Shown: positions 1-64,000 of the stretch, in pieces
Layout: the number at the start of each line of letters is the position of its first letter
Numbering within the stretch: position 1 is the stretch's first letter
NCBI RefSeq assembly: GCF_000336675.1
Contig: NZ_AOMB01000032.1
Coordinates: 1-64,000 of the forward strand
Origin: Halococcus hamelinensis 100A6
GTDB taxonomy: Archaea > Halobacteriota > Halobacteria > Halobacteriales > Halococcaceae
Length of the DNA stretch: 64,000 bases
Direction: 5' to 3'
Program-made: the position numbers and the translations under genes
Notes under the pieces: generated by a model
What the model was told of the DNA's origin: nothing
The model's input: only the letters and a program-made list of their open reading frames with translations
Databases searched by the model: none

Positions 1-1554
1 GGTCGCCGTCGGCGTCACGGTGTCGGTCGCCGTCGCCGTCACGGTGTCGGTCGCCGTCGGCGTGTCCGTTGCACTCGACGTCGCCGTTTCCGTCTCCATC
101 GTCTCGGTTGCCGTCACCGTGGTCGTCGTTTCGGCTGTCGTGGTCGCCGTTTCCGTTCCGGTCGACGTCGCCGTGGTCGTCACCGTCGATTCCTCCGTAT
201 CCCCGTTGGGCAGGTCGACGGTCAGGGTGTGGGTCCCCGACTCGAAGGTCTCGGTGTCGCTGTCGACGAACTCCTGGTCGGCCTCGGTCTGGGGGCTCCA
301 GCCGGGACCGGTCTTCTCGTAGCTCGCGAGGGTCAACTCGATCGGTTCGCCCTCGCTGACGGTGAAGGTGATCGTCGCGGTGTCGTTCTCGACCGAGATG
401 TCCTCGCTCTCGATCCGGTCGGCCACGGTTTCGTCGGTCACGAACTCGCCGTCGGAGACGCGTGTGATGTCCGAATCGGTGTTGCCGTGTGCGAAGCGGA
501 CCAGTCTATCGGGCGTGTAGTAGCCCTCGTCGCTCCGGAGGTTTTCGATCGCTTCGCCCGTCACGAAGTCCACCTGGTAGTACGTCGCGTTCTGGGGCAT
601 CGGCCGCTCCTCGACCGGCGTCACGTCGCCGTCGGCGAGGTCGAAGGTGGCGTTCGGGATCCCCGCGTTGACCGCGAGGTCGCTCACGAGGAACGAGGTG
701 TTGATCGTGGTCGTCTCACCCTCGGTCGTGAGGGTGACGTTCGAGACGCCTTTCACCGGAACGCTCGACGCCCGGTCGAGGTAGACGGTCGCCGACGCGG
801 TGTAGCCCAGCGATTCGTTCTCGCTCTCGATGGCGACCACGTCGGTCGTGTAGCCGTCGACCATCTCGGTGCCCTCGTAGGTCACGTCGCTGTCGGCCAG
901 CATCGTCGAGGGGTCACTCGTGCCCATCGCGCTCGCGTTCATCCCCATCGCGTCGGCCTGCGAGACGCCGCCCGCGGTCGCCCCACCCATGGCGCTCGCC
1001 GGCGAGGCGTTAGCGAGGTCCGCCACCGGCAGCGCCGTCGTGGTGTCGGTCGCGGGGTCGTAGTACATCACCGTGGTGCCGTTCGAGGCCACGATGGTTC
1101 CGGCCTGGGCCTCGGGTTCGAGGACGTCGAGTCGGACCATATCCGGGGCCTTGTACGAGACGTTCGCGCTCGCGTCGAAGGACTGGCTCCCGGCGTCGTT
1201 CGAGACCACGGTCTCGCTCTCGACCGTCGCGCTCAGGTCGTGGAGACCGTCGTAGGACGTCCGTGCGTCCTGATACACGTCGAACAACGTCCGGTCGCCG
1301 TTTCCGGAAGCCGTCCCGGTCGCCGTCGCCGTGTCGGTGGCGGTTTCGGTCGCCGCGTTCGTTGCGGTGTCGGTCGATTCGGTCGCCGTTTCGTCCGCCG
1401 TCGACTCGACCTGTGCGTTCGCGCCGTTCGATACGTCCGCCTGTGCGCTCGCCGCGTTCGCGACCTGGTCGCCACCGAACGGGGAGACCCCCGAGACTGG
1501 AATCGCGACGGTGAGCAAGCCGAGCGCGACCACTATCGCGCCCAGCTGCTTCAT
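1..1554 (-). CDS. Secreted LolA-like haloarchaeal surface protein (3' end missing)
   Basis: The reading frame opens at an ATG (complement of 1552-1554) and stays open for 518 codons to the left edge of the window, so the C-terminus is missing. Residues 1 to about 25 (MKQLGAIVVALGLLTVAIPV) look like a signal peptide. A Thr/Ala/Glu-rich linker follows (about residues 45-85), then a globular part (about 90-440) whose pattern (SYDGLHDLSATVES, MVRLDVLEPEAQAGTIV, YYDPATDTTTALP) resembles the LolA/RseB-like fold of secreted haloarchaeal proteins. The visible end is a second low-complexity stretch of TAT, TET and TDT units, as seen before a membrane or cell-surface anchor. The LolA assignment is by pattern only. 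Role unknown. Confidence 0.75.
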   Translation of the reverse strand, partial: MKQLGAIVVALGLLTVAIPVSGVSPFGGDQVANAASAQADVSNGANAQVESTADETATESTDTATNAATETATDTATATGTASGNGDRTLFDVYQDARTSYDGLHDLSATVESETVVSNDAGSQSFDASANVSYKAPDMVRLDVLEPEAQAGTIVASNGTTVMYYDPATDTTTALPVADLANASPASAMGGATAGGVSQADAMGMNASAMGTSDPSTMLADSDVTYEGTEMVDGYTTDVVAIESENESLGYTASATVYLDRASSVPVKGVSNVTLTTEGETTTINTSFLVSDLAVNAGIPNATFDLADGDVTPVEERPMPQNATYYQVDFVTGEAIENLRSDEGYYTPDRLVRFAHGNTDSDITRVSDGEFVTDETVADRIESEDISVENDTATITFTVSEGEPIELTLASYEKTGPGWSPQTEADQEFVDSDTETFESGTHTLTVDLPNGDTEESTVTTTATSTGTETATTTAETTTTVTATETMETETATSSATDTPTATDTVTATATDTVTPTAT

Positions 1555-1584
1555 TGATATCATCAGTTGTTTTATCTACGATAA

Positions 1585-1594
1585 CCTCTATAAA
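1585..1594 (-). promoter_or_regulatory. TATA-like box upstream of the LolA-like gene
   Basis: On the minus strand the sequence reads GTTTTATAGA about 35 bp before the ATG at 1554. This fits an archaeal TATA box giving a short leader. The rest of the 279 bp between this gene and the next (1555-1833) shows an A-rich run (AAAAAATAAG near 1755-1765) that could drive the plus-strand gene; I see no gene there. Confidence 0.45.
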
Positions 1595-1833
1595 ACTTCG
1601 GGTCGGAAGAAAAGAACGAGTGACGTATCCCAGGAGAACGTCCCGAAAACGTATCGTCGACTGACCGACCGAGCCGCTCGATGCTCCGGTCGGCCCCACC
1701 GCTCGCGTCCGGCGTTCGGCTCCGAACGCGACCCCGTCTTTCGTGACTGGAAGGGCAAAAAATAAGCCGTCCTGGGTGGACCCGAACACGTGAACCGCTC
1801 CGCTTCCCAGCGACCGTTCCGGGAGCCCGTGAG

Positions 1834-2319
1834 GTGAGTGTCGCCGTTCGCGCCACCGGGGTCGGCCGTCATCCGCGCGCACGACGGGTGCTCGCCGCGC
1901 TCGGCGTGCTCGTCGCGACGGCGACGACGGTGCTGCTGGTCGGTCCCCTCGGACTGCTCGTTGCGGTCGCGGTTGGTGCGGGGCAGTACCTGTTCGGTAC
2001 GGCGGTCGCGTTCGCGCTCGGACAGGTCGTACTCGTCGGCCTGCTTCCGTTCGACGGCCCCGTGGCCGACTTCGCCCTCGCCGAAGCCGGGCTGTGTCTC
2101 GTCCTCGTCTGCGGGCTCGTCGACCACGCGGAGCCGGTACGTTCGGTCGTGGCGACGCTCGTCGCGGGCGTTGCCGTCGGCGGCCTGACGTGGCTGGTCT
2201 TCCGCGCGACGGACTCGGTCCCGCTCACCGGCGGCGCGCTCGTCGTCGGGCTCGCGCTGGTCCTCTACGCGGGCCATCGGTACGAACGGGTTCGACTGGG
2301 GTTGGTCGAACGTGAGTGA
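1834..2319 (+). CDS. Small multi-pass membrane protein
   Basis: 161 residues from a GTG start. After a short basic N-terminus (RATGVGRHPRARR) the protein is almost entirely hydrophobic, with about five predicted membrane segments (VLAALGVLVATATTVLLVG, LLVAVAVGAGQYLFG, ALGQVVLVGLLPF, VATLVAGVAVGGLTWLVF, GGALVVGLALVLYAG). I recognise no catalytic motif. Its stop overlaps the GTG start of the next gene by eight bases, so the two are probably translationally coupled and work together. They converge on the MoxR operon. Function unknown. Confidence 0.7.
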   Translation: MSVAVRATGVGRHPRARRVLAALGVLVATATTVLLVGPLGLLVAVAVGAGQYLFGTAVAFALGQVVLVGLLPFDGPVADFALAEAGLCLVLVCGLVDHAEPVRSVVATLVAGVAVGGLTWLVFRATDSVPLTGGALVVGLALVLYAGHRYERVRLGLVERE

Positions 2320-3193
2320 GGCCGCTACGCGACCCGCCGAGGAAGACTCGACGGAGGCGGAGCCGTCCCCGAACGACGACCGCACGGCGCGGATCGAGGT
2401 GTTGCGCGAGGAGAACCAGCGCCTCCGCGAGGAGTACGCGCGGGCCCGTCGAACCCAGTATCGTCGGACGGCGCTCGCGCTGGCGGCGGTCGGGCTGGTC
2501 GCGGCGCTCGGCGGCGCGCTCTTTCCGAACTCCCGCACCGTGCTGTTCGCGCTTGGCGGGACGGGACTGTTCGCCGCCGCGCTCACCTACTACCTCACGC
2601 CGGAGCAGTTCGTCTCGGCGACCGTCGGCGAGGGGGTCTACAGCGCGTTCGCGACGACCGAAGCCGCGCTCGTCGACGAACTCGGGCTCCAGGACGACCG
2701 GGTCTACCTCCCAGGTCCCGAAACGGTCGAGGGGAGCTCGGTACGGCTGTTCGTCCCCCAGAACGCCGACTATCGCCTGCCGGAGCCGATGGCCCTCGGG
2801 TCGGTGTTCGTCGTCGACGACGAGGCAGCCCGTGGGGTGAGCCTCCATCCGAGCGGCGGGCCGCTGTTCGAGGAGTTCCGCCGGGCGCTCTCGACGGAAC
2901 TCCCCGGCGACGCCGACCGCCTCGCCGACCGCCTCACCGACGGGCTCGTCGAGGAGTTCGAGCTGGTGCGGAGCACGACGCGCGACGTCTCCGGGACGCC
3001 CGACGGCGAGGGGAGCGTGACGATCGGGATCGACGGGAGCGCGTACGGCGCGGTCGACCGGATCGACCATCCCGTGGCGTCGTTTCTCGGCGTCGGGTTC
3101 GCGGAGGGGCTCGACCGAGCGGTGTCGGTCACCGCCCGCTCGGTCGACGACGACCGCGCCGACTACCTCGTGACGTGCTCGTGGGACGACTGA
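2312..3193 (+). CDS. Coiled-coil membrane protein of a haloarchaeal DUF family
   Basis: 293 residues, GTG start inside the end of the preceding gene. An acidic N-terminal tail is followed by a short coiled coil (RIEVLREENQRLREEYARARR, about residues 27-47), two membrane helices (about 53-68 and 76-94), then a roughly 200-residue soluble domain with a mixed alpha/beta pattern (VRLFVPQNADYRLPEP, GGPLFEEFRRAL, SVTARSVDDDRADYLVTCSWDD). It resembles a conserved haloarchaeal family (I recall DUF7982, not checked). The pair lies next to the MoxR operon on the opposite strand, which may be coincidence. Function unknown. Confidence 0.7.
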   Translation: MSEAATRPAEEDSTEAEPSPNDDRTARIEVLREENQRLREEYARARRTQYRRTALALAAVGLVAALGGALFPNSRTVLFALGGTGLFAAALTYYLTPEQFVSATVGEGVYSAFATTEAALVDELGLQDDRVYLPGPETVEGSSVRLFVPQNADYRLPEPMALGSVFVVDDEAARGVSLHPSGGPLFEEFRRALSTELPGDADRLADRLTDGLVEEFELVRSTTRDVSGTPDGEGSVTIGIDGSAYGAVDRIDHPVASFLGVGFAEGLDRAVSVTARSVDDDRADYLVTCSWDD

Positions 3194-3199
3194 CGGCGC

Positions 3200-4192
3200 T
3201 CATTCCTGTTTTCCGCCGTCGCTCACCGCGGCCTGCGGCTCGGCCGCGTCCTCGCCGGGCGGTTCGGTCTCGGCGGCGATGGTGTCGAGTACGTCCACGA
3301 CCGAGACGTCGCTGAGCGAGGCGTCGGTGCTCAACACCAGCCGGTGGACGAGGATCGGTTCGATGAGGGCCTTGACGTCGTCCGGGATGACGTAGTCGCG
3401 ACCGGTGATCGCCGCGCGGGCCTTCGCGGTGTTGAGGAAGGCGAGTGTCGCCCGGGGCGACGCGCCGTACTCGACGTGTGGGTTCTCGTGGGTCGCGCCC
3501 ACGACGTCGAGGACGTACTCCTTCACCGACCCGTCGACGTAGACCTCGGCCACCGTCTCGCGGGCGTCGAGGAGCTCCTCGCTCGTGACGACCCGTTCGA
3601 TCCGGTCGGGGCCGAGCGTCGGGTCGGTGTCGAACCGGTCGAGGAGTTCCCGACCCTCGGTCCTCGTCGGGAGCTCCGCCGTGAGCTTGAACTGGAAGCG
3701 GTCGCGCTGGGCCTCGGGGAGCTCGAAGGTCCCCTCCATCTCGATCGGGTTCTGGGTCGCGATCAGCATGAACGGCTCCGGCAGCGCGAGGGTCTCGCCG
3801 TCGATCGTGACCTGGCGCTCCTGCATGGCTTCGAGCAGCGCGCTCTGGGTCTTCGGCGTCGCGCGATTGATCTCGTCGGCCACCACGAGGTTCGCGAAGA
3901 CGGGCCCGCGCTGGAGTTCGAACTCGCCGGTCGACTCCCGGTAGATGTGGGTGCCGGTGATGTCGGCCGGGAGCACGTCGGGGGTGAGCTGGACCCGATT
4001 GTGCCCCAGCCCGCTGGCCCGGGCGAACAGCCGGGCGACGGTGGTCTTCGCGACGCCCGGCACCCCCTCGAGCAGCACGTGCCCGCGGGTCAGGAGGGCG
4101 ATCGTCATCCCCTCGACGAGCTCCGCCTTGCCGATGAGCACCGACCCCATCTCGTCGTGGAGGGCGGCGTAAATCTCGTCCGGTGTGGTCAT
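3200..4192 (-). CDS. MoxR-type AAA+ ATPase
   Basis: 330 residues, the usual size for MoxR chaperone-like ATPases. Walker A is GVPGVAKTT (about residue 43), Walker B lies in NLVVADEINRATPKTQ, and sensor 1 in MLIATQNPIEMEGTFELPEAQRDRF, all canonical for the family. MoxR proteins usually act with a von Willebrand/DUF58 partner to activate or insert cofactors into target complexes, often at the membrane. Here it is the third gene of an operon, three bases after the DUF4350 gene. A DUF58 gene, the usual partner, is not visible nearby. The assignment is secure; the client is unknown. Confidence 0.93.
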   Translation of the reverse strand: MTTPDEIYAALHDEMGSVLIGKAELVEGMTIALLTRGHVLLEGVPGVAKTTVARLFARASGLGHNRVQLTPDVLPADITGTHIYRESTGEFELQRGPVFANLVVADEINRATPKTQSALLEAMQERQVTIDGETLALPEPFMLIATQNPIEMEGTFELPEAQRDRFQFKLTAELPTRTEGRELLDRFDTDPTLGPDRIERVVTSEELLDARETVAEVYVDGSVKEYVLDVVGATHENPHVEYGASPRATLAFLNTAKARAAITGRDYVIPDDVKALIEPILVHRLVLSTDASLSDVSVVDVLDTIAAETEPPGEDAAEPQAAVSDGGKQE

Positions 4193-4195
4193 TGG

Positions 4196-5251
4196 TTAGT
4201 CCTCATCCCGGCGGCTCATAATCCCTCGTATCACCCGGTCGACCCGTTCGTCGTCCCACTCCGGATGTCGGCTCCGGACGAACGACGACAGCTCGTCGGC
4301 GTCCAGGGTCGGGTCCGGGGCTGGCTCGCTCCCGAACCGGTCCGCGAGTCGCCGGAGTGCCCTCGGAGGACGGGTCCAAAGCCCGAGAACCCCGAGACAG
4401 AGGCTCCCGAGCACCAGTTGAAGGACCGGCACGTCCCGAACGACGAGCAGCGCCACCGAGAGCGGCGGCAGCCGACCGGCGTGGGAGTAGTCCAACAGGA
4501 CCCGTTGGTGGTCGGCGAACAGCGACCGAACGAACGCCCGGTTGTCGGCTCGATCCAGCATCGCGTTGATGAACAGGCTCGGGTCGCCGACCACGACCAC
4601 CCGCCCGTCGCCGACCGGTTCGGTCGTTGCCACCGGATAGCTCCCCACCCGGTCGCTGTCGTCGAGCTCGTCGTTAGCGTTGGCATCGAGGTACGCCACG
4701 CTGGACGAGCTCGCGAGCACCCTCGCGCCGTTGGGGTCGACGCCAGTGCCGTGGTTGAGCGTGAGGCTGTCGACGCCCGCCATCAGGCCTCCGTCCGAGA
4801 CGTTCCGCGCGACCGGCAGCGCCGGCGAGCGGTAGTTGTAGCGTTCGTCGCGGAGCGTATCACCGTCCAGGCGTGCGTTCGCCCCCAGCCGGGCGAGCAG
4901 CGGGTTCGAGTGCGGTCCGACGTCCTCGGCGACGACGAGGGTGCCGCCGCGCCGGACGAACGCCCGAAGACGGTCGGTGTCGCTGGGGCCGTAGCCGGTC
5001 TCGGGCGAGAGCACGACCGCGACGGAGCCGTTCGCCGGCCCGCTCGAATACTGGGTGGTGTTCCTGACGATCGCGCTCTCGGCCCCGACGGCTCGGGCTT
5101 CGTCCTGGAGCTGCGAGGCCCCGTCCCAGCCCTGATTGAACGACCCGAACGCCGCGCTCGACGTGGTCGCCGCGAGGACGAGGCCGACGGCGACGACGAC
5201 CGTGAGCCCGACGAGTACGACTTGGGGATAGTCGAAATCCGGCCGATCCAT
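4196..5251 (-). CDS. DUF4350-type membrane protein
   Basis: 351 residues. I use the ATG that overlaps the upstream gene's TGA (ATGA at 5248-5251) rather than an earlier in-frame ATG at 5335 inside that gene. An N-terminal membrane helix (VVLVGLTVVVAVGLVLAAT) precedes an extracytoplasmic domain with the DUF4350 pattern (LSPETGYGPSDTDRLRAFVRRGGTLVVAED, then GRVVVVGDPSLFINAML), related to glutamine-amidotransferase-like folds. A second helix (VLQLVLGSLCLGVLGLW) follows near residue 285 and a cytoplasmic tail ends the protein. DUF4350 genes are commonly next to moxR, as here. Biochemical role unknown. Confidence 0.85.
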   Translation of the reverse strand: MDRPDFDYPQVVLVGLTVVVAVGLVLAATTSSAAFGSFNQGWDGASQLQDEARAVGAESAIVRNTTQYSSGPANGSVAVVLSPETGYGPSDTDRLRAFVRRGGTLVVAEDVGPHSNPLLARLGANARLDGDTLRDERYNYRSPALPVARNVSDGGLMAGVDSLTLNHGTGVDPNGARVLASSSSVAYLDANANDELDDSDRVGSYPVATTEPVGDGRVVVVGDPSLFINAMLDRADNRAFVRSLFADHQRVLLDYSHAGRLPPLSVALLVVRDVPVLQLVLGSLCLGVLGLWTRPPRALRRLADRFGSEPAPDPTLDADELSSFVRSRHPEWDDERVDRVIRGIMSRRDED

Positions 5252-5526
5252 CAGACCACACCCTGCGGAAGGATGGCGAGCACCCGTCGGACCACGACGT
5301 AGGCGAAGACGACGAGCCCGGCGAGGATCACCCACCGGAGTCGGGCGCGCCAGCGCGGCGTCACGGCGAACGGGGCGGTGAGTTCGACTACGACGAGGAA
5401 GCCGATGAGCGAGAGCACGAAGAAGAGCTCCAGCGAGAGCGCGCCCAGCAGCGACAGGCAGACCACCGTCGCGAGCATCCAGGCGGTCTGCCCGTAGACG
5501 AAGCGCCGTCGCCGCTGGGTTGCCAT
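5251..5526 (-). CDS. Small membrane protein leading the MoxR operon
   Basis: 91 residues with a basic start (MATQRRRRF) and about three membrane helices (TAWMLATVVCLSLLGALSL, FFVLSLIGFLVVVELTAPFAV, WVILAGLVVFAYVVV). It is the first gene of the DUF4350-MoxR operon and its TGA overlaps the next ATG. A purine-rich GGGAGGCGG lies just before the ATG, a good ribosome-binding site. No family name is assignable; context suggests a membrane subunit acting with the DUF4350 and MoxR proteins. Confidence 0.75.
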   Translation of the reverse strand: MATQRRRRFVYGQTAWMLATVVCLSLLGALSLELFFVLSLIGFLVVVELTAPFAVTPRWRARLRWVILAGLVVFAYVVVRRVLAILPQGVV

Positions 5527-5570
5527 GGTACCGCCTCCCGGTCGTCGTCCTTCAACCTACCGACTCGGAG

Positions 5571-5580
5571 GCTTATTTAT
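5571..5580 (-). promoter_or_regulatory. TATA-like box of the MoxR operon
   Basis: The minus strand reads ATAAATAAGC about 48 bp upstream of the ATG at 5526. With a start site some 25 bp downstream this leaves a leader of about 20 nt that would include the GGGAGG ribosome-binding site. The A/T run could also serve the divergent formylglycine-generating enzyme gene. Confidence 0.5.
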
Positions 5581-5699
5581 CCCGTTCGTTCGCCCGACGG
5601 AACCCCTCTCACCACACCCAGGTCGTTTCACGACGTGCGTTCGGTGCGGGTCGGCGGGCCGACCGTAACCCCTTCACTACGGCGGCACGACGACCGTCC

Positions 5700-6698
5700 A
5701 TGGCACGGGACGACCGCACGTGCTGTGCGGCCTCGCGCGACCCGGAGCGGCCGTCGCGGGAGCGACCCTCGGCGGCCGACCGGGACCGGGTCGAACGGAC
5801 CGCCCCGGCGACGGCCGACGACGGGAGAACGACGCGAATGGTACGCCTCGACGGCGGCCGGTTCACGATGGGGACCGACGACGGGGTCGGGTTCCCCGAG
5901 GACGGCGAGGGGCCGGCGCGCGAGGTGGCGCTCGACCCGTTCTACGTCGACCGGTTCGCCGTGACGAACGCCGAGTTCCTCCGGTTCGTTCGCGAGACGG
6001 GCTACACCACCGAGGCCGAACGGTTCGGCTGGTCGTTCGTCTTCGAGGACTTCGTCGCGCCCGCCGACGAGTCACACGTGATGCAGTCCGTGGCGGCAGC
6101 GCCGTGGTGGGTCGCCGTCGAGGGCGCGACCTGGCTCCGACCCGAGGGTCCGAGTTCGAGCGTGGTCGGGGACGACCGGTTGAAACAGCCCGTCGCGCAC
6201 GTCTCGTGGAACGACGCCCAGGCGTACGCCGACTGGGCCGGCAAGCGCCTCCCGACGGAAGCCGAGTGGGAGTACGCCGCACGCGGCGGGCTGGAGGGAA
6301 AACGGTATCCCTGGGGCGACGACCTCCGACCCGACGGCGAGCACCGCTGTAACATCTGGCAGGGCGACTTCCCGGAGCACAACACCGGCGACGACGGCTA
6401 CCTCGGCCCCGCACCCGTAACCGCCTACGAACCGAACGGGTTCGGGCTCTACAACGTCTCCGGCAACGTCTGGGAGTGGTGTGCCGACTGGTTCAGCTCG
6501 GAGTACCACACCACCGAGGCCTACTCCCACACGAACCCGACGGGTCCGCCGGACGGCGATTCGCGGGTGATGCGCGGCGGGTCGTACCTCTGTCATCGGT
6601 CGTGGTGCAACCGATACCGGGTCGCGGCGCGCTCGCAGAACACGCCCGACAGCTCGACCGGGAACATCGGCTTTCGGTGCGTGGTCGACGTCGCCTGA
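5700..6698 (+). CDS. Formylglycine-generating enzyme (sulfatase-modifying factor)
   Basis: 332 residues from the ATG at 5700; the frame is open further upstream but that part does not look coding. The whole FGE/SUMF1 domain is present: VRLDGGRFTMGTDDGVGFPEDGE near residue 50, FYVDRFAVTNAEFLRFV, HVSWNDAQAYADWAGKRLPTEAEWEYAARGG, and the C-terminal core GGSYLCHRSWCNRYRVAARS. Both active-site cysteines of SUMF1 (human Cys336 and Cys341) align with the two Cys of YLCHRSWC, so this should be an active copper-dependent oxidase that turns a sulfatase Cys into formylglycine, not just a relative. An N-terminal CC pair is seen in some bacterial FGEs. No Cys-type sulfatase is visible in the window. Confidence 0.93.
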   Translation: MARDDRTCCAASRDPERPSRERPSAADRDRVERTAPATADDGRTTRMVRLDGGRFTMGTDDGVGFPEDGEGPAREVALDPFYVDRFAVTNAEFLRFVRETGYTTEAERFGWSFVFEDFVAPADESHVMQSVAAAPWWVAVEGATWLRPEGPSSSVVGDDRLKQPVAHVSWNDAQAYADWAGKRLPTEAEWEYAARGGLEGKRYPWGDDLRPDGEHRCNIWQGDFPEHNTGDDGYLGPAPVTAYEPNGFGLYNVSGNVWEWCADWFSSEYHTTEAYSHTNPTGPPDGDSRVMRGGSYLCHRSWCNRYRVAARSQNTPDSSTGNIGFRCVVDVA

Positions 6699-7307
6699 TC
6701 ACTCCGGCGGGGACCGTCTCGCGAGCGACGACCGGATGCGCTCGTAGACCGCGGGATTGGCTTCGGCCGCGTACGCCGGGAAGCTCTCGTTCGTGATCCC
6801 GTGGAACCGCGAGGTGCTGGTGAACGCGACGACTGGGCGGATCGTCTCGGGGTCCGGCAGCCGAAAGCAGACGTTGGCGACGACCCGCTCGACCCCGTCC
6901 AGCCGCGAGACGTCGTTCGCGACGCACTGGGCGTACATCTCGGCGTTCTCGACGAGGTGCCGAGCGGTGAGCGCGGTCGGGACGAAACAGAGTTCGAAGT
7001 GAACCTCGTCGGGAACCGGGTGGTCGGTGCCGGGGTAGAAGTGGCCGCGCATCCGGTTGAACTGGCGGACGATCTCGTTGGCCCCGGTCGCGTGGCGCAC
7101 CGCCGACTCGGATTTGACCTCGTAGAGGTGGCCGCTCGACGTCCCCGTGGTCTGATAGAGGTCGACGACGCCCCGGTCGCCGTAGTGGTTGTAGTGTTCC
7201 TCGGGGTAGAGCTTCGTCTCGATGTCCCGCTCGCCACGCGAACGAGCGGCCCGCTCGCTTCGTTTGTGGTGGCGGATCAGCGCGTTCGTGATGTCGTCCT
7301 CGTTCAT
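6699..7307 (-). CDS. Conserved haloarchaeal protein with PD-(D/E)XK-like motif
   Basis: 202 residues; start taken as the ATG at 7307 (MNEDDITN). The N-terminal half contains IETKLYPEEHYNHYGDRGVVDLYQT followed by HLYEVKSES, an Asp ... Glu-x-Lys arrangement typical of PD-(D/E)XK nuclease folds (approximate residues 33-75). The C-terminal half has no motif I know. It converges tail-to-tail with the FGE gene with no intervening base. A nuclease-like role (repair or mobile-element defence) is inferred from the motif alone; many such domains are structural. Confidence 0.6.
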   Translation of the reverse strand: MNEDDITNALIRHHKRSERAARSRGERDIETKLYPEEHYNHYGDRGVVDLYQTTGTSSGHLYEVKSESAVRHATGANEIVRQFNRMRGHFYPGTDHPVPDEVHFELCFVPTALTARHLVENAEMYAQCVANDVSRLDGVERVVANVCFRLPDPETIRPVVAFTSTSRFHGITNESFPAYAAEANPAVYERIRSSLARRSPPE

Positions 7308-7539
7308 CGTGGGCGGGGTCGGTGGCCGGCTACGCGCCGTCCGCACTTATACCTGCGCGGTCCGAAGCCGAGCGATCGTGCTCGCGTCGCCGTGTTTTTC
7401 GCTCGATTCGGTGGCGTCGCCCCGTCCGCTAGGGCTTTGTGTCTGCCGGTTGCAGAACCGTCACGAATGGGGAGTCGAGCCGCGCCCGGACCGGGTGAGA
7501 CGGACGGAGCATTGGATCGTATCCGACGAGAGGTGACGG

Positions 7540-9246
7540 ATGGCGAGTGAGGACGCGGAGACGGTCACGCTCGACGCCGCCGGCGAGGTTCGAATCCCGA
7601 CCATCGAACTCCTCACCGGTCGTGGGTTCGTCACGGGCAAGAGCGGCGGCGGGAAGTCGAACACCGCGAGCGTGGTCGCCGAGGAGCTCCTCGACGACGG
7701 CCACCCGCTCATGATCGTCGACACGGACGGTGAGTACTACGGCCTGAAGGAGCGCTACGAGGTCCTCCACGCGGGCGCGGACGACGAGTGCGACGTCCAG
7801 GTCGGGACCGAACACGCCGACAAGCTCGCCGAACTCGCGCTCGACGGCGGCGTCCCGGTGATCCTCGACGTTTCGGCCTACCTCGACGACGGCGGTCACG
7901 ACATCGTCCGGGCGACCGTCGAGGCGCTGTTCCGGCGCGAACAGGAGGCCCGACGGCCGTTCCTCCTCCTCGTCGAGGAGGTCCACGAGTTCATCCCCGA
8001 GTCCGGCGGGCTCACCGAGGCCGGAAAGATGCTCGTCCGGGTGGCCAAGCGCGGGCGAAAGCGCGGCCTCGGTTTCTGCGGTATCTCCCAGCGGCCGGCG
8101 AACGTCAAGAAGGACGTGATCACCCAGTGCGACTGGCTCTGCTGGCACCGCCTCACCTGGAACAACGACACCGCGGTGGTCGGCCGCGTGCTCGACAACC
8201 AGGCCGCGGAAGCAGTACAGAACCTCGCGGACGGCGAGGCGATCCTCGTCACCGACTGGGACGGGACCCGACGTCGGGTGCAGGTCCGCCGGAAGCGGAC
8301 GTTCGACGCGGGCTCGACGCCGGGCCTCGGCGACGTCGACCGCCCGGAACTCAAGTCGATCGGCGAGGGGCTGCTCGGCGACCTCACCGAGATATCGGAC
8401 CAGAAGCGCGAGCACGAGAACCGCCTCGCCAAACTCGAAGCCGACCTCGAAAGCAAGAACGAACGCATCGCGGAGCTCGAACGCGAACTCTCCCGGGCGC
8501 GGGACCTCAGCGAGATGGCCGAACAGTTCACCCGCGCGCTGACCGGCGATGCTGTGTCGTCAGCGAGTCAGCGAACGAGGTCGGCCGACGATCCTACGCA
8601 CCACGAACTCGGCGATTTCGAGGCGACCGACGAGGGTGCGGACGGTGACGGCACCGCCGACACCCCCACTGACGACGCCAGCACCGGCGACGCCACTTCC
8701 AGCGACAACACCGACACCGCCGCCACTACCGATATCGCCGGGACGGTCGACGCCGACAACGCCCTCGATACCGACGAGGGCAGCGAGGACCCGGCTACCG
8801 ACGAGGCCGCCGGCGAACCGTCGTCCGAGGCGGGCGAGGCCGACCCGATCAGGGTCGCCGACGACCCCGGTGGCCCCGGCGGGTCGAACCCCGATCCGGC
8901 GGACGGGAGGTCGTACGCCGACCTGCTCGACATGGACGTCGTTCGCCACGAGGTCCAGCAAGCCGAGGACCACTCGCGGGCGTCGCCGACCTACGCGAAG
9001 GGGATCATCGCCACGCTCATCGACGAGGGCGGCCCGGTGAGCCAGCGCACGCTCCTCTCCCGAGTCGGGGGGTCGAGCACGGACGAGGTCACCACGATGG
9101 CGACCACGCTCGAAGCCATGCGGACCGTCGAGAAGGAGCACACCGACGAGGGATTGATGATCGGCATCGACCCGGACGGCGTTCGCGAGTTGCGCGAGAC
9201 GAGTCTCGGGCGCGAACGGACCCGAAGCCTGGCCGACGGGTTCTGA
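7540..9246 (+). CDS. HerA/DUF87-like ATPase with acidic linker and C-terminal wHTH
   Basis: 568 residues. The ATG at 7540 follows a strong ribosome-binding site (GAGGTGA). Residues about 25-270 form a HerA/DUF87-type P-loop ATPase: Walker A VTGKSGGGKSN, Walker B FLLLVEEVHEF, and FCGISQRPANVKKDVITQCDW (sensor/arginine region). A coiled coil follows (ISDQKREHENRLAKLEADLESKNERIAELERELSRARDL), then a 120-residue Asp/Thr/Ala-rich disordered linker, then a winged-helix-like domain (IATLIDEGGPVSQRTLLSRVG). HerA proteins pump or translocate DNA with NurA in end resection, but no nurA is adjacent, and the linker and DNA-binding tail suggest a separate haloarchaeal branch. Confidence 0.8.
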   Translation: MASEDAETVTLDAAGEVRIPTIELLTGRGFVTGKSGGGKSNTASVVAEELLDDGHPLMIVDTDGEYYGLKERYEVLHAGADDECDVQVGTEHADKLAELALDGGVPVILDVSAYLDDGGHDIVRATVEALFRREQEARRPFLLLVEEVHEFIPESGGLTEAGKMLVRVAKRGRKRGLGFCGISQRPANVKKDVITQCDWLCWHRLTWNNDTAVVGRVLDNQAAEAVQNLADGEAILVTDWDGTRRRVQVRRKRTFDAGSTPGLGDVDRPELKSIGEGLLGDLTEISDQKREHENRLAKLEADLESKNERIAELERELSRARDLSEMAEQFTRALTGDAVSSASQRTRSADDPTHHELGDFEATDEGADGDGTADTPTDDASTGDATSSDNTDTAATTDIAGTVDADNALDTDEGSEDPATDEAAGEPSSEAGEADPIRVADDPGGPGGSNPDPADGRSYADLLDMDVVRHEVQQAEDHSRASPTYAKGIIATLIDEGGPVSQRTLLSRVGGSSTDEVTTMATTLEAMRTVEKEHTDEGLMIGIDPDGVRELRETSLGRERTRSLADGF

Positions 9247-9259
9247 GGCGGACGGTTCC

Positions 9260-9634
9260 GTGGCGCTTCTCGACATCCTCGTCGTCCTCGTCGTCGCCAC
9301 CCTCGTCGGTGGACTGGGGATCTACGCCGTGGTTCGCCTCCTCGTCGACGACGCGATCGAGCCGATCGACGGACTGGTGCTCGCGCTGGTCGGTGCGGCC
9401 GCCTGGGGTGCGGTAAGTCTGTTCCTCGCGTCCACCCCGGTCCTCGGCCCGGTACTGGCGCTCCTCGTCTGGGTCGTGCTCGTCGAGGTTCGGTACCCGT
9501 GCGGCTGGCCGGCCGCGAGCGCGCTCGGGTTCGTGGTCTGGCTCCCGTCGGTCGGACTCCTGTACGTCCTCGGCACCTTCGGGGTGGTATCGTTCGCCGC
9601 GGTCGGCGTCCCCGTCGTCTACTTCGGGGGATAA
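9260..9634 (+). CDS. Small four-helix membrane protein
   Basis: 124 residues, GTG start 13 bases after the HerA-like gene. It has about four hydrophobic segments (LLDILVVLVVATLVGGLGIYAVV, GLVLALVGAAAWGAVSLFLA, VLGPVLALLVWVVLVEV, LGFVVWLPSVGLLYVLGTFGVV) and almost no soluble part. No motif is recognised. The close spacing suggests co-transcription with the HerA-like gene, but the functional link is unclear. Confidence 0.6.
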   Translation: MALLDILVVLVVATLVGGLGIYAVVRLLVDDAIEPIDGLVLALVGAAAWGAVSLFLASTPVLGPVLALLVWVVLVEVRYPCGWPAASALGFVVWLPSVGLLYVLGTFGVVSFAAVGVPVVYFGG

Positions 9635-9671
9635 CGCTCATCACGCCGCGGGTCCCCAGCAGGACCATATC

Positions 9672-11321
9672 GTGGAGGAGCAGGCATCCGAGATCGAACT
9701 CACCAAGCGCGGGGTGCTGCGGGCGGGACTCGGCATCGGCGCGGGGAGTGCGCTGTCCCGTCCCGTGGCCGCCCGACCGGAACCGTCCCCCGGTCCGGTG
9801 GCCGTCACGAACGACGCTCGACCCGGTAGTAGAAAATTCGAGTCGCCGGGGTCGCCCTCCAGGGCCGCCTATCGCGCGCTCGCGGCGGTCGAGCGCCAGG
9901 TTACCCAGCGCTCGGGGTCCTCCGATTTCGACCGCACGGTGAACGCGGTCGAGTACCTCGGTCTCGGGTCGAACGACGCGGTGAACGAGGCGCTCGAACG
10001 CGCCGACGCCGCCGGCGACCTCGACGGAGTTCGACTCCGGTTCCCCGCCGGCACCTACCGGGTCGCGGACGACGTCAACATCTCGCCCGCCGGACCGTTC
10101 GGTATCGTCGGTCCGCGGGCGGTCTTCCGGGTCGACCCCGGCGTTCGGTGTGAGCTGAACGTTCACACCGGCTCACGCGGGCTGTTCGAGGGGTTCACGA
10201 TCGACCAGCGCGCCGACCGGGCCGCGGTCTCGCTGCTCCTCGAAACCGACGACCACATCGACGCCCGCGGGCTCACGTTTCGCGGCCCCGTCGAGGCGGT
10301 GGGCGACGACCAGCAAGCGCTGGTTCGTCCGGTCGCCACGAGCCGGGAGGCGAGCGTCCGGATCGAGAACCTCCGTGCGGTCGGCGGCACCAACGCGGGC
10401 TCACACGCCTGGGTCCGGCCCGAATCCCCGCCGCCGGGCCACGTCGCCGGCGGGGTACCGGGCGCGTTCGTCGGGGAATCGAACGTAGGCGTGGTCCAGT
10501 TCGTCGAACCGGTTCTCCACGGGTGGGAGAACGGTCTCTACGCCTCGCGGACGCCCGGCGCGGTTCAGGTCGTCGGCGGTACCTTCGTCAACAACAACAA
10601 CACTGCGGTGCGGATCAGCGGCGCGGAGTCGTTCTGCGACGGGGCCACCGTCGTCCTCGACGCGGGTCGCTGGCCCGACGGACGCCCCGGACGGTTCACG
10701 ATCGGCGAGATACAGGGCGTGAGCGGCGTCCGCTCGGAGACCGGTCCGCTGAACAAGGAGGGCGCACGGTTTCGGAACCTCGACGTTCGGGCCAGGCGGC
10801 TGGACCGGTGTCCCGGACTCGTCGTCTACGACGGCAGCGCCGCCACCGGCCGAATGCACAACTGTCGGCTGACGAACGACATCGACGGGACCCCGGCGGT
10901 CCGGATCGACGAACCCGGAACCGGGCCGCATCCGGCCTCGACGGGCCCGCAGGCGATACGGATGGACCGGATCGAGATACGCGGGAGCGCGACGGGTGGC
11001 CCGGCCGTCAGCGGCACCGACGCCCGGCCGAACACCGTGCTCGCGGATAGCTGTGTCCGACTTCCCGGTGCAGGGCCGGCGAGTATCGTCGGGGTGACCA
11101 CCCGAAACGTCGGCTACGGCGCGGACTGTACCGCGAGCCAGGGTACCGACGGGCCGGTCGGGGCTCCACCGGGGACCCCCGAGGTTCGGGACCTGACGGT
11201 CCGGCCCCCCTCGCCCGACCCGGGCCTGTCGGGGCTCGGCCTCCTCGTCGCGGCGGGCGCGCTCGTCTCGTTCGGCACCGCGACCCTCGTCCCCGCGCTC
11301 CGCGACCGTTTGCGGAAGTGA
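9672..11321 (+). CDS. Exported beta-helix (pectate-lyase-like) protein with C-terminal anchor
   Basis: 549 residues, GTG start. The N-terminus (ELTKRGVLRAGLGIGAGSALS) looks like a twin-arginine-like export signal with KR in place of RR. Residues about 95-480 show repeating short strands typical of right-handed parallel beta-helices (RFPAGTYRVADDVNI, GPRAVFRVDPGV, GGTFVNNNNTAVRISGAESF, ATGRMHNCRLTNDI). A Pro/Thr-rich stalk precedes a C-terminal membrane helix (GLSGLGLLVAAGALVSFGTATLV) and a basic tail, consistent with a cell-surface protein facing outward. The fold suggests polysaccharide binding or cleavage; no catalytic residues can be assigned. Confidence 0.65.
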   Translation: MEEQASEIELTKRGVLRAGLGIGAGSALSRPVAARPEPSPGPVAVTNDARPGSRKFESPGSPSRAAYRALAAVERQVTQRSGSSDFDRTVNAVEYLGLGSNDAVNEALERADAAGDLDGVRLRFPAGTYRVADDVNISPAGPFGIVGPRAVFRVDPGVRCELNVHTGSRGLFEGFTIDQRADRAAVSLLLETDDHIDARGLTFRGPVEAVGDDQQALVRPVATSREASVRIENLRAVGGTNAGSHAWVRPESPPPGHVAGGVPGAFVGESNVGVVQFVEPVLHGWENGLYASRTPGAVQVVGGTFVNNNNTAVRISGAESFCDGATVVLDAGRWPDGRPGRFTIGEIQGVSGVRSETGPLNKEGARFRNLDVRARRLDRCPGLVVYDGSAATGRMHNCRLTNDIDGTPAVRIDEPGTGPHPASTGPQAIRMDRIEIRGSATGGPAVSGTDARPNTVLADSCVRLPGAGPASIVGVTTRNVGYGADCTASQGTDGPVGAPPGTPEVRDLTVRPPSPDPGLSGLGLLVAAGALVSFGTATLVPALRDRLRK

Positions 11322-11398
11322 AGCCGAGCGAGTCGGTCCGACCGGTATCGAGCGGGTGTCGCCCGTAGGATGAAGACACCGACGGCCGTCGTGCGGGT

Positions 11399-12337
11399 GT
11401 GAACCCCGATACCGTCGTCACCGACGCCGACGAACACATCCACTACACCTGGGACAACGGGCTCGACCCGGTCGCGACCGTCGCGGACGGCGCGGTCGTC
11501 GAGTTCGAGTGTCGCGACGCCGCCGACAACCAACTCGCGACCGACGCCACCGGCGCGGACGTCGCCGCGATGGAGTCGAAGGGCCACGCGCTCTCCGGCC
11601 CGGTCGAAATGGGGAATGCCGAGCCCGGCGACACCCTCGCGGTCGACCTCCTCGACTTCGAGCACCACGGCCACGGCGTTTCCTACTTTCCGCCCGGCGA
11701 CAGCGGGGCCGGACTCCTCCCCGATGAGTTCCCCGAGCCGTTCTGTTACAACTGGGAACTCGACGACGGGGTCGCGTTCTTCGAGAACGGCATCGAGGTT
11801 CCGCTGGCACCGTTTCCGGGGAACCTCGGTCTCGCGCCGGCGGAGCCGGGGCCGCACTCGACGACACCCCCACGAAACGTCGGCGGGAACCTCGACGTCA
11901 AACACCTCACCGCCGGTAGTACACTGTTTCTCCCGGTCGAGGTTTCGGGCGGGCTGTTCTCGATCGGCGACTGCCACGCCGCCCAGGGCGACGGCGAGGT
12001 CTGTCTCACGGGTATCGAGGCCCCGATGGACGTCACCGCCCGTTTTCGGCTGGTCGAACGCGACCTCATCGCTCCCGAGTTCGAGACCGGAGGACCGTTC
12101 ACGCCGTCCGGCCGGGACGAACCCGCTCACGCTACAGTCGGAGTCAGCGACGACCTCATGGACGCCTGCCGGCTCGCGACCTCGCGGATGCTCGACCACC
12201 TCGAAGCCGAGCGGGGTCTCACGCGTGAGGCGGCCTACGTCCTCGCTTCAGTCGCCGTCGACCTGAAGGTGAATCAGGTGGTCGACGCGCCGAACTGGAC
12301 GGTCTCGGCTTACGTCGCGGACTCGCTGTTTCCGTAG
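11399..12337 (+). CDS. Acetamidase/formamidase family amidohydrolase
   Basis: 312 residues, GTG start just after a G-rich run. Family hallmarks are present: a central SGPVEMGNAEPGDTLAVDLLD block, NVGGNLDVKHLTAGSTLFLPVEVSGGLFSIGDCHAAQGDGEV (the zinc-site region of FmdA/AmdA enzymes), and a C-terminal YVLASVAVDLKVNQVVDAPN. These enzymes release ammonia from formamide, acetamide or related short amides in the cytoplasm. No amide transporter (FmdDEF) is next to it. Physiological substrate uncertain. Confidence 0.9.
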   Translation: MNPDTVVTDADEHIHYTWDNGLDPVATVADGAVVEFECRDAADNQLATDATGADVAAMESKGHALSGPVEMGNAEPGDTLAVDLLDFEHHGHGVSYFPPGDSGAGLLPDEFPEPFCYNWELDDGVAFFENGIEVPLAPFPGNLGLAPAEPGPHSTTPPRNVGGNLDVKHLTAGSTLFLPVEVSGGLFSIGDCHAAQGDGEVCLTGIEAPMDVTARFRLVERDLIAPEFETGGPFTPSGRDEPAHATVGVSDDLMDACRLATSRMLDHLEAERGLTREAAYVLASVAVDLKVNQVVDAPNWTVSAYVADSLFP

Positions 12338-12377
12338 CCGTCGCTCCAGGGCGGGCTCGATAAAAGTCGGGAGTCGG

Positions 12378-13541
12378 TTAGGGTTCGAGCAGGACCTTCG
12401 TGACGCCTTCCTCGCGGTCGTCGAAGCGCTCGTACATCTCGGGGGCCTCGTCGAGGCCCACGCGGTGCGAGACGAGGAAGCTCGGGTCGGCGCGGCCCTC
12501 GATGATGAGGTCGCGGAGCTGGCGGTTGTAGGACTTCACGTCACACTGGCCGGTACCGAGCTTCTGGCCCTTCTCGAACAGCAGCCCGAAGTCGATGCCG
12601 AGGCGACCCTGGGCGGCCATGTCGTCCGGTGCGCCGGGGTCCTCGGGAACGTAGAGCCCGACGATGCCGAGTTGGCCGGTCGGGCGAACGGTTCGAATGA
12701 GGTTGTTGAGGACGTTCGCGGGGCTCTCGCGCGCGGGGTCGTACGCACCATCGCCTTCCTTATCGGGGTCCACGGCCTGATAGCCCACCGCGTCGACGCC
12801 CTTGTCGACGCCGCTGCCGTGGATCTCCTTGATCTGCTCGACGGGGTCGCCCTCCTCGAAGTTGATCGGGGTGGCGTCGCAGTGGTCGCGCGCGAGGTCC
12901 AGTCGGCTGGGGACCCGGTCGACCACGTAGATCTCCGAAGCACCCTGGATCTTCGCGCTGTAGGCGGCCATCAGTCCGACGGGACCCGCACCGTAGACCA
13001 CGACCGACTCGCCGGGTTGGAGGTCGGCGAGTCGCGTGGCGTGCCAGCCCGTCGGGAAGATGTCGGCGAGCAGCGCGAACGAGTCCTCGTTGCTCCCGCC
13101 CTCGGGGAGTTTGAGCGCGTTGAAGTCGGCGTACGGTACGCGAAGCTTCTCGGCCTGTCCACCCTTGTAGGGCCCCATCGCGACGTAGCCGTAGGCCCCG
13201 CCGGCGAAGCCAGGGTTGACGTTTGTACAGAAACCCGTCTTCCCGTTCTCGCAGTTCCGGCAGTGGCCACAGGCCACGTTGAACGGGAGGACGACACGGT
13301 CGCCCGCTTCGAGGGTGTCGACGCCCTCGCCGACCTCCTCGACGATCCCCATGTTCTCGTGGCCGAAGACGATCCCCGGCTCGGCGGCGGTTCGCCCCTC
13401 GTACATGTGGAGGTCCGACCCACAGATACACGACGTCGTGATGTCGATCACGATGTCGTTGGGGTGTTCGAGTTCCGGTTCGTCGACGTCCTCGACCGCG
13501 ACGTCGTGTGCGCCCTGATAGACGACGGCTCTCATTGACAT
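12378..13541 (-). CDS. Zinc-dependent alcohol dehydrogenase, formaldehyde-dehydrogenase-like
   Basis: 387 residues from the ATG at 13541; a second ATG lies two codons later (13535), and GGTGGAG 8-14 bases upstream favours the first. It shows the medium-chain dehydrogenase pattern: catalytic zinc Cys and His (CICGSDLHMYEG, FGHENMGIVEEVG), four-Cys structural zinc loop (CGHCRNCENGKTGFC), and Rossmann motif VVVYGAGPVGLMAAYSAK. The insertion after the structural loop (NVNPGFAGGAYGYVAMGPYKGGQAEKLRVPYAD) and the HCDATPINF region match the glutathione-independent formaldehyde dehydrogenase subgroup. Likely NAD(P)-dependent oxidation of formaldehyde or another aldehyde/alcohol. A TATA-like AAAATACATT lies about 40 bp upstream. 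Confidence 0.88.
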   Translation of the reverse strand: MSMRAVVYQGAHDVAVEDVDEPELEHPNDIVIDITTSCICGSDLHMYEGRTAAEPGIVFGHENMGIVEEVGEGVDTLEAGDRVVLPFNVACGHCRNCENGKTGFCTNVNPGFAGGAYGYVAMGPYKGGQAEKLRVPYADFNALKLPEGGSNEDSFALLADIFPTGWHATRLADLQPGESVVVYGAGPVGLMAAYSAKIQGASEIYVVDRVPSRLDLARDHCDATPINFEEGDPVEQIKEIHGSGVDKGVDAVGYQAVDPDKEGDGAYDPARESPANVLNNLIRTVRPTGQLGIVGLYVPEDPGAPDDMAAQGRLGIDFGLLFEKGQKLGTGQCDVKSYNRQLRDLIIEGRADPSFLVSHRVGLDEAPEMYERFDDREEGVTKVLLEP

Positions 13542-13660
13542 GTGTGGTGGCTCCACCCACTCTTCGACTCGTATCGTAATGTATTTTCCCCATGGTAAAT
13601 CACCGTATCGAGGTCCGGACGAACGCCAATGCTTAGTTCTCCCCCGAACACCCACCTGCA

Positions 13661-15466
13661 ATGGCCAGTCGAGACGACCCCAGCGACGACGAGCAGGTTC
13701 GCGACGCGATCGATCGCTCGCGGAGCGGCGTGCCGGCGGCGGGGGCCGTGGTGCGCGACCGGTTCTCGGCCGACGAGGTGTTCCAGCGGATCATCGCCGC
13801 CGCCGACGAGGAGGTCACCTCGGGTCGGCGCGAACTCTTCTTCAGCGGGCTCGCCGCGGGCTTCGCGATCACGATCACCTTCCTGCTCTACTCCTCGATG
13901 ACGGCCACGACCGACCACGACCCGATCCTGAGCGCGCTGCTCTACCCGCTGGGGTTCATCTACATCATCATCGGTGGCTACCAGCTCTACACCGAGAACA
14001 CCCTCCCTCCCGTCGCGCTCACCCTCGAACGCCTCGTGAGCCTCCCCAGGCTCCTCCGTCACTGGACGATCGTGCTCGCGGGGAACCTCACCGGCGGCGG
14101 GCTGGGCGCGGTGGCGCTGACCTGGGGCGGGGTGTTCTCGCCCGAGGCGACCCAGGCGGCGCTCGAACACGCCCAGCACGGCATCGACACGCCGGCCCCC
14201 GCGCTGTTCTCGAAGGCGGTCTTCGCGGGGCTGATCGTCGCGGGCGTCGTCTGGGTGGTCTACGCCTCGCGCGACACCATCTCCCGGCTCGTCGTGGTCT
14301 ACCTCGCCTTCCTCGCGATCCCGCTCGGGGACCTGTTCCACGTCGTGGTCTCGTTCACCGAGATGCTCTATCTCGTCCTCGCGGGCAACCTCGAACTTGG
14401 CGTCGGGTTGACGGCGTTCGTGATCCCGGTGTTGCTCGGCAACACCGTCGGTGGGATCGTCCTGGTGACGGTGGTCAACTACTTCCAGACCTCCGCCGAG
14501 CGCCGCGACGCCGCCCGGTTCGAGGGCTCGCAACGACAGCTCTCGCTCCGCGAGTGGCTCCTGGGTGGACTCGCCGGCCGGTCGTACGTCTCGATGGTCG
14601 ATACCAGCGGGACGGTCGCCGACGACGGGACCTACCGGGTGCTGGTGCCGATCGGCAACCCGCGAACGGAGGCCCCCGTGGTCGACCTCGCCTGCCGGCT
14701 CGCCAGCCGCCACGACGACGCGGTGGTTCACGCCGTCCACATCATCCAGACGCCCGACACCCCCGCGAGCTATCGGTTCGCGGACCGCGAGCGGATCGTC
14801 GCCGACTCCGCCGACCGGATGGAGCCGCTCGCGGAGCTCATCGAGTCCTACGAAGTCACGGCCAAGACTTCGACCATCGTCTCACGGCGGTCGTTCGAGG
14901 AGGTGTTCGACGCCGCCGGCCGTCTGTGTGCCGACCTCGTCGTGATGGGATGGGGTGCGGACCGGCCCTGGGCCGACGCCCGCACCGAGCGCCCGCTCGA
15001 CGAACTCACTCACCAACACGGGACGGACTTCCTCGTGCTCAACGACCGCGGCACCGACGCCTCTCGCGTGCTGGTGCCGGTCGGCGACGGCCCCTCCCCC
15101 GAACTGAGCGCCGAGGTCGCGCGGGCCTACCGGTCGAGCAAGGGCTCCTCGGTCACGTTGCTCCGCGTCGTCGACACGCCGGCCGACCGCGAGGCGGGCG
15201 AGGCGTTCCTCGACGAGTGGGCGAGCGAGCACGACCTCGCGGACGCCGAGCGAGTGGTCGAGGCCGGCGACGTCGGGCCCGTGATCCGGCGGGTCGCTAC
15301 GGACCACTCCCTGTTGGTGCTGGGAGCGACCGAAGCGGGCGTTCTCTCGCGGCTCGTCACGGACTCGCTCCGGTTCGACGTCGTCGAGGGGGTGTCGTGT
15401 TCGGTGGTGATCGCCGAACGCTCCACCGAACGGAGCCTCGTCGAGCGCCTCGTCGGTCGGCTGTAG
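13661..15466 (+). CDS. Formate/nitrite transporter-type channel fused to two USP domains
   Basis: 601 residues. Residues about 35-285 match the formate/nitrite transporter (FNT) family: six membrane helices, GLAAGFAITITFLLYSS, LTGGGLGAVALTW and LLGNTVGGIVLVTVVNYFQT. Residues about 325-455 and 465-595 are two universal stress protein domains (YRVLVPIGNP; SRVLVPVGDG; LLVLGATEAGVLSRLV). FNT proteins pass small monovalent anions such as formate, nitrite or hydrosulfide. The soluble USP pair probably senses nucleotides or stress and modulates the channel (inference). It is divergent from the formaldehyde-dehydrogenase-like gene; formate as a shared metabolite is plausible but unproven. Confidence 0.85.
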   Translation: MASRDDPSDDEQVRDAIDRSRSGVPAAGAVVRDRFSADEVFQRIIAAADEEVTSGRRELFFSGLAAGFAITITFLLYSSMTATTDHDPILSALLYPLGFIYIIIGGYQLYTENTLPPVALTLERLVSLPRLLRHWTIVLAGNLTGGGLGAVALTWGGVFSPEATQAALEHAQHGIDTPAPALFSKAVFAGLIVAGVVWVVYASRDTISRLVVVYLAFLAIPLGDLFHVVVSFTEMLYLVLAGNLELGVGLTAFVIPVLLGNTVGGIVLVTVVNYFQTSAERRDAARFEGSQRQLSLREWLLGGLAGRSYVSMVDTSGTVADDGTYRVLVPIGNPRTEAPVVDLACRLASRHDDAVVHAVHIIQTPDTPASYRFADRERIVADSADRMEPLAELIESYEVTAKTSTIVSRRSFEEVFDAAGRLCADLVVMGWGADRPWADARTERPLDELTHQHGTDFLVLNDRGTDASRVLVPVGDGPSPELSAEVARAYRSSKGSSVTLLRVVDTPADREAGEAFLDEWASEHDLADAERVVEAGDVGPVIRRVATDHSLLVLGATEAGVLSRLVTDSLRFDVVEGVSCSVVIAERSTERSLVERLVGRL

Positions 15467-15517
15467 CCCGCCCGTCCACGACCGCTCGATCGGAATACGG
15501 GTGTGGCGTCGGCGGAT

Positions 15518-15697
15518 TCAGCCCTCGTACGCCGAGAGACAGTCTTCGTCGCAGAAGTGGGTGATGACCACAGCTCCGTCCGCGACCTCGGTCGTCACAC
15601 GGTGGGTCGGCTGGTTGAGGATCGTCTCGCCGCAGGTCGCACACGTCGGCGCGGTTTCTTCGGTGTCCTCGGCCACGTCGGAGACTGGGTCGACCAT
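15518..15697 (-). CDS. Small zinc-ribbon protein (59 aa)
   Basis: The minus strand from the ATG at 15697 encodes 59 residues beginning MVDPVSDVAEDTEE and containing CATCGE (CxxC) near residue 19 and HFCDEDC (CxxxC) near residue 47, enough for one treble-clef or zinc-ribbon site. Composition is acidic and codon use matches the neighbours. It resembles a small haloarchaeal family (I recall DUF7576, not checked). Such proteins may bind nucleic acid or a partner protein; no function can be given. Confidence 0.7.
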   Translation of the reverse strand: MVDPVSDVAEDTEETAPTCATCGETILNQPTHRVTTEVADGAVVITHFCDEDCLSAYEG

Positions 15698-15826
15698 GGG
15701 CTACCGAGGGAGCCGGCCCGCATAACTCCACCACTTCGGCTCGGAGTGGTCGTGAGGGGGCCGAGCGAACTCGGTCACGCATACCGCAAGCCCGGGGCTT
15801 ACAACGGTACACGGCGAGGTGCTCTC

Positions 15827-16540
15827 ATGTCGTTCGAGGCAACTATCACGTCGATCCATCGGATGACGCCCCGGGTGAAGCAGTTCGTCGTCGAGCGCGA
15901 CGAGCCCTTCGAGTTCGAACCCGGCGAGCACACCAACGTCGAGTTCGAGCAAGAGGACCCCGACGAGGACGAGGACGCGGAGGTCTCGCGACCCTACACC
16001 GCGACCAACACGCCGGGCAACGACGCGATCACCCTCGCGATCAAACGCTACGACGACGGCACCGCCTCGGTCTACATGCACGACCGCGAACCCGGCGACA
16101 CTATCACGCTCGCCGAGTTCCACGGCGAGCTCACCCTCCGGGACACCGACGAGGACGTCGTCTTCGTCTCCACGGGGACGGGCATCACCCCGATGATGGC
16201 GATGCTGAAGGAGTATCTGGAGGAGGGCACCGGCGAAGCCCACTTCCTCTACGGCGAGAAGAGCCAGGAGAACCTCATGTACCGCGAGACGCTCGACCAG
16301 CTCGCGAGCGAACACGGGAACCTCTCGCTCACCTTCTCGCTCTCCGAGGAGGACTGGGACGGACGCACCGGCCACGTCCAGGACCACGTCGAGGACGTGC
16401 TCGACGACCTCGACAGGCACTTCTACGTCTGCGGGGTGCCCCAGATGGTCGTCGACACGAAGGACCACCTCGACGACCTCGACGTCCCCGAGGATCGGGT
16501 CTTCTCCGAGGGCTGGGAGGACGGCGAGGTCGAGGACTGA
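15827..16540 (+). CDS. FAD-dependent oxidoreductase (ferredoxin/flavodoxin reductase-like)
   Basis: 237 residues; start ATG at 15827 (MSFEATITS), since the frame upstream overlaps the minus-strand zinc gene. The N-terminal FAD-binding barrel has RPYTATNTPG (R-x-Y-T/S) near residue 56. The NAD(P)-binding half has FVSTGTGITPMMAMLK (GTGI phosphate-binding loop) and ends with FYVCGVPQMVVDTKDHL. This is the ferredoxin-NADP reductase fold as found in small haloarchaeal oxidoreductases. Electron partner unknown; no ferredoxin gene is adjacent. Confidence 0.88.
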   Translation: MSFEATITSIHRMTPRVKQFVVERDEPFEFEPGEHTNVEFEQEDPDEDEDAEVSRPYTATNTPGNDAITLAIKRYDDGTASVYMHDREPGDTITLAEFHGELTLRDTDEDVVFVSTGTGITPMMAMLKEYLEEGTGEAHFLYGEKSQENLMYRETLDQLASEHGNLSLTFSLSEEDWDGRTGHVQDHVEDVLDDLDRHFYVCGVPQMVVDTKDHLDDLDVPEDRVFSEGWEDGEVED

Positions 16541-16558
16541 GAGCGCTCGAACGCAGGT

Positions 16559-17740
16559 CTATCGGTCCCGGTCCACCGTCTCGTTGGGCATCGTCCGCGC
16601 CCCCGTCGAGAGCACGACGCCCGGATGGAGCGCCGTGTGGATGCCGGTCTTCGCGCCGTCGCCGACCACGACGCCGTACTTCCTTCGTCCCGTCGAGACC
16701 CGCTCGCCCTTCACCGTCTGTTTGACAGGTTTATCGTCGTGACGGAGGTTCGCGACCGTCGTCCCCGCCCCGAGGTTGACCTCGCGGCCGAGCAGGCTGT
16801 CGCCGACGTACGAGAGGTGGGGGACGTGGGTCTCGGCCATCACGACCGAGTTCTTGATCTCGACGGAGTGGCCGACTCGAACCCGTTCGCCGAGCAGCGT
16901 CGCGCCCCGAACGTAGGCGTTCGGGCCGACGTGGGCCCCCGACCGGATCATGGCTGGACCCTCGACCACCACGCCGGGTTCGATCGCCGCGCCCTCCTCG
17001 ACCACGACCGGCCCGCGTAGCTCCGCGCGTTCGCTGACGTCACCCTCGACGCGTCGTTCGAGGTCGGCGAGCTTCCACTCGTTGGCCGTCAGGAGTTCCC
17101 ACGGCCTGCCGACGCCCATCCAGCGGTCGAGCGGGGTGTAGGAGACTTCGTACTCGGCGAACACCCTATCGAGGACATCGGTGAGTTCGTACTCGCCGCG
17201 GGCGCTCTTCTCGACGTCGAGCCACTCGCGGGCCTCGCCCGGCAGCACGCACGCGCCCGCGCTCACGAGGTCCGTCTCGGGTTCGTCTGGCTTCTCGGTG
17301 ACACCCACCACTCGGTCGCCGTCGGTGTCGAGCACGCCGTAGTTCGAGGGGTTCTCGGCGCGGTAGGCCGCGATCCCGGGACGGGAGGCGAACAGCTGTT
17401 CGATGCTCGCGGGGTCGTAGAGGTCGTCACCGTAGAGCACCGCGAACTCGCCGTCGAGGTGTTCGCGCGCCGCCCGGACGGCGTGGGCGGTTCCCAGCTG
17501 CTCGTCCTGGGTGGCGTACGCGACCGGCACGCCACGGTACTCCTCGCCGAAGTGCTCGCGCACCGCGTCGGCCTCGTAGCCGACCACGAAGACCAGTTCG
17601 TCGGTCCCGGCCGCGACCGCGGCGTCGGCGGTGTGGGCGCACAGCGGGCGGTCGGCCACCGGGAGCATCGGTTTCGGGGTGTGGGCGGTGAGCGGTCGCA
17701 TCCGGGTGCCTTCGCCGGCCGCGAGCACGATGGTCTGCAT
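16559..17740 (-). CDS. glmU: Bifunctional sugar-1-phosphate nucleotidyltransferase/acetyltransferase (GlmU type)
   Basis: 393 residues from the ATG at 17740. The N-terminal half is a nucleotidyltransferase with IVLAAGEGTRMRPLTAHTPKPMLPV (the GxGTRMxP...K signature). DDLYD (metal-binding Asp), SNYGVLD and EKPDEP follow. From about residue 235 the protein becomes a left-handed beta-helix of hexapeptide repeats (IEPGVVVEGPAMIRSGAHVGPNAYVRGATLLGE) ending in GAGTTVANLRHDDKPVK, the acetyltransferase part. Archaeal homologues make UDP-GlcNAc from GlcN-1-P, acetyl-CoA and UTP. A simple glucose/mannose-1-P transferase with a beta-helix tail remains possible. It would feed the surface glycan pathway. 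Confidence 0.85.
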   Translation of the reverse strand: MQTIVLAAGEGTRMRPLTAHTPKPMLPVADRPLCAHTADAAVAAGTDELVFVVGYEADAVREHFGEEYRGVPVAYATQDEQLGTAHAVRAAREHLDGEFAVLYGDDLYDPASIEQLFASRPGIAAYRAENPSNYGVLDTDGDRVVGVTEKPDEPETDLVSAGACVLPGEAREWLDVEKSARGEYELTDVLDRVFAEYEVSYTPLDRWMGVGRPWELLTANEWKLADLERRVEGDVSERAELRGPVVVEEGAAIEPGVVVEGPAMIRSGAHVGPNAYVRGATLLGERVRVGHSVEIKNSVVMAETHVPHLSYVGDSLLGREVNLGAGTTVANLRHDDKPVKQTVKGERVSTGRRKYGVVVGDGAKTGIHTALHPGVVLSTGARTMPNETVDRDR

Positions 17741-17890
17741 ACCGCGGCCGACTCGCGGGCGGGAAATAGTCCTACCGCTCCGTCGTCGGCGGGGAGCGCC
17801 CGGTCCGTCGTTACCCATCGGGTCCCCTCAGCGCTGTGTCGAATGTGACGGAATACGGCGCGAAAGCGATCAGGCATCCAGACGAAAGGG

Positions 17891-17900
17891 AATATTTTAA
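17891..17900 (+). promoter_or_regulatory. TATA box of the ECF transporter operon
   Basis: AATATTTTAA ends 28 bp before the ATG at 17929. This is the spacing expected for a leaderless haloarchaeal mRNA and is the main reason for preferring that ATG over upstream in-frame starts at 17836. The preceding 150 bp (17741-17890) contain no gene or riboswitch that I can recognise. Confidence 0.65.
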
Positions 17901-17928
17901 GCGTAGCGTCTTCGAGGGGCGTCGTATA

Positions 17929-18720
17929 ATGCGAGAAGCATTCACGATGTGGCGCGACACCCGAATGATAATGCTGGTCGCGGTGGTGGCGGCGGTCTAC
18001 GCCGCGATCCTGGTCCCCTTCAAGGCGTTTCAGATCATCCCGGGGTTCGTCAGCGTTCGACCCGCGAACGTGTTCCCGGTGATCTTCGGGCTGATGTTCG
18101 GTCCCGCGGCGGCGTGGGGGTCGGCGATCGGCAACCTGATCGGCGATATCTTCGGCGGGACGCTCTCGCCGGGGAGCATCTTCGGGTTCGTCGGCAACTT
18201 CTTCTATGCGATGGTCGGCTACAAGCTCTGGGGGAGCCTCGGGCCGCTGTCGAGCGGCAACGAACCGGACTTCCGCTCGAACACCGGCACGCAGCTCGCC
18301 GAGTACGTCGTCATCGCGGCAGTCGCCTCGGCGCTCACCGCGTCGACCATCGCGTGGGGGCTCGACACCCTCGGCCTCGCGCCCTTCCCGGCGATCAGTA
18401 TCTCGATCGGCGTCAACAACTTCCTCACGTCCGCGATCCTCGGGCCAATCTTGCTCTTCTTGCTCTGGGGACGGGTCAAGGACCTCGGCCTCCTCTACCC
18501 CGACGTGATGCGAAGCGAGGACCTCCCGGACGTGGGCACCTCGCGAACACAGCTCGCCGCCTACGGGTTCCTCGTCGTCGCGTTCGTTTGGATCGCGGTC
18601 GGGACGTTCGTCGCACCTCCGGGATCGACCTTCCAGCTGGTGCTCGGCGCGGTCGGGCTCGTTCTCGCGTTCGCCCTCGCGGCGGTCTCGGGCGAACGGC
18701 TCTCGTCGATCGTGAGTTAA
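17929..18720 (+). CDS. ECF transporter S (substrate-binding) component
   Basis: 263 residues with about six membrane helices. The first part (AVYAAILVPFKAF, GFVSVRPANVFPVIFGLMFGPAAAWGSAIGNLIGDIFGG) has the Gly-rich pattern of ECF S-components, with FGPAAAWG and GNLIGD in the core. The C-terminal third adds two more helices. It is followed directly by the fused A-A' ATPase and the T-component, so this is a dedicated (group I-type) ECF importer. The substrate, normally a vitamin or trace nutrient, is not evident from the sequence or the neighbours. Confidence 0.82.
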   Translation: MREAFTMWRDTRMIMLVAVVAAVYAAILVPFKAFQIIPGFVSVRPANVFPVIFGLMFGPAAAWGSAIGNLIGDIFGGTLSPGSIFGFVGNFFYAMVGYKLWGSLGPLSSGNEPDFRSNTGTQLAEYVVIAAVASALTASTIAWGLDTLGLAPFPAISISIGVNNFLTSAILGPILLFLLWGRVKDLGLLYPDVMRSEDLPDVGTSRTQLAAYGFLVVAFVWIAVGTFVAPPGSTFQLVLGAVGLVLAFALAAVSGERLSSIVS

Positions 18721-18762
18721 AAAATTGCGTTTAACCGTGTGGGAAGCGAGCCACTCATAAGA

Positions 18763-20643
18763 ATGGGAGAAGCGACCGACGAAACCGACCCCGCAGCCCG
18801 GCTCGAAGACGTGGTCTTCGCCTACGAGCAGGGCGTGGACCTGCCGGCCGCCGCGACCTTCGCCGACGATTCGGCACCGGACCCCGACGAACGCGGCGGG
18901 CCGGTGCTTCGCGGGACGAGCCTCGACTTCGCTCCCGGCTCGTTCACCGTCGTGATGGGCGCGAGCGGCGGCGGGAAGTCCACCCTCCTCCGGACCCTCA
19001 ACTCGATCATCCCGGACTTCATCACGGGCTCGTTCTCGGGGGAGGTCACGGTGCTCGGGCGCGACGCCACCGAGGCGCGCGTCAGCGAGATGGCCGAAGT
19101 GGTCGGCATGGTGCTCCAGGACTACGAGGACCAGCTCTTCGGGACGAGCATCTCGGCGGAGGTGGCGTTCGGGCCCGAGAACCTCGCGGTCCCGTCCGAG
19201 GAGATCGGCGGCCGGATCGAGCACTCGCTCGACCTGATGGGGCTCGCCGACCTCGACCGCCGCCGCTCGCCCGACACCCTCTCGGGCGGGCAGAAACAGC
19301 GCCTCGTCTTCGCCGGCGTGATGGCGAATCACCCGGACCTCCTGTTGCTCGACGAACCCACGAGTGATCTGGACCCCGGCGGCAGCCGCGACACCCTCTC
19401 GGTGGTCCGCTCGCTCGCCGACGGCGCGGGCGAGGAAGGCGGACCGAACGACATCGTCCTCGTCACCCACAAGATCGAGGAGGCGCTGCTCGCCGACCGG
19501 GCGGTGCTCCTCCGGGGCGGCCGGGTCTTCCGCCACGGAACCGCACGCGAGGTGTTCACCGACCCCGAGGCGCTCCGCGAGGCACGCGTCGGCGTCCCCG
19601 CCGTCGTCGAGGTGTTCGACCGGCTCGGCTGGGACGACGACCTCCCGCTGACGGTCGAGGAAGGGATCGAGTGTGTCGCCGAGAGCCCTCTCGAATGGAG
19701 TCCGCCCGGGACCCGCGACGGGTCGAGCTCGGACGCGCCGGCCGGCACCGGCGGCTCCCTCGGCGACCCGGTCTTCGAGTTCGACGACCTCGTCCACACC
19801 TACGACACCGACCAGGGCGTCGTCCGGGCGGTCGACGGCGTGGACCTCACGGTCCGCGAGGGCGAGGTGGTCGCCATCGTCGGCCACAACGGCAGCGGGA
19901 AGACCACCCTCGCGAAGCACTTCAACGGCCTGCTCGCGCCGGATTCGGGGAGCGCGAGGTGGCGCGACCGCGACGTATCGGACCTCTCGATGGGCGAGGT
20001 CGGGCGGTCGGTCGGCTACGTCTTCCAGAACCCCGACCACCAGATCTTCGCGACCTCGGTGGCCGAGGAGGTCCGGTTCGGCCCCGAGAACTTCGGGCTG
20101 GAGGGCGAGGAGCTCGACCGGCGGGTCGAGCGCGCGATCGAGACCGTCGAGCTCGACGGGCTGGAGGAGGCCGACCCGTTCAGCCTCTCGAAGGGCCAAC
20201 GTCAGCGGGTCGCGCTCGCGAGCATCCTCGCCACCGACCCCGAGGTCATCGTCTTCGACGAACCCACGACGGGGCTCGACGCCACCCAACAACGCCAGTT
20301 CCTCGACCTCGCGGCTCGATTGAACCGCGAGGAGGGGCTCACGCTGGTGATGGTGACCCACAGCATGAGTACGGTGGCGCGGTACGCCCCCCGAACGGTG
20401 GTGATGGCCGACGGCGAGAAGGTCGCCGACCGCCCGACCCGGGAGCTGTTCGCCGACGCCGACGCGCTCGAACGCTGGGAGCTCAAGTCCCCGCAGCCGG
20501 TCGCGCTCTCGAACCGGCTCGCGGGGGAGGGCGACCTGCCGGCGCTCTCGGTCGACGAGGTGGTGGCCGGGCTCGGCGGCGAGGACACGGTCCCGGCCGA
20601 TAGCACGCCACGGGGTGCGGCGAACGACGGGGGTCTCGGATGA
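18763..20643 (+). CDS. ECF transporter fused double ATPase (EcfA-EcfA')
   Basis: 626 residues from the ATG at 18763; an in-frame GTG at 18739 is less likely because a TATA-like TTTAAC at about 18730 would place transcription close to 18763. There are two complete ABC domains in one chain. The first has Walker A MGASGGGKST, signature TLSGGQKQ and Walker B LLLLDEPTSDLD. The second has Walker A GHNGSGKTT, signature SLSKGQRQ and Walker B VIVFDEPTTGLD. Q-loops (VLQDYEDQLFG, VFQNPDHQIFA) match cobalt/ECF-type ATPases. It powers import with the flanking S and T proteins. The first domain has a 20-residue insertion before its Walker A. Confidence 0.92.
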   Translation: MGEATDETDPAARLEDVVFAYEQGVDLPAAATFADDSAPDPDERGGPVLRGTSLDFAPGSFTVVMGASGGGKSTLLRTLNSIIPDFITGSFSGEVTVLGRDATEARVSEMAEVVGMVLQDYEDQLFGTSISAEVAFGPENLAVPSEEIGGRIEHSLDLMGLADLDRRRSPDTLSGGQKQRLVFAGVMANHPDLLLLDEPTSDLDPGGSRDTLSVVRSLADGAGEEGGPNDIVLVTHKIEEALLADRAVLLRGGRVFRHGTAREVFTDPEALREARVGVPAVVEVFDRLGWDDDLPLTVEEGIECVAESPLEWSPPGTRDGSSSDAPAGTGGSLGDPVFEFDDLVHTYDTDQGVVRAVDGVDLTVREGEVVAIVGHNGSGKTTLAKHFNGLLAPDSGSARWRDRDVSDLSMGEVGRSVGYVFQNPDHQIFATSVAEEVRFGPENFGLEGEELDRRVERAIETVELDGLEEADPFSLSKGQRQRVALASILATDPEVIVFDEPTTGLDATQQRQFLDLAARLNREEGLTLVMVTHSMSTVARYAPRTVVMADGEKVADRPTRELFADADALERWELKSPQPVALSNRLAGEGDLPALSVDEVVAGLGGEDTVPADSTPRGAANDGGLG

Positions 20644-21425
20644 GCGGCTCGACCTCGCTCTACGTCGACAAACCCACGATATTTCACCGGTTGACGGCCC
20701 GCTCGAAGCTCGCGCTGCTGGTCGGCGTGCTCACGACCGCCTACGTCTTCGGGAACCCCGTCGTGGTCGCCGTCCCGCTGGTCGCGCTGTTCGTCGCGCT
20801 GGTGTACGCCGGCGGGTGGCGCAACGTCAAGCGCCTCTCGTTCGTGATCGTCGCGGTGTTCCTCGTCGGGTTCGTGCTCTGGCCGGCGTTCACCCCGCCC
20901 GGCGACACCGTCGTGTTCCGGACCCCGTGGTTCGCCGTCACGACCTACGAACTCCTGTTCGCGCTCGGGCGGAGCGAACGCATCGTGGCGTTCATCCTCG
21001 GCGGCCTGCTGTTCATCACCACGACCTCGAACGAGGAGATCGTCACCGGCCTCCGCTCGCTGGGGCTCCCCTACGCCTTCTGCTTCGCGGTCGGCACCGC
21101 CCTCCGGCTGTTTCCGACCTTCCTCGGCGCGACCGGCACCGTCCGGCAGGCCCAGGCCGCCCGCGGCCACGAGGTGAGCGGGGCGAACCCGATCGAGCGA
21201 TTCCGGGCCTACATCCCGCTCATCGTCCCGGTGTTCATGACCGCGGTCCGGTCGGTCCAGACCCAGGCGATGGCGCTCGAAGCCCGCGGGTTCGACCCGC
21301 GACGCGACCGGACGTTCTACGACAAACCGACGTTCGGCACCGTCGACTGGGCGGTCGTCGTCGTGGGGCTCGTGCTGGTGGTCGGGTCGGTCTGGCTCTC
21401 CTTTCAGGGCTACGGCCAGGTCTAA
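20640..21425 (+). CDS. ECF transporter transmembrane T component
   Basis: 261 residues; its ATG overlaps the ATPase stop (ATGA at 20640-20643), so the two are translationally coupled. Five or so membrane helices and two Ala-Arg-Gly coupling motifs (QAARGHEV near residue 178 and LEARGFDP near 218), which contact the ATPases, identify the EcfT/CbiQ family. It completes the S-A-A'-T operon. No riboswitch or biosynthetic gene hints at the substrate. Confidence 0.92.
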   Translation: MSGSTSLYVDKPTIFHRLTARSKLALLVGVLTTAYVFGNPVVVAVPLVALFVALVYAGGWRNVKRLSFVIVAVFLVGFVLWPAFTPPGDTVVFRTPWFAVTTYELLFALGRSERIVAFILGGLLFITTTSNEEIVTGLRSLGLPYAFCFAVGTALRLFPTFLGATGTVRQAQAARGHEVSGANPIERFRAYIPLIVPVFMTAVRSVQTQAMALEARGFDPRRDRTFYDKPTFGTVDWAVVVVGLVLVVGSVWLSFQGYGQV

Positions 21426-21467
21426 CCCCGCTCGAAGAACCGTCGGACCGGGGCGAATCCGGCGTCG

Positions 21468-22298
21468 TCAGACGTCGGCGTCCGCGAGCAGCTCCTCGGC
21501 GGTCGCGACCACGTCGGTGGCGTCGCGGAGGCGGTCGTCCCCGAGCAGGAGCCGGAGCCGCGGCCGGCCCACGTCGATCGGGACCTTCTCGGTGTCGATC
21601 AGCCCGGCGTCCTCGAACTGGGTCTTCTTCCGCGAGAAGGTCGCGCGGCTGGCGAGGCCGACGCTCTCGCCCCACGTGCTGAGGTTGTAGAGGAGCACCT
21701 CGTTCTTCGCCGCGGCGAGCAGGGCGATGTCCACCTCGTCGAGACCGCCCGAGGCGTCGTCGTGGGCGAGCGAGGCGCGCATCCGCTCGAAATCCGCCGT
21801 GGTTTCGGGGCCGAACTCCTCGTCCATGGTCTCGCGGACGCGTGAGAGCGGCGGGGTTCGGAGGGTGAACGGATCGGCGTTCTCCCAGCACGCGGTGTAC
21901 TCCTGCCGGGCGGTCGCGACGAACGTCTCGTCGTCGGTGCTCAGGATCGCGCTCCGGCTCTCGGTCGAGACGACCGACACCACCTCGTCGTCGGTCAGCA
22001 CGAGCGGCCCGTCGAAGAGGTCCGCCGAGACACCCAGCGAGACCACGTCGGCGGCGACGAAGTCCGCGAGGGTCGCCGCGTCGGTGAAGTCGCGCACGAA
22101 CGCCTTCAGCACCGACTCGGCCGCGAGCAGGCGTATCGTGGGCGGGTCGGCGTGGTCGTCGAGGGCGTCGAGGAGGCCGTCGATGACCGTCGGCGACGGG
22201 CCGACCACGAGTATCGTGTCCGAGCGGCCGTCCAGCAGGGCGTGACAGACCTCGGTGACGTTTCTTTCGGTCCGGACCGACTGTGTTGCGAACGTCAT
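21468..22298 (-). CDS. Haloarchaeal transcriptional regulator, TbsP/DUF5821-like
   Basis: 276 residues. The N-terminal two thirds is an alpha/beta sensor-like domain (TILVVGPSPTVIDGLLDAL, PPTIRLLAAESVLKAFVRDF, LVLTDDEVVSVVS). The C-terminal part (about 190-245) is a winged helix (DEVDIALLAAAKNEVLLYNLSTWGESVGLASRATFSRKKTQFEDAGLID). This arrangement resembles the haloarchaeal TbsP group, one member of which represses a glycolysis/gluconeogenesis gene in Haloferax; the match is from memory. It is convergent with the ECF operon and alone in its direction apart from the VOC gene. Target unknown. Confidence 0.62.
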   Translation of the reverse strand: MTFATQSVRTERNVTEVCHALLDGRSDTILVVGPSPTVIDGLLDALDDHADPPTIRLLAAESVLKAFVRDFTDAATLADFVAADVVSLGVSADLFDGPLVLTDDEVVSVVSTESRSAILSTDDETFVATARQEYTACWENADPFTLRTPPLSRVRETMDEEFGPETTADFERMRASLAHDDASGGLDEVDIALLAAAKNEVLLYNLSTWGESVGLASRATFSRKKTQFEDAGLIDTEKVPIDVGRPRLRLLLGDDRLRDATDVVATAEELLADADV

Positions 22299-22409
22299 CT
22301 ACATAGCACAACGCGGGTCGCTATTGTAACGAATACCACTAGGTACCTAGGTCGGGCCAGGACGATCGGGATGGGTCCACGACCGGGCCGGATCCGGGGT
22401 CGGGTCGGC

Positions 22410-22814
22410 TCAGTGGAGTTTGAGTTCGACCCGGCGGCCGTCGGGGTCGCGGACGTAGGCCGCCCAATCGCGACCGTAGGCCCCGAGCCGCTCGTGGGGT
22501 TCGCCCGACTCGACCGTCACGCCCGCCTCGCGGAGCTCGTCGAGCAGCGTCGTCATCGCCTCGCGGGTGTCTGTTTCGTCGGAGCGGAGCAACAGGCAGA
22601 CGTGTTCGCCGTCGACGTCGAAGGGCTCGTCGGTCGGCACGAGGTGGAGGTGTCGGCCGCCGGCGGCGACCGCCACGAACGGGACCTCGTCGCGTTCGAA
22701 GGCGTCCCGGTCCCGAACGGAAAGACCGAGTACGTCGTGATAGAACGCGAGCGCGTCGTCGAGGTCGCCGACGCGGAGCGCGACGTGGTCGAGGTCGACG
22801 GGTTCGAAGGCCAT
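22410..22814 (-). CDS. VOC (glyoxalase-fold) family protein
   Basis: 134 residues; start ATG at 22814 (MAFEPVDLDHVALRVGDLDDALAFYHDVLGL). This opening and the C-terminal YVRDPDGRRVELKLH define one vicinal-oxygen-chelate domain with metal ligands His and Glu. Members include glyoxalases, dioxygenases and resistance proteins; the substrate cannot be inferred. It sits 69 bp downstream of folCP on the same strand. Confidence 0.85.
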   Translation of the reverse strand: MAFEPVDLDHVALRVGDLDDALAFYHDVLGLSVRDRDAFERDEVPFVAVAAGGRHLHLVPTDEPFDVDGEHVCLLLRSDETDTREAMTTLLDELREAGVTVESGEPHERLGAYGRDWAAYVRDPDGRRVELKLH

Positions 22815-22882
22815 GCTCGACGGTCGGGTCGACGGACGAAAAGCGCTGTTGCCGTCCGCCGACGATGGGCTCGTCGACCCGC

Positions 22883-25333
22883 TCACTCGATGGTGAACGT
22901 GTCGGGGTCGCTCGCGACCTCGCTGACCCGGACCGCCGCCACGGTCCCCGCGACGTCGTGAACCCGCACGATGTCGGCACCGCGTTCGGCGGCCACCGCG
23001 CTCGCCGCCACCGTCGCCTGGAGGCGCTCGTCGGCGTCGCGCCCCACGAGGTCGAACATCGACTTGTGGGAGTGGCCGAACAGGACCGGACAGCCGAGCG
23101 CACGGAACTCGCCGAGCCGTCCGAGCATTGCGAAGCTTTCGCGACGGTCCTTCCCGAAGCCGACCCCCGGGTCGACGATGACGTTCTCGCGGTCGATACC
23201 CGCCCGTTCGGCGACGAGGACGGTCTCGCGGAGTTCGCGGAGCGTGTCCGCGACCACGTCGTCGTAGTCGACCTCGGTTCCGGGGTCGACCGGGGCGTCG
23301 ATGCTGTGCATCACCACCACCGGGCAGTCGTACTCCGCGACCACGAACCGCATCTCGGGGTCGGCGAGCCCCGAGACGTCGTTCACGATGTCCGCACCGG
23401 CGTCGAGCGCCGCCCGCGCCACCGCGGCCTTCCGGGTGTCTATCGAGACCATGACATCGAGGTCCGCGAGGCGTTCGATGACGGGCACCACCCGGTCACA
23501 CTCGTCGGCGACCGGGACCTCGTCCGCGCCGGGTCGGGTGCTCTCGCCGCCGACGTCGACGATGTCCACGTCGTCCGCCATCATCTCCTCGGCGCGCGCG
23601 ACGGCGCGCTCGGTGGTCTCGAACTCGCCGCCGTCGTGGAAGCTGTCGGGGGTGACGTTCAAGATTCCCATCACCGCCGTTCGGTCGTCCCACGGGTAGC
23701 CCCGGTCCCGGTCCCCGTCATCGAGCGAGAGCGCCGACGAGATCCCGTCGGCCAGCGGTCCGAGGCCGTAGGGCTGGGCGTCGAGCTTCCGGGTGAGCCG
23801 CTTGAACTGCGCGAGGGTGCCCATCAGGAGGACGTCGAGGAACTCCTCGTCCTGGTCGTTGAGCCCCGAGATCGCACACTCGCCACCGAGCGAGAGGAGC
23901 TCCTCCTTCAGGTACTGGGCCTGCCGCGGTCGAACACGGGTCTTCAGAGTTCGATGGACGGCTTTCCCGCGCATCCGGTAGACGCCGGGTTCGGTGACGT
24001 GGGCCTCCCGGAGCGCCTGCCGGGCGTCGGCCACGTCGTCGACGGCTTTGGGAACGTCGAGCCGGCTCCAGCGGGTTCTGGCCTCCCGGACGGTGTAGAG
24101 CGAGCCACAGACCAGCACGCAGTCGTCGGGGTCCGCCCGCGCGAGCGCGTTCGCGAGCGCGTCGGTGACGTCGCTAGTCGTTTCGACTTCGAGCCCAGTG
24201 ACGTCCTCGACGACCGCCGCGAGCACCGCGTTGTCCTCGGCCCGGTCGATGTCGGGACGGCAGGCCACGACGCTGTCGGGGATCGGGAGCGCCTCGACCA
24301 TCCCCCGGTGGTCCTTGTCGGCGAGCGCGCCGAACACGAGGTGGAGGTCGTCGTAGTCGAACTCGTCCAGCGTCCCCGCGAGCCGCTCGCACGCACCGGG
24401 GTTGTGCGCCCCGTCGAGCACCGCCAGGGGCTCGCGTTCCATGACCTCGAACCGGCCGGGCCAGTGGGCCGTCCGAAGACCGCGTTCGATGGTCTCCGTG
24501 GGAAGGTCGACGTCGAGCGCGGACGAGACCTGCCTCGCGAGCACCGTCGCGACGCCGGCGTTGTCGGCCTGGTGTGTGCCGACCAGCGGAACGGCCGTCT
24601 CGACGCGCCAGTCCGACCCGGACAGCCACACGCGGCTCTCGACCCCCGTTCGGCCGCCGTAGGACACCTCGACGGCCCCGCTATCGCCGACCCGAACCAC
24701 CTCGCCGGCCTGTGCCTCGATCCCCGCGAGCGCGTCGCCGTCGGCGGCGGTCACGAGCCGGCCGTCGGCGGGTGCGACGTGGGCCAGGTCGCGGCCGATC
24801 GCCTCGACGGTGTCGCCGAGGACGTCGGTGTGTTCGAGCGTCACGCTGGTCACCGCGCTCGCGACCGGGTCGGTCACGCTGGTGGCGTCGTAGCGCCCGC
24901 CGATGCCGACTTCGAGGACCGCGACGTCGACCTCGTTTCGCGCGAACGCCCAGAGCGCGAGCCCCGTGACCGCCTCGAAGAAGGTGGGCGATGCCCCCGT
25001 AGCCGCGCGGTCGAGGATATACGGGCGGACGGTCTCGACGTACTCCGTAAGCGCGCGCTCGGTCACTCGGCGGCCGTTTATCCGGATCCGCTCGCGGACC
25101 GAGTCGAGGTGGGGTGAGGTGTAGAGACCGACGTCGAGCCCCGCCTCGCGGAGGACCGATTCGGTCATCCTGGCGGTGCTCCCCTTGCCGTTCGAGCCGG
25201 CGACCTGGACCACGGTCAGGTCCTTGTGGGGGTCGCCGAGGTGGTCGAGCAGGGACTCGGTGGCCGCGAGCCCCGGTCTCGGGGGGTAGCGGCGAAGCCC
25301 GAAGAGGAAGTTCGCCGCGTCGTGGAACTCCAT
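22883..25333 (-). CDS. folCP: FolCP: folylpolyglutamate synthase fused to dihydropteroate synthase
   Basis: 816 residues. Residues 1 to about 425 are folylpolyglutamate/dihydrofolate synthase: VVQVAGSNGKGSTARM (P-loop), LYTSPHLDSVRERI, TFFEAVTGLALWAF, LDGAHNPGACERL. Residues from about 545 are dihydropteroate synthase: MGILNVTPDSFHDGG, VDIVDVGGESTRPGAD, DIVNDVSGL, DPGVGFGKDRRESF, GHSHKSMF. The 120-residue middle carries MRGKAVHRTLKTR. This FolC-FolP fusion is known in haloarchaea and joins the pABA condensation step and glutamylation in one protein. It is the fifth gene downstream of the TatD/UbiA operon, 60 bp after the second TIM-barrel gene, and may be co-transcribed. Confidence 0.95.
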   Translation of the reverse strand: MEFHDAANFLFGLRRYPPRPGLAATESLLDHLGDPHKDLTVVQVAGSNGKGSTARMTESVLREAGLDVGLYTSPHLDSVRERIRINGRRVTERALTEYVETVRPYILDRAATGASPTFFEAVTGLALWAFARNEVDVAVLEVGIGGRYDATSVTDPVASAVTSVTLEHTDVLGDTVEAIGRDLAHVAPADGRLVTAADGDALAGIEAQAGEVVRVGDSGAVEVSYGGRTGVESRVWLSGSDWRVETAVPLVGTHQADNAGVATVLARQVSSALDVDLPTETIERGLRTAHWPGRFEVMEREPLAVLDGAHNPGACERLAGTLDEFDYDDLHLVFGALADKDHRGMVEALPIPDSVVACRPDIDRAEDNAVLAAVVEDVTGLEVETTSDVTDALANALARADPDDCVLVCGSLYTVREARTRWSRLDVPKAVDDVADARQALREAHVTEPGVYRMRGKAVHRTLKTRVRPRQAQYLKEELLSLGGECAISGLNDQDEEFLDVLLMGTLAQFKRLTRKLDAQPYGLGPLADGISSALSLDDGDRDRGYPWDDRTAVMGILNVTPDSFHDGGEFETTERAVARAEEMMADDVDIVDVGGESTRPGADEVPVADECDRVVPVIERLADLDVMVSIDTRKAAVARAALDAGADIVNDVSGLADPEMRFVVAEYDCPVVVMHSIDAPVDPGTEVDYDDVVADTLRELRETVLVAERAGIDRENVIVDPGVGFGKDRRESFAMLGRLGEFRALGCPVLFGHSHKSMFDLVGRDADERLQATVAASAVAAERGADIVRVHDVAGTVAAVRVSEVASDPDTFTIE

Positions 25334-25392
25334 ATCCGAACCGCGTTCGACGCGGGTTTGAGGTTATCGGAGTTTCGGACCCCTTCGGGTCG

Positions 25393-26241
25393 CTATCGGA
25401 ACTCGGCGAGCGCTTCGGCGGCCCGGCGCGCGGCCTCGTCGGGGTTCGCGGTGTGGGTGTAGAGTTCGAGCGTGGCGAACCCGTCGTAGCCGACGTCGTC
25501 GAGCGCGTCGAACATCGCCCGGAAGTCGAGGTCGCCGTCGCCCGGCACCAGGTGGTAGTGCTTGCCACGTCGTCCGCCGGCGATGTCTTCGAGGTGGACA
25601 CCCGTGATGTGACCCGCACACTGGCGGATCGCCTCGGCCGGGTCCTCGCCGTAGACCGCCGCGTGGCCCAGGTCGAGGTTGACGCCGAGCGAATCCCGGC
25701 CCACGTCGCCGATCAGCGCGAGGACTTCGTCGGTACACTCGACGAGGAGTTCGGGTTCGTACTCGATCCCGACCCGGACGTCGTGTTCCTCGGCGTGGTC
25801 GAGGATCGTGTGGAGCGAGTTCTCGAGATACTCGTGGGCTTGTTCCGGCGGGTTGTTGGCGAGCGGGCGGCCGGTGCCGACGCTGACCGCGGGCGCGTCC
25901 ACGGCGTCGGCGAACTCGATGGCGCGTTTCGTGTACTCGATCCGCCACTCGCGGTCCTCGTCGTCGGCGGTGACGATGCTCGGGTCGAAGAACGAGGACG
26001 GCGGCGCGTCGTCGTAGTAGCCCGTCGCGGTGTTGGCGTTGACGCTCGACACGTCCAATCCCGTGTCGTCGAGCGCCGCGAGCGTTGCCTCGCGGTCGCG
26101 TTCGGAGAACTCGGGGAAGAAGGCGTGCGGCGTGTCGGCGAGGAGTTCGACGCCGTCGTAGCCGTGGCCGGCGATGCGGTCGATCGCTTCGGGGAGCGGG
26201 TGGCGGGTGTAGGCGTTCGTCGAGAACGCGAGGTCGACCAT
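25393..26241 (-). CDS. Sugar phosphate isomerase/epimerase-type TIM barrel, copy 1 (EboE-like context)
   Basis: 282 residues, full-length xylose-isomerase-like/AP-endonuclease-2 fold. Visible metal and substrate motifs: FSTNAYTRHPLPEAIDRI and GYDGVELLAD at the start, RVGIEYEPELLVE (Glu), LGVNLDLGHAAVYGED (Asp, His), and HITGVHLEDIAGGRRGKHYHLVPGDGDLDF. It is a diverged paralogue of the TIM barrel at 27205-28035 in the same operon, and the UbiA gene lies between them. Related proteins isomerise sugars or inositols or cleave endonucleolytic AP sites. The company of UbiA and TatD genes suggests a role like EboE, whose reaction is not known. Confidence 0.82.
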   Translation of the reverse strand: MVDLAFSTNAYTRHPLPEAIDRIAGHGYDGVELLADTPHAFFPEFSERDREATLAALDDTGLDVSSVNANTATGYYDDAPPSSFFDPSIVTADDEDREWRIEYTKRAIEFADAVDAPAVSVGTGRPLANNPPEQAHEYLENSLHTILDHAEEHDVRVGIEYEPELLVECTDEVLALIGDVGRDSLGVNLDLGHAAVYGEDPAEAIRQCAGHITGVHLEDIAGGRRGKHYHLVPGDGDLDFRAMFDALDDVGYDGFATLELYTHTANPDEAARRAAEALAEFR

Positions 26242-26290
26242 GGTCCCACGACGGCCGTGGTCTTCAAACGCCTTCCGAGACGGACACGAC

Positions 26291-27214
26291 CTACGAGACG
26301 TCGAACAGTCGCGAGAACCCGACGGCCGGCACCAGAAACGCGAACGCGACGAGCGCCCACGGAACCCCCGCGACCGCCGCGAACGCCGCGTCGAGGACGA
26401 CGAGCGCGAGCACGCAGGTCCCGACCGCCGGGCCGACGGTGTCCGGTCGGGGTGTCGCGTAGGCCTCCCCGATCGCCCGTCCGGTCCACGCGAAGAAGCC
26501 GGCGACGAGCGCGACCGCGAGGAGGGTCTCGACGAGCGGCGGCCGAACGACCCCGACCAGCGCGAAAACCGCGGCCCCGCCGAGAACGACCCCGCCCGCC
26601 GCGCCCGCTACGACGCCCCGCTCGGTGGTGGTGGCCTCGTTCGCCGCCATCCTCGTGACGAGCGCGATGTAGACGACCACGACCAGCGGGACGAACACGA
26701 CCCAGGTCGGTAGCCGAAAGCCGCCCGCTGCGAATCCGAGTACGACATCGAGGCCGCGTGCGACCCCCATCGCGAGGAAACCAACACCAGTTCCCTTCAG
26801 CCAGCCGTCGTAGGCGAGCACGACGCCGGCGAGCGCCGCGGCGACCAGTCCAGCCCGCGGACCGGCTGCGAGAAAGCCGACGAGAACCCCGGCCACGAGC
26901 AAGCCACCGCCGAGCGCGCCCGCCCGCGACCGCGGGACCCGTCCGCTGGGGATCGGGCGCTCGGGGCGTTCCCGCGAATCGACCGGCGCGTCGAAGTAGT
27001 CGTTGAGCGTCGTCCCGCCGGCATACAGGAGGACCGAAGCGACTGCGAGGCCGGCGAGCGCCGGTATCGACACCGCCCCGCCGCTCGCGGCGACGAGCGC
27101 CGCGCCGAGCATCACGTCGGGCGGGGCGCTGAAGAGGTTCGGCAGCCGGACCAGACTCGCGTAGGCCTCGAACCGGTCCCGAAGGTCGCCGCGCGCCACC
27201 CCTCTCAGGCCCAC
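26291..27214 (-). CDS. UbiA-family prenyltransferase (EboC-like)
   Basis: 307 residues, about eight membrane helices. The first Asp-rich motif LNDYFDAPVDSRERPERPIPSG (NDxxDxxxD, about residues 70-92) is intact and binds prenyl diphosphate through magnesium. The second is only partly kept (AYDGWLKGTGVGFLAMGVARGLDVVLG). The enzyme would attach a polyprenyl chain to an unknown acceptor in the membrane. Its 5' end overlaps the preceding TIM-barrel gene by ten bases. Together with TatD and TIM-barrel genes this matches the eboB-eboC-eboE families; a menaquinone or haem prenyltransferase would normally have different neighbours. Confidence 0.85.
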   Translation of the reverse strand: MGLRGVARGDLRDRFEAYASLVRLPNLFSAPPDVMLGAALVAASGGAVSIPALAGLAVASVLLYAGGTTLNDYFDAPVDSRERPERPIPSGRVPRSRAGALGGGLLVAGVLVGFLAAGPRAGLVAAALAGVVLAYDGWLKGTGVGFLAMGVARGLDVVLGFAAGGFRLPTWVVFVPLVVVVYIALVTRMAANEATTTERGVVAGAAGGVVLGGAAVFALVGVVRPPLVETLLAVALVAGFFAWTGRAIGEAYATPRPDTVGPAVGTCVLALVVLDAAFAAVAGVPWALVAFAFLVPAVGFSRLFDVS

Positions 27215-28035
27215 CCGTGGGTTTCGAGGTAGGCCATCGCGTCCTCGACCGTCTCTGCCGCCGTCTCCTCGTAGGGGTAGAGTTCGACCGTCACGAATTC
27301 CTCGTACCCCGCGTCGTCGAGCGCACCGAGGAAGCCGTCGATGTCCATCGCGCCCTCGCCGAGCTGGGTGTGTTCGTGCCGGCGGTCCTCGGGAATGTCC
27401 TCGAGGTGGACGTGGTCGACGTACTCCGAGAGGGTCTCGTACGCCGCGACCGGGTCCTCGCCCACGCTGAAGAGGTGGCCCGCGTCGAAGTTACAGCGAA
27501 CCTGTGGATGACTGATCCGCTCGACGAATTCGAGGTACTCGTCGGCGGTCTCGATCAGGAGGTCGGGTTCGGGTTCGACGTGGAGGTCCACACCCACTTC
27601 CTCCGCGACGGGCAGGACTTCTTCGAGGCTCTCGACGAACGTTTCGAGCGCCCACTCGCGGGATTTCTCTTCCGGGATCGGGCCACCTGGCTCGATCGAG
27701 ATGTAGTCGTGGTCGAGCGCCGCCGCGGTCCGGAGCGCGTCCTTCGTGTAGTCGATCCGGCGCTGGCGGTAGTCGGTGTCCGGCTCGATGTAGGAGGGGT
27801 GGTGAAAGCCCTCGATCGCGGTCAGCATGAACGCGTTACAGTTGCTGATCGCGAGGTCGTTCTCGGCGAGGGTTTCTTTGACTCTCTCGACCGTCTCCTC
27901 GTCGGTGTCGGGCGGGTAGAGGTGGGGCCGGTCGAACAGGAGTTCGACCCCGTCGTAACCCGCATCGGCGACGATCTCGATGGTCTCGTAGGGGTCGTAC
28001 TCGCGGAACGCGTTGGCGGAGAACCCGAAGTTCAT
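27205..28035 (-). CDS. Sugar phosphate isomerase/epimerase-type TIM barrel, copy 2 (EboE-like context)
   Basis: 276 residues from the ATG at 28035, which overlaps the TatD stop (ATGA). Motifs parallel copy 1: GFSANAFREYDPYETIEIV, GYDGVELLFDRPH, VDLHVEPEPDLLIETADEYLEFV, VRCNFDAGHLFSVGEDPVAAYE, and HVHLEDIPEDRRHEHTQLGEGAMDIDGFL. The conserved Glu, Asp, His set for the divalent metal is present. Two such paralogues in a single operon suggest either sequential steps or a heteromeric enzyme. Precise substrate unknown. Confidence 0.82.
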   Translation of the reverse strand: MNFGFSANAFREYDPYETIEIVADAGYDGVELLFDRPHLYPPDTDEETVERVKETLAENDLAISNCNAFMLTAIEGFHHPSYIEPDTDYRQRRIDYTKDALRTAAALDHDYISIEPGGPIPEEKSREWALETFVESLEEVLPVAEEVGVDLHVEPEPDLLIETADEYLEFVERISHPQVRCNFDAGHLFSVGEDPVAAYETLSEYVDHVHLEDIPEDRRHEHTQLGEGAMDIDGFLGALDDAGYEEFVTVELYPYEETAAETVEDAMAYLETHGWA

Positions 28036-28835
28036 GGTCGCTCGTAGTCGAAGTTCGGCGACTGGTCGAAAAAGTCGTAGGGGTTGTCGAAGACGACTTT
28101 CTTCACGTCCTCGTGGTCCCAGCCACGGTCGAGCATCTTGTCCCGTGCTTTGGGTACCGCGAGGGGGTCCGAGGGATCCCAGTCGGCGGCGCTGTTGAAC
28201 AGCATCTTGTCGGTGCCGTACTCTTCGAGGAGGTCGATCGCCGCCTCGTCCTCGATCTTCCCGGGGTAGAGCGTGAAGCCGACCCAGCAGTCGGTGGTGA
28301 GCGAGGTTTCGATGGTCTCCTCCGTGTTGTGGTCGATCACGATCCGCTCTTGGGTCACGCCCTCGTCCTCGATGACCTCCACGATCCGCTCGGTGCCCGA
28401 GGGTTTGTCGGTGTGTGGGGTGTGGATGATGACCGGGAGCTCGCGCTCGTCGGCCATCCGAAGTTGCTCGCGGAGCGCCCACTCTTCGTCGTCCGTCCCC
28501 TGGTCGAAGCCGATCTCGCCGACCCCGACGACGTTCTCGCGGTCGAGGTACTCGGGGATGCCTTCGAGCACCTCCTCGGCCATCTCGCGGTAGTTGGCCT
28601 CCTTGGGTTCGAGGCCGATGGTCACGTAATGACTCATCCCACCGGCGCGCTCGGCGCGTGCGGTCTCGAAGTCGATGATCTGCTCGAAGTAATCGAAGAA
28701 CGATCCCGCGTGCTCCTTGTCGGTACCGCTCCAGAAGGCGGGTTCGATGCAGCACTCGACGCCGGCCATCCGCGCGCGCTGGTAGTCGTCGGCCGAGCGC
28801 GAGACCATGTGCATGTGCGGGTCGATGATCTCCAT
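28032..28835 (-). CDS. TatD-family metal-dependent hydrolase (EboB-like)
   Basis: 267 residues. Amidohydrolase-superfamily metal ligands are visible: HxH in DPHMHM (residues 7 and 9), Glu in VGVGEIGFDQ, His in VIIHTPH and VIDHNTEET, and a late Asp in FNSAADWDPSD. The protein is diverged from the DNase TatD itself (for instance PAFWSGTDKEHAGSFFDYFEQI), as is typical of EboB proteins. It is the first gene of the operon, with a TATA-like box 28 bp upstream. A hydrolase acting on a prenylated or sugar-linked metabolite is inferred from context only. Confidence 0.8.
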   Translation of the reverse strand: MEIIDPHMHMVSRSADDYQRARMAGVECCIEPAFWSGTDKEHAGSFFDYFEQIIDFETARAERAGGMSHYVTIGLEPKEANYREMAEEVLEGIPEYLDRENVVGVGEIGFDQGTDDEEWALREQLRMADERELPVIIHTPHTDKPSGTERIVEVIEDEGVTQERIVIDHNTEETIETSLTTDCWVGFTLYPGKIEDEAAIDLLEEYGTDKMLFNSAADWDPSDPLAVPKARDKMLDRGWDHEDVKKVVFDNPYDFFDQSPNFDYERP

Positions 28836-28858
28836 GCCCGGCGATCCGTTCGGACGGA

Positions 28859-28867
28859 GTTTATACC
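28859..28867 (-). promoter_or_regulatory. TATA-like box of the TatD-TIM-UbiA-TIM operon
   Basis: The minus strand reads GGTATAAAC with its centre 28 bp upstream of the ATG at 28835, consistent with a leaderless transcript covering the TatD, TIM-barrel, UbiA, TIM-barrel and possibly folCP genes. The remaining 60 bp to the gltX stop show nothing else. Confidence 0.6.
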
Positions 28868-28927
28868 TGCTGAAAACGGGAAACGTGGTCTCAGCCGCCG
28901 AGGCGCGCTCTGATCGATTCGGTGGCC

Positions 28928-30640
28928 CTACGGATGCGCGAAGTACGCCACCGTGTCATCCGATCCCTGTCGGTCGATCCGGGCGAACCCGATCCGCTCG
29001 AACTGCACCACGTCGTCGGGGTCGTAGGAGCCAATACCGGGTTCGGCGTGACCCGCAACGTCGCCGTCCATCGTCCGGAGCGTGAGCGGGCGGTTCTCGT
29101 CCGCCGGAACCCAGTGAATCACCGAAACGTCCTCCTCGCGAACCACGTCGATGTCGGTACCGACGAACTCGAATTCGTCCCCACTGTGCCGAACACAGCC
29201 GTAGCCCTTCAACCAGACGCGCTCGCCCTCCTCAGGGAGGTCTTCGGGTTCGACGAGGACTCCCTCGTCGACGGGGATCTCACGAACACCGCGGTCGTCG
29301 TGGTCCGGGTGGACGGGCGGTTCGCCGGTCTCCGGTCCGCCGTGGAGGGGTTTCTCGACGCCGTCGCGAACGAAGAACGCGCGGTCGGCGTCGTCGTCGA
29401 TCCGCTCGCGGTTCGCGGCGTAGACCGAACTCATCGCGAGGTCGACGTTCGAGGTCGAGGTGCCGAGGGCGACCATCGCGGCGGTTATCGCTTCGCCCTC
29501 GATACCGCGCCGGCGGAGGCTCGCGAGCGTGGGTGCGCGCGGGTCGTCCCAGCCGTCGAGCCTCCCCTCGTCGATGCGTTCTTTGATCGTCGAGGTGCTC
29601 ATCTTCACGTCGTAGGCGTCGACCTGGACGTGGCCCCAGTGGACGACCTCGGGGTACTCCCAGTCGAAGTAGTCATAGAGGAAGCGCTGGCGCTTCGCGG
29701 AGTCCTGGAGGTCGATGCCGCGGATGATGTGGGTGATCCCGAACAGGTGGTCGTCGACCCCGCTCTGGAAGTCGAGCAGCGGCCAGCAGCGGTACTCGTC
29801 GGCCTCCGGGCGCGGGTGTGGTGTGTCGACCATCCGGAAGGCGACCCAGTCGCGGAGCGCGGGGTTCTTGTGGGTGATGTCGGTTCGCACTCGGAGGACC
29901 ATCTCGCCCGCGCCGTACTCGCCGTCGACCATCGCCTCGAACTCCTCACGGGTCTGCTCCGTGGATTTCTCGCGGTGGGGACACGCCTCGCCCGCGTTCT
30001 TCAGGTCGGAGAATTCGCCGGCGGGACACGAGCAGGTGTAGGCCCCGCCCAACTCGATGAGTTCGCGGGCGTGCTCGTAGTAGGTCTCCATCCGGTCGGA
30101 GGCCTTGACCACCTCGTCGGGTTCGAAGCCGAGGTACTCGACGGCATCCACGATGGCGTCGTAGGCCGAGAGGTCCGGTCGTTTGGTCTCGGGGTCGGTG
30201 TCGTCGAACCGACAGAGCATCCAGCCGTCGTAACGTTCCTTGTAGGTCCCGATGACGGCGGGCATCCGACCGTGACCGAGGTGCCAGGGGCCGTTGGGGT
30301 TCGGCGCGAGTCGCATTCGCACGGTCGAGTCCTCGGCGTTCGGGAGGTCCGGGAGCGGGTGGTCGTCGCCCTCGTCGTCGGCTTCGAGTTCGGCGAGGAA
30401 GTCGGGCGCGACGACTTCGAGGCGTTTCTGTCGCCCCTCGGTGTCGAGTTCGTTGACCCGGGAGACCACCGGTGCGACGACTCCTGGGACTTCGTCGCCG
30501 TGTTCGCGGAAGTCGGGGTTCTCGCCCATCAGGGGACCGATGACCGCGCCGACGTCGGCGTCGCTGTCGTGTTTGACCGCGTTGAGCAGGGCGTGTTTTT
30601 CGGCCTCGTGCTCGACCCGCTCGCGGAGTTCGTCGTTCAT
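28928..30640 (-). CDS. gltX: Glutamate--tRNA ligase (archaeal type)
   Basis: 570 residues from the ATG at 30640; the open frame extends upstream into a repeat element that is not coding. The class I HIGH-like signature is in RLAPNPNGPWHLGHGRM (near residue 120) and the KMSKS-like loop in DVKMSTSTI (near 350). The N-terminal 100 residues are helical, and the C-terminal anticodon-binding part is the all-beta type of archaeal GluRS/GlnRS (VWLKGYGCVRHSGDEFEFVGT). As archaea lack GlnRS, the enzyme should charge both tRNA-Glu and tRNA-Gln with glutamate, the latter being amidated later. Confidence 0.96.
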   Translation of the reverse strand: MNDELRERVEHEAEKHALLNAVKHDSDADVGAVIGPLMGENPDFREHGDEVPGVVAPVVSRVNELDTEGRQKRLEVVAPDFLAELEADDEGDDHPLPDLPNAEDSTVRMRLAPNPNGPWHLGHGRMPAVIGTYKERYDGWMLCRFDDTDPETKRPDLSAYDAIVDAVEYLGFEPDEVVKASDRMETYYEHARELIELGGAYTCSCPAGEFSDLKNAGEACPHREKSTEQTREEFEAMVDGEYGAGEMVLRVRTDITHKNPALRDWVAFRMVDTPHPRPEADEYRCWPLLDFQSGVDDHLFGITHIIRGIDLQDSAKRQRFLYDYFDWEYPEVVHWGHVQVDAYDVKMSTSTIKERIDEGRLDGWDDPRAPTLASLRRRGIEGEAITAAMVALGTSTSNVDLAMSSVYAANRERIDDDADRAFFVRDGVEKPLHGGPETGEPPVHPDHDDRGVREIPVDEGVLVEPEDLPEEGERVWLKGYGCVRHSGDEFEFVGTDIDVVREEDVSVIHWVPADENRPLTLRTMDGDVAGHAEPGIGSYDPDDVVQFERIGFARIDRQGSDDTVAYFAHP

Positions 30641-30689
30641 TGCGCCCCGTTTCCCGCCCGCGACGAAAACTCGTCTGGTTGCCGACGGC

Positions 30690-31101
30690 CGCGGCGCGGC
30701 CGGCGGGTGCGGTGCGGTTCGCGGTGGCAGTGCGGTTGCGGTGGCGGTCGCCGCGTGCGGTGCGGTGGTGGCGGTGTCGCGGCCGTGGTGCGGTTGCGGT
30801 CCCTGGTGGATGAAGGGCGACGGCGCGAGCGAAGCGAGCGCCGGAGGGCTTCGGCGGTGCGGAGGCGGTGCTGTGTGGTTGCGGTAGCGGTGCCGAGCGG
30901 AAGGGTTAGTGACTGTGCCGTGAGCGAGTGAAACGAGCGAGCGGGCCAAGGAATCCCCGAGCGGAGCGAGGGGGTGACGTGGTTCGAGGGAGCGGAGCTC
31001 CCTCGTCATCACGAAACGGCTTCGCCGTTTCGAACGACAGGCTTTTGATCCACATTTTGCCAGGGAGCGAACGAAGTGAGCGACCGCAGCAAAAGGTGGG
31101 G
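30690..31101 (+). repeat. Dispersed intergenic repeat element, copy A
   Basis: This 501-bp gene-free gap between gltX and uvrA is filled by a repeat that recurs in inverted orientation at 43305-43625. Shared blocks are CCTGGTGGATGAAGGGCGA (30802-30820), GAGGGCTTCGGCGGTGC (30844-30860), TTTTGATCCACATTTTGCCA (31043-31062) and GCAGCAAAAGGTGGG (31086-31100). The 5' part is a run of GCGGT/GCGGTTGC units. Copy A also contains perfect inverted repeats absent from copy B: GAGGGAGC/GCTCCCTC (30986-31004) and CGAAACGGC/GCCGTTTCG (31012-31032). No protein with normal haloarchaeal composition is encoded. It could be a non-autonomous mobile or recombination-spread element; the nature is unknown. Confidence 0.75.
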
Positions 31102-31141
31102 AACCGACAGTGTTTCACTCCCGGCGACCCCAGCGAACACA

Positions 31142-34084
<2,943 letters not shown>

Positions 34085-34099
34085 CCGGAACGAACCGGC

Positions 34100-36505
34100 T
34101 CACGACCCGCCGTTGCGGGCCCGCCAGAACCACCGCGAGAGCCGCGACCGAAGGTCGAGCCGGCGTTTCGCCATGATGACCGTGCCATCGGCCTCCAGCC
34201 CGACGGCTTCCGGGATCGCCCCGAACACCAGCCGCTGGAGGAGCCCCTCGCGGCTCGCCCCCACGACCGTGACGTCGTGGTCGGCCGAGAGCGAGACGAT
34301 CGTCGGGACGACCTCGTTCCCCTCGACCACGTCGGTTTCGACGACCTCCGGCTCGACGAGGGCGGCCGTGGTCTCGACGGTACGTTCGGCTCGCTCCCGG
34401 TCGTCCGCGGACGCGCCCGGTGGCACGACCGAGACCACGCGAACGCGGGCGTCGTTCGCTTTCGCGAGGGCGTCGGCGACCTCGGCGGCGTACTCGGCGT
34501 GCGGGCCGCCCGCGGTGGGAACGAGGATCGACCCGACCGCGGTCGGCGGGCCGATCCGCTCGACGAGGACGTCACACGGTGCGTCGGTGGCGACCCGGTC
34601 GACGTTGCTCCCGAGCACGAAATCCCGGCGACGGCTCCGTCCGCGCCAGCCCAGCAGTATCTCGTCGACGTCGTCTTCCTCGGCCGTCGCGATGACCGCT
34701 TCGGCGACGTCGTGGCCGATCCTCACCGTCCCCCCGGCGGGAACCCCCGCCGCTTCGGCGGTCCCGATCGCGTCTTCGAGGTGCTCACGCTTCGTATCGA
34801 CGAACTGTCGCCCCTCCTCGACCGGGGTCTGACGGGGCACCGTGACGACGCTCATCACCCGGATCTCGGCGTCGCGTTCGCGTGCGAGGTCAATCGCGGT
34901 TCGGAGGAGCCGGTCGGTCGTCTCGGGGTTGGCGAGCGGCACGAGGATCCGCCGCTCGCGCTCCTCGGGGGTCTCCTCCGCGAGCACCGTCGGGGTCTCC
35001 GCCTCGCGCTCTTCGGCCCGTTTGCCCTTCGAGTAGCCGTAGAACACCGCGAGGCCGAGGACCATCCAGACGGCGGTGACGGCGAGCGCGACGAGCCCCT
35101 CGTTGCTGGTGCCGATCCCGGCCGCTTCGAGACCGAGTTCGTAGATCAGGAAGGGCAAGAGCACGACCTGCGCGACGATCCCGACCAGCGCGGGCCAGGG
35201 CATGAACGGCACCGTGAAGGTGCGCTCCAGGTCCGGGTGGGTGGTCCGCATCCGTATCAGCGCCCAGTTGACCTGGACGAAGAGCAGGATGAACATGATG
35301 TCGGCCGAGGCCGCGACGCTCTCGATCGGGAGCGTGACCGACATCGCCACGATCAGCACCGTCGAGAGCAGGATGGCGATGTGGGGCGTGCGGCGCTCGG
35401 GGTGGATCCGCTCGAAGAACGCGGGGAGTTCCCGATTCCGTCCCATCGCGAACGACACCCGGCTCGACGAGTAGACGGTTGCGTTGAGCGCGCTCGACGT
35501 CGCCGCGATACCAGCGACGAGCAGGAGGAGCGCGCCGTAGGGCATGAACTGGTTGGCCGCCTCGACGATCCCCAGCTCCCCGAGGCCGCCGAGCGCCTGC
35601 CACGTCGGCGTGCCCGCGCTCACGCCCGCCATTCCCGCGATCTCCCGGGTGACGTCGATCCCGCCGATCACGACGAAGGCCACGAGGACGTAGATCGGGA
35701 CGACGACCGCGAGCGAGTAGAACACCGCCTTCGGGACGTTCTTGCCGGGCTCTTTGACCTCCTCGCCGGACTGGACGATGATCTCGTAGCCCTCGAACGC
35801 GATGTAGGTGAAGCCCATCGCGCCGATGATCCCGAACACGCCGCCCGGTGCGAACGAGGGATTCGAGAGGAACTTCGCGGGCCAGTCGGGATTCGTGAAG
35901 GTGGCGTACGCACCGAAGACGATAAACAGCGCGAGGATGACGAGCTTGACCACCACGACCACCACCTCGGCGCGGCCCGTCTCCTCGGCTCCGCGGTAGT
36001 TGATGTAGCCGAAGCCGACCGCCATCAGCGCCGCCAGCAGGCGCTCGGCCAGCGAGTGGGTCAGGAAGCCGAAGAACACGAAGTCCTCGGTGAGCGGCGT
36101 CACGGTGACCAGGAACTCCGTGAAGTAGGTCCCGAAGGTTACGGCGTAGAGCGCGCACGCGACGGCGTGGGCGAACCAGCTCATCCATCCGGCGTAGAAG
36201 CCGTTGGGTTCGACGAGCGACTCCTCGACCCAGAGGTAGCCGCCGCCGGCCTCGGGGAACGCGCCACCGAGTTCGGCGTAGGACATCGCGGTGAACAGCG
36301 CCACGAACCCGTTGATCAGGAACGCCACCGTGAGCGCGGGCCCCGCGATCCCGGCGGCGAAGCCGGTGAGCGCGAAGATGCCCGCCCCGATCATCGCCCC
36401 GACCCCGATGAACGTGATGTCCGCGAGGCCCATGTCCCGCGAGAGCTCGGTCGCGACGCCGGCGTCGTCCCGCCCGTCCGCACTGGTTTCCGTCGGTCCT
36501 GTCAT
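34100..36505 (-). CDS. APC-family amino acid permease fused to two USP domains (1)
   Basis: 801 residues. Residues about 20-480 form a 12-helix APC-superfamily permease, starting GLADITFIGVGAMIGAGIFALTG, the characteristic first-helix substrate-binding signature, with FTYIAFEGYEIIVQSGEEVKEPGKNVPKA in the helix 6-7 region. Residues about 510-645 and 655-790 are two universal stress domains (RRILVPLANPETTDRLLRTAIDLARE; AVGSILVPTAGGPHAEYAAEVADAL; VTVVGASREGLLQRLVFGAIPEAV). The protein imports or exchanges an amino acid or amine and probably senses nucleotides through the USP tail. It is a paralogue of the gene at 37710-40121. The substrate is unknown. Confidence 0.9.
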   Translation of the reverse strand: MTGPTETSADGRDDAGVATELSRDMGLADITFIGVGAMIGAGIFALTGFAAGIAGPALTVAFLINGFVALFTAMSYAELGGAFPEAGGGYLWVEESLVEPNGFYAGWMSWFAHAVACALYAVTFGTYFTEFLVTVTPLTEDFVFFGFLTHSLAERLLAALMAVGFGYINYRGAEETGRAEVVVVVVKLVILALFIVFGAYATFTNPDWPAKFLSNPSFAPGGVFGIIGAMGFTYIAFEGYEIIVQSGEEVKEPGKNVPKAVFYSLAVVVPIYVLVAFVVIGGIDVTREIAGMAGVSAGTPTWQALGGLGELGIVEAANQFMPYGALLLLVAGIAATSSALNATVYSSSRVSFAMGRNRELPAFFERIHPERRTPHIAILLSTVLIVAMSVTLPIESVAASADIMFILLFVQVNWALIRMRTTHPDLERTFTVPFMPWPALVGIVAQVVLLPFLIYELGLEAAGIGTSNEGLVALAVTAVWMVLGLAVFYGYSKGKRAEEREAETPTVLAEETPEERERRILVPLANPETTDRLLRTAIDLARERDAEIRVMSVVTVPRQTPVEEGRQFVDTKREHLEDAIGTAEAAGVPAGGTVRIGHDVAEAVIATAEEDDVDEILLGWRGRSRRRDFVLGSNVDRVATDAPCDVLVERIGPPTAVGSILVPTAGGPHAEYAAEVADALAKANDARVRVVSVVPPGASADDRERAERTVETTAALVEPEVVETDVVEGNEVVPTIVSLSADHDVTVVGASREGLLQRLVFGAIPEAVGLEADGTVIMAKRRLDLRSRLSRWFWRARNGGS

Positions 36506-36568
36506 GAGGTATGTCCGGTTGAGAATCCGTCGGCTATCGGCCGGTTCGAGAGCCGTTGGTGGGTCGCC

Positions 36569-37513
36569 CTATTCGGACGCGTCGCCGACGACCCACCGCT
36601 CGTAGATCGATTTGCTACCGGTGTCGTCCCGCGCCATCAACACGGCGTTCTCGGTGCGCTGGTTCACCGAGTCCGGGACCGTGCCGAAGACGAACTGTGC
36701 GAGGAGGCCGCCGGTGGGCGAGCCGAGCACAGTCAGGTCGTAGGCGTCGGAGCGGCTGATGATGGTCTCCCCGACGTTCTCGACGGCTTCGACCGTGGCC
36801 TCGACCCGCTCGACGTCCGCCAGCGCCCGTTCGGCCGCCTCGACGATCCGGGTTCCCTCCTCGTGATCCTCGTCGCTCGCGTCCTCGGGCATGAAGTGGA
36901 TCGCATCGATACGGGCGTCGGTATCGAGTGCGAGCGCGCGTGCCGCCTGCGCGGCCAGCCCCGAGTGCGGCCCGCCGCTGACCGCGAGGAGGACCGTCTC
37001 GACCGGCGTTTCGTCGGCGGCCTGCTTCTCGACGAACACCTCACACTCCGCGCGCGCGACGACCCGTTCGGCCACGTCGCCGGTGAGGAGTCGGCGGCGC
37101 TGTGATTGCCCGCCCCGGATGGCGAGCGACACGCCGTCACACTCGTAGGCCTCGACCGCGTTGAGCACCGAATCCGACTCCCGATGGGTCAGATGCACAC
37201 GACCGGTCACCGGGACGCCGGTTCGCTCGACGGTCTCGACGAACCGCTCGGCCGTCTCACGCGCCGCGACCAGTTTCGGCTCGTCGGCCGCGACCGCATC
37301 GAGCGGGGTCTGACGCGCGAAGTTCACGATCGAACACACCACGAGCCCGCCGTCGCGTTCGCGCGCGATGGCCGTCGCGGTCCGGAGACGTCGCTCCGCG
37401 TCCGCCGGCATCGTTTCGCCGGCGACCGGGAGCAGGAGCCGGTAGCGGCCCTCCGGGAGGGCGTCCCCGACCCGCTCCGTTCCCGACCGGTGTCCACCAT
37501 CGGTTGCGAACAT
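36569..37513 (-). CDS. Tandem universal stress protein
   Basis: 314 residues, two USP domains without a membrane part (YRLLLPVAGETMPADAERRLRTATAIARE; VETVLLAVSGGPHSGLAAQAARALALD; LTVLGSPTGGLLAQFVFGTVPDSV). I choose the ATG at 37513 over the longer ATG at 37540 because a TATA-like GGTTTATG (37538-37545) lies 28 bp upstream of it and overlaps the longer start, pointing to a leaderless transcript. Its domains resemble the tails of the two flanking permeases, so it may have arisen by loss of the permease part and may regulate them. Confidence 0.8.
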   Translation of the reverse strand: MFATDGGHRSGTERVGDALPEGRYRLLLPVAGETMPADAERRLRTATAIARERDGGLVVCSIVNFARQTPLDAVAADEPKLVAARETAERFVETVERTGVPVTGRVHLTHRESDSVLNAVEAYECDGVSLAIRGGQSQRRRLLTGDVAERVVARAECEVFVEKQAADETPVETVLLAVSGGPHSGLAAQAARALALDTDARIDAIHFMPEDASDEDHEEGTRIVEAAERALADVERVEATVEAVENVGETIISRSDAYDLTVLGSPTGGLLAQFVFGTVPDSVNQRTENAVLMARDDTGSKSIYERWVVGDASE

Positions 37514-37537
37514 ACCCACGTAGAGTTGTCGCAACAG

Positions 37538-37545
37538 CATAAACC
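37538..37545 (-). promoter_or_regulatory. TATA-like box of the tandem USP gene
   Basis: GGTTTATG on the minus strand, 28 bp before the ATG at 37513. The box overlaps the alternative upstream ATG, which argues against that start. The 170 bp between this point and the next permease gene show no coding sequence. Confidence 0.5.
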
Positions 37546-37709
37546 AAGCGCCGGGATTGTTCTTGGAGCAATATACATCCGATAAATTCAGTATCGGCGT
37601 ACCGGAGTGAGGGGATCACCGTGTTGCCGTCGACTTCGTACCGGTGTTCTCACGCGAGGCGTCGACGACCCCCGCTCGCCCTAGAGCCGACACGACGGCC
37701 CGAGCCGTC

Positions 37710-40121
37710 TCAGCGCCAGCGCAGTATCTCGCGGAGGCGCGAGGTGATATCGAGGTTGCGCTTTGCGAGGATCACCGTGCTCTCGGCGCGCTCGCCAACG
37801 CGTTCGGGGATCGCGCCGAACACCACGCGCTGGAGGAGGCCCTCCCGGGTCGCGCCGATGATCGTGAGGTCGTGGTTCGACGACTCGTCGGTGATCGCCC
37901 CGACGATATCGTCGCCCTCGACGACCGTCGCACCGGCGTCGATCGCCTCGAAGTCGGCCAGCGCCGCTTCGAGCACCGACTCGGCATCCGCCCGGTCGGC
38001 CTCCTCGTCGTCCGGATCCACGACGCGAAGGAGTTCGACGTGCGCGTCGGTCACGCGGGCTATCGACCGGGCGACCTCGGCCGCGAGGTCGGCGTGCGGG
38101 CCGCCCGCGGTCGGGAGGAGGATCGACCCGACGGTGGGCGCGCTTCCGGGGTCGATCCGCTCGACCAGTACGTCGCAGTCGGCCTCCTGAACGACGGTGT
38201 CGACGGTGCTCCCGAGGACGACGTCGCGCCGGCGGGCACGCCAGCCACCCCAGCCCATCAGGACCGCGTCGCTACCGTACTGTTCGATGGTGTTGAGGAT
38301 CGCGCGGTCGACCTGGTGGCTGATCCGCACCGTGCCGCTGACCGGGACGTCCGCGCCCTCGCCGCCGTCGGCCATCGCCATCGCCTGGTTGAGCACCTCG
38401 CGGCGCTCGTCGGTGTACTGCTGGCCCGACGCAAGCGGGGTCTGTTCGGGGAGGTTCACCACCGAGAGCACCATCACCTCGCCGTTGCGGTCGCGCGCGA
38501 TGTCGGTCGCGGTCCGCATCAGGCGCTCGACGTTCTCGGGGTTCGCGATCGGCACTACGATCTGGTAGTCGCGGTCGCGGCCCGAGGGGTTCTGCTCGGC
38601 GACCGCGGTGGGGGTCTCGCGCTCGATCTCCTCGGTCGAGGGCGCACGACCCTTCCAGGCGAACCAGAAGGCGATCCCGATCGCTTCCGCGGCGAGGCCG
38701 AGCGCGATGGTTTCGAAACCGAGACTGACCACGAGGCCAACGTTGGCGAGCACGGCGAGGATCGGAACGTACGGCACCAGCGGCACGCGGAAGCCGCGTT
38801 CGAGGTCCTCGAACTTCCGGCGCGAGAAGATCACCGCGACGTTGACGGTCGAGAACCCGAGCAGGAGGAGGAAGTTCGCGACCCCGGTGATGCTCTCGAG
38901 CCCCAGATGAATCCCGAACAGCGGGAGGTCGGCGAACAGACCGAACAGCGGGTGCTCGCCGCCGGCACCCGGCACCTCGCCGAAGAAGACGCTGAAGATC
39001 AGGATGAAGGTGAAGATGAACCCGCCGGTGAGGATGGTCGCCTTGTACGGCGTGCCGTACTCGGGGTGGAGGTCCTCGAACTGGCTCGGGAGGTGGTTGC
39101 GCCGCGCGAGCGCGAGCTTGACTCGCGAACCCGCCAGTACTGTGGCGTTCGCCGCGCTCAGCATGGAGAACAGTGCGCCCACGATGATGACGTAAAAGCC
39201 GATGTTCCCCAGATAGTACTGGGCGGCGAGCGCCATCGAGACCTCGCCGTTGTTGGCGACGTACTGGGTCGGCGAGAGACCGCCGAGGTCGGTGTTCTGG
39301 GAGAGGAAGGTGAGGAACTGCTGGTCGTTGATCGCGATCACGATCACCAACACGACGAGGGCGTAGAGCACCGTCACGAAGCCCATACTGATGTAGATCG
39401 CCCGCGGGATGGTGGTACCGGGTTTCTTGATCTCGTCGGCGTTGGTGGCGATCGCCGAAAAGCCGATGAAGGTGATGAAGACCAGCGCGCTGGTGGCACC
39501 GATCTCGACGACGTTCCCGATGTTCTGGGCGAACGAGGTCGCGACGACGTCGGTGCTGAACGAGCGGAGGCCGCCGTAGAGGAAGAGGAGGAGGAGCAGG
39601 ATCTTCGCGGCGGTGACGACGATCTGGAACTGGCTCGACTCCTCGCTCCCGCGGCTGTTGATGAACACGAGGAGCCCGAGGACGAGGAGCCCGGGGATCC
39701 AGTAGGGGATCCACTGGGGGATGCCCAGAACGGGGTAGATGAATCGATAGAACCAATCGGAGAAGGAGGCGAGGTAGAAGGCCGCGCTCGCGGGATAGCC
39801 CACGATCATGGTCCAGCCCATGATGTACGTCAAATTGCTCTTGAAGGTCTCGGAGACGTACATGTAGCCGCCGCCCGACTCGAAGTAGATCGAGGAGAAC
39901 TCGGCGTAGGCGGCGGCGGTGAAGGCCGCGACGAGCGCCGCGAGCACGAACGAGACGATCGCGACGGTCCCGACGTTCGCGACCGCGAGCCCCGAGAGCA
40001 CGAAGATACCGGCCGCGATCATCGTCCCGATACCGATCGCGAGCGCACCGAGCAGCCCGATGTTCCGGTCGAGCTCCTCGCCGATCTCCCCGCCGCCCGC
40101 CTCCGATGTACCCTCAGCCAT
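37710..40121 (-). CDS. APC-family amino acid permease fused to two USP domains (2)
   Basis: 803 residues, same architecture as the protein at 34100-36505 but clearly diverged. The permease part opens GLLGALAIGIGTMIAAGIFVLSG and includes FITFIGFSAIATNADEIKKPGTTIPRAIYIS, closer to the cationic/other APC subgroup. The USP tail begins YQIVVPIANPENVERLMRTATDIARD and ends LTIIGATREGLLQRVVFGAIPERV. A strong TATA box lies 25 bp upstream. Two permeases and one free USP in a row suggest a locus that adjusts amino acid exchange to energy or stress state; substrates unknown. Confidence 0.9.
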   Translation of the reverse strand: MAEGTSEAGGGEIGEELDRNIGLLGALAIGIGTMIAAGIFVLSGLAVANVGTVAIVSFVLAALVAAFTAAAYAEFSSIYFESGGGYMYVSETFKSNLTYIMGWTMIVGYPASAAFYLASFSDWFYRFIYPVLGIPQWIPYWIPGLLVLGLLVFINSRGSEESSQFQIVVTAAKILLLLLFLYGGLRSFSTDVVATSFAQNIGNVVEIGATSALVFITFIGFSAIATNADEIKKPGTTIPRAIYISMGFVTVLYALVVLVIVIAINDQQFLTFLSQNTDLGGLSPTQYVANNGEVSMALAAQYYLGNIGFYVIIVGALFSMLSAANATVLAGSRVKLALARRNHLPSQFEDLHPEYGTPYKATILTGGFIFTFILIFSVFFGEVPGAGGEHPLFGLFADLPLFGIHLGLESITGVANFLLLLGFSTVNVAVIFSRRKFEDLERGFRVPLVPYVPILAVLANVGLVVSLGFETIALGLAAEAIGIAFWFAWKGRAPSTEEIERETPTAVAEQNPSGRDRDYQIVVPIANPENVERLMRTATDIARDRNGEVMVLSVVNLPEQTPLASGQQYTDERREVLNQAMAMADGGEGADVPVSGTVRISHQVDRAILNTIEQYGSDAVLMGWGGWRARRRDVVLGSTVDTVVQEADCDVLVERIDPGSAPTVGSILLPTAGGPHADLAAEVARSIARVTDAHVELLRVVDPDDEEADRADAESVLEAALADFEAIDAGATVVEGDDIVGAITDESSNHDLTIIGATREGLLQRVVFGAIPERVGERAESTVILAKRNLDITSRLREILRWR

Positions 40122-40140
40122 TGTGCGTGGGATGGCTGCA

Positions 40141-40150
40141 GTTTATAAAA
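40141..40150 (-). promoter_or_regulatory. TATA box of the second APC-USP gene
   Basis: The minus strand reads TTTTATAAAC (complement of 40141-40150) with its centre about 25 bp upstream of the ATG at 40121. This is one of the best TATA boxes in the window and implies a leaderless mRNA. Confidence 0.65.
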
Positions 40151-40185
40151 AGGCTGATGTTCGTCTCGACCGTCCGAGCACGGCT

Positions 40186-41184
40186 TCAGTCCTCGAACTC
40201 GGTGCGCTCGACGCCGGCGGGAGCGCGGTCGCCGTCGCTACCGGCCGTCCGATAGGCCGCCCGATACCGGGCGAGCTTTCGAAAGAGGAAGTAGCCGAAG
40301 AAGCCGTCGTAGACCACCACGAACCCGAGCAGTGCGAGGAAGTACGGGACGTCGAGGAGCCCGGCGACGATGCCGGGGACGAACGAGAGGGTGTTGTAGG
40401 TGGCGTGGATGAACACCGCGATCAGGAGACCCTTGACGACGATCGGTCCCGCCCGGTCAGGGTTGAACTTCGCGAGCCCTAGGTAGTAGCCCGAGAACGC
40501 GGCGTAGATCACGTGGCCCGGGCCGGCGATCGCCCGAACCGGCGTGATCCCGCCGCCCGCACCCAGCAGGTTGCTCGCGACCGGCGTCCCGACCGCGTTC
40601 GTGATGTAGAGCGCGTTCTCGATCGTGGCGAAGCCGAGGCCCGCGACCGCACCGTAGACCGCCCCGTCGATCACGGCGTCGAACCGCGCGCTCCGAAAGG
40701 CGTAGAGGCGAACCGCGAGCCACTTCACCGTCTCCTCGATCGGCCCGACCACGAGGTAGTAAAACCAGATCGGACCGACCAGCGGGATGACCGCGAGATA
40801 CCGCCTCCCGACGCCGTTGACGACCGCCGCGAACCCCGCGAACAGGACCCCGAGCGCGAACGTCGCCGCGAGCAGCGAGACGGGTTCGGTGGTGATGTCG
40901 CTTCGCCAGACGAACACCACCAGCGCGAGCGCGGGCACGACCGACAGCAGCGTGAAGCCGGTGACGACCGGATTGGATATCTGCGAGAGGCTGCTGGACC
41001 GGACGAACTGAACGAGCAACAACACCGCGACGAGGAGGAGTATCGCACGCGCGGTCGCGCTCAGGAAGCGATAGACGAAGACTGCGACCCGGTCGAGCGG
41101 CGAGCGCACGTCCCACGTCGCGATGTCGTAGAGGTCGCGCGACCCATCGGCGCTCGATTGCACCGGGTCCCTACGGCTGGCCAT
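40186..41184 (-). CDS. PrsW-family intramembrane protease
   Basis: 332 residues, about eight membrane helices. The PrsW family motifs are in order: GPIEETVKWLAVRL (EExxK), AGLGFATIENALYI (E within the membrane), GPGHVIYAAFSGYYLG (His), and AVFIHATYNTL (second His). These conserved Glu and His residues form the proposed active site. PrsW of Bacillus cleaves an anti-sigma factor; haloarchaeal homologues are of unknown substrate. It lies between an APC-USP permease and DUF389, all minus-strand, with separate gaps of 64 and 87 bp. Confidence 0.88.
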   Translation of the reverse strand: MASRRDPVQSSADGSRDLYDIATWDVRSPLDRVAVFVYRFLSATARAILLLVAVLLLVQFVRSSSLSQISNPVVTGFTLLSVVPALALVVFVWRSDITTEPVSLLAATFALGVLFAGFAAVVNGVGRRYLAVIPLVGPIWFYYLVVGPIEETVKWLAVRLYAFRSARFDAVIDGAVYGAVAGLGFATIENALYITNAVGTPVASNLLGAGGGITPVRAIAGPGHVIYAAFSGYYLGLAKFNPDRAGPIVVKGLLIAVFIHATYNTLSFVPGIVAGLLDVPYFLALLGFVVVYDGFFGYFLFRKLARYRAAYRTAGSDGDRAPAGVERTEFED

Positions 41185-41271
41185 ACACCCGTGATGGCAC
41201 CCGGCGTCTAACCGTTTCCCCTCGCCCTTCGATTCCCTTTCGAATGTCCGTCGCGACGGCCGCGCTTCGCG

Positions 41272-42600
41272 TCAGGCCCGTTCGCTCTCGACGTAGCGGA
41301 TCCTGACGTCGAACGAGCTGACGTTGTGCGACTGGTCGAACGGGAGTGTGGTCGGTTGGACGGTTTCGTTGATCCGCTGCTGGAGGGGCTTCGCGAAGTT
41401 CGGGTCCTCGCTCCCGGTCGGCCGACTCAGGGTCACGGTGACGCTGGTGGGCTCTCGCGGCGGGATCGGGTCGTCGTACTCGAACTCGGAGTTGACCAGC
41501 ACGAGGTCCTCGTAGGGCTGCTGGTTGAGGAGACCGTTGATCTCGCCGCGGACCTCCTCCTCGAACGTCGCGGTTCGATAGGAGTCGTAGGTGACGAGCC
41601 CGAGAAACGCCGACAGCACGAGGACCGCGGCGACGAGCGCCCCGACGCGTTTCCGGGTCGCGCTCTGGGCGGCGTCCGCCTGGAACCAGTGGTCGGGTCG
41701 ATATCCCATATACCAGAGCACGACGAGGGCGCTGAGGTTGATCGAGAGGGTGTTGATGAGCACGATCACGGTCGCGCTGAGCACGGGGCTCGGCAGTCCC
41801 CAGGCGATCCCGATACCGATCACCCCGAGGGGCGGCACGAGCGCCGCGGCGATCATCACGCCGACGAGCGCGGCCGAGACGCCGGTCGCGAGGCTCACGC
41901 CACCCGCGACGCCCGCACCGAGGGCCACCACGAGCGCGAGCAGTCCCGGCGACGTTCGAATGCTCACCTGTTGGATCGAGAGGACGTCCGTCCCGGGCGG
42001 GGCGAGGTTCGTCGCCCGCACGAACGCGGCGAACAGCGTCGCAGCGACGACGGCCACGACGAGACCGACCACCTGGAGCTTGACCCCGCGACGGAACATC
42101 TCGTGGTCGTCGACGACGGTGCCGACCGAGGTGGCCATCGCCGGCCCGATCAGCGGGGCGATGACCATCGAGCCGACGATGATCGCCGCGTCGTTGAGGA
42201 GGAGCCCGGCCGTGGCGACGAGCGCGCTCACGACGGTCATCACCAGGAACGGACCGACGTTGGGAGCGAGCTCCTGGGCACGGCTGTGGATCTCCTCGCG
42301 CGCGATGCGCTCGTCGCTCTCGCCGTCCTCCTCGTATCGTTCCTCCAACTCGTCGAACCGCCGGGAGATCACGGTTTCGGCGTCGAGCACGATGGTGTAG
42401 GCGTCGTCGTCGATACCCGTGTTTCGGAGCCGGTCGAGAACGGGCTCGACCGCCTCCGTCGGCAGTGGGAAGTGGACCACGCCGGTGAACTCCCGGCCGC
42501 TGGTCTCCTCGGTGAGCACGTAGTCGATACCCTCGTCGTCGAGTTCCGCCAGGACGGTCTCGCGTTTGCCCGCCGGGATCGTCACCTGGACGAGTCGCAC
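41272..42600 (-). CDS. DUF389 (TIGR00341) membrane protein
   Basis: 442 residues starting with GTG at 42600 ([22 protein letters not shown]). The N-terminal 110 residues are a soluble ferredoxin-like part; a membrane region follows with the DUF389 pattern [38 protein letters not shown] and [36 protein letters not shown] periplasmic-like C-terminal domain closes the protein. An AT-rich GTATTTGTC lies about 26 bp upstream of the GTG, supporting a leaderless start. Family function is not established; transport of a small solute has been proposed. Confidence 0.85.
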
Positions 42601-42684
42601 ATCCGTCCGTCTCGGCGGGTCGACAAATACCCCCCGATCGCACGGAGCCGACGGGGATTTACCCGCCGGCGGTCGAGACCCGGT

Positions 42685-43302
42685 ATGTTCGAGGGACGAC
42701 CCGACCGGAGCGCCGAAGTGGTCTTCTGCGGCCGTTCGAACGTCGGGAAGTCCACGATCCTCCGCGAGCTCACGGGGCACGACTTCACGACCGGGAAGAA
42801 ACCGGGCGTCACGCGCTCACCCGGCCACTACGACTGGGTCTCCGAGGACTTCGTGCTCACCGACCTCCCCGGCTTCGGGTTCATGTCGGGGGTCCCCGAG
42901 GAGGTCCGCGAGACGATCAAGACCGACGTCGTCCACTACATCGAGGACCACGCCGACGAGATCCTCGTGGGCGTGCTCGTCCTCGACGGCAAGAGCGCCG
43001 TCGACATCATCGACCGCCACGCCGACCGCGGCGAGGTCCCCCACGACGTCGAACTCTTCCACTTCCTCCAGGACGTCGGGATCCCGACCGTGGTCGCCGT
43101 CAACAAGATGGACAAGGTCGACGACCACGACGAACGCCTGAACGCGGTCTGCGACCGATTGGGGCTTCCCTCGCCGTGGCAGCAGTGGCAGGACACCGTC
43201 GCCCCCGTCACCGCGAAACGCGGTTCGATCACGCCGCTCACCGAGGCGGTCCGCACCCACCTCCACGACCAGCGCCGCGACGACCTGCTGAAGTTCTTCT
43301 AG
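42685..43302 (+). CDS. engB: GTP-binding protein EngB
   Basis: 205 residues. G-domain motifs are complete: G1 [12 protein letters not shown]2 region [13 protein letters not shown]3 [11 protein letters not shown]4 [10 protein letters not shown] and G5 VTAKRGS. This is the EngB (YihA/YsxC) branch of TRAFAC GTPases, which in bacteria is needed for large ribosomal subunit assembly; archaeal homologues are less studied. It diverges from the DUF389 gene with an 84-bp shared promoter region and is followed by repeat copy B immediately after its stop. Confidence 0.93.
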
Positions 43303-43304
43303 AA

Positions 43305-43625
43305 CCCACCTTTTGCTGCGCTCAGTCGCTTCGCTCCTTCGCTGGCAAAATGTGGATCAAAAGCGCGTCGGGTTCCCGATGGTCACCCTCGCGCCCGCTC
43401 GTTCGCCTTCGGCTCACTCGCGGTGCGACCACTATCACCTCCGCGACCGCAACCGCCCTGCACAGCATCGCACCGCCGAAGCCCTCGCCGCGCTCACTCC
43501 GTTCGCGCGACTCGCCCTTCATCCACCAGGCTCCGCATTGCCGCCACCGCCGAACCACACAACACCGCACTACGGCGACCGCACCGCACAGCCGCCGCAC
43601 CGCGGCCGCACCGGCTGGCGGAAAG
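43305..43625 (-). repeat. Dispersed intergenic repeat element, copy B (inverted)
   Basis: Most of the 353-bp gap after engB is a second copy of the element at 30690-31101, in opposite orientation. Shared blocks on the plus strand are CCCACCTTTTGCTGC (43305-43319), TGGCAAAATGTGGATCAAAA (43343-43362), GCACCGCCGAAGCCCTC (43470-43486) and TCGCCCTTCATCCACCAGG (43512-43530). Copy B is about 70 bp shorter between the outer blocks and lacks the palindromes near 31000. The end near 43560-43620 is a series of CCGCAC units like the GCGGTGC run of copy A. It begins two bases after the engB stop and ends about 30 bp before the next gene. Confidence 0.75.
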
Positions 43626-43655
43626 CCTGATACCACCGGCCCGCGAAGGCCGCCC

Positions 43656-44102
43656 ATGAGCACGCGCGCGTGGGGCGACATGATCGCCGGCGACCGGATG
43701 GCGGTCGACCGCGAGTTCGAAGGCGAGATCGAAGAGTCCGAGTTCAACCGCCAGCAGTGGGGCCTCATCATGACCGCCGTCGAGTTCGAGATCGAGAACC
43801 CCGACGACCCCGACCGGGCACGGCTCGTCGCGAACACGGACAAACTCGGACACGTGATGGGCGAACTCGACAACCTCGACTCGCCGAACGCGATGGGCGG
43901 CGGTAGCGGGAACGGAAACGGCGGGTCGGGCGGCGGGGTCGTGGACTCGATCAAACGTTCGCTCGGGTTCGGCGGCGGTGGCGGGAACGGCGGGCGGCGC
44001 GCGGCGGCGGCGGACCTCACCGAGCGCTACGCCGAGCAGCTCCAGGCCCACCTCGAAAACAACGGCAAGTGGGAGCGCGTTCGAACGACCGCCGCGAACT
44101 AG
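43656..44102 (+). CDS. Haloarchaeal DUF5799-like protein
   Basis: 148 residues from the ATG at 43656. The first 75 residues (MSTRAWGDMIAGDRMAVDREF, ESEFNRQQWGLIMTAVEFEIENPDDPDRARLVANT) match a conserved haloarchaeal family I know as DUF5799. The middle is a Gly/Asn-rich low-complexity stretch (GGGSGNGNGGSGGG, FGGGGGNGG) and the end is a short helix. Likely a small cytosolic protein; function unknown. Its TAG shares the palindrome CTAG with the stop of the convergent gene. Confidence 0.75.
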   Translation: MSTRAWGDMIAGDRMAVDREFEGEIEESEFNRQQWGLIMTAVEFEIENPDDPDRARLVANTDKLGHVMGELDNLDSPNAMGGGSGNGNGGSGGGVVDSIKRSLGFGGGGGNGGRRAAAADLTERYAEQLQAHLENNGKWERVRTTAAN

Positions 44103-44245
44103 GGACTGCCGCCGCGGAACAGGGTCCGCTCCTCGGTCTCGTAGATGTTGATGAGTTCGGTGACGATCTCGTCGTAGCTCTCCTCCTCCACCGCGAGGCG
44201 GTCGAGGCGGTCGACGGTCTCCTCGTCGAGTTCGATCTCGGGCAT
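44099..44245 (-). CDS. Small RHH/antitoxin-like protein (DUF7557-like, 48 aa)
   Basis: Encodes 48 residues from the ATG at 44245: starts MPEIELDEETVDRLDRLAV, continues EEESYDEIVTELINIYETEE and ends FRGGSP. The LDEETVDRLDxL...SYDEIVxELIxxYE pattern is that of VapB/ribbon-helix-helix type small haloarchaeal proteins. No PIN-domain toxin is next to it. It lies 38 bp downstream of leuB on the same strand and could be the last gene of that operon, or independent. Confidence 0.7.
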   Translation of the reverse strand: MPEIELDEETVDRLDRLAVEEESYDEIVTELINIYETEERTLFRGGSP

Positions 44246-44283
44246 ATCCGGGCCATCGAGCGCGACCGGCTTAACCCCGACGG

Positions 44284-45252
44284 TCAGAGCCGGTCGAGCA
44301 GCGCGCGCTCGACGTCCTCGGTGGTGGCCTCGCCACCCAAGTCGGGCGTTCGCGGCCCGTCGGCGAGCACCTCCAACACCGCCTGACGAACCCGTTCGGC
44401 GGCCTCGTCGTGGCCCAAAAATTCACAGCACATCGCGGCGCTCGATACCGTCGCGACGGGGTTCGCGACCCCCTCGCCCGCGATGTCGGGTGCGGTGCCG
44501 TGAACCGGCTCGAACAGCGCGCGCTCCTCGCCGATGTTCGCCGAGGGAAGGAGCCCGAGCCCGCCGACCAACCCAGCGGCGAGGTCCGAGAGCACGTCGC
44601 CCGCGAGGTTCGGACACACCACGACGTCGTACTGGGCGGGATCGAGACAGACCTGCGTCGCGAAGGCGTCCATCAACACCTCCTCGGTCGGCACCCCGCG
44701 CTCCTCGGCGACGTCGAGCACCGCTTCGCGGAACCGACCGTCCGTCTCGCGCATCACGTTCGCCTTGTGCGCCACGGTGAATCCTTCACCCTCGACGTAC
44801 TCACAGGCGAACTCGGCCAGCCGGCGCGAGGCCGAATCGGTGACGACCCGCGTCAGCGTCGAGAGGTCCTCGGAGAGTCGGTCCTCGTGGCCCGCGTAGA
44901 CGCCCTCGGTGTTCTCGCGCAGGAAGACGATATCCGTCTCGGGCCGGAGCGCGTCGACCCCCGGATACGCCCGCGCCGGCCGGACGTTCACGAACGACTC
45001 GACCGTCGACCGGAGCGGGAGGATGACGTCGGCGGCGGTCTCGCCCGCCGCGCCGAACAGCGTCGCGTCGCTCTCCGCGACCGCCTGCCGGGTCTCGGCG
45101 GGCAGCGCCTCGCCGGTTTCCTCGTAGACCGCATCGCCCGCGTCGTACTCCTCGAACTCGAAGTCCCCCACCGTATCGAGTACGGAGATGGCGACCGGGA
45201 CGACCTCCCGACCGATGCCGTCGCCCGGGATCACGGTGATGGTCTCAGTCAT
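44284..45252 (-). CDS. leuB: 3-isopropylmalate dehydrogenase
   Basis: 322 residues from the ATG at 45252, which overlaps the leuD stop. It shows the beta-decarboxylating dehydrogenase pattern: [15 protein letters not shown] at the start, [50 protein letters not shown] and [21 protein letters not shown] (NAD-binding). It oxidises and decarboxylates 3-isopropylmalate in leucine synthesis; isocitrate and homoisocitrate enzymes are close relatives, but the operon fixes the role. Last pathway gene of the ilv/leu operon. Confidence 0.95.
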
Positions 45253-45871
45253 CGTCGGCGAGGTAGGGTAAGGAGTTCGCGGTGTCGGCCACGGCACCCG
45301 AATTGGACTTCATCAGCGCCGTGGTGTCCCAGACGCCGTCGACGAGCGCCCGCCGCTGGGCGTCCTCGACGGTGACGGCGACTTCCTCGTCGCCGTAGCG
45401 AACGACTTCGTTCGCCACGTCGATGTCGATCTCGCCGTCGGGGTTCGTGTCGATCCAGTCCTGAATCGCCGTGACGGTTTCGTGGTCCGCCGTCACCGTC
45501 GGGATCCCGAGCGCGAGGCAGTTGCCCGCGAAGATCTCCGCGAAGCTCTCGCCGATCAGCGCGTCGATCCCCCAGCGCATCAGCGCCTGCGGGGCGTGTT
45601 CGCGCGAGGAGCCACAGCCGAAGTTGGCGTTCACGGCCATGATCGAGGCGTCGCGGAAGCGGTCCTCGTTCATCGGGTGGTCCTTCTCCTCGTCGTCGTC
45701 GTCGAAACGCTGGTCGAAGAAGGCGAACTGGCCGAGACCGTCGAAGGTGACGACCTTCATGAACCGCGCCGGGATGACCTGGTCGGTGTCGATGTCGTTG
45801 CCCCGAATGGGGATACCGGTTCCCGAAACACGTTCGACAGTATCGACCGTGACTTCGTCGGCGGAACTCAT
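45245..45871 (-). CDS. leuD: 3-isopropylmalate dehydratase small subunit
   Basis: 208 residues. Contains [18 protein letters not shown] and [22 protein letters not shown], the substrate-binding swivel-domain motifs, and [13 protein letters not shown]. It pairs with LeuC to isomerise 2-isopropylmalate to 3-isopropylmalate, and may also serve citramalate in isoleucine synthesis. The ATG overlaps the leuC stop by four bases. An acidic insertion ([11 protein letters not shown]) is typical of haloarchaeal forms. Confidence 0.95.
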
Positions 45872-47334
45872 CGCACCGCCACCTCCGGGAGTTCACGGAC
45901 GTCGGTCACTTCGCCGGTGACCGCCGCCGCCGCGACCATCACGGGACTCATCAACACCGTCCGCCCTTCCTTCGAGCCTTGCCGGCCCACGAAGTTCCGG
46001 TTCGAGGAACTCGCGCAGGCTTCGTCGCCTTCTAGTTGATCTTCGTTCATCCCGAGACACATCGAACAGCCCGCCCCGCGCCAGTCGAAGCCCGCCTCGG
46101 TGAACACCTCGTCCAGTCCTTCGTCCTCGGCGGCGGCCTTCACCCGTTCGCTGCCGGGGACGACCATCGCGCGCACGCTGGAATCGACCTCGCGACCCTC
46201 GACGACCTCGGCGGCGTCGCGGAGGTCGGGCAGGCGCGCGTTGGTACACGACCCCAGAAAGGCCACGTCGACGTCGTAGCCCTGCATGGTCTCGCCGGGC
46301 GTGACCCGCATGTGTTCTTGGGACCGTCGTGCGGTGTCCTGTTTGTCCTCGGGGAGGTCCTCGGGTTCGGGGATCGGTTCGGAGATACCGATGCCCTGAC
46401 CCGGCGTCGTTCCCCACGTCACCACGGGTTCGATCTCGTCGCCGTCGATCGTCACCACGTCGTCGTATTCGGCATCGGAATCCGAGCGGATCGACTCCCA
46501 GTACTCCTTTCGGCGCTCGAATTCCTCGGGATCGCCGCCGGGCTTTGCTCGGCTGCCCGAGGGACTGCGTCCCTCGCTGTCCGCGAACGCGTCCGTCTCG
46601 CGGAGCCAGTCGTAGGTGGTCTCGTCGGGGTTGACGTAGCCCGCGCGCGCGCCGCCCTCGATCGACATGTTGCAGATCGACATTCTGCCTTCCATCCCGA
46701 GGCTCTCGATGGCCGAGCCGCCGTACTCGTAGACGTAGCCGACACCGCCCTCGACGCCGAGCTTTCGGATGATCGTGAGGATGACGTCCTTCGCGCCGAC
46801 GTGGGAACCGAGTTCGCCCGTGACCTCGATCTTCCGGACTTCTTTCTTCTCCATCGCGATCGTCTGGGTCGCGAGCACGTCCCGGATCTGAGAGGTGCCG
46901 ATGCCGAACGCGAGCGCGCCGAACGCGCCGTGGGTCGAGGTGTGCGAGTCGCCGCAGACCACGGTCATTCCGGGCTGGGTGAGTCCCTGCTCCGGGCCGA
47001 TGACGTGGACGATGCCCTGGTTTCCGCTCCCGGGGTCGTCGAAGACGATCCCCGAGTCGCGGACGTTCCGTTCCAGTTCGCTCATCATCTCCTCGGCGGC
47101 GTCGTCGCCGAACGGCCGTGACTGGTCGGCGGTCGGCACGATGTGGTCGACCGTCGCGTGCGTGAGTTCGGGATAGGCGACTTCGAGGTCGCGTTCGCCG
47201 AGCATCCCGAACGCCTGCGGGCTGGTGACCTCGTGGATGAGGTGGAGGCCGACGAAGAGCTGCGTCTGTCCGGTCGGGAGTTCCGTGACGGCGTGTTCGT
47301 CCCAGACCTTGTCGTAGAGGGTTCCCCGACTCAT
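45868..47334 (-). CDS. leuC: 3-isopropylmalate dehydratase large subunit
   Basis: 488 residues. Aconitase-type features: [59 protein letters not shown] and [15 protein letters not shown], which give the three cysteines holding the 4Fe-4S cluster (one in GSCTN, two in CSMC). FSR-like C-terminal [23 protein letters not shown] is also present. It overlaps its neighbours by four bases at each end, second last step group of the operon. Confident. Confidence 0.96.
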
Positions 47335-47618
47335 CGATCGCCGTCGCGGCCCTCCCGACCACGCTCGAACACCCGGTTCGCGTCGGCGTCGTTCGGCGGC
47401 TCGTGGTCGACGTCCTTCATCCGTACTGCCTCGTCCTCGTCGGCGTCCGTCTCTTCGGCCTCGTCCACGTCGGCCTCGCGCCCGCCGTCGGCCGCGACGA
47501 CCGGGCCGCGGGCGAACACGACCTGGTCGCCGAACGGCCGGTCGGTGTCGGGGTGGGTGTGGTCGACGCTCTTCATCGCTCGGTTCGGTGTCTCGTTTCG
47601 GTTTGACTCGTTGCTCAT
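47331..47618 (-). CDS. Conserved 95-aa protein with internal duplication, between ilvC and leuC
   Basis: 95 residues, very acidic and polar, no membrane segment. Two copies of one motif are visible: [12 protein letters not shown]...QVVFARG (residues 15-38) and [13 protein letters not shown]...NRVFERG (67-87), joined by an acidic linker. Both ends overlap neighbours by ATGA, so it is translated together with ilvC and leuC. Its fixed place suggests a role tied to the pathway, perhaps binding to or regulating an enzyme, but I know no function. The His/Asp spacing in each repeat (DHxxP) could bind metal. Confidence 0.8.
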
Positions 47619-48658
47619 ACCTGTACTCGCTCCTCTTCGGTTTCGTCCGCGGTCTCGTCAGGCTCCTCGGCCCACGCGAACAGCCCGCGGAGCCGTTCGC
47701 CGACCGCCTCGATCTCGTGGTTCTTCTCCGCGTTCCGCAGCTGGTTGTAGGAGGGCCGGTTGGCCTGGTTCTCGGTGATCCACTCGCGCGCGAACTCGCC
47801 CTGCTGGACCTGTTCGAGCACCGTCTCCATGTTCTCGCGGGCGTGGTCGTCGACCACGACGTCGCCGCGGGTCAATCCGCCGAATTCGGCGGTGTCGCTC
47901 ACCGAGTCCCACATCCCGCCGAGCCCACCCTCGTACATCAGGTCGACGATGAGCTTCATCTCGTTGAGGCACTCGAAGTAGGCCATCTCGGGCGAGTAGC
48001 CCGCGTCCACGAGGGTCTCATAGCCCATCTTGATGAGCTCGGTGACGCCACCGCAGAGCACCGCCTGCTCGCCGAACAGGTCGGTCTCGGTCTCCTCGCG
48101 GAACGAGGTCTCGATCACACCTGCACGAGTGCAGCCGATGGCCTGACCGTAGGCCAGCGCCTCGTCCCACGCCTCGCCGGTCGAGTCGCGGTAGACCGCG
48201 AGCAGTCCGGGGGTTCCCTCGCCGCGCTCGTAGTCCCGGCGGACGATGTGGCCGGGGCCCTTCGGCGCGATCATGGTGACGTCGACCCCCTCGTCGGGTT
48301 CGATCTGGCCGAAGTGGATGTTGAAGCCGTGGGCGAACTGGAGGGTGTCGCCCTCGTCGAGCTCACCCCTGATCTGCTCGTAGAGGTCGGGCTGGACGGT
48401 GTCCGGCACGAGCACCGACACGATGTCGGCCTGGGCGGCGGCGTCCACCGGGGTGGTCACGTCGAGGCCGTCCTCGCGGGCGGCGTCGCGCGAACTCGAC
48501 CCCTCGCGGAGGCCCACCACCACGTCGACCCCGCTGTCGTCGAGGTTCTGGGCGTGGGCGTGGCCCTGTGAGCCATAGCCCATTACGGCTACGGTCTTGC
48601 CGTCGAGTGCGGTGCTGTCGGCGTCGTCGTCGTCGTAGATGGTCGCGTTCTCAGTCAT
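47615..48658 (-). CDS. ilvC: Ketol-acid reductoisomerase
   Basis: 347 residues. The NADPH-binding motif is [17 protein letters not shown]; the specificity loop region reads [15 protein letters not shown]. The helical C-terminal domain has [51 protein letters not shown] with the magnesium-binding acids. This is the class I short form. It converts acetolactate and acetohydroxybutyrate to dihydroxy acids in valine and isoleucine synthesis. It overlaps ilvN by eight bases. IlvD and IlvE are not in the window. Confidence 0.97.
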
Positions 48659-49298
48659 CGTTGGTTTCGGGTTGGGTCTGCATTCGTTCGTAGCGTTCCT
48701 CCTCGGCGTAGGTGGTCCACTCGCCGCCGCGCGCGAGCGCGGTCTGGCCCGTGCGGGCGAGTTCGCGGACCCCGAACTGCTGGTAGGCGTCGACCGCGTC
48801 GTCGACCGTCTGCTCGTCGCCGGTGATCTCGATCGTGATGGTGTCCCGGCCGGCGTGGAGCGTCGTACCGCCGTACATCTCGGTGACGGCGTGGACCTTG
48901 TCGGGCTCGTCGCCGTGGACCTTCAACACCACCAGCTCGCGACCCACGGCGTCGTCGCCGAGCTCGCGCACCGAGATCACGTTGACCAGCTTCGCGAGCT
49001 GGGTCTCGACCTGGCGGATGCCGGGTTCGGACTCCTCGATCACGACCGTCACCCGCGAGGTCTCGGGGTTCGTGGTGGTGCCCACAGTCAGTGATTCGAT
49101 GTTGAACTGCCGGCGCGAGACCAGCCCCGAGATCTTCGCCAGCACGCCGGGTTCGTTCTTCACCAGCGCCGAGAGGACCGTACGGCGCGTGTCGGGTTCG
49201 GCCTCGGTCTCGGGGTCGATCCGGATCCCCTGACCGTTGCGCCGACCCGTGGGATGGGGGCGCTCCTCGGGCGCGGGTCCCTGCAGACCCTCCCTCAT
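48651..49298 (-). CDS. ilvN: Acetolactate synthase small (regulatory) subunit
   Basis: 215 residues from the ATG at 49298, which overlaps the ilvB stop. The ACT domain is complete: [32 protein letters not shown] (about residues 43-75) is the valine-binding site, and [38 protein letters not shown] follows. The C-terminal part matches the ACTb-like second domain. It confers feedback inhibition on IlvB. Confidence 0.95.
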
Positions 49299-51145
49299 AG
49301 CTGCTCCTCCGCCAGAACGAACTGGCCGTTCGCCCCGCCGCTCGGGACCATCGGGTAGACGTTCTCGTCGGGGTCGATCTGGGCGTCGACGATCGAAGGT
49401 CCGTCGTAGGCGAGCGCCTCCTCGATGGTCTCCTCGACCTCGTCGTAGCCCTCCATCCGGAAGCCGCGCGCGCCGAACGCCTCGGCGAGCGTGGCGAAGT
49501 CGGGCATCCAGGGGTACTCCGAGGCCATCCGTCGGCCCTCGAAGAAGCCGTCCTGCCACTGGCGCACCATCCCGATGCCCTCGTTGTTGAGCACGAAGAC
49601 GGTGATGTCGAGGTTCTCGCGCACCGCGACCGCGAGCTCCTGGAGCGTCATCAGGAAGGAGCCGTCGCCGTCGAAACAGACCACCGACTGGTCGTCGTCG
49701 ACGGCTTCGCCGTCTGCTCGTTGCTTCTTCGAAGCAACGGCGTCGGCGGCGACCCGCGCGCCGATCGCGGCGGGCAGCCCGTAGCCCATCGTCCCGAGAC
49801 CGTGTGAGGAGACCCACGTCCGCGGCTGGGTGTAGGTCCAGTACTGGCAGGCCCACATCTGGTGCTGGCCGACGCCGGTGGTCACGACGGTGTCGTCGGC
49901 CGTCGCTTCGTCCACCGCCTCGACCACGAACTGGGGCTTCAGCGGGGCGTCGTCCGGCGCGACGTAGTCCATCGGGTAGTCCTCTTTCCACCCTCGGCAC
50001 TGCTCGCGCCACTCCGCGAACCGTTCGCCGGTGGCCGCCATGTCCGCCGCCCGCTCCTCGGCGAGCGCCTCGCCAACCTGTTCGATGACGGTGCCGGCGT
50101 CGCCCAGCAGGGGGTGGTCGGCGTGGATGTTCTTCGAGATCTCGGCGGCGTCGATGTCGGCGTGGATGACCTGTGCTTCGGGCGCGAAGGTCTCGACGCC
50201 ACCCGTGAGGCGGTCGTCGAAGCGCGTCCCGACCGCGAACAGCACGTCACAGTGGGTGATCGCCATGTTAGCGTAGCCGGTGCCGTGCATCCCCGCCATC
50301 TCCAGGGCGAGGTCGTGGTCCTCGGGGAACGCGCCGATCGCGGGCATCGTCGTCACCACCGGGATGCCGTACTCGGTGGCGAACTCGTAGAGCTCCGCGC
50401 TCGCCTCGCCCTTGATGACGCCGCCGCCCGCGAGGATCACGGGTTTGTCCGCGCGTGCGAGCACGCCCGCCGCTTCCTCGACTGCACTTTCGTCGGCGGC
50501 TTCGGGCGGGTTGTACGTATCGGGCGTTCGACCCTCGTCGGGTTCGGTCTCCGTGGGACCCGTCGTGATGTCCTTCGGGAGGTCGACCAGCGTCGGGCCC
50601 TGTCGGCCCGCGCCGGCGAGCGCGAACGCCTCGCCGACCGTGTCGCCGATCGAGTCGGCGGAGTCCGCGAAGTAGTTCTCCTTCGTGACCGGCGCGGTCA
50701 CGCCCGTCGTGTCCGTCTCCTGGAAGGCATCGCTGCCGACCATCTCCGATGGAACCTGCCCGGTGAGCGCGATCATCGGGTCCGAGTCCATCGAGGCGTC
50801 GGCGATCCCGGTCACGAGGTTCGTCGCGCCGGGTCCCGAGGTCGCGAGACACACACCGGGTTCGCCCGAGACGATCCCGAAGGCGTCGGCGGCGTGGGCC
50901 GCGCCCTGCTCGTGGGCCATCGTCACGTGCCTGAGGTCGGCGTCGTAGAGCGCGTCGTAGACCGGCATGATCGCGCCACCCTGGACCCCGAAGAGCTGTT
51001 CGACGCCCGCGCGTTCGAGCGCCCGAACGACCGACTCCGCGCCGGTCGTCACGGGAGATCGTGACTCCTCGTCGGTCCGGTCGGCGGCTGCCGGTTCCGG
51101 TTCGGCCTCGTCCGCCGCGCGCTGGGGCGGCTGGCCTTCACTCAC
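49295..51145 (-). CDS. ilvB: Acetolactate synthase large (catalytic) subunit
   Basis: 616 residues, GTG start at 51145. A short acidic N-terminal extension leads into the thiamine diphosphate domain: GVEQLFGVQGGAIMPVYDAL, catalytic Glu in HVTMAHEQGAAHAADAFG, and the diphosphate-binding motif CFDGDGSFLMTLQELAVAVRENLDITVFVLNNEG (GDG...NN). FAD-domain and quinone-like site motifs match the family. It makes acetolactate from pyruvate and acetohydroxybutyrate from pyruvate plus 2-oxobutyrate. It is the first enzyme gene after a 367-bp leader region with two palindromes. Confidence 0.97.
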   Translation of the reverse strand: MSEGQPPQRAADEAEPEPAAADRTDEESRSPVTTGAESVVRALERAGVEQLFGVQGGAIMPVYDALYDADLRHVTMAHEQGAAHAADAFGIVSGEPGVCLATSGPGATNLVTGIADASMDSDPMIALTGQVPSEMVGSDAFQETDTTGVTAPVTKENYFADSADSIGDTVGEAFALAGAGRQGPTLVDLPKDITTGPTETEPDEGRTPDTYNPPEAADESAVEEAAGVLARADKPVILAGGGVIKGEASAELYEFATEYGIPVVTTMPAIGAFPEDHDLALEMAGMHGTGYANMAITHCDVLFAVGTRFDDRLTGGVETFAPEAQVIHADIDAAEISKNIHADHPLLGDAGTVIEQVGEALAEERAADMAATGERFAEWREQCRGWKEDYPMDYVAPDDAPLKPQFVVEAVDEATADDTVVTTGVGQHQMWACQYWTYTQPRTWVSSHGLGTMGYGLPAAIGARVAADAVASKKQRADGEAVDDDQSVVCFDGDGSFLMTLQELAVAVRENLDITVFVLNNEGIGMVRQWQDGFFEGRRMASEYPWMPDFATLAEAFGARGFRMEGYDEVEETIEEALAYDGPSIVDAQIDPDENVYPMVPSGGANGQFVLAEEQL

Positions 51146-51233
51146 GATTCATCCCCCCGTTCGAAGCGGGGTTCGGTAGTCGATACCTCGGTGCGGTCGG
51201 TCGCTGTGTGGGCTGCGGGTTTCGGTCTGTCAT
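51138..51233 (-). CDS. Possible 31-aa leader ORF overlapping the ilvB start
   Basis: An ATG at 51233 opens a 31-codon frame (begins MTDRNPQPTQRPTAPRY, ends GGMNRE) whose TGA lies inside the ilvB GTG start (GTGAGTGA). That overlap would couple it to ilvB. It contains few Leu/Ile/Val codons, so it is not a classic attenuation peptide. It may be chance in GC-rich leader DNA; reported because it is too short to be found otherwise. Confidence 0.25.
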   Translation of the reverse strand: MTDRNPQPTQRPTAPRYRLPNPASNGGMNRE

Positions 51234-51300
51234 GTGGTCGGTGGGTGTCGCGGGTGCTGGTCGCTGTGTGGTCGATTCGGGGGTCGGGGGAAGGAGGTGC

Positions 51301-51319
51301 GTAGGGGTTATACCCCTAC
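51301..51319. promoter_or_regulatory. Perfect palindrome next to the ilvB promoter
   Basis: GTAGGGGT-TAT-ACCCCTAC: 8-bp arms with no mismatch around a 3-bp spacer. On the minus strand an AT-rich ATTATT (51320-51325) sits directly upstream. If that is the TATA box, the palindrome lies between it and the transcription start, the position of an archaeal repressor operator. A symmetrical dimer such as an Lrp/AsnC or TrmB-type regulator could bind here; no binding protein can be named. Confidence 0.5.
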
Positions 51320-51416
51320 AATAATCGACTCGCGAACACCCGCCGCGTCGCTCGGGACTCGCGTGCCCTGAGCGGCCGTCGGTCGGGTCGTCATACCCGG
51401 TCCATTCGGTCGGACG

Positions 51417-51427
51417 GTAATAACCCT
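51417..51427 (-). promoter_or_regulatory. Second TATA-like box in the leuA-ilvB gap
   Basis: GGGTTATTACC on the minus strand, about 275 bp upstream of ilvB. It may be the operon's distal promoter, giving a long leader that would include the 51301 palindrome, or it may be unused. It lies about 10 bp downstream of the second palindrome. Confidence 0.35.
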
Positions 51428-51434
51428 TCCGTGG

Positions 51435-51451
51435 CGTGCAAACGTTGCACG
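51435..51451. promoter_or_regulatory. Second perfect palindrome upstream of ilvB
   Basis: CGTGCAA-ACG-TTGCACG: 7-bp arms, no mismatch, 3-bp spacer. It differs in sequence from the palindrome at 51301 but has the same geometry. It is just upstream of the TATA-like GGGTTATTACC, an activator-like position. It lies 61 bp downstream of the leuA stop, so a terminator function is the alternative, though no T-run follows. Confidence 0.45.
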
Positions 51452-51512
51452 AACCTCTGGGCGGATCCGAGACGTGCGACTCACGGGTGGGGGCGTTCGG
51501 GGCGGGCATGGG

Positions 51513-52757
<1,245 letters not shown>

Positions 52758-52776
52758 TCCTCACGAGGCCGATGTA

Positions 52777-52786
52777 GCATATAAGT
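52777..52786 (-). promoter_or_regulatory. TATA box of leuA
   Basis: ACTTATATGC on the minus strand, centred 29 bp upstream of the ATG at 52752. The spacing predicts a leaderless transcript starting at that ATG, which is in a different frame from the leuA enzyme; it is the main evidence for the frameshift. Confidence 0.65.
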
Positions 52787-52972
52787 CTGGCGTTCCGTAA
52801 CGGGGTTCGTCCGAAAGCCGGCCGGGAAATCGAACGACCACGAACCGTGGGGGTGGAGACGGGCCGTCGAGTATCCGATACCAACCCTTTTGATCCGGGC
52901 CGTGCAGGCAGGACGCATGGAGAGCCGGATGCGAACGACGCACACACCCGAACCGAGCCGGGTGGCAGCGAC

Positions 52973-53956
52973 ATGAACGTTCTCGACGGCCTCGAACGCG
53001 TCGGGGAGCTCGCGAGCAGTTACTTCGTGGTCTGGATCCTGGTCTTCGCGGGCGCGGCGCTCGTCACCCCCGACTCGTTCACGTGGATCACGCCGTACAT
53101 CACGCCGCTCCTGGGGATCATCATGCTCGGCATGGGGCTCACGCTCCGACCCGTGGATTTCGAGCGGATCGTCGAGCGGCCGCGCGACGTCGCCATCGGC
53201 GCGATAGCCCAGTGGGTCGTGATGCCGGTCGCGGCGTGGGCGCTCACGGTCGCCCTCTCCTTACCGCCCGCGCTCGCGGTCGGCGTGATACTCCTCGGGG
53301 CCGCCCCCGGCGGGACGGCCTCGAACGTGATGACCTACCTCGCCGACGGCGACGTGGCGCTCTCGGTGTCGATCACGACCGTGACGACGCTCGCCGCCCC
53401 GGTCGTGATGCCGGCGTGGGTGGTCGCGCTCGCGGGCGAACAGCTCCAGGTCACGTTCGCCGAGATGTTCTCGAGCATCGTCCAGGTAGTGTTGATCCCC
53501 GTCGTCGCGGGCTTCGTCCTCCGACTCGTCCTCGATCGCTACGCGCCGCGGGTCGCCGAGGCCGGCCTGAACGTCTTCCCGGCGGTGAGCGTGGTCGCCA
53601 TCGTCGCCATCGTGGCCGCGGTGGTCGGCGCGAACGTCGAGAGCATCCTGACCGCCGGGGTCGTGGTCTTCGTCGCGGTGGTCGCGCACAACGCGGTCGG
53701 CCTCGGGGCCGGCTACGGCGTCGGGCGCGCGAGCGGCATGAGCGAGGCCCGCGTTCGGGCGTGTACCTTCGAGGTCGCCCTCCAGAACAGCGGGCTCGCG
53801 GTCGCGCTCGCGACGGCCTACTTCAGCCCGCTCGCCGCGCTCCCGCCCGCGCTGTTCAGCGTCTGGCACAACGTCTCGGGGCCCGCGGTCGCGACCTACT
53901 TCTCGCGCCGGTCGCGGGCCGCCCCGACGGACGCGACCCCGGCCGGCGACGACTGA
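52973..53956 (+). CDS. BASS-family (bile acid:sodium symporter-like) transporter
   Basis: 327 residues from the ATG at 52973. About nine to ten membrane helices, with IIMLGMGLTLRPVDFERIVERP, GVILLGAAPGGTASNVMTYLADGDVALSVSITTVTTLAAPVVMP and RACTFEVALQNSGLAVALATAYFSP, the sodium-site signatures of the family (APGGTASN and EVALQNSGLA). These carry organic anions such as pantoate, pyruvate or bile acids with sodium. Next to leuA, a 2-oxo acid or pantoate substrate is possible, but that is inference. Confidence 0.9.
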   Translation: MNVLDGLERVGELASSYFVVWILVFAGAALVTPDSFTWITPYITPLLGIIMLGMGLTLRPVDFERIVERPRDVAIGAIAQWVVMPVAAWALTVALSLPPALAVGVILLGAAPGGTASNVMTYLADGDVALSVSITTVTTLAAPVVMPAWVVALAGEQLQVTFAEMFSSIVQVVLIPVVAGFVLRLVLDRYAPRVAEAGLNVFPAVSVVAIVAIVAAVVGANVESILTAGVVVFVAVVAHNAVGLGAGYGVGRASGMSEARVRACTFEVALQNSGLAVALATAYFSPLAALPPALFSVWHNVSGPAVATYFSRRSRAAPTDATPAGDD

Positions 53957-53993
53957 AGGGAGGGTTTTTGCTTGCCGACGATGAGGGGCGGAT

Positions 53994-54287
53994 ATGAGCG
54001 ATTTCGACCTGGACCTGCAGGCCATCGAAGGCGAGATCGACGAGGCGGACGGCGCGGCGACACGGGTCGTCCTCGGCGTGCTCGACGGTGGAACCCCGAA
54101 GTCCGACTGGGTCGCCGAGGTCGAGTCGGGCGGCGTGCTCGTGCTCGCGGTCGAGGGCAACCTCAACCGGCTCGCCGGCGGCTTCGCGCGCGACGTTCGC
54201 GAACTCGGTGGCGAACTCATCCACTTCCGACAGTTCCTGATCGTGACTCCGCCGGGCGTCAGCATCGATACCGACCGACTGGGGTAA
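53994..54287 (+). CDS. Haloarchaeal DUF5779-like protein
   Basis: 97 residues. An N-terminal helix (MSDFDLDLQAIEGEIDEAD) precedes an alpha/beta domain (RVVLGVLDGGTPKSDWVAEV, GVLVLAVEGNLNRLAGGFARDVRELGGELIHFRQFLIVTPPGVSIDTDRL). The strongly conserved end (FLIVTPPGVSIDTDRL) matches a small family I recall as DUF5779. Function unknown; probably cytosolic. Confidence 0.75.
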   Translation: MSDFDLDLQAIEGEIDEADGAATRVVLGVLDGGTPKSDWVAEVESGGVLVLAVEGNLNRLAGGFARDVRELGGELIHFRQFLIVTPPGVSIDTDRLG

Positions 54288-54359
54288 CTCGGCAACCCTG
54301 CCGTCCTCGCGATGCGGGGCGGACGGAACCATTATTCGGCCGTCGCGTGTATCCCGCCC

Positions 54360-55076
54360 ATGGAATTTCGAGACCGGGTAGCGGAGGCGAGGGATACGGC
54401 CGCGACCACCGCCTCCGATGCCAGAGAGACCGTCTCCGAGAAGGCCGACGAGGCGAGGGGGAGGGCCTCCGACGCCACGGGAACGGCATCGACCGTGGTC
54501 TCGACGGCGACCGAAGCGGTTTCGAGGAGGGCCGACGACACCAGGGGACGGATCACGGCGAGGCTGCCCGACCGGGTGGTCGACGGTTCGGTCGTGAGCG
54601 AGCGGGTCGGGAACCGGCCGTCCGTCCACCGGTTGACGTCGGTGTCCTACGAACGATTCGCGCTGCCGGACGTCCACGTGCGGCCGGCTATCGAGCGGAG
54701 CGGTGGCAGGGCCGTCAACGCCGCGCGAGAGGCCAACCTCCGACGGGTGTTCCGGTTCGGGAAGGACGGCTTCGCGTACGGGAAGACGGTCGGCGACTAC
54801 GTTCCCATCGTCGGCAGTTACCTCCCCTACGTCGGGTTCGCGACGGGTCTCGGGGTCGGCGTACTGGACGACATCGACGTCCTCACGGCCGACACGGTCG
54901 CCGAACTCTCCGCGTCGTTCTCGACCGCGCTAGAGGAGGTCGTTCGACGTGACGGCGAACCCACAGAGCGCCCGGTCACCGACGACGTCACCGATCCCGC
55001 GTACGAGGAGCGGGGATCGGACGGACCGCGGACGCTTCTGGAGATGGATTTCGAGGAGTTCGCCGGCAAGCGGTGA
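54360..55076 (+). CDS. Protein with LEA/apolipoprotein-like amphipathic repeat
   Basis: 238 residues; start ATG at 54360. The first 70 residues are a repetitive amphipathic helix, Ala/Thr/Glu/Arg-rich with about 11-residue periodicity (DRVAEARDTAATTASDARET, EKADEARGRASDATGTAS, TATEAVSRRADDTRGRIT), as in LEA or apolipoprotein-like proteins. After residue 130 a hydrophobic stretch (YVPIVGSYLPYVGFATGLGVGVL) may enter a membrane; the tail is acidic. Possible stress or membrane-binding protein; no family name known. Confidence 0.6.
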   Translation: MEFRDRVAEARDTAATTASDARETVSEKADEARGRASDATGTASTVVSTATEAVSRRADDTRGRITARLPDRVVDGSVVSERVGNRPSVHRLTSVSYERFALPDVHVRPAIERSGGRAVNAAREANLRRVFRFGKDGFAYGKTVGDYVPIVGSYLPYVGFATGLGVGVLDDIDVLTADTVAELSASFSTALEEVVRRDGEPTERPVTDDVTDPAYEERGSDGPRTLLEMDFEEFAGKR

Positions 55077-55085
55077 CGACGGGAC

Positions 55086-55766
55086 TCACACGAACGTCAG
55101 GGAATGGCCGTCCGGGTCGCGGACCCGGATCCCATCGCCGAGGCGCTCCGCCGACGTGACCGAACCCTCGACGGTTTCGAGCGCCGCTTCGGGGTCCGGA
55201 TACCGAAACCCGCAGTCGACGTGGACGCCGCCGCGGGCGTCCGCCAGCCCCAACTGGGGTTCCCAGAGCTCGAGGTCGAAGCCGTCGCCACGGAGGCGAA
55301 CCCGTCGGCGCTCGCTTCCGCGGTCCACCATCTCCATCCCGAGCGCGGTGTAGAAATCCTCGGCCCGATCGAGGTTCACGACTTCGAGCACGACCTCGAA
55401 GACGCCGACGACGCCGGAGCCCTCGCCGTCCGACTCGCCGAGTTCGACGCAGTTCCCGTCGAGGTCGTAGAAGTACAGCGAGCGCGCGTCGCCGAAGGCG
55501 TGTTCGTCGAGGTCGAACGTTCCGGCGAGTCGGTCGTACCACGCGTCGTACTCGGTCCGGGGAATCGAGAGCGCGTAGTGGGTGTGGAGGCCGCCGCGCG
55601 GCGGACCGGTGGGTCGGCGGAGCACGAGGTCGGTCTCGCCCGCCGCGAACGCGACCTCGGTGTCGGTTTCGCGGGCCACGTCGAGTCGGAGGTGGTCGCG
55701 GTAGAACGCTGTCGCGCGGTCCAGTCGCTTGACTTCGAGGGCGAGCCAGTCGAGCGCGGGCTGCAT
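55086..55766 (-). CDS. Two-domain VOC-family protein
   Basis: 226 residues from the ATG at 55766. Two glyoxalase-like domains: LDWLALEVKRLDRATAFYRDHLRLDV...SLYFYDLDGNCVELGES and VFEVVLEVVNLDRAEDFYTALGMEMV...IRVRDPDGHSLTFV. The Glu/His metal ligands of the first half are partly absent, those of the second are also weak. Resembles two-domain extradiol-dioxygenase-like or fosfomycin-resistance-like members; substrate unknown. Confidence 0.8.
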   Translation of the reverse strand: MQPALDWLALEVKRLDRATAFYRDHLRLDVARETDTEVAFAAGETDLVLRRPTGPPRGGLHTHYALSIPRTEYDAWYDRLAGTFDLDEHAFGDARSLYFYDLDGNCVELGESDGEGSGVVGVFEVVLEVVNLDRAEDFYTALGMEMVDRGSERRRVRLRGDGFDLELWEPQLGLADARGGVHVDCGFRYPDPEAALETVEGSVTSAERLGDGIRVRDPDGHSLTFV

Positions 55767-55841
55767 GGCCCCCGGACGGGTCGTGGGGGCATAACTCCCG
55801 CCACCGACGGCCTCATCCCACGCGCCCCCGAAAGGAGAGTC

Positions 55842-56519
55842 ATGCCGATGAAAGGTTCCGGCCGAACGGGCTACGAGGAGATCGACCGGTTCGAGGGCGG
55901 CGTCGGCTGGCTCGCCTACCCGGACGAACGCATGGAACGCGCGAGCCACGCGCTCACGACCGACGAGGGCGTCTGGCTGGTCGACCCGGTGGACGCCGAG
56001 GGGCTCGACGACCTGCTCGCCGAGGAGGGCGAGGTCGCGGGGGTCGTACTCTTGCTCGACCGCCACGAGCGCGACGCCGCGGAGCTCGCGACCCGCCACG
56101 ACGTCTCGGTCCACATTCCGTCGTGGATGGCGGGCGTCGCCGACGACATCGACGCCCCGGTCGAGCGGTTCTCCGGCGAACTCGGTGAAACGGGCTACCG
56201 TCTCCGGATGGTCGCGACGCCGCTCTGGCAGGAGGCACTGCTCTATCACGAGGACGAGGGAACGCTGGTGGTGGCCGAGGCGGTCGGTACCTCGGAGTAC
56301 ATGCGGACCGGTGACGAGCGCCTCGGGGTCCACCCGATGCTTCGCCTCCTGCCGCCCCGCCGGTCCTTTCGGGACCTCTCGCCCGACCGGGTCCTGCTCG
56401 GCCACGGGGCCGGCGTCCACGACCACGCGAGCGCGGCGCTCTCCGCGGCGCTCTCGGGGTCCCGTCGGCGCGCACCCGCGCTGTACGCGAAGGCCGCACG
56501 GCTGTTTCTCCCCGGATGA
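55842..56519 (+). CDS. Haloarchaeal protein of degenerate metallo-beta-lactamase type
   Basis: 225 residues; the ATG at 55842 is preceded by AAAGGAGAG. The N-terminal half has the strand pattern of metallo-beta-lactamase folds (VGWLAYPDERMERASHALTTDEGVWLVDPVDAEGLDDLL) but the HxHxDH motif is replaced by LLLDRHERDAAELA. A late LLGHGAGVHDHA could give one more His. Likely a fold member that has lost the standard zinc site. Function unknown. Confidence 0.6.
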   Translation: MPMKGSGRTGYEEIDRFEGGVGWLAYPDERMERASHALTTDEGVWLVDPVDAEGLDDLLAEEGEVAGVVLLLDRHERDAAELATRHDVSVHIPSWMAGVADDIDAPVERFSGELGETGYRLRMVATPLWQEALLYHEDEGTLVVAEAVGTSEYMRTGDERLGVHPMLRLLPPRRSFRDLSPDRVLLGHGAGVHDHASAALSAALSGSRRRAPALYAKAARLFLPG

Positions 56520-56556
56520 CCGCGGGCGCGCCGCCCGCCGACGGTCGGACCGGCCG

Positions 56557-56979
56557 ATGAGGACCGTCCACGCGACCCGCGGGCTGGTCGACGGGCTGCT
56601 CGACTTCGCGCGCGAGGCCGAACCCGAGGCGGTGACGATCCCGCTCGCGACCACGCCCGCGGGCGAGTTCGCGCCCGACCTCCCGCCGGAGACGCCCGTC
56701 TTCACGCACTTTTACTTCCCGGAGGCCGGCGGTGCGGTCTCGGCGGTGTTCGGGATGGACCTCGGGGTACCGGCCGGACAGACCCAGGGCCGGTTCGTCT
56801 CACATCCCCAGGGAAAGCTCGAACTCACCAAGGCCGACGACCTCCACGGGACGGTCTTCGTCGCGGTCGCGCCGTGGGAACGCGCGTCGCTCGCGGCCTT
56901 CGGGCGCGACGGGCGGAAGAAGTCGCTCGAACTCGTCGACGCCGAGCCACCCGAGGAGTTCGTGGACTACCCGAGGTAG
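56557..56979 (+). CDS. Degenerate JAMM/MPN-like protein
   Basis: 140 residues. The pattern RGLVDGLLDFAREAEPEAVTIPL (helix then strand), HFYFPEAGGAVSAVF and especially VSHPQGKLELTKADDL resembles JAB1/MPN proteases, whose signature is HxHP-x6-S/T-x2-D. Here the first His is Val (VSHP) and the upstream catalytic Glu is not evident, so a hydrolytic site is doubtful. Adapter or inactive paralogue is more likely. Its last 13 bases overlap the convergent RHH gene. Confidence 0.5.
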   Translation: MRTVHATRGLVDGLLDFAREAEPEAVTIPLATTPAGEFAPDLPPETPVFTHFYFPEAGGAVSAVFGMDLGVPAGQTQGRFVSHPQGKLELTKADDLHGTVFVAVAPWERASLAAFGRDGRKKSLELVDAEPPEEFVDYPR

Positions 56980-57176
56980 CCCAGATCCCGGAGCTGGTCG
57001 GTTATCTCGTCGAACTCCGCCTCGGTGAGTTCGCCCTGTTGTTGGTGTTGGATCACGATGCTTCGGAGGAGGAAGCGAACGAGGTCGCTGGTGCTCGAAA
57101 AGCTGGTGCCCTCGATGGTCTCCTCGACCCGGTCGGCGAGGTCCTTCGGGATCGAGACGGTGGTGTAGTCGGTCAT
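56967..57176 (-). CDS. Small ribbon-helix-helix (CopG-type) regulator
   Basis: 69 residues from the ATG at 57176. MTDYTTVSIPKDLADRVEETIEG is the RHH strand and first helix, TSDLVRFLLRSIVIQHQ the second; the rest is an acidic helical tail (GELTEAEFDEITDQLRDLGYLG). RHH proteins bind DNA as dimers; they may autoregulate or serve as antitoxins. No toxin gene is adjacent, so it is more likely a free-standing regulator. Confidence 0.8.
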   Translation of the reverse strand: MTDYTTVSIPKDLADRVEETIEGTSFSSTSDLVRFLLRSIVIQHQQQGELTEAEFDEITDQLRDLGYLG

Positions 57177-57254
57177 AGGGGAGGAAGTACAGTCCACCGG
57201 ATAGTCGTTGTGCACTGGCCGGAGGGTTTTCCTCGCCCGAGCCGTACGGCAGGT

Positions 57255-57575
57255 ATGGCCGCGCGCCCGCCCCAGGATGACCCCGCCGAACCCGACGCCA
57301 TCACGTTCGGGATCGCCGCGCTCGACGGTCGCCTCGCCGAAGCCGACCTCACCTACCCGACGGACGCCGCGACGGTCGTCGAGACCCTCGGCGACCCCGA
57401 GATCCCCTGTGACCCCTCCGGTCAGACGGTCGCGCTCTCGACGGCGCTCGACGAGGCGGGTCCAACTCGATTCGAGGACGAGAACCGACTGCTCGACGCG
57501 CTCCACCCCGTCTTCGAGGAGCGCCGGCAGTCCGCGTCCACGGGGTTGCTGGCGCGGCTCCGGGCGCTGTTCTAG
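57255..57575 (+). CDS. Small haloarchaeal protein, DUF5789-like
   Basis: 106 residues; ATG at 57255. The central part (ADLTYPTDAATVVETLGDPEIPCDPSGQTVALSTALDEAGPTRFEDENRLLDALHPVF) resembles the short DUF5789 domain (YP...LL..GD..I...G...L...L......F). The end (STGLLARLRALF) is amphipathic. Function unknown. Its TAG lies within a CTAG that also contains the stop of the convergent aglJ-like gene. Confidence 0.55.
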   Translation: MAARPPQDDPAEPDAITFGIAALDGRLAEADLTYPTDAATVVETLGDPEIPCDPSGQTVALSTALDEAGPTRFEDENRLLDALHPVFEERRQSASTGLLARLRALF

Positions 57576-58648
57576 TCGCGTTCCGCGCCGACGCGTTCGG
57601 CTGGCGGGTCGGTCGAGGGGTCGCGCTTCGGTGACCGGTCCGGCTCGTCGGCCGATTCGACCCGCTCCACCGGACCGCCGGGCCGGCGGTAGTCGTCCGT
57701 CCGTGAGCGGTCGGTCGCCTCCCGGTCGAGCAGCGCCTCGAACCGTCGGGTCTGCTCGCGGTTGATCGCGAGGATCATATCCGAGAGCACGCCGAAGATC
57801 ACCAGCTGGACGCCGACGATGATGGCGAAGGCCGCCGCGACCGCGAGCACCTCGTGGGAGACCCGGAGGGTGACCCACTCGACGAAGACGTAGGCCGCGA
57901 CGGCGGTCCCCGCGATCCCCGAGAGCACGCCCGCGCTCCCGAAGTAGAAGAGGGGGTTGTTGGTCTTCGCCAGCCGGTAGAGCGTGAGGAGGATCTTCGC
58001 GCCGTCGCGCACGGGTCTGAGGTTGGTCTCCGAGTTCTCGGGGCGGGCGAGATACTCGATCGGCACCACTGCGAGGGGGACCCCGTGTTTGACGCACTCG
58101 ACGGCGAGTTCGGTCTCGATGCCGAAGCCGTCCGCCGCGGGGTTGCACTGCTCGAACGACTCGCGGGTGAACGCACGATAGCCGCTCAGCACGTCGCCGA
58201 CGTCGCGACCGTGGATCGAGCGAAACGCCCGGTTGATCAGTCGGTTCCCGACGCCGTTGAACCGGGTCATCGCACCGTCGGCCATGTCGGCGTAGCGGTC
58301 GCCGACGACGTGGTCGGCCTCGCCGGAGAGAAGGGGTTCGAGGAGCGCCTCGGCGTCGGCCGGGCGGTACGTACCGTCGCCGTCGAGCATCAGGAGGTAG
58401 GGAGCCGTCGAGCGCGCGACGCCCTCGCGAACCGCCTGGCCCTTGCCGTTGCCCCGCCCCCGTCCGGACTGCTCGACGACGCGTGCACCGTTCTCGCGTG
58501 CGACCTCGACCGTGTCGTCGGTCGAGTGGCCGTCGACCACGAGCACGTTCTCGAAGCCCCGTCCGCGGAACTCGCCGACGACGTCGCCGATCGTCGCGGC
58601 CTCGTTGTAGGTCGGGATCAGCACGCAGACGTCGCCGCGGTCGACCAT
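57572..58648 (-). CDS. aglJ: AglJ-type dolichol-phosphate glycosyltransferase
   Basis: 358 residues from the ATG at 58648. GT2 domain: VCVLIPTYNEAATIGDVVGEF, VLVVDGHSTDDTVEVAREN, YLLMLDGDGTYRPADAEALLEPL (the DxD site), VGNRLINRAFRSIHGRDVGDVLSGYRAFTRESF. Two membrane helices follow near residues 245 and 275, then a disordered Arg/Asp-rich tail. The similarity to Haloferax AglJ, which puts the first sugar on dolichol phosphate for S-layer N-glycosylation, is strong over the whole length, including YRLAKTNNPLFYFGSAGV. The C-terminal tail after residue 310 is longer than usual. Confidence 0.88.
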   Translation of the reverse strand: MVDRGDVCVLIPTYNEAATIGDVVGEFRGRGFENVLVVDGHSTDDTVEVARENGARVVEQSGRGRGNGKGQAVREGVARSTAPYLLMLDGDGTYRPADAEALLEPLLSGEADHVVGDRYADMADGAMTRFNGVGNRLINRAFRSIHGRDVGDVLSGYRAFTRESFEQCNPAADGFGIETELAVECVKHGVPLAVVPIEYLARPENSETNLRPVRDGAKILLTLYRLAKTNNPLFYFGSAGVLSGIAGTAVAAYVFVEWVTLRVSHEVLAVAAAFAIIVGVQLVIFGVLSDMILAINREQTRRFEALLDREATDRSRTDDYRRPGGPVERVESADEPDRSPKRDPSTDPPAERVGAERD

Positions 58649-58783
58649 TTCACCCACGTCGGCGACCCACGCGCAAAACCCTTCGGACTCGGTCGGACGC
58701 CGCCTCGCAGCCGCTGCCGACGGAAAACGTCCTTCGGCGACGAATGACAGCGCGTTTAGGGGCCTGGCGACGAAGGGGCGGCC

Positions 58784-59665
58784 ATGAGCGACCCGACGGG
58801 GACCCTCGACGACCTGGGTCTCACGGAGTACGAACGGCGGGCGCTGGCCGAGCTGTTCGAGCTCGGTCGGACCACCGCGCCGACGCTCGCGGGAGCGACC
58901 GGGGTGCCGAAAGCGCGGATCTACGGAGTGCTGGAATCGCTCTCCGACCAGGGCTTCGTCGAGGTGATACCCGGGCGGCCGAAGGAGTACCACGCCCGGT
59001 CGCCGGCGGAGGTGCTCGACCGCGCGACCGAGAACCGCCGACGGGAGTACGAGGCCTTCCGCGAGGCGGTCGAGGGGTCGCGTGAGGCCTTCCTCGCGGA
59101 GTTCGGCCCGCGATACGACGACGCGGCCGAGAGCCGGGACGACGAACTGTTCTCGGTCGTGGACGTCGGCGAACCGAGCGAGGCCGAGGCGCGCCGGCTC
59201 TACCGTACCGCCGAGACGGAGGTCAACGTCATCACGACGAGTTTCGAGTACCTCCCGACCGTCGAGACCGCGCTCGCCGAGGCCCTCGACAGGGGGATCG
59301 AGGTCCGGGTGCTCATGCTCCACCCCGACCACATCCCGGGCGGGGGACGCTCGCCCGCGGAGAAACGCGAGGTGCAGGCCGGGATCGTCGACCGCCTCGC
59401 GACGGCGTACCCCGCGGTCGAGACCCGGTTTTCGAGCGGCAAGCTCCCGTGGCGCGGCACGTTCTGCGACCCGAGCGCGGCCTACGATTCGGGCGAAGCG
59501 GTCCTGCTCGTCGAGGAGAACGACGTCCCGGACGCGATCCGGCAGGCGGCCATCACGAGCAACGGCTCGTTCGTCGCCGGTCTCGAACGCTACTTCGAAC
59601 TGATCTGGGACCACGAGAGCCTGGCCGAGTATCCGGACCCGTCGCCCTCGGATCGACCCGGGTGA
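58784..59665 (+). CDS. TrmB-type transcriptional regulator
   Basis: 293 residues. N-terminal winged helix (LGLTEYERRALAELFELGRTTAPTLAGATGVPKARIYGVLESLSDQGFVEVIPGRPKEYHARSP), then an effector domain with the phospholipase-D-like fold (TEVNVITTSFEYLPTVETALAEALDRGIEVRVLML) as in TrmB proteins. These bind sugars and control glycan or carbon metabolism. Divergent from aglJ across 135 bp, so it is a natural candidate to control the glycan genes. A TATA-like GTTTAG lies about 30 bp upstream of the ATG. Confidence 0.85.
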   Translation: MSDPTGTLDDLGLTEYERRALAELFELGRTTAPTLAGATGVPKARIYGVLESLSDQGFVEVIPGRPKEYHARSPAEVLDRATENRRREYEAFREAVEGSREAFLAEFGPRYDDAAESRDDELFSVVDVGEPSEAEARRLYRTAETEVNVITTSFEYLPTVETALAEALDRGIEVRVLMLHPDHIPGGGRSPAEKREVQAGIVDRLATAYPAVETRFSSGKLPWRGTFCDPSAAYDSGEAVLLVEENDVPDAIRQAAITSNGSFVAGLERYFELIWDHESLAEYPDPSPSDRPG

Positions 59666-60610
59666 CTACGTCCGTTCGTCCTCGGTGTAGCCGAGCGCCG
59701 CTAGCCGGTCCTCGACCGCCGCAGACGCCTCCTCGCGGTCGGTCGAGTTCGTGGACTGGGGCTCGCGGGTGTGTCGGTCGGTCGCGCTCGTCACGAACCA
59801 CGGCACCTCCCGCAGCACGTTCAGGGGAACGTTCGGGTGACCGTAGATCCCCCACTCGCCCGCCGCGTTGCCGTGGTCGGCGGAGATGGCCACCCGCTCG
59901 GCATCGAGGTTTTCGAGGAGGCTGGTCACGTCGTCGAGGACGTATCGGAGGTTCGCGGCGTAGGCGCGCCAGACCTCCCGTCGCGTGAACTCGCCGCGCC
60001 GGAGGCCCTGCCACGCCATCTCGCGACCGTCGCGCCACTCGTCGAGGGTCGAGACGTCGCCGAGCGGGCGCGGCACGCTCGGGAAGTGTGGCTGCATGTA
60101 GTGGACGACGAGCCGGCCGTCCGAATCGAGGTGGTCGCGGCCCGCCTGAATGGCGCGGTCGGTCACGGTTCGTGCGGGCACGATCCCCGCCTCGTCGTCC
60201 CAGCCGTCGCGCCAGACCTCGTCGAGCACGCGAAATCGCTCGGCGTCGAGATACTGGTGGGTGAACGGGTTCGCGCTGACGTGGACGGTGTTCGCCATCT
60301 CCTCTTCGTACTCGTCGGTGAACGTCCGCTCCAGCCACTCGTAGGAGGTCGATCCCGGCGAGCGGTGCGTCCCCGGCGAATCGAGGAAGTCGTAGGCGGG
60401 TGCGGTTCCTCGAAGGAGGTCGGCCCGACAGCCGTCGAGGATCAAGAGGGCGTCCCACTCGCGGTCGTAGACGTTCACGCCGGGGTCGACGAAGCGGTCC
60501 GCCCGCCGGAGCGCGCCGACCCGGAGTTCGTAGGCGCTCTCGTGGACGCCGGCCATCCCATCGCGGGCGACCCGCGCTCGGGTCTCGTCGATCCAGTCGG
60601 CGAGCGTCAT
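59666..60610 (-). CDS. Alkaline phosphatase/sulfatase-superfamily protein
   Basis: 314 residues. Superfamily metal motifs: WDALLILDGCRADLL at the start (Asp), and the late AISADHGNAAGEWGIYGHPNV (DHG, H), typical of the second metal site. The nucleophile region reads SPGSTSYEWLER, with Ser/Thr rather than the Cys of FGE-dependent sulfatases. LVVHYMQPHFPSVP supplies further ligands. Sits in the glycan block; could transfer or remove a phosphate, sulfate or phospho-sugar on a surface glycan. No signal peptide, so probably cytoplasmic. Confidence 0.8.
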   Translation of the reverse strand: MTLADWIDETRARVARDGMAGVHESAYELRVGALRRADRFVDPGVNVYDREWDALLILDGCRADLLRGTAPAYDFLDSPGTHRSPGSTSYEWLERTFTDEYEEEMANTVHVSANPFTHQYLDAERFRVLDEVWRDGWDDEAGIVPARTVTDRAIQAGRDHLDSDGRLVVHYMQPHFPSVPRPLGDVSTLDEWRDGREMAWQGLRRGEFTRREVWRAYAANLRYVLDDVTSLLENLDAERVAISADHGNAAGEWGIYGHPNVPLNVLREVPWFVTSATDRHTREPQSTNSTDREEASAAVEDRLAALGYTEDERT

Positions 60611-60670
60611 CGTCTCGACAACCTCGATCCACTCCCAAAGGTCTGTCGGGGTCGGCTCGGTAGGACCGAC

Positions 60671-61924
60671 TCAGCGGTAGCCGAGCGCACGGAGCCGCTC
60701 GTCGATCGCGAGGCGTTCGGTCTCGACGCCCTCGGATTCCGGGAGCCGTCTCGCGAGCGCACGGAGTCGGTCCGGGTCCGGGTCGTCGACCGGCGCGCGT
60801 TCGGCGGGGTCGGCGGCGAGGTCGTAGTATTCGGGTCCCCAGTCGCGGTTCGGGTACTCGACGTACTTCCCCGTCGAGGTTCGAAGGGCCCGAACCCAGT
60901 TCTCCTTCCCGCGGAGCGCCGCCCCACAGGCCCGGATGTAGGCCTCGCGGTCGTCGAGTTCCTCATTCGCCGGATCGAGCAGCGATTCGCCGTCGACGTC
61001 CTCGCTTCCGTCGAGCCCGAGGGCGTCGAGCAGCGTCGGGTAGAGGTCCACCTGCCGGCAGACCGCGGTCTCGCGACCCGGTTCGATGCCGGGCCCCGAG
61101 AGGACGAGCGGAACGTTCGCGACGTGGTCGAAGACCGTCTCGCCGTGGCCGTTCTCGACGAAGTGGTCGTGGATCGACGCGGGCGCGAGGGCCTCCGCGA
61201 GGCGGTCGAGCCGTCGTTCCATCCCCCGGGTATCGACGCCGAACTCGTAGCGGGCCTTGTCGCGGGCGCGTTTCGCGACGCGGCGGAGGGGGTTGTGTCG
61301 CCAGGTGATGCTCTCGCCGTGGTCGCCACAGAGCGCGACCACCGTGTCCTCGGGAACCGATTCGAGGAGCCGTTCGAGGGAGGGGTCGAGCGCCGAGAGC
61401 GCCCGCTCGTAGGGCCACCGGCCGTTCTCTCGACCACGGAACTCCGCCGGCACCGTGATGGGTTCGTGGAGCTCCCAGAGGTGGAGATAGCAGAAGGAGG
61501 GTTTCTCGGTCGCGAACAGGGAATCGAGTTCGGTCGGTTCCCAGCCGTCGAAGAGCGACTCGGTGTTCTCGCGGTAGCGATACGTATCGAACCCCCGGTC
61601 GAGGTCGGTCTCGGCCACCAGCGGGCCGGTGACGAACGCGGCGGTGTCGTAGCCCGCTACGGAGAGCCGCTCGGCGAGCGTCGAGACGCCGGGCGCGAGG
61701 CGGGCTTCACGGAGCGAGCGCACGCCGTTGCCCTCGGCGTACCGACCCGTCATCATGCTCGCGACGCAGGGGGTCGTCGTGGTGGCCGACGCGAAGCAGT
61801 TGGCGTACGAGCGCCCACCGGCGACGAACGAGTCGAGAAACGGGGTCTCGCCCCAGCCGTCGTCGACGGCGTCGCCGCGTAGGCAATCGACACAGAGGAG
61901 AAGCAGGTTCGGCGTGTCGGGCAT
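60671..61924 (-). CDS. Sulfatase-family protein with a Thr nucleophile position
   Basis: 417 residues. Starts NLLLLCVDCLRGDAVDD (Asp ligands), has CGDHGESITWR and NVPLVLSGPGI, and ends with the usual LAADPAERAPVDDPD...LRALGYR. Where true sulfatases have C/S-x-P-x-R, this one has TTPCV (residues 50-54), so neither formylglycine formation nor the Arg is expected. Family members in haloarchaea often lie in glycosylation clusters. Phosphatase, phosphodiesterase or sulfotransferase-like activity is possible; sulfatase activity in the strict sense is doubtful. Confidence 0.8.
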   Translation of the reverse strand: MPDTPNLLLLCVDCLRGDAVDDGWGETPFLDSFVAGGRSYANCFASATTTTPCVASMMTGRYAEGNGVRSLREARLAPGVSTLAERLSVAGYDTAAFVTGPLVAETDLDRGFDTYRYRENTESLFDGWEPTELDSLFATEKPSFCYLHLWELHEPITVPAEFRGRENGRWPYERALSALDPSLERLLESVPEDTVVALCGDHGESITWRHNPLRRVAKRARDKARYEFGVDTRGMERRLDRLAEALAPASIHDHFVENGHGETVFDHVANVPLVLSGPGIEPGRETAVCRQVDLYPTLLDALGLDGSEDVDGESLLDPANEELDDREAYIRACGAALRGKENWVRALRTSTGKYVEYPNRDWGPEYYDLAADPAERAPVDDPDPDRLRALARRLPESEGVETERLAIDERLRALGYR

Positions 61925-61978
61925 CGAGTTGGTGGGGGTTGCGGGCAGGCGGGCTTCAAAACATCGATGGGAGCGGGA

Positions 61979-63421
61979 TCAGCGGACGGGAAGGTTTCGT
62001 CGGACCGTGGCGCGAAACCGGTTCGAGAGCCCGACGAGCCCGGCGAAGTAGACCGCCCCGCCGACCGCGACCAGCCCGACCGTCCAGGGAACGCCGGAAG
62101 GCGCGAAATTGCGTGCCACGAGAACCACGACACCCATCGCGACGGCGGCGGCGACCTGGTTCGCGAGTTCGCGGGTGGGTATCGGGACGGCGACGAGCCG
62201 TCGGAGAAAGTAGTAGCCGAGGACGAGCCCCACCGCCGCCGAGGTCGCGGTGGCGACCGCCGCGCCGAGCCAGCCGAACGCGTAGACGAGCGCGAGGTTG
62301 AGGACGAGGTTGGTGGCGACGAAGACGACGTTGACCCGGAAGGCGGCGTCGGGGCGGTCGATCGCCGCGAGGACGTTGGTGAGCTGGGACTCGTAGACGT
62401 AGAGCAAGCGCCCCACGACGAGCACGACGAGCACGGCGTAGCCCTGGACGAACTCCGGGCGGTAGATCGCGAGCACCCGGTCGCCGACGACGAGACAGCC
62501 CACGAGACCGGGCACCACGAACAGCCCCGAGAAGGCGATCGAGTCGTCGATCAGGCCACGGATCGCCTCCCGGTTCTCGGCGCTCGACAGCCGGCTGATC
62601 GCGGGAAAGAGGGTGGTGCTCACCGACGCACCGAACACCGCGAGGACCGAGGCGAGGTTCCAGGCGACCTCGTAGATCCCGATCCGACTCGAACTCACGG
62701 CGAAGACGGGGACCGCGAGCACGAGGGTGTCCATCGAGGCGAAGGTCCGGGATTCGAGCCCCGAGAACCACGAATATTTGGCGTAATCGAGCATGCTCGC
62801 GACCTGCGCACGGGTTGGGAGCTGCGGTCGGAGGCCGAGGAGCGCGATCCCCACCATGCCCGTGACGAATTCCGCCGCCGCGAAACCCGTCAGGAGCCAC
62901 TTGACCGTCCCGAGCCCCACGACCACGACCCCGATCTGGAGGAGACCGCGAAGCAGGCGGTCGAACGGGCCGAGCAGCGAGGAGAGGTCCACCCGATGAC
63001 GACCTTCGAGCGCGGCTCGGACCTGCCACACCAGGAGTCCAGTGAAGAGGAGGACGACCAACAAGAGTGCGGCGTCGGTGCGGAGATAGTCGTTGACCGG
63101 CCCACGGAAGACCAGGATCGCCGCGGCGAGGACGACGAACGCGAACGTCTGGAGCGAGAGCCCGCCGCCGAAGAATTTCGCTTCGTCTGCTCCCTCGCTG
63201 ATGCGCTTTCGGGTCGCCATCTGGATGCCCTGGCCGCCGAGGACCTTCCCCCAGACCACGACGGCCGCGACGAGGTAGTACTCCCCGAGCACCGCGCTCC
63301 CGAGTTCGCGCGCGAGGTAGATCGTCACCACGAAGCCGAAGACCGAGGTCGCGACCTCCGAGACGAAGTTGACGACGGAGGTCTGGCCGATCCGCATCAG
63401 CGACTCACGGGGTTCGTCCAC
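61979..63421 (-). CDS. Wzx-type flippase / polysaccharide exporter
   Basis: 480 residues from the GTG at 63421 (ATG at 63397 is an alternative), with about 14 membrane helices across the MOP superfamily pattern: SVVNFVSEVATSVFGFVVTIYLARELGSAVLGEYYLVAAVVVWG, GGQGIQMATRKRISEG, and SSSRIGIYEVAWNLASVLAVFGASVSTTLFPAISRLSS. Related proteins (AglR-like) move lipid-linked glycans across the membrane for N-glycosylation or S-layer decoration. It is between two sulfatase-family genes and close to aglJ, which supports that role. Confidence 0.85.
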   Translation of the reverse strand: MDEPRESLMRIGQTSVVNFVSEVATSVFGFVVTIYLARELGSAVLGEYYLVAAVVVWGKVLGGQGIQMATRKRISEGADEAKFFGGGLSLQTFAFVVLAAAILVFRGPVNDYLRTDAALLLVVLLFTGLLVWQVRAALEGRHRVDLSSLLGPFDRLLRGLLQIGVVVVGLGTVKWLLTGFAAAEFVTGMVGIALLGLRPQLPTRAQVASMLDYAKYSWFSGLESRTFASMDTLVLAVPVFAVSSSRIGIYEVAWNLASVLAVFGASVSTTLFPAISRLSSAENREAIRGLIDDSIAFSGLFVVPGLVGCLVVGDRVLAIYRPEFVQGYAVLVVLVVGRLLYVYESQLTNVLAAIDRPDAAFRVNVVFVATNLVLNLALVYAFGWLGAAVATATSAAVGLVLGYYFLRRLVAVPIPTRELANQVAAAVAMGVVVLVARNFAPSGVPWTVGLVAVGGAVYFAGLVGLSNRFRATVRRNLPVR

Positions 63422-63464
63422 GCGTCCCTAGCAACGAAAACCGGCGGGGGAGACACGTGCGTCA

Positions 63465-64000
63465 TCACTCCGCGTAGCCGAGGTCGCGGAGGCGCTGTTT
63501 CGTGGTCTCGTCCATCTCCACAGTCGAAAGGTCGTCAGCGGTCGCGGCGATCGTCCGGCGGTGGTCGTCGAGGACCGCCTCGATGCGCTCGCGTTCGTCG
63601 GGGTTGTCGGCCGCGACGTCCCGCTCCTCGCCGGGGTCGGCTCGGAGGTCGTAGAGCGCGCCCACCCCGTCGCGTTCGACGTACTTCCAGCGGCGGTCGC
63701 GGTAGGCGTAGCGGTGTTCGCCCTCGCCCGTGTTCTCGGCCGACCAGTCGCCGACGACGTGCTCGCGGGGCCACTCACCGGTTCCGTCGAGGAGCGGCCG
63801 GAGGCTGTGGCCGTGGAAGGCCTCGGACTGCGTGCCGCCCGCGTAGTCCACGATGGTCGGGGTCACGTCGAGCAGGCCCACGATCTCGTCGTGGGTTTTC
63901 GGCTCGCTCGATTCGGGACCGAGGTCGACCACCAGCGGGACGTGGAGCACCTCGTCGAAGAAGGTCTGTGAGTGGCCGAACTGCCCGTGCTCGCCGAGCG
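63465..64000 (-). CDS. Sulfatase-family protein (N-terminal part outside the window)
   Basis: Only the last 178 residues are present; the frame is open to the right edge. Readable features: LGEHGQFGHSQTFFDEVLHVPLVVDLGPESSE (metal-site GEHG and H), VGLLDVTPTIVDYAGG, DRRWKYVERDGVGALYDLRADPGEERDVAADNPDERERIEAVLDDH. This is the typical C-terminal half of a sulfatase. The nucleophile region is not visible, so Cys, Ser or Thr type cannot be told. A Cys-type enzyme would be a client for the FGE at 5.7 kb. Confidence 0.85.
   Translation of the reverse strand, partial: LGEHGQFGHSQTFFDEVLHVPLVVDLGPESSEPKTHDEIVGLLDVTPTIVDYAGGTQSEAFHGHSLRPLLDGTGEWPREHVVGDWSAENTGEGEHRYAYRDRRWKYVERDGVGALYDLRADPGEERDVAADNPDERERIEAVLDDHRRTIAATADDLSTVEMDETTKQRLRDLGYAE

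Follow-up and report, generated by a model that had tools for sequence, protein, structure and literature searches.

The window, i.e. the complete stretch of 64,000 nucleotides of Halococcus hamelinensis 100A6 that was analysed, holds four contiguous genes on the minus strand followed by folCP, all at the positions given by an earlier reading made from the letters alone (the sequence-only reading). Coordinates and Pfam families confirm the order TatD, TIM barrel, UbiA, TIM barrel that this reading had proposed. The first gene of the operon (28032..28835, 267 aa; Pfam TatD_DNase, 66 bits) encodes an EboB-like metal-dependent hydrolase of the TatD family. The second and fourth encode xylose-isomerase-like TIM barrels, referred to here as TIM1 (27205..28035, 276 aa) and TIM2 (25393..26241, 282 aa), which score 166 and 156 bits, respectively, against Pfam AP_endonuc_2, and the third encodes an intramembrane prenyltransferase of the UbiA family that resembles EboC and SCO3242 (26291..27214, 307 aa when read from GTG; Pfam UbiA, 77 bits). 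The overlaps described earlier were recovered, namely 4 bases (ATGA) between TatD and TIM1, and 10 bases between TIM1 and UbiA, where the latter rests on a UbiA start at GTG 27214 and turns into a 5-base gap with the alternative GTG 27199. UbiA and TIM2 are separated by 49 bases and TIM2 and folCP by 59. The TATA box thought to precede the first ATG is also present: a TATAAA element (28860..28865, minus strand) ends 24 bases before the TatD start codon, a spacing that would fit a haloarchaeal transcript with almost no leader. The downstream folCP gene (22883..25333, minus strand; a FolC-dihydropteroate synthase fusion according to its family matches) indeed follows the last gene, but among the haloarchaeal loci examined it does so only in the window's own genus, and it is therefore to be regarded as a neighbour; folCP was rejected as a pathway partner for the same reason.

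The sequence-only reading had related the TatD, UbiA and TIM-barrel proteins to the core of the bacterial ebo cluster (i.e. EboB, EboC and EboE), and this kinship holds for the first two proteins but not for the TIM barrels. The alignment identifies the TatD protein as a relative of EboB: it is 43-46% (about 45%) identical to bacterial EboB, shares the invariant residues H7, H9, E107, H138, H169 and D218 as well as the signatures EPAFW, NSAADW and HTPH, and many of its best bacterial matches adjoin EboA genes. In the EboB tree the haloarchaeal TatD proteins and the EboB of Nitrososphaeria lie on the same side.

For the UbiA protein, the best families in the profile searches appear to be EboC (NF035940; 179 bits, 1e-52) and SCO3242 (NF045897; 171 bits, 3e-50), both below the curated cut-offs of 250 and 260. 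Its scores are not those of a menaquinone, haem or geranylgeranyl-glycerophosphate transferase, in agreement with the earlier expectation: archaeal geranylgeranyltransferase-type models reach 71 and 62 bits, haem O synthase 39 bits, and MenA is not among the matches listed. Identity with the SCO3242-type prenyltransferase is 34-37%; in the literature SCO3242 itself appears in a transcriptome study. Across 16 aligned UbiA proteins the residues N71, D72, D75, D79, Y135, R153 and Y64 are invariant. The only EboC that has been assayed, Ubi-297 of Maribacter, accepts quinolines for prenylation but neither phenols nor catechols (PMC9235831). It shares with the window protein membership of the UbiA superfamily, an Asp-rich motif and the Tyr that replaces the usual substrate Arg (PMC9235831), which corresponds to Tyr64, and the Arg at the R145 position is kept as well, the columns having been matched indirectly via the EboC of Aureibacter. 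A difference is the low identity of the archaeal UbiA (25-27% with Aureibacter EboC). In the tree the haloarchaeal proteins form a separate clade, and the order of EboC, SCO3242 and the haloarchaeal proteins is not settled at the deep nodes, because the tree included paralogues of the window genome with very long branches, one of which (L004) was read in the wrong frame.

The TIM barrels score 30 and 24 bits against the EboE profile (cut-off 250), and in the tree EboE stands alone on a branch of length 4.3 while TIM1 forms a clade with the TIM1 of Nitrososphaeria. Neither protein thus qualifies as EboE by profile or by tree, contrary to the earlier assignment. The metal ligands of the TIM proteins are intact (E, D, H and E in TIM1), and TIM1 is likely a sugar or cyclitol isomerase, epimerase or dehydratase. 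TIM2 has orthologs in 25 of the 26 loci from haloarchaea, and two ebo clusters of gammaproteobacteria contain one as well. When compared by BLAST with the proteins of bacterial clusters, both TIM barrels are nearest to the S-type TIM barrel of Streptomyces; in the tree, this S-type sugar phosphate isomerase falls into a clade with neither TIM1 nor TIM2.

The same genome encodes, on another contig (C5, 7678-10235), a myo-inositol-phosphate synthase (MIPS) and an EboF-like phosphodiesterase. The claim that no EboF gene is seen consequently fails for the genome, whereas it stands for EboA and EboD, neither of which was found in 195 haloarchaeal genomes (EboD with an Azospirillum query; in neither search did any of the genomes serve as a positive control). 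An EboA profile constructed for this analysis recovered the gene from the majority of bacterial loci and from none of the haloarchaeal neighbourhoods, which did not yield EboD either, and the EboE search of the 195 genomes returned just weak matches to TIM1 itself. The EboF-like family is 31-41% identical to bacterial EboF, and its best bacterial matches lie beside EboE or EboA genes. The MIPS matches that of Archaeoglobus fulgidus (1U1I) over its full length (E 7e-90), an archaeal MIPS being the nearest among solved structures, and it retains K274, K278, K306 and K367, which we take to be the catalytic lysines of the A. fulgidus enzyme. What sets the haloarchaeal MIPS apart is that it is tied to EboB, EboC and EboF genes.

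The gene order proved to be conserved in other haloarchaea. TatD, TIM1 and UbiA occur together in 26 of 26 loci examined, from several families (in locus L072 with an insert between TatD and TIM1), and in most haloarchaea the MIPS and EboF-like pair are the divergent neighbours of TatD. All six genes are contiguous in Natronococcus; the window genome has four at the locus and the other two on C5. FAA-hydrolase-family neighbours were seen in five loci, not consistently. EboB is present in 22 of the 195 genomes, full-length EboF in exactly these 22, UbiA in 21 of them and in no others, and MIPS in 20 of them versus 2 of the 173 others, which gives Fisher p-values of 1e-22 to 1e-29 that are not corrected for kinship (a single genus accounts for ten of the 22 genomes). 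In the two MIPS-only genomes (G108 and G189) the gene is not close to any EboB, and in G189 it has glycosyltransferase-like ORFs around it; it may therefore serve another use there.

A related gene set was found in Nitrososphaeria, where EboB is present in 43 of 300 genomes and marine forms carry the operon TIM2-EboB-TIM1-EboC-EboF. It shares with the haloarchaeal set five families, the EboB-TIM1-EboC core order and the absence of EboA, EboD and EboE. It differs in that MIPS is outside the operon (a distant MIPS-like protein is encoded elsewhere in two genomes checked), in that marine forms end the operon with a zinc alcohol dehydrogenase, and in that soil forms are without a TIM2 of this type. 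Since the two TIM barrels are found again in marine Nitrososphaeria, the locus represents a variant in its own right, with a separate gene set, and not the 'reduced archaeal version' suggested before.

Bacterial clusters provide a parallel. The actinobacterial (Streptomyces) cluster consists of MIPS, the SCO3242 prenyltransferase, a sugar phosphate isomerase (an extra TIM barrel), EboA, TatD/EboB, EboE and EboF, without EboD. Like the haloarchaea it has a MIPS instead of EboD (46% identity), and EboF and EboB are similar too (40% and 45%), but in haloarchaea EboA and EboE are missing, the two TIM barrels are different ones, the genes are often arranged in two divergent units, and the UbiA stays under the SCO3242 cut-off. 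In general, MIPS and EboD never share a bacterial locus (16 and 35 loci, respectively), and the two gammaproteobacterial clusters that have TIM2 and no EboD are found in genomes with an ebo-type MIPS. The haloarchaeal gene set, like that of Streptomyces, combines a missing EboD with the presence of a MIPS. The classical cluster of cyanobacteria, Bacteroidota and eustigmatophyte plastids (PMC5133447, PMC6282210) has EboB, EboC-like and EboF-like genes, tight clustering and a patchy distribution in common with the haloarchaeal set, which has MIPS and a different pair of TIM proteins in place of EboA, EboD and EboE.

The observed gene content, co-occurrence, operon order, gene families and MIPS in the place of EboD lead us to the reading, with a probability of about 0.6, that the four genes belong to an archaeal form of the ebo pathway, which MIPS and the EboF-like protein complete to a six-gene set, and in which an inositol-derived compound is prenylated. 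In terms of organisms, salt-loving and ammonia-oxidising archaea probably use this pathway to turn an inositol-type sugar alcohol into a prenylated compound. We infer the individual reactions, the sequence of steps, the product and its function as follows. MIPS, given its complete active site, would convert glucose 6-phosphate to inositol 1-phosphate, and the EboF-like enzyme would remove or exchange a phosphate; TIM1 and TIM2, as metal-dependent members of the IolI/epimerase/AsbF superfamily, would change the ring by epimerisation, isomerisation or dehydration, and a further modification might come from the EboB-like hydrolase. UbiA, judged by its family and motifs, would then attach an isoprenoid chain in the membrane, so that the product would be a prenylated cyclitol anchored in the membrane, or an aromatic compound derived from such a cyclitol; it may be used in metabolite export or in something else. 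We know of no enzyme of any ebo cluster with a proven natural substrate. Counting against the six-gene model are the two ebo-bearing genomes without an ebo-type MIPS at E 1e-15 (G087 and G193), the lack of MIPS in the operon of Nitrososphaeria, the missing EboA and EboE, which most bacterial clusters do have, the UbiA tree with its unsettled deep nodes, and the quinoline preference of Ubi-297 (PMC9235831), which does not directly fit an inositol-like acceptor.

Other readings have to be weighed against the same data. That the window holds a strict ebo cluster, which kept eboB, eboE and eboC, lost A, D and F, and acts as the ebo cluster of Nostoc (reportedly involved in metabolite export) by moving a secondary-metabolite precursor across the membrane, draws on the EboB and EboC kinship of TatD and UbiA; we consider it very unlikely, as it is already contradicted on gene content: the TIM barrels are not EboE, EboF is retained on C5, and a MIPS is present where EboD was not found. 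A neighbourhood of unrelated housekeeping genes, due to chance or specific to the genus, has next to no probability, for although the folCP linkage is genus-specific, the order is conserved in several families of haloarchaea as well as in Nitrososphaeria; this refutes it, together with the co-occurrence, uncorrected as the latter is for kinship.

More specific is the proposal that MIPS, the phosphatase and the TIM isomerases supply inositol for membrane lipids (archaetidylinositol or similar), with UbiA as a membrane-lipid geranylgeranyltransferase. It is in line with the archaeal MIPS as nearest solved structure, with DGGGP synthase as closest solved structure of the window UbiA (E 3e-9), and with the phosphatidylinositol tentatively reported in Halobacteria (PMC10704169). 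Nevertheless it seems unlikely: the genome has further UbiA proteins, one of which resembles DGGGP synthase by sequence, the window UbiA scores 179 bits with EboC as opposed to 71 and 62 with the archaeal geranylgeranyltransferase-type models, and EboB, for which this route has no use, shows a co-occurrence as tight as that of MIPS. Quite unlikely, in our view, is a prenylated redox cofactor for exported oxidoreductases as opposed to a transport aid. Genes for Tat-type cupredoxin-glucose/sorbosone dehydrogenases flank about nine haloarchaeal loci, the family is present in 22 of 22 ebo genomes versus 71 of 173 others, and ScyD/ScyE-family, multicopper oxidase or PQQ dehydrogenase genes lie near some bacterial ebo clusters. 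The association is only a lead, because many haloarchaea have this family and because kinship among the genomes, ten of the 22 being of one genus, inflates the count; moreover, the copies of the window genome lie on other contigs (C43, C31, C23 and C8).

Literature that we found describes ebo clusters in bacteria and algal plastids only; the clusters are widespread and have no known product. The present analysis adds an ebo-like gene set in archaea and a suggestion for the starting sugar of the pathway. The archaeal variant also separates dispensable parts (EboA, EboD and EboE) from parts that are kept (EboB, EboC and EboF). Going further, the pathway of Halobacteria and Nitrososphaeria might lead to a prenylated membrane compound that derives from inositol and has not been described before, possibly one that serves exported oxidoreductases as a redox-active cofactor; the bacterial ebo product would then be its counterpart on a different cyclitol. 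We hold this speculation to be rather unlikely. The MIPS at the place of EboD supports the published guess of a cyclitol-based pathway and suggests that the archaeal branch sets out from inositol phosphate, which makes the substrate question directly testable in cultured haloarchaea; species of Haloarcula, Halorussus and Halobaculum that are in culture carry the genes.

The window locus is a new archaeal variant, nearest to one kind of the bacterial ebo cluster (EboA; EboB, TatD-like; EboC, UbiA-like; EboD, a sugar phosphate cyclase; EboE, a TIM barrel; EboF), namely the actinobacterial type that carries a myo-inositol-phosphate synthase (MIPS); no report of ebo in archaea was found among the open-access papers searched. 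On the minus strand lie, in gene order, TatD (28835-28032; family TatD_DNase), TIM1 (28035-27205; AP_endonuc_2), UbiA (27214-26291; UbiA, start codon GTG 27214 or GTG 27199) and TIM2 (26241-25393; AP_endonuc_2), followed by folCP, and the ORFs, overlaps, gaps and TATA element of the sequence-only reading were reproduced within a base or two. The gene order extends to other haloarchaea, as that reading had proposed to survey: TatD and TIM1 accompany UbiA in the neighbourhoods of all 21 other haloarchaeal orthologues compared, usually with TIM2 next.

The proposed identity of TatD as EboB-like is well founded. In a search against plasmid records its top bacterial matches were TatD proteins with 42-46% identity over the whole length, many of whose genes adjoin genes for EboA-domain proteins, and when it was aligned with seven EboB proteins from bacteria, the metal ligands (H7, H9, E107, H138, H169, D218) proved to be kept and the EPAFW and NSAADW signatures common to all. 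For UbiA the proposal stands in part: EboC is the top-scoring profile (179 bits, followed by SCO3242, the Streptomyces prenyltransferase of the MIPS-type cluster, with 171, the archaeal geranylgeranyltransferase types with 71 and 62, and haem O with 39), but the curated cut-offs (EboC 250, SCO3242 260) are not reached. Residues N71, D72, D75, D79, Y135, R153 and Y64 are shared by all of the 16 proteins aligned. Tyr56 and Arg145 have been discussed for Ubi-297, the EboC of Maribacter (PMC9235831), and by our own column matching would be equivalent to Y64 and R153.

The claim that a TIM barrel represents EboE fails: TIM1 and TIM2 score 30 and 24 bits against the EboE model (cut-off 250), and a branch of 4.3 sets EboE apart in a 65-row tree, in which TIM1 groups with Nitrososphaeria TIM1 (support 90/95) and TIM2 with two gammaproteobacterial proteins (86/83). 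The metal site (E, D, H, E) is kept in 8/8 aligned TIM proteins; the closest solved structures are MJ1311, sugar 3-epimerases, IolI and AsbF, relatives with which epimerase, isomerase or dehydratase chemistry would be compatible.

EboF, not seen in the sequence-only reading, does have a counterpart. The haloarchaeal neighbourhoods contain a ~405 aa protein (13 loci) and a ~450 aa protein (16 loci), mostly divergent and upstream, which Pfam identifies as myo-inositol-1-phosphate synthase and type I phosphodiesterase, respectively. The arrangement is divergent on Halobaculum and Halocatena plasmids, and Natronococcus sp. CG52 has the contiguous row TatD-TIM1-UbiA-TIM2-MIPS-phosphodiesterase. In the window's genome the pair overlaps by 4 bases on another contig (C5:7678-10235) and, as in the closest relative (G006), does not adjoin TatD; this split is probably secondary, because most other genus members keep the pair beside TatD. 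The top bacterial matches of the EboF-like protein are Streptomyces ebo-cluster phosphodiesterases, and the top well-annotated ones of MIPS are Streptomyces ebo MIPS genes. MIPS matches the A. fulgidus enzyme (E 7e-90) and keeps the equivalents of K274, K278, K306, K367, D225, D261 and N255, which we take to be functional residues there. A carotenoid-type set by sequence (phytoene desaturase-like, UbiA-type, another membrane protein and phytoene synthase-like genes; L097:24-4234) lies on C5 a few kilobases from the pair. Five haloarchaeal loci (L097:6945-7661 on C5; L068:11593-12330; L073; L075; L098) have fumarylacetoacetate-hydrolase-family genes beside MIPS-EboF or close to TIM2, but the association is inconsistent.

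In one set of 195 genomes from the order, used for every gene, EboB is present in 22 (ten from one genus, the gene set spanning eight genera and several families). Full-length EboF occurs in exactly these 22, with one fragment elsewhere, UbiA in 21 (the exception, G008, is a 72%-complete draft with TatD at a contig end) and MIPS in 20, vs 2 of the 173 others; one-sided Fisher tests with EboB, which ignore shared ancestry, gave p = 1.6e-29, 2.8e-27 and 5.5e-23, respectively. Close homologues of MIPS are also encoded by two haloarchaeal genomes that lack EboB: G189 (L201; C1 near 1744354), where the gene lies among glycosyltransferase-like ORFs and perhaps serves an inositol-bearing glycan, and G108 (L200). 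One genus member, G007, has the pathway genes in two copies (contigs C1, C26, C8, C9; L057, L064); these contigs break off at the cluster or close to it. In about nine haloarchaeal loci (L058, L059, L061, L066, L067, L069, L070, L072, L109) the cluster has Tat-type cupredoxin-glucose/sorbosone dehydrogenase genes nearby; the family occurs in 22/22 ebo-bearing genomes, and also in 71/173 others.

Streptomyces plasmid ebo clusters comprise MIPS, the SCO3242 prenyltransferase, a sugar phosphate isomerase, EboA, TatD, EboE and a phosphodiesterase. In Azospirillum, Aureibacter, Mycetohabitans and Salipiger, EboD is present and MIPS absent. Of 81 bacterial loci with an EboB match (the top matches from a longer list, together with plasmids), 35 carry EboD, 16 carry MIPS and none carries both; an S-type TIM is present in 22, 16 with MIPS and none with EboD. 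Two gammaproteobacterial MAG clusters (L117, L127) have TIM2 without EboD, and their genomes encode, outside the cluster, an ebo-type MIPS 44-46% identical to that of the window's genome. The archaeal locus works like ebo in part, via its EboB, EboC-like and EboF-like proteins, and comes closest to the actinobacterial cluster of the MIPS type. EboA and EboD, likewise not seen in the sequence-only reading, were searched for and not found, nor was EboE in the archaeal locus, which is therefore not classed as a strict ebo cluster.

Gene content, gene order, co-occurrence and active-site residues are direct observations; as to mechanism, MIPS would supply an inositol phosphate, the EboF-like enzyme would take off the phosphate, TIM1, TIM2 and the EboB-like hydrolase may reshape the ring, and UbiA would attach an isoprenoid. 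An isoprenoid-cyclitol was proposed by Yurchenko et al. (PMC5133447) as the product of the bacterial ebo cluster.

A related arrangement is present in Nitrososphaeria, with EboB in 43/300 genomes. On a contig of Nitrosopelagicus, TIM2-EboB-TIM1-UbiA-EboF-alcohol dehydrogenase form a compact single-strand array, and a Nitrososphaerales contig has EboB-TIM1-UbiA-EboF; the latter order recurs on one strand in 11 of 20 further neighbourhoods (TIM2 in front in six), the remainder having fewer of the genes, in part from contig ends. The EboB tree places the proteins of haloarchaea and Nitrososphaeria, together with a few PVC-group bacteria, on one side of a 95% branch, and a single archaeal clade is compatible with the data (p-AU 0.78). 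PVC-group MAGs on this archaeal side (L147, L149, L131, L136) have EboB without EboA, some with a UbiA or TIM1-like gene nearby. Marine Nitrososphaeria operons have a zinc alcohol dehydrogenase directly 3' of EboF (L129:12795-13823; L221-L226), a candidate cyclitol or polyol dehydrogenase.
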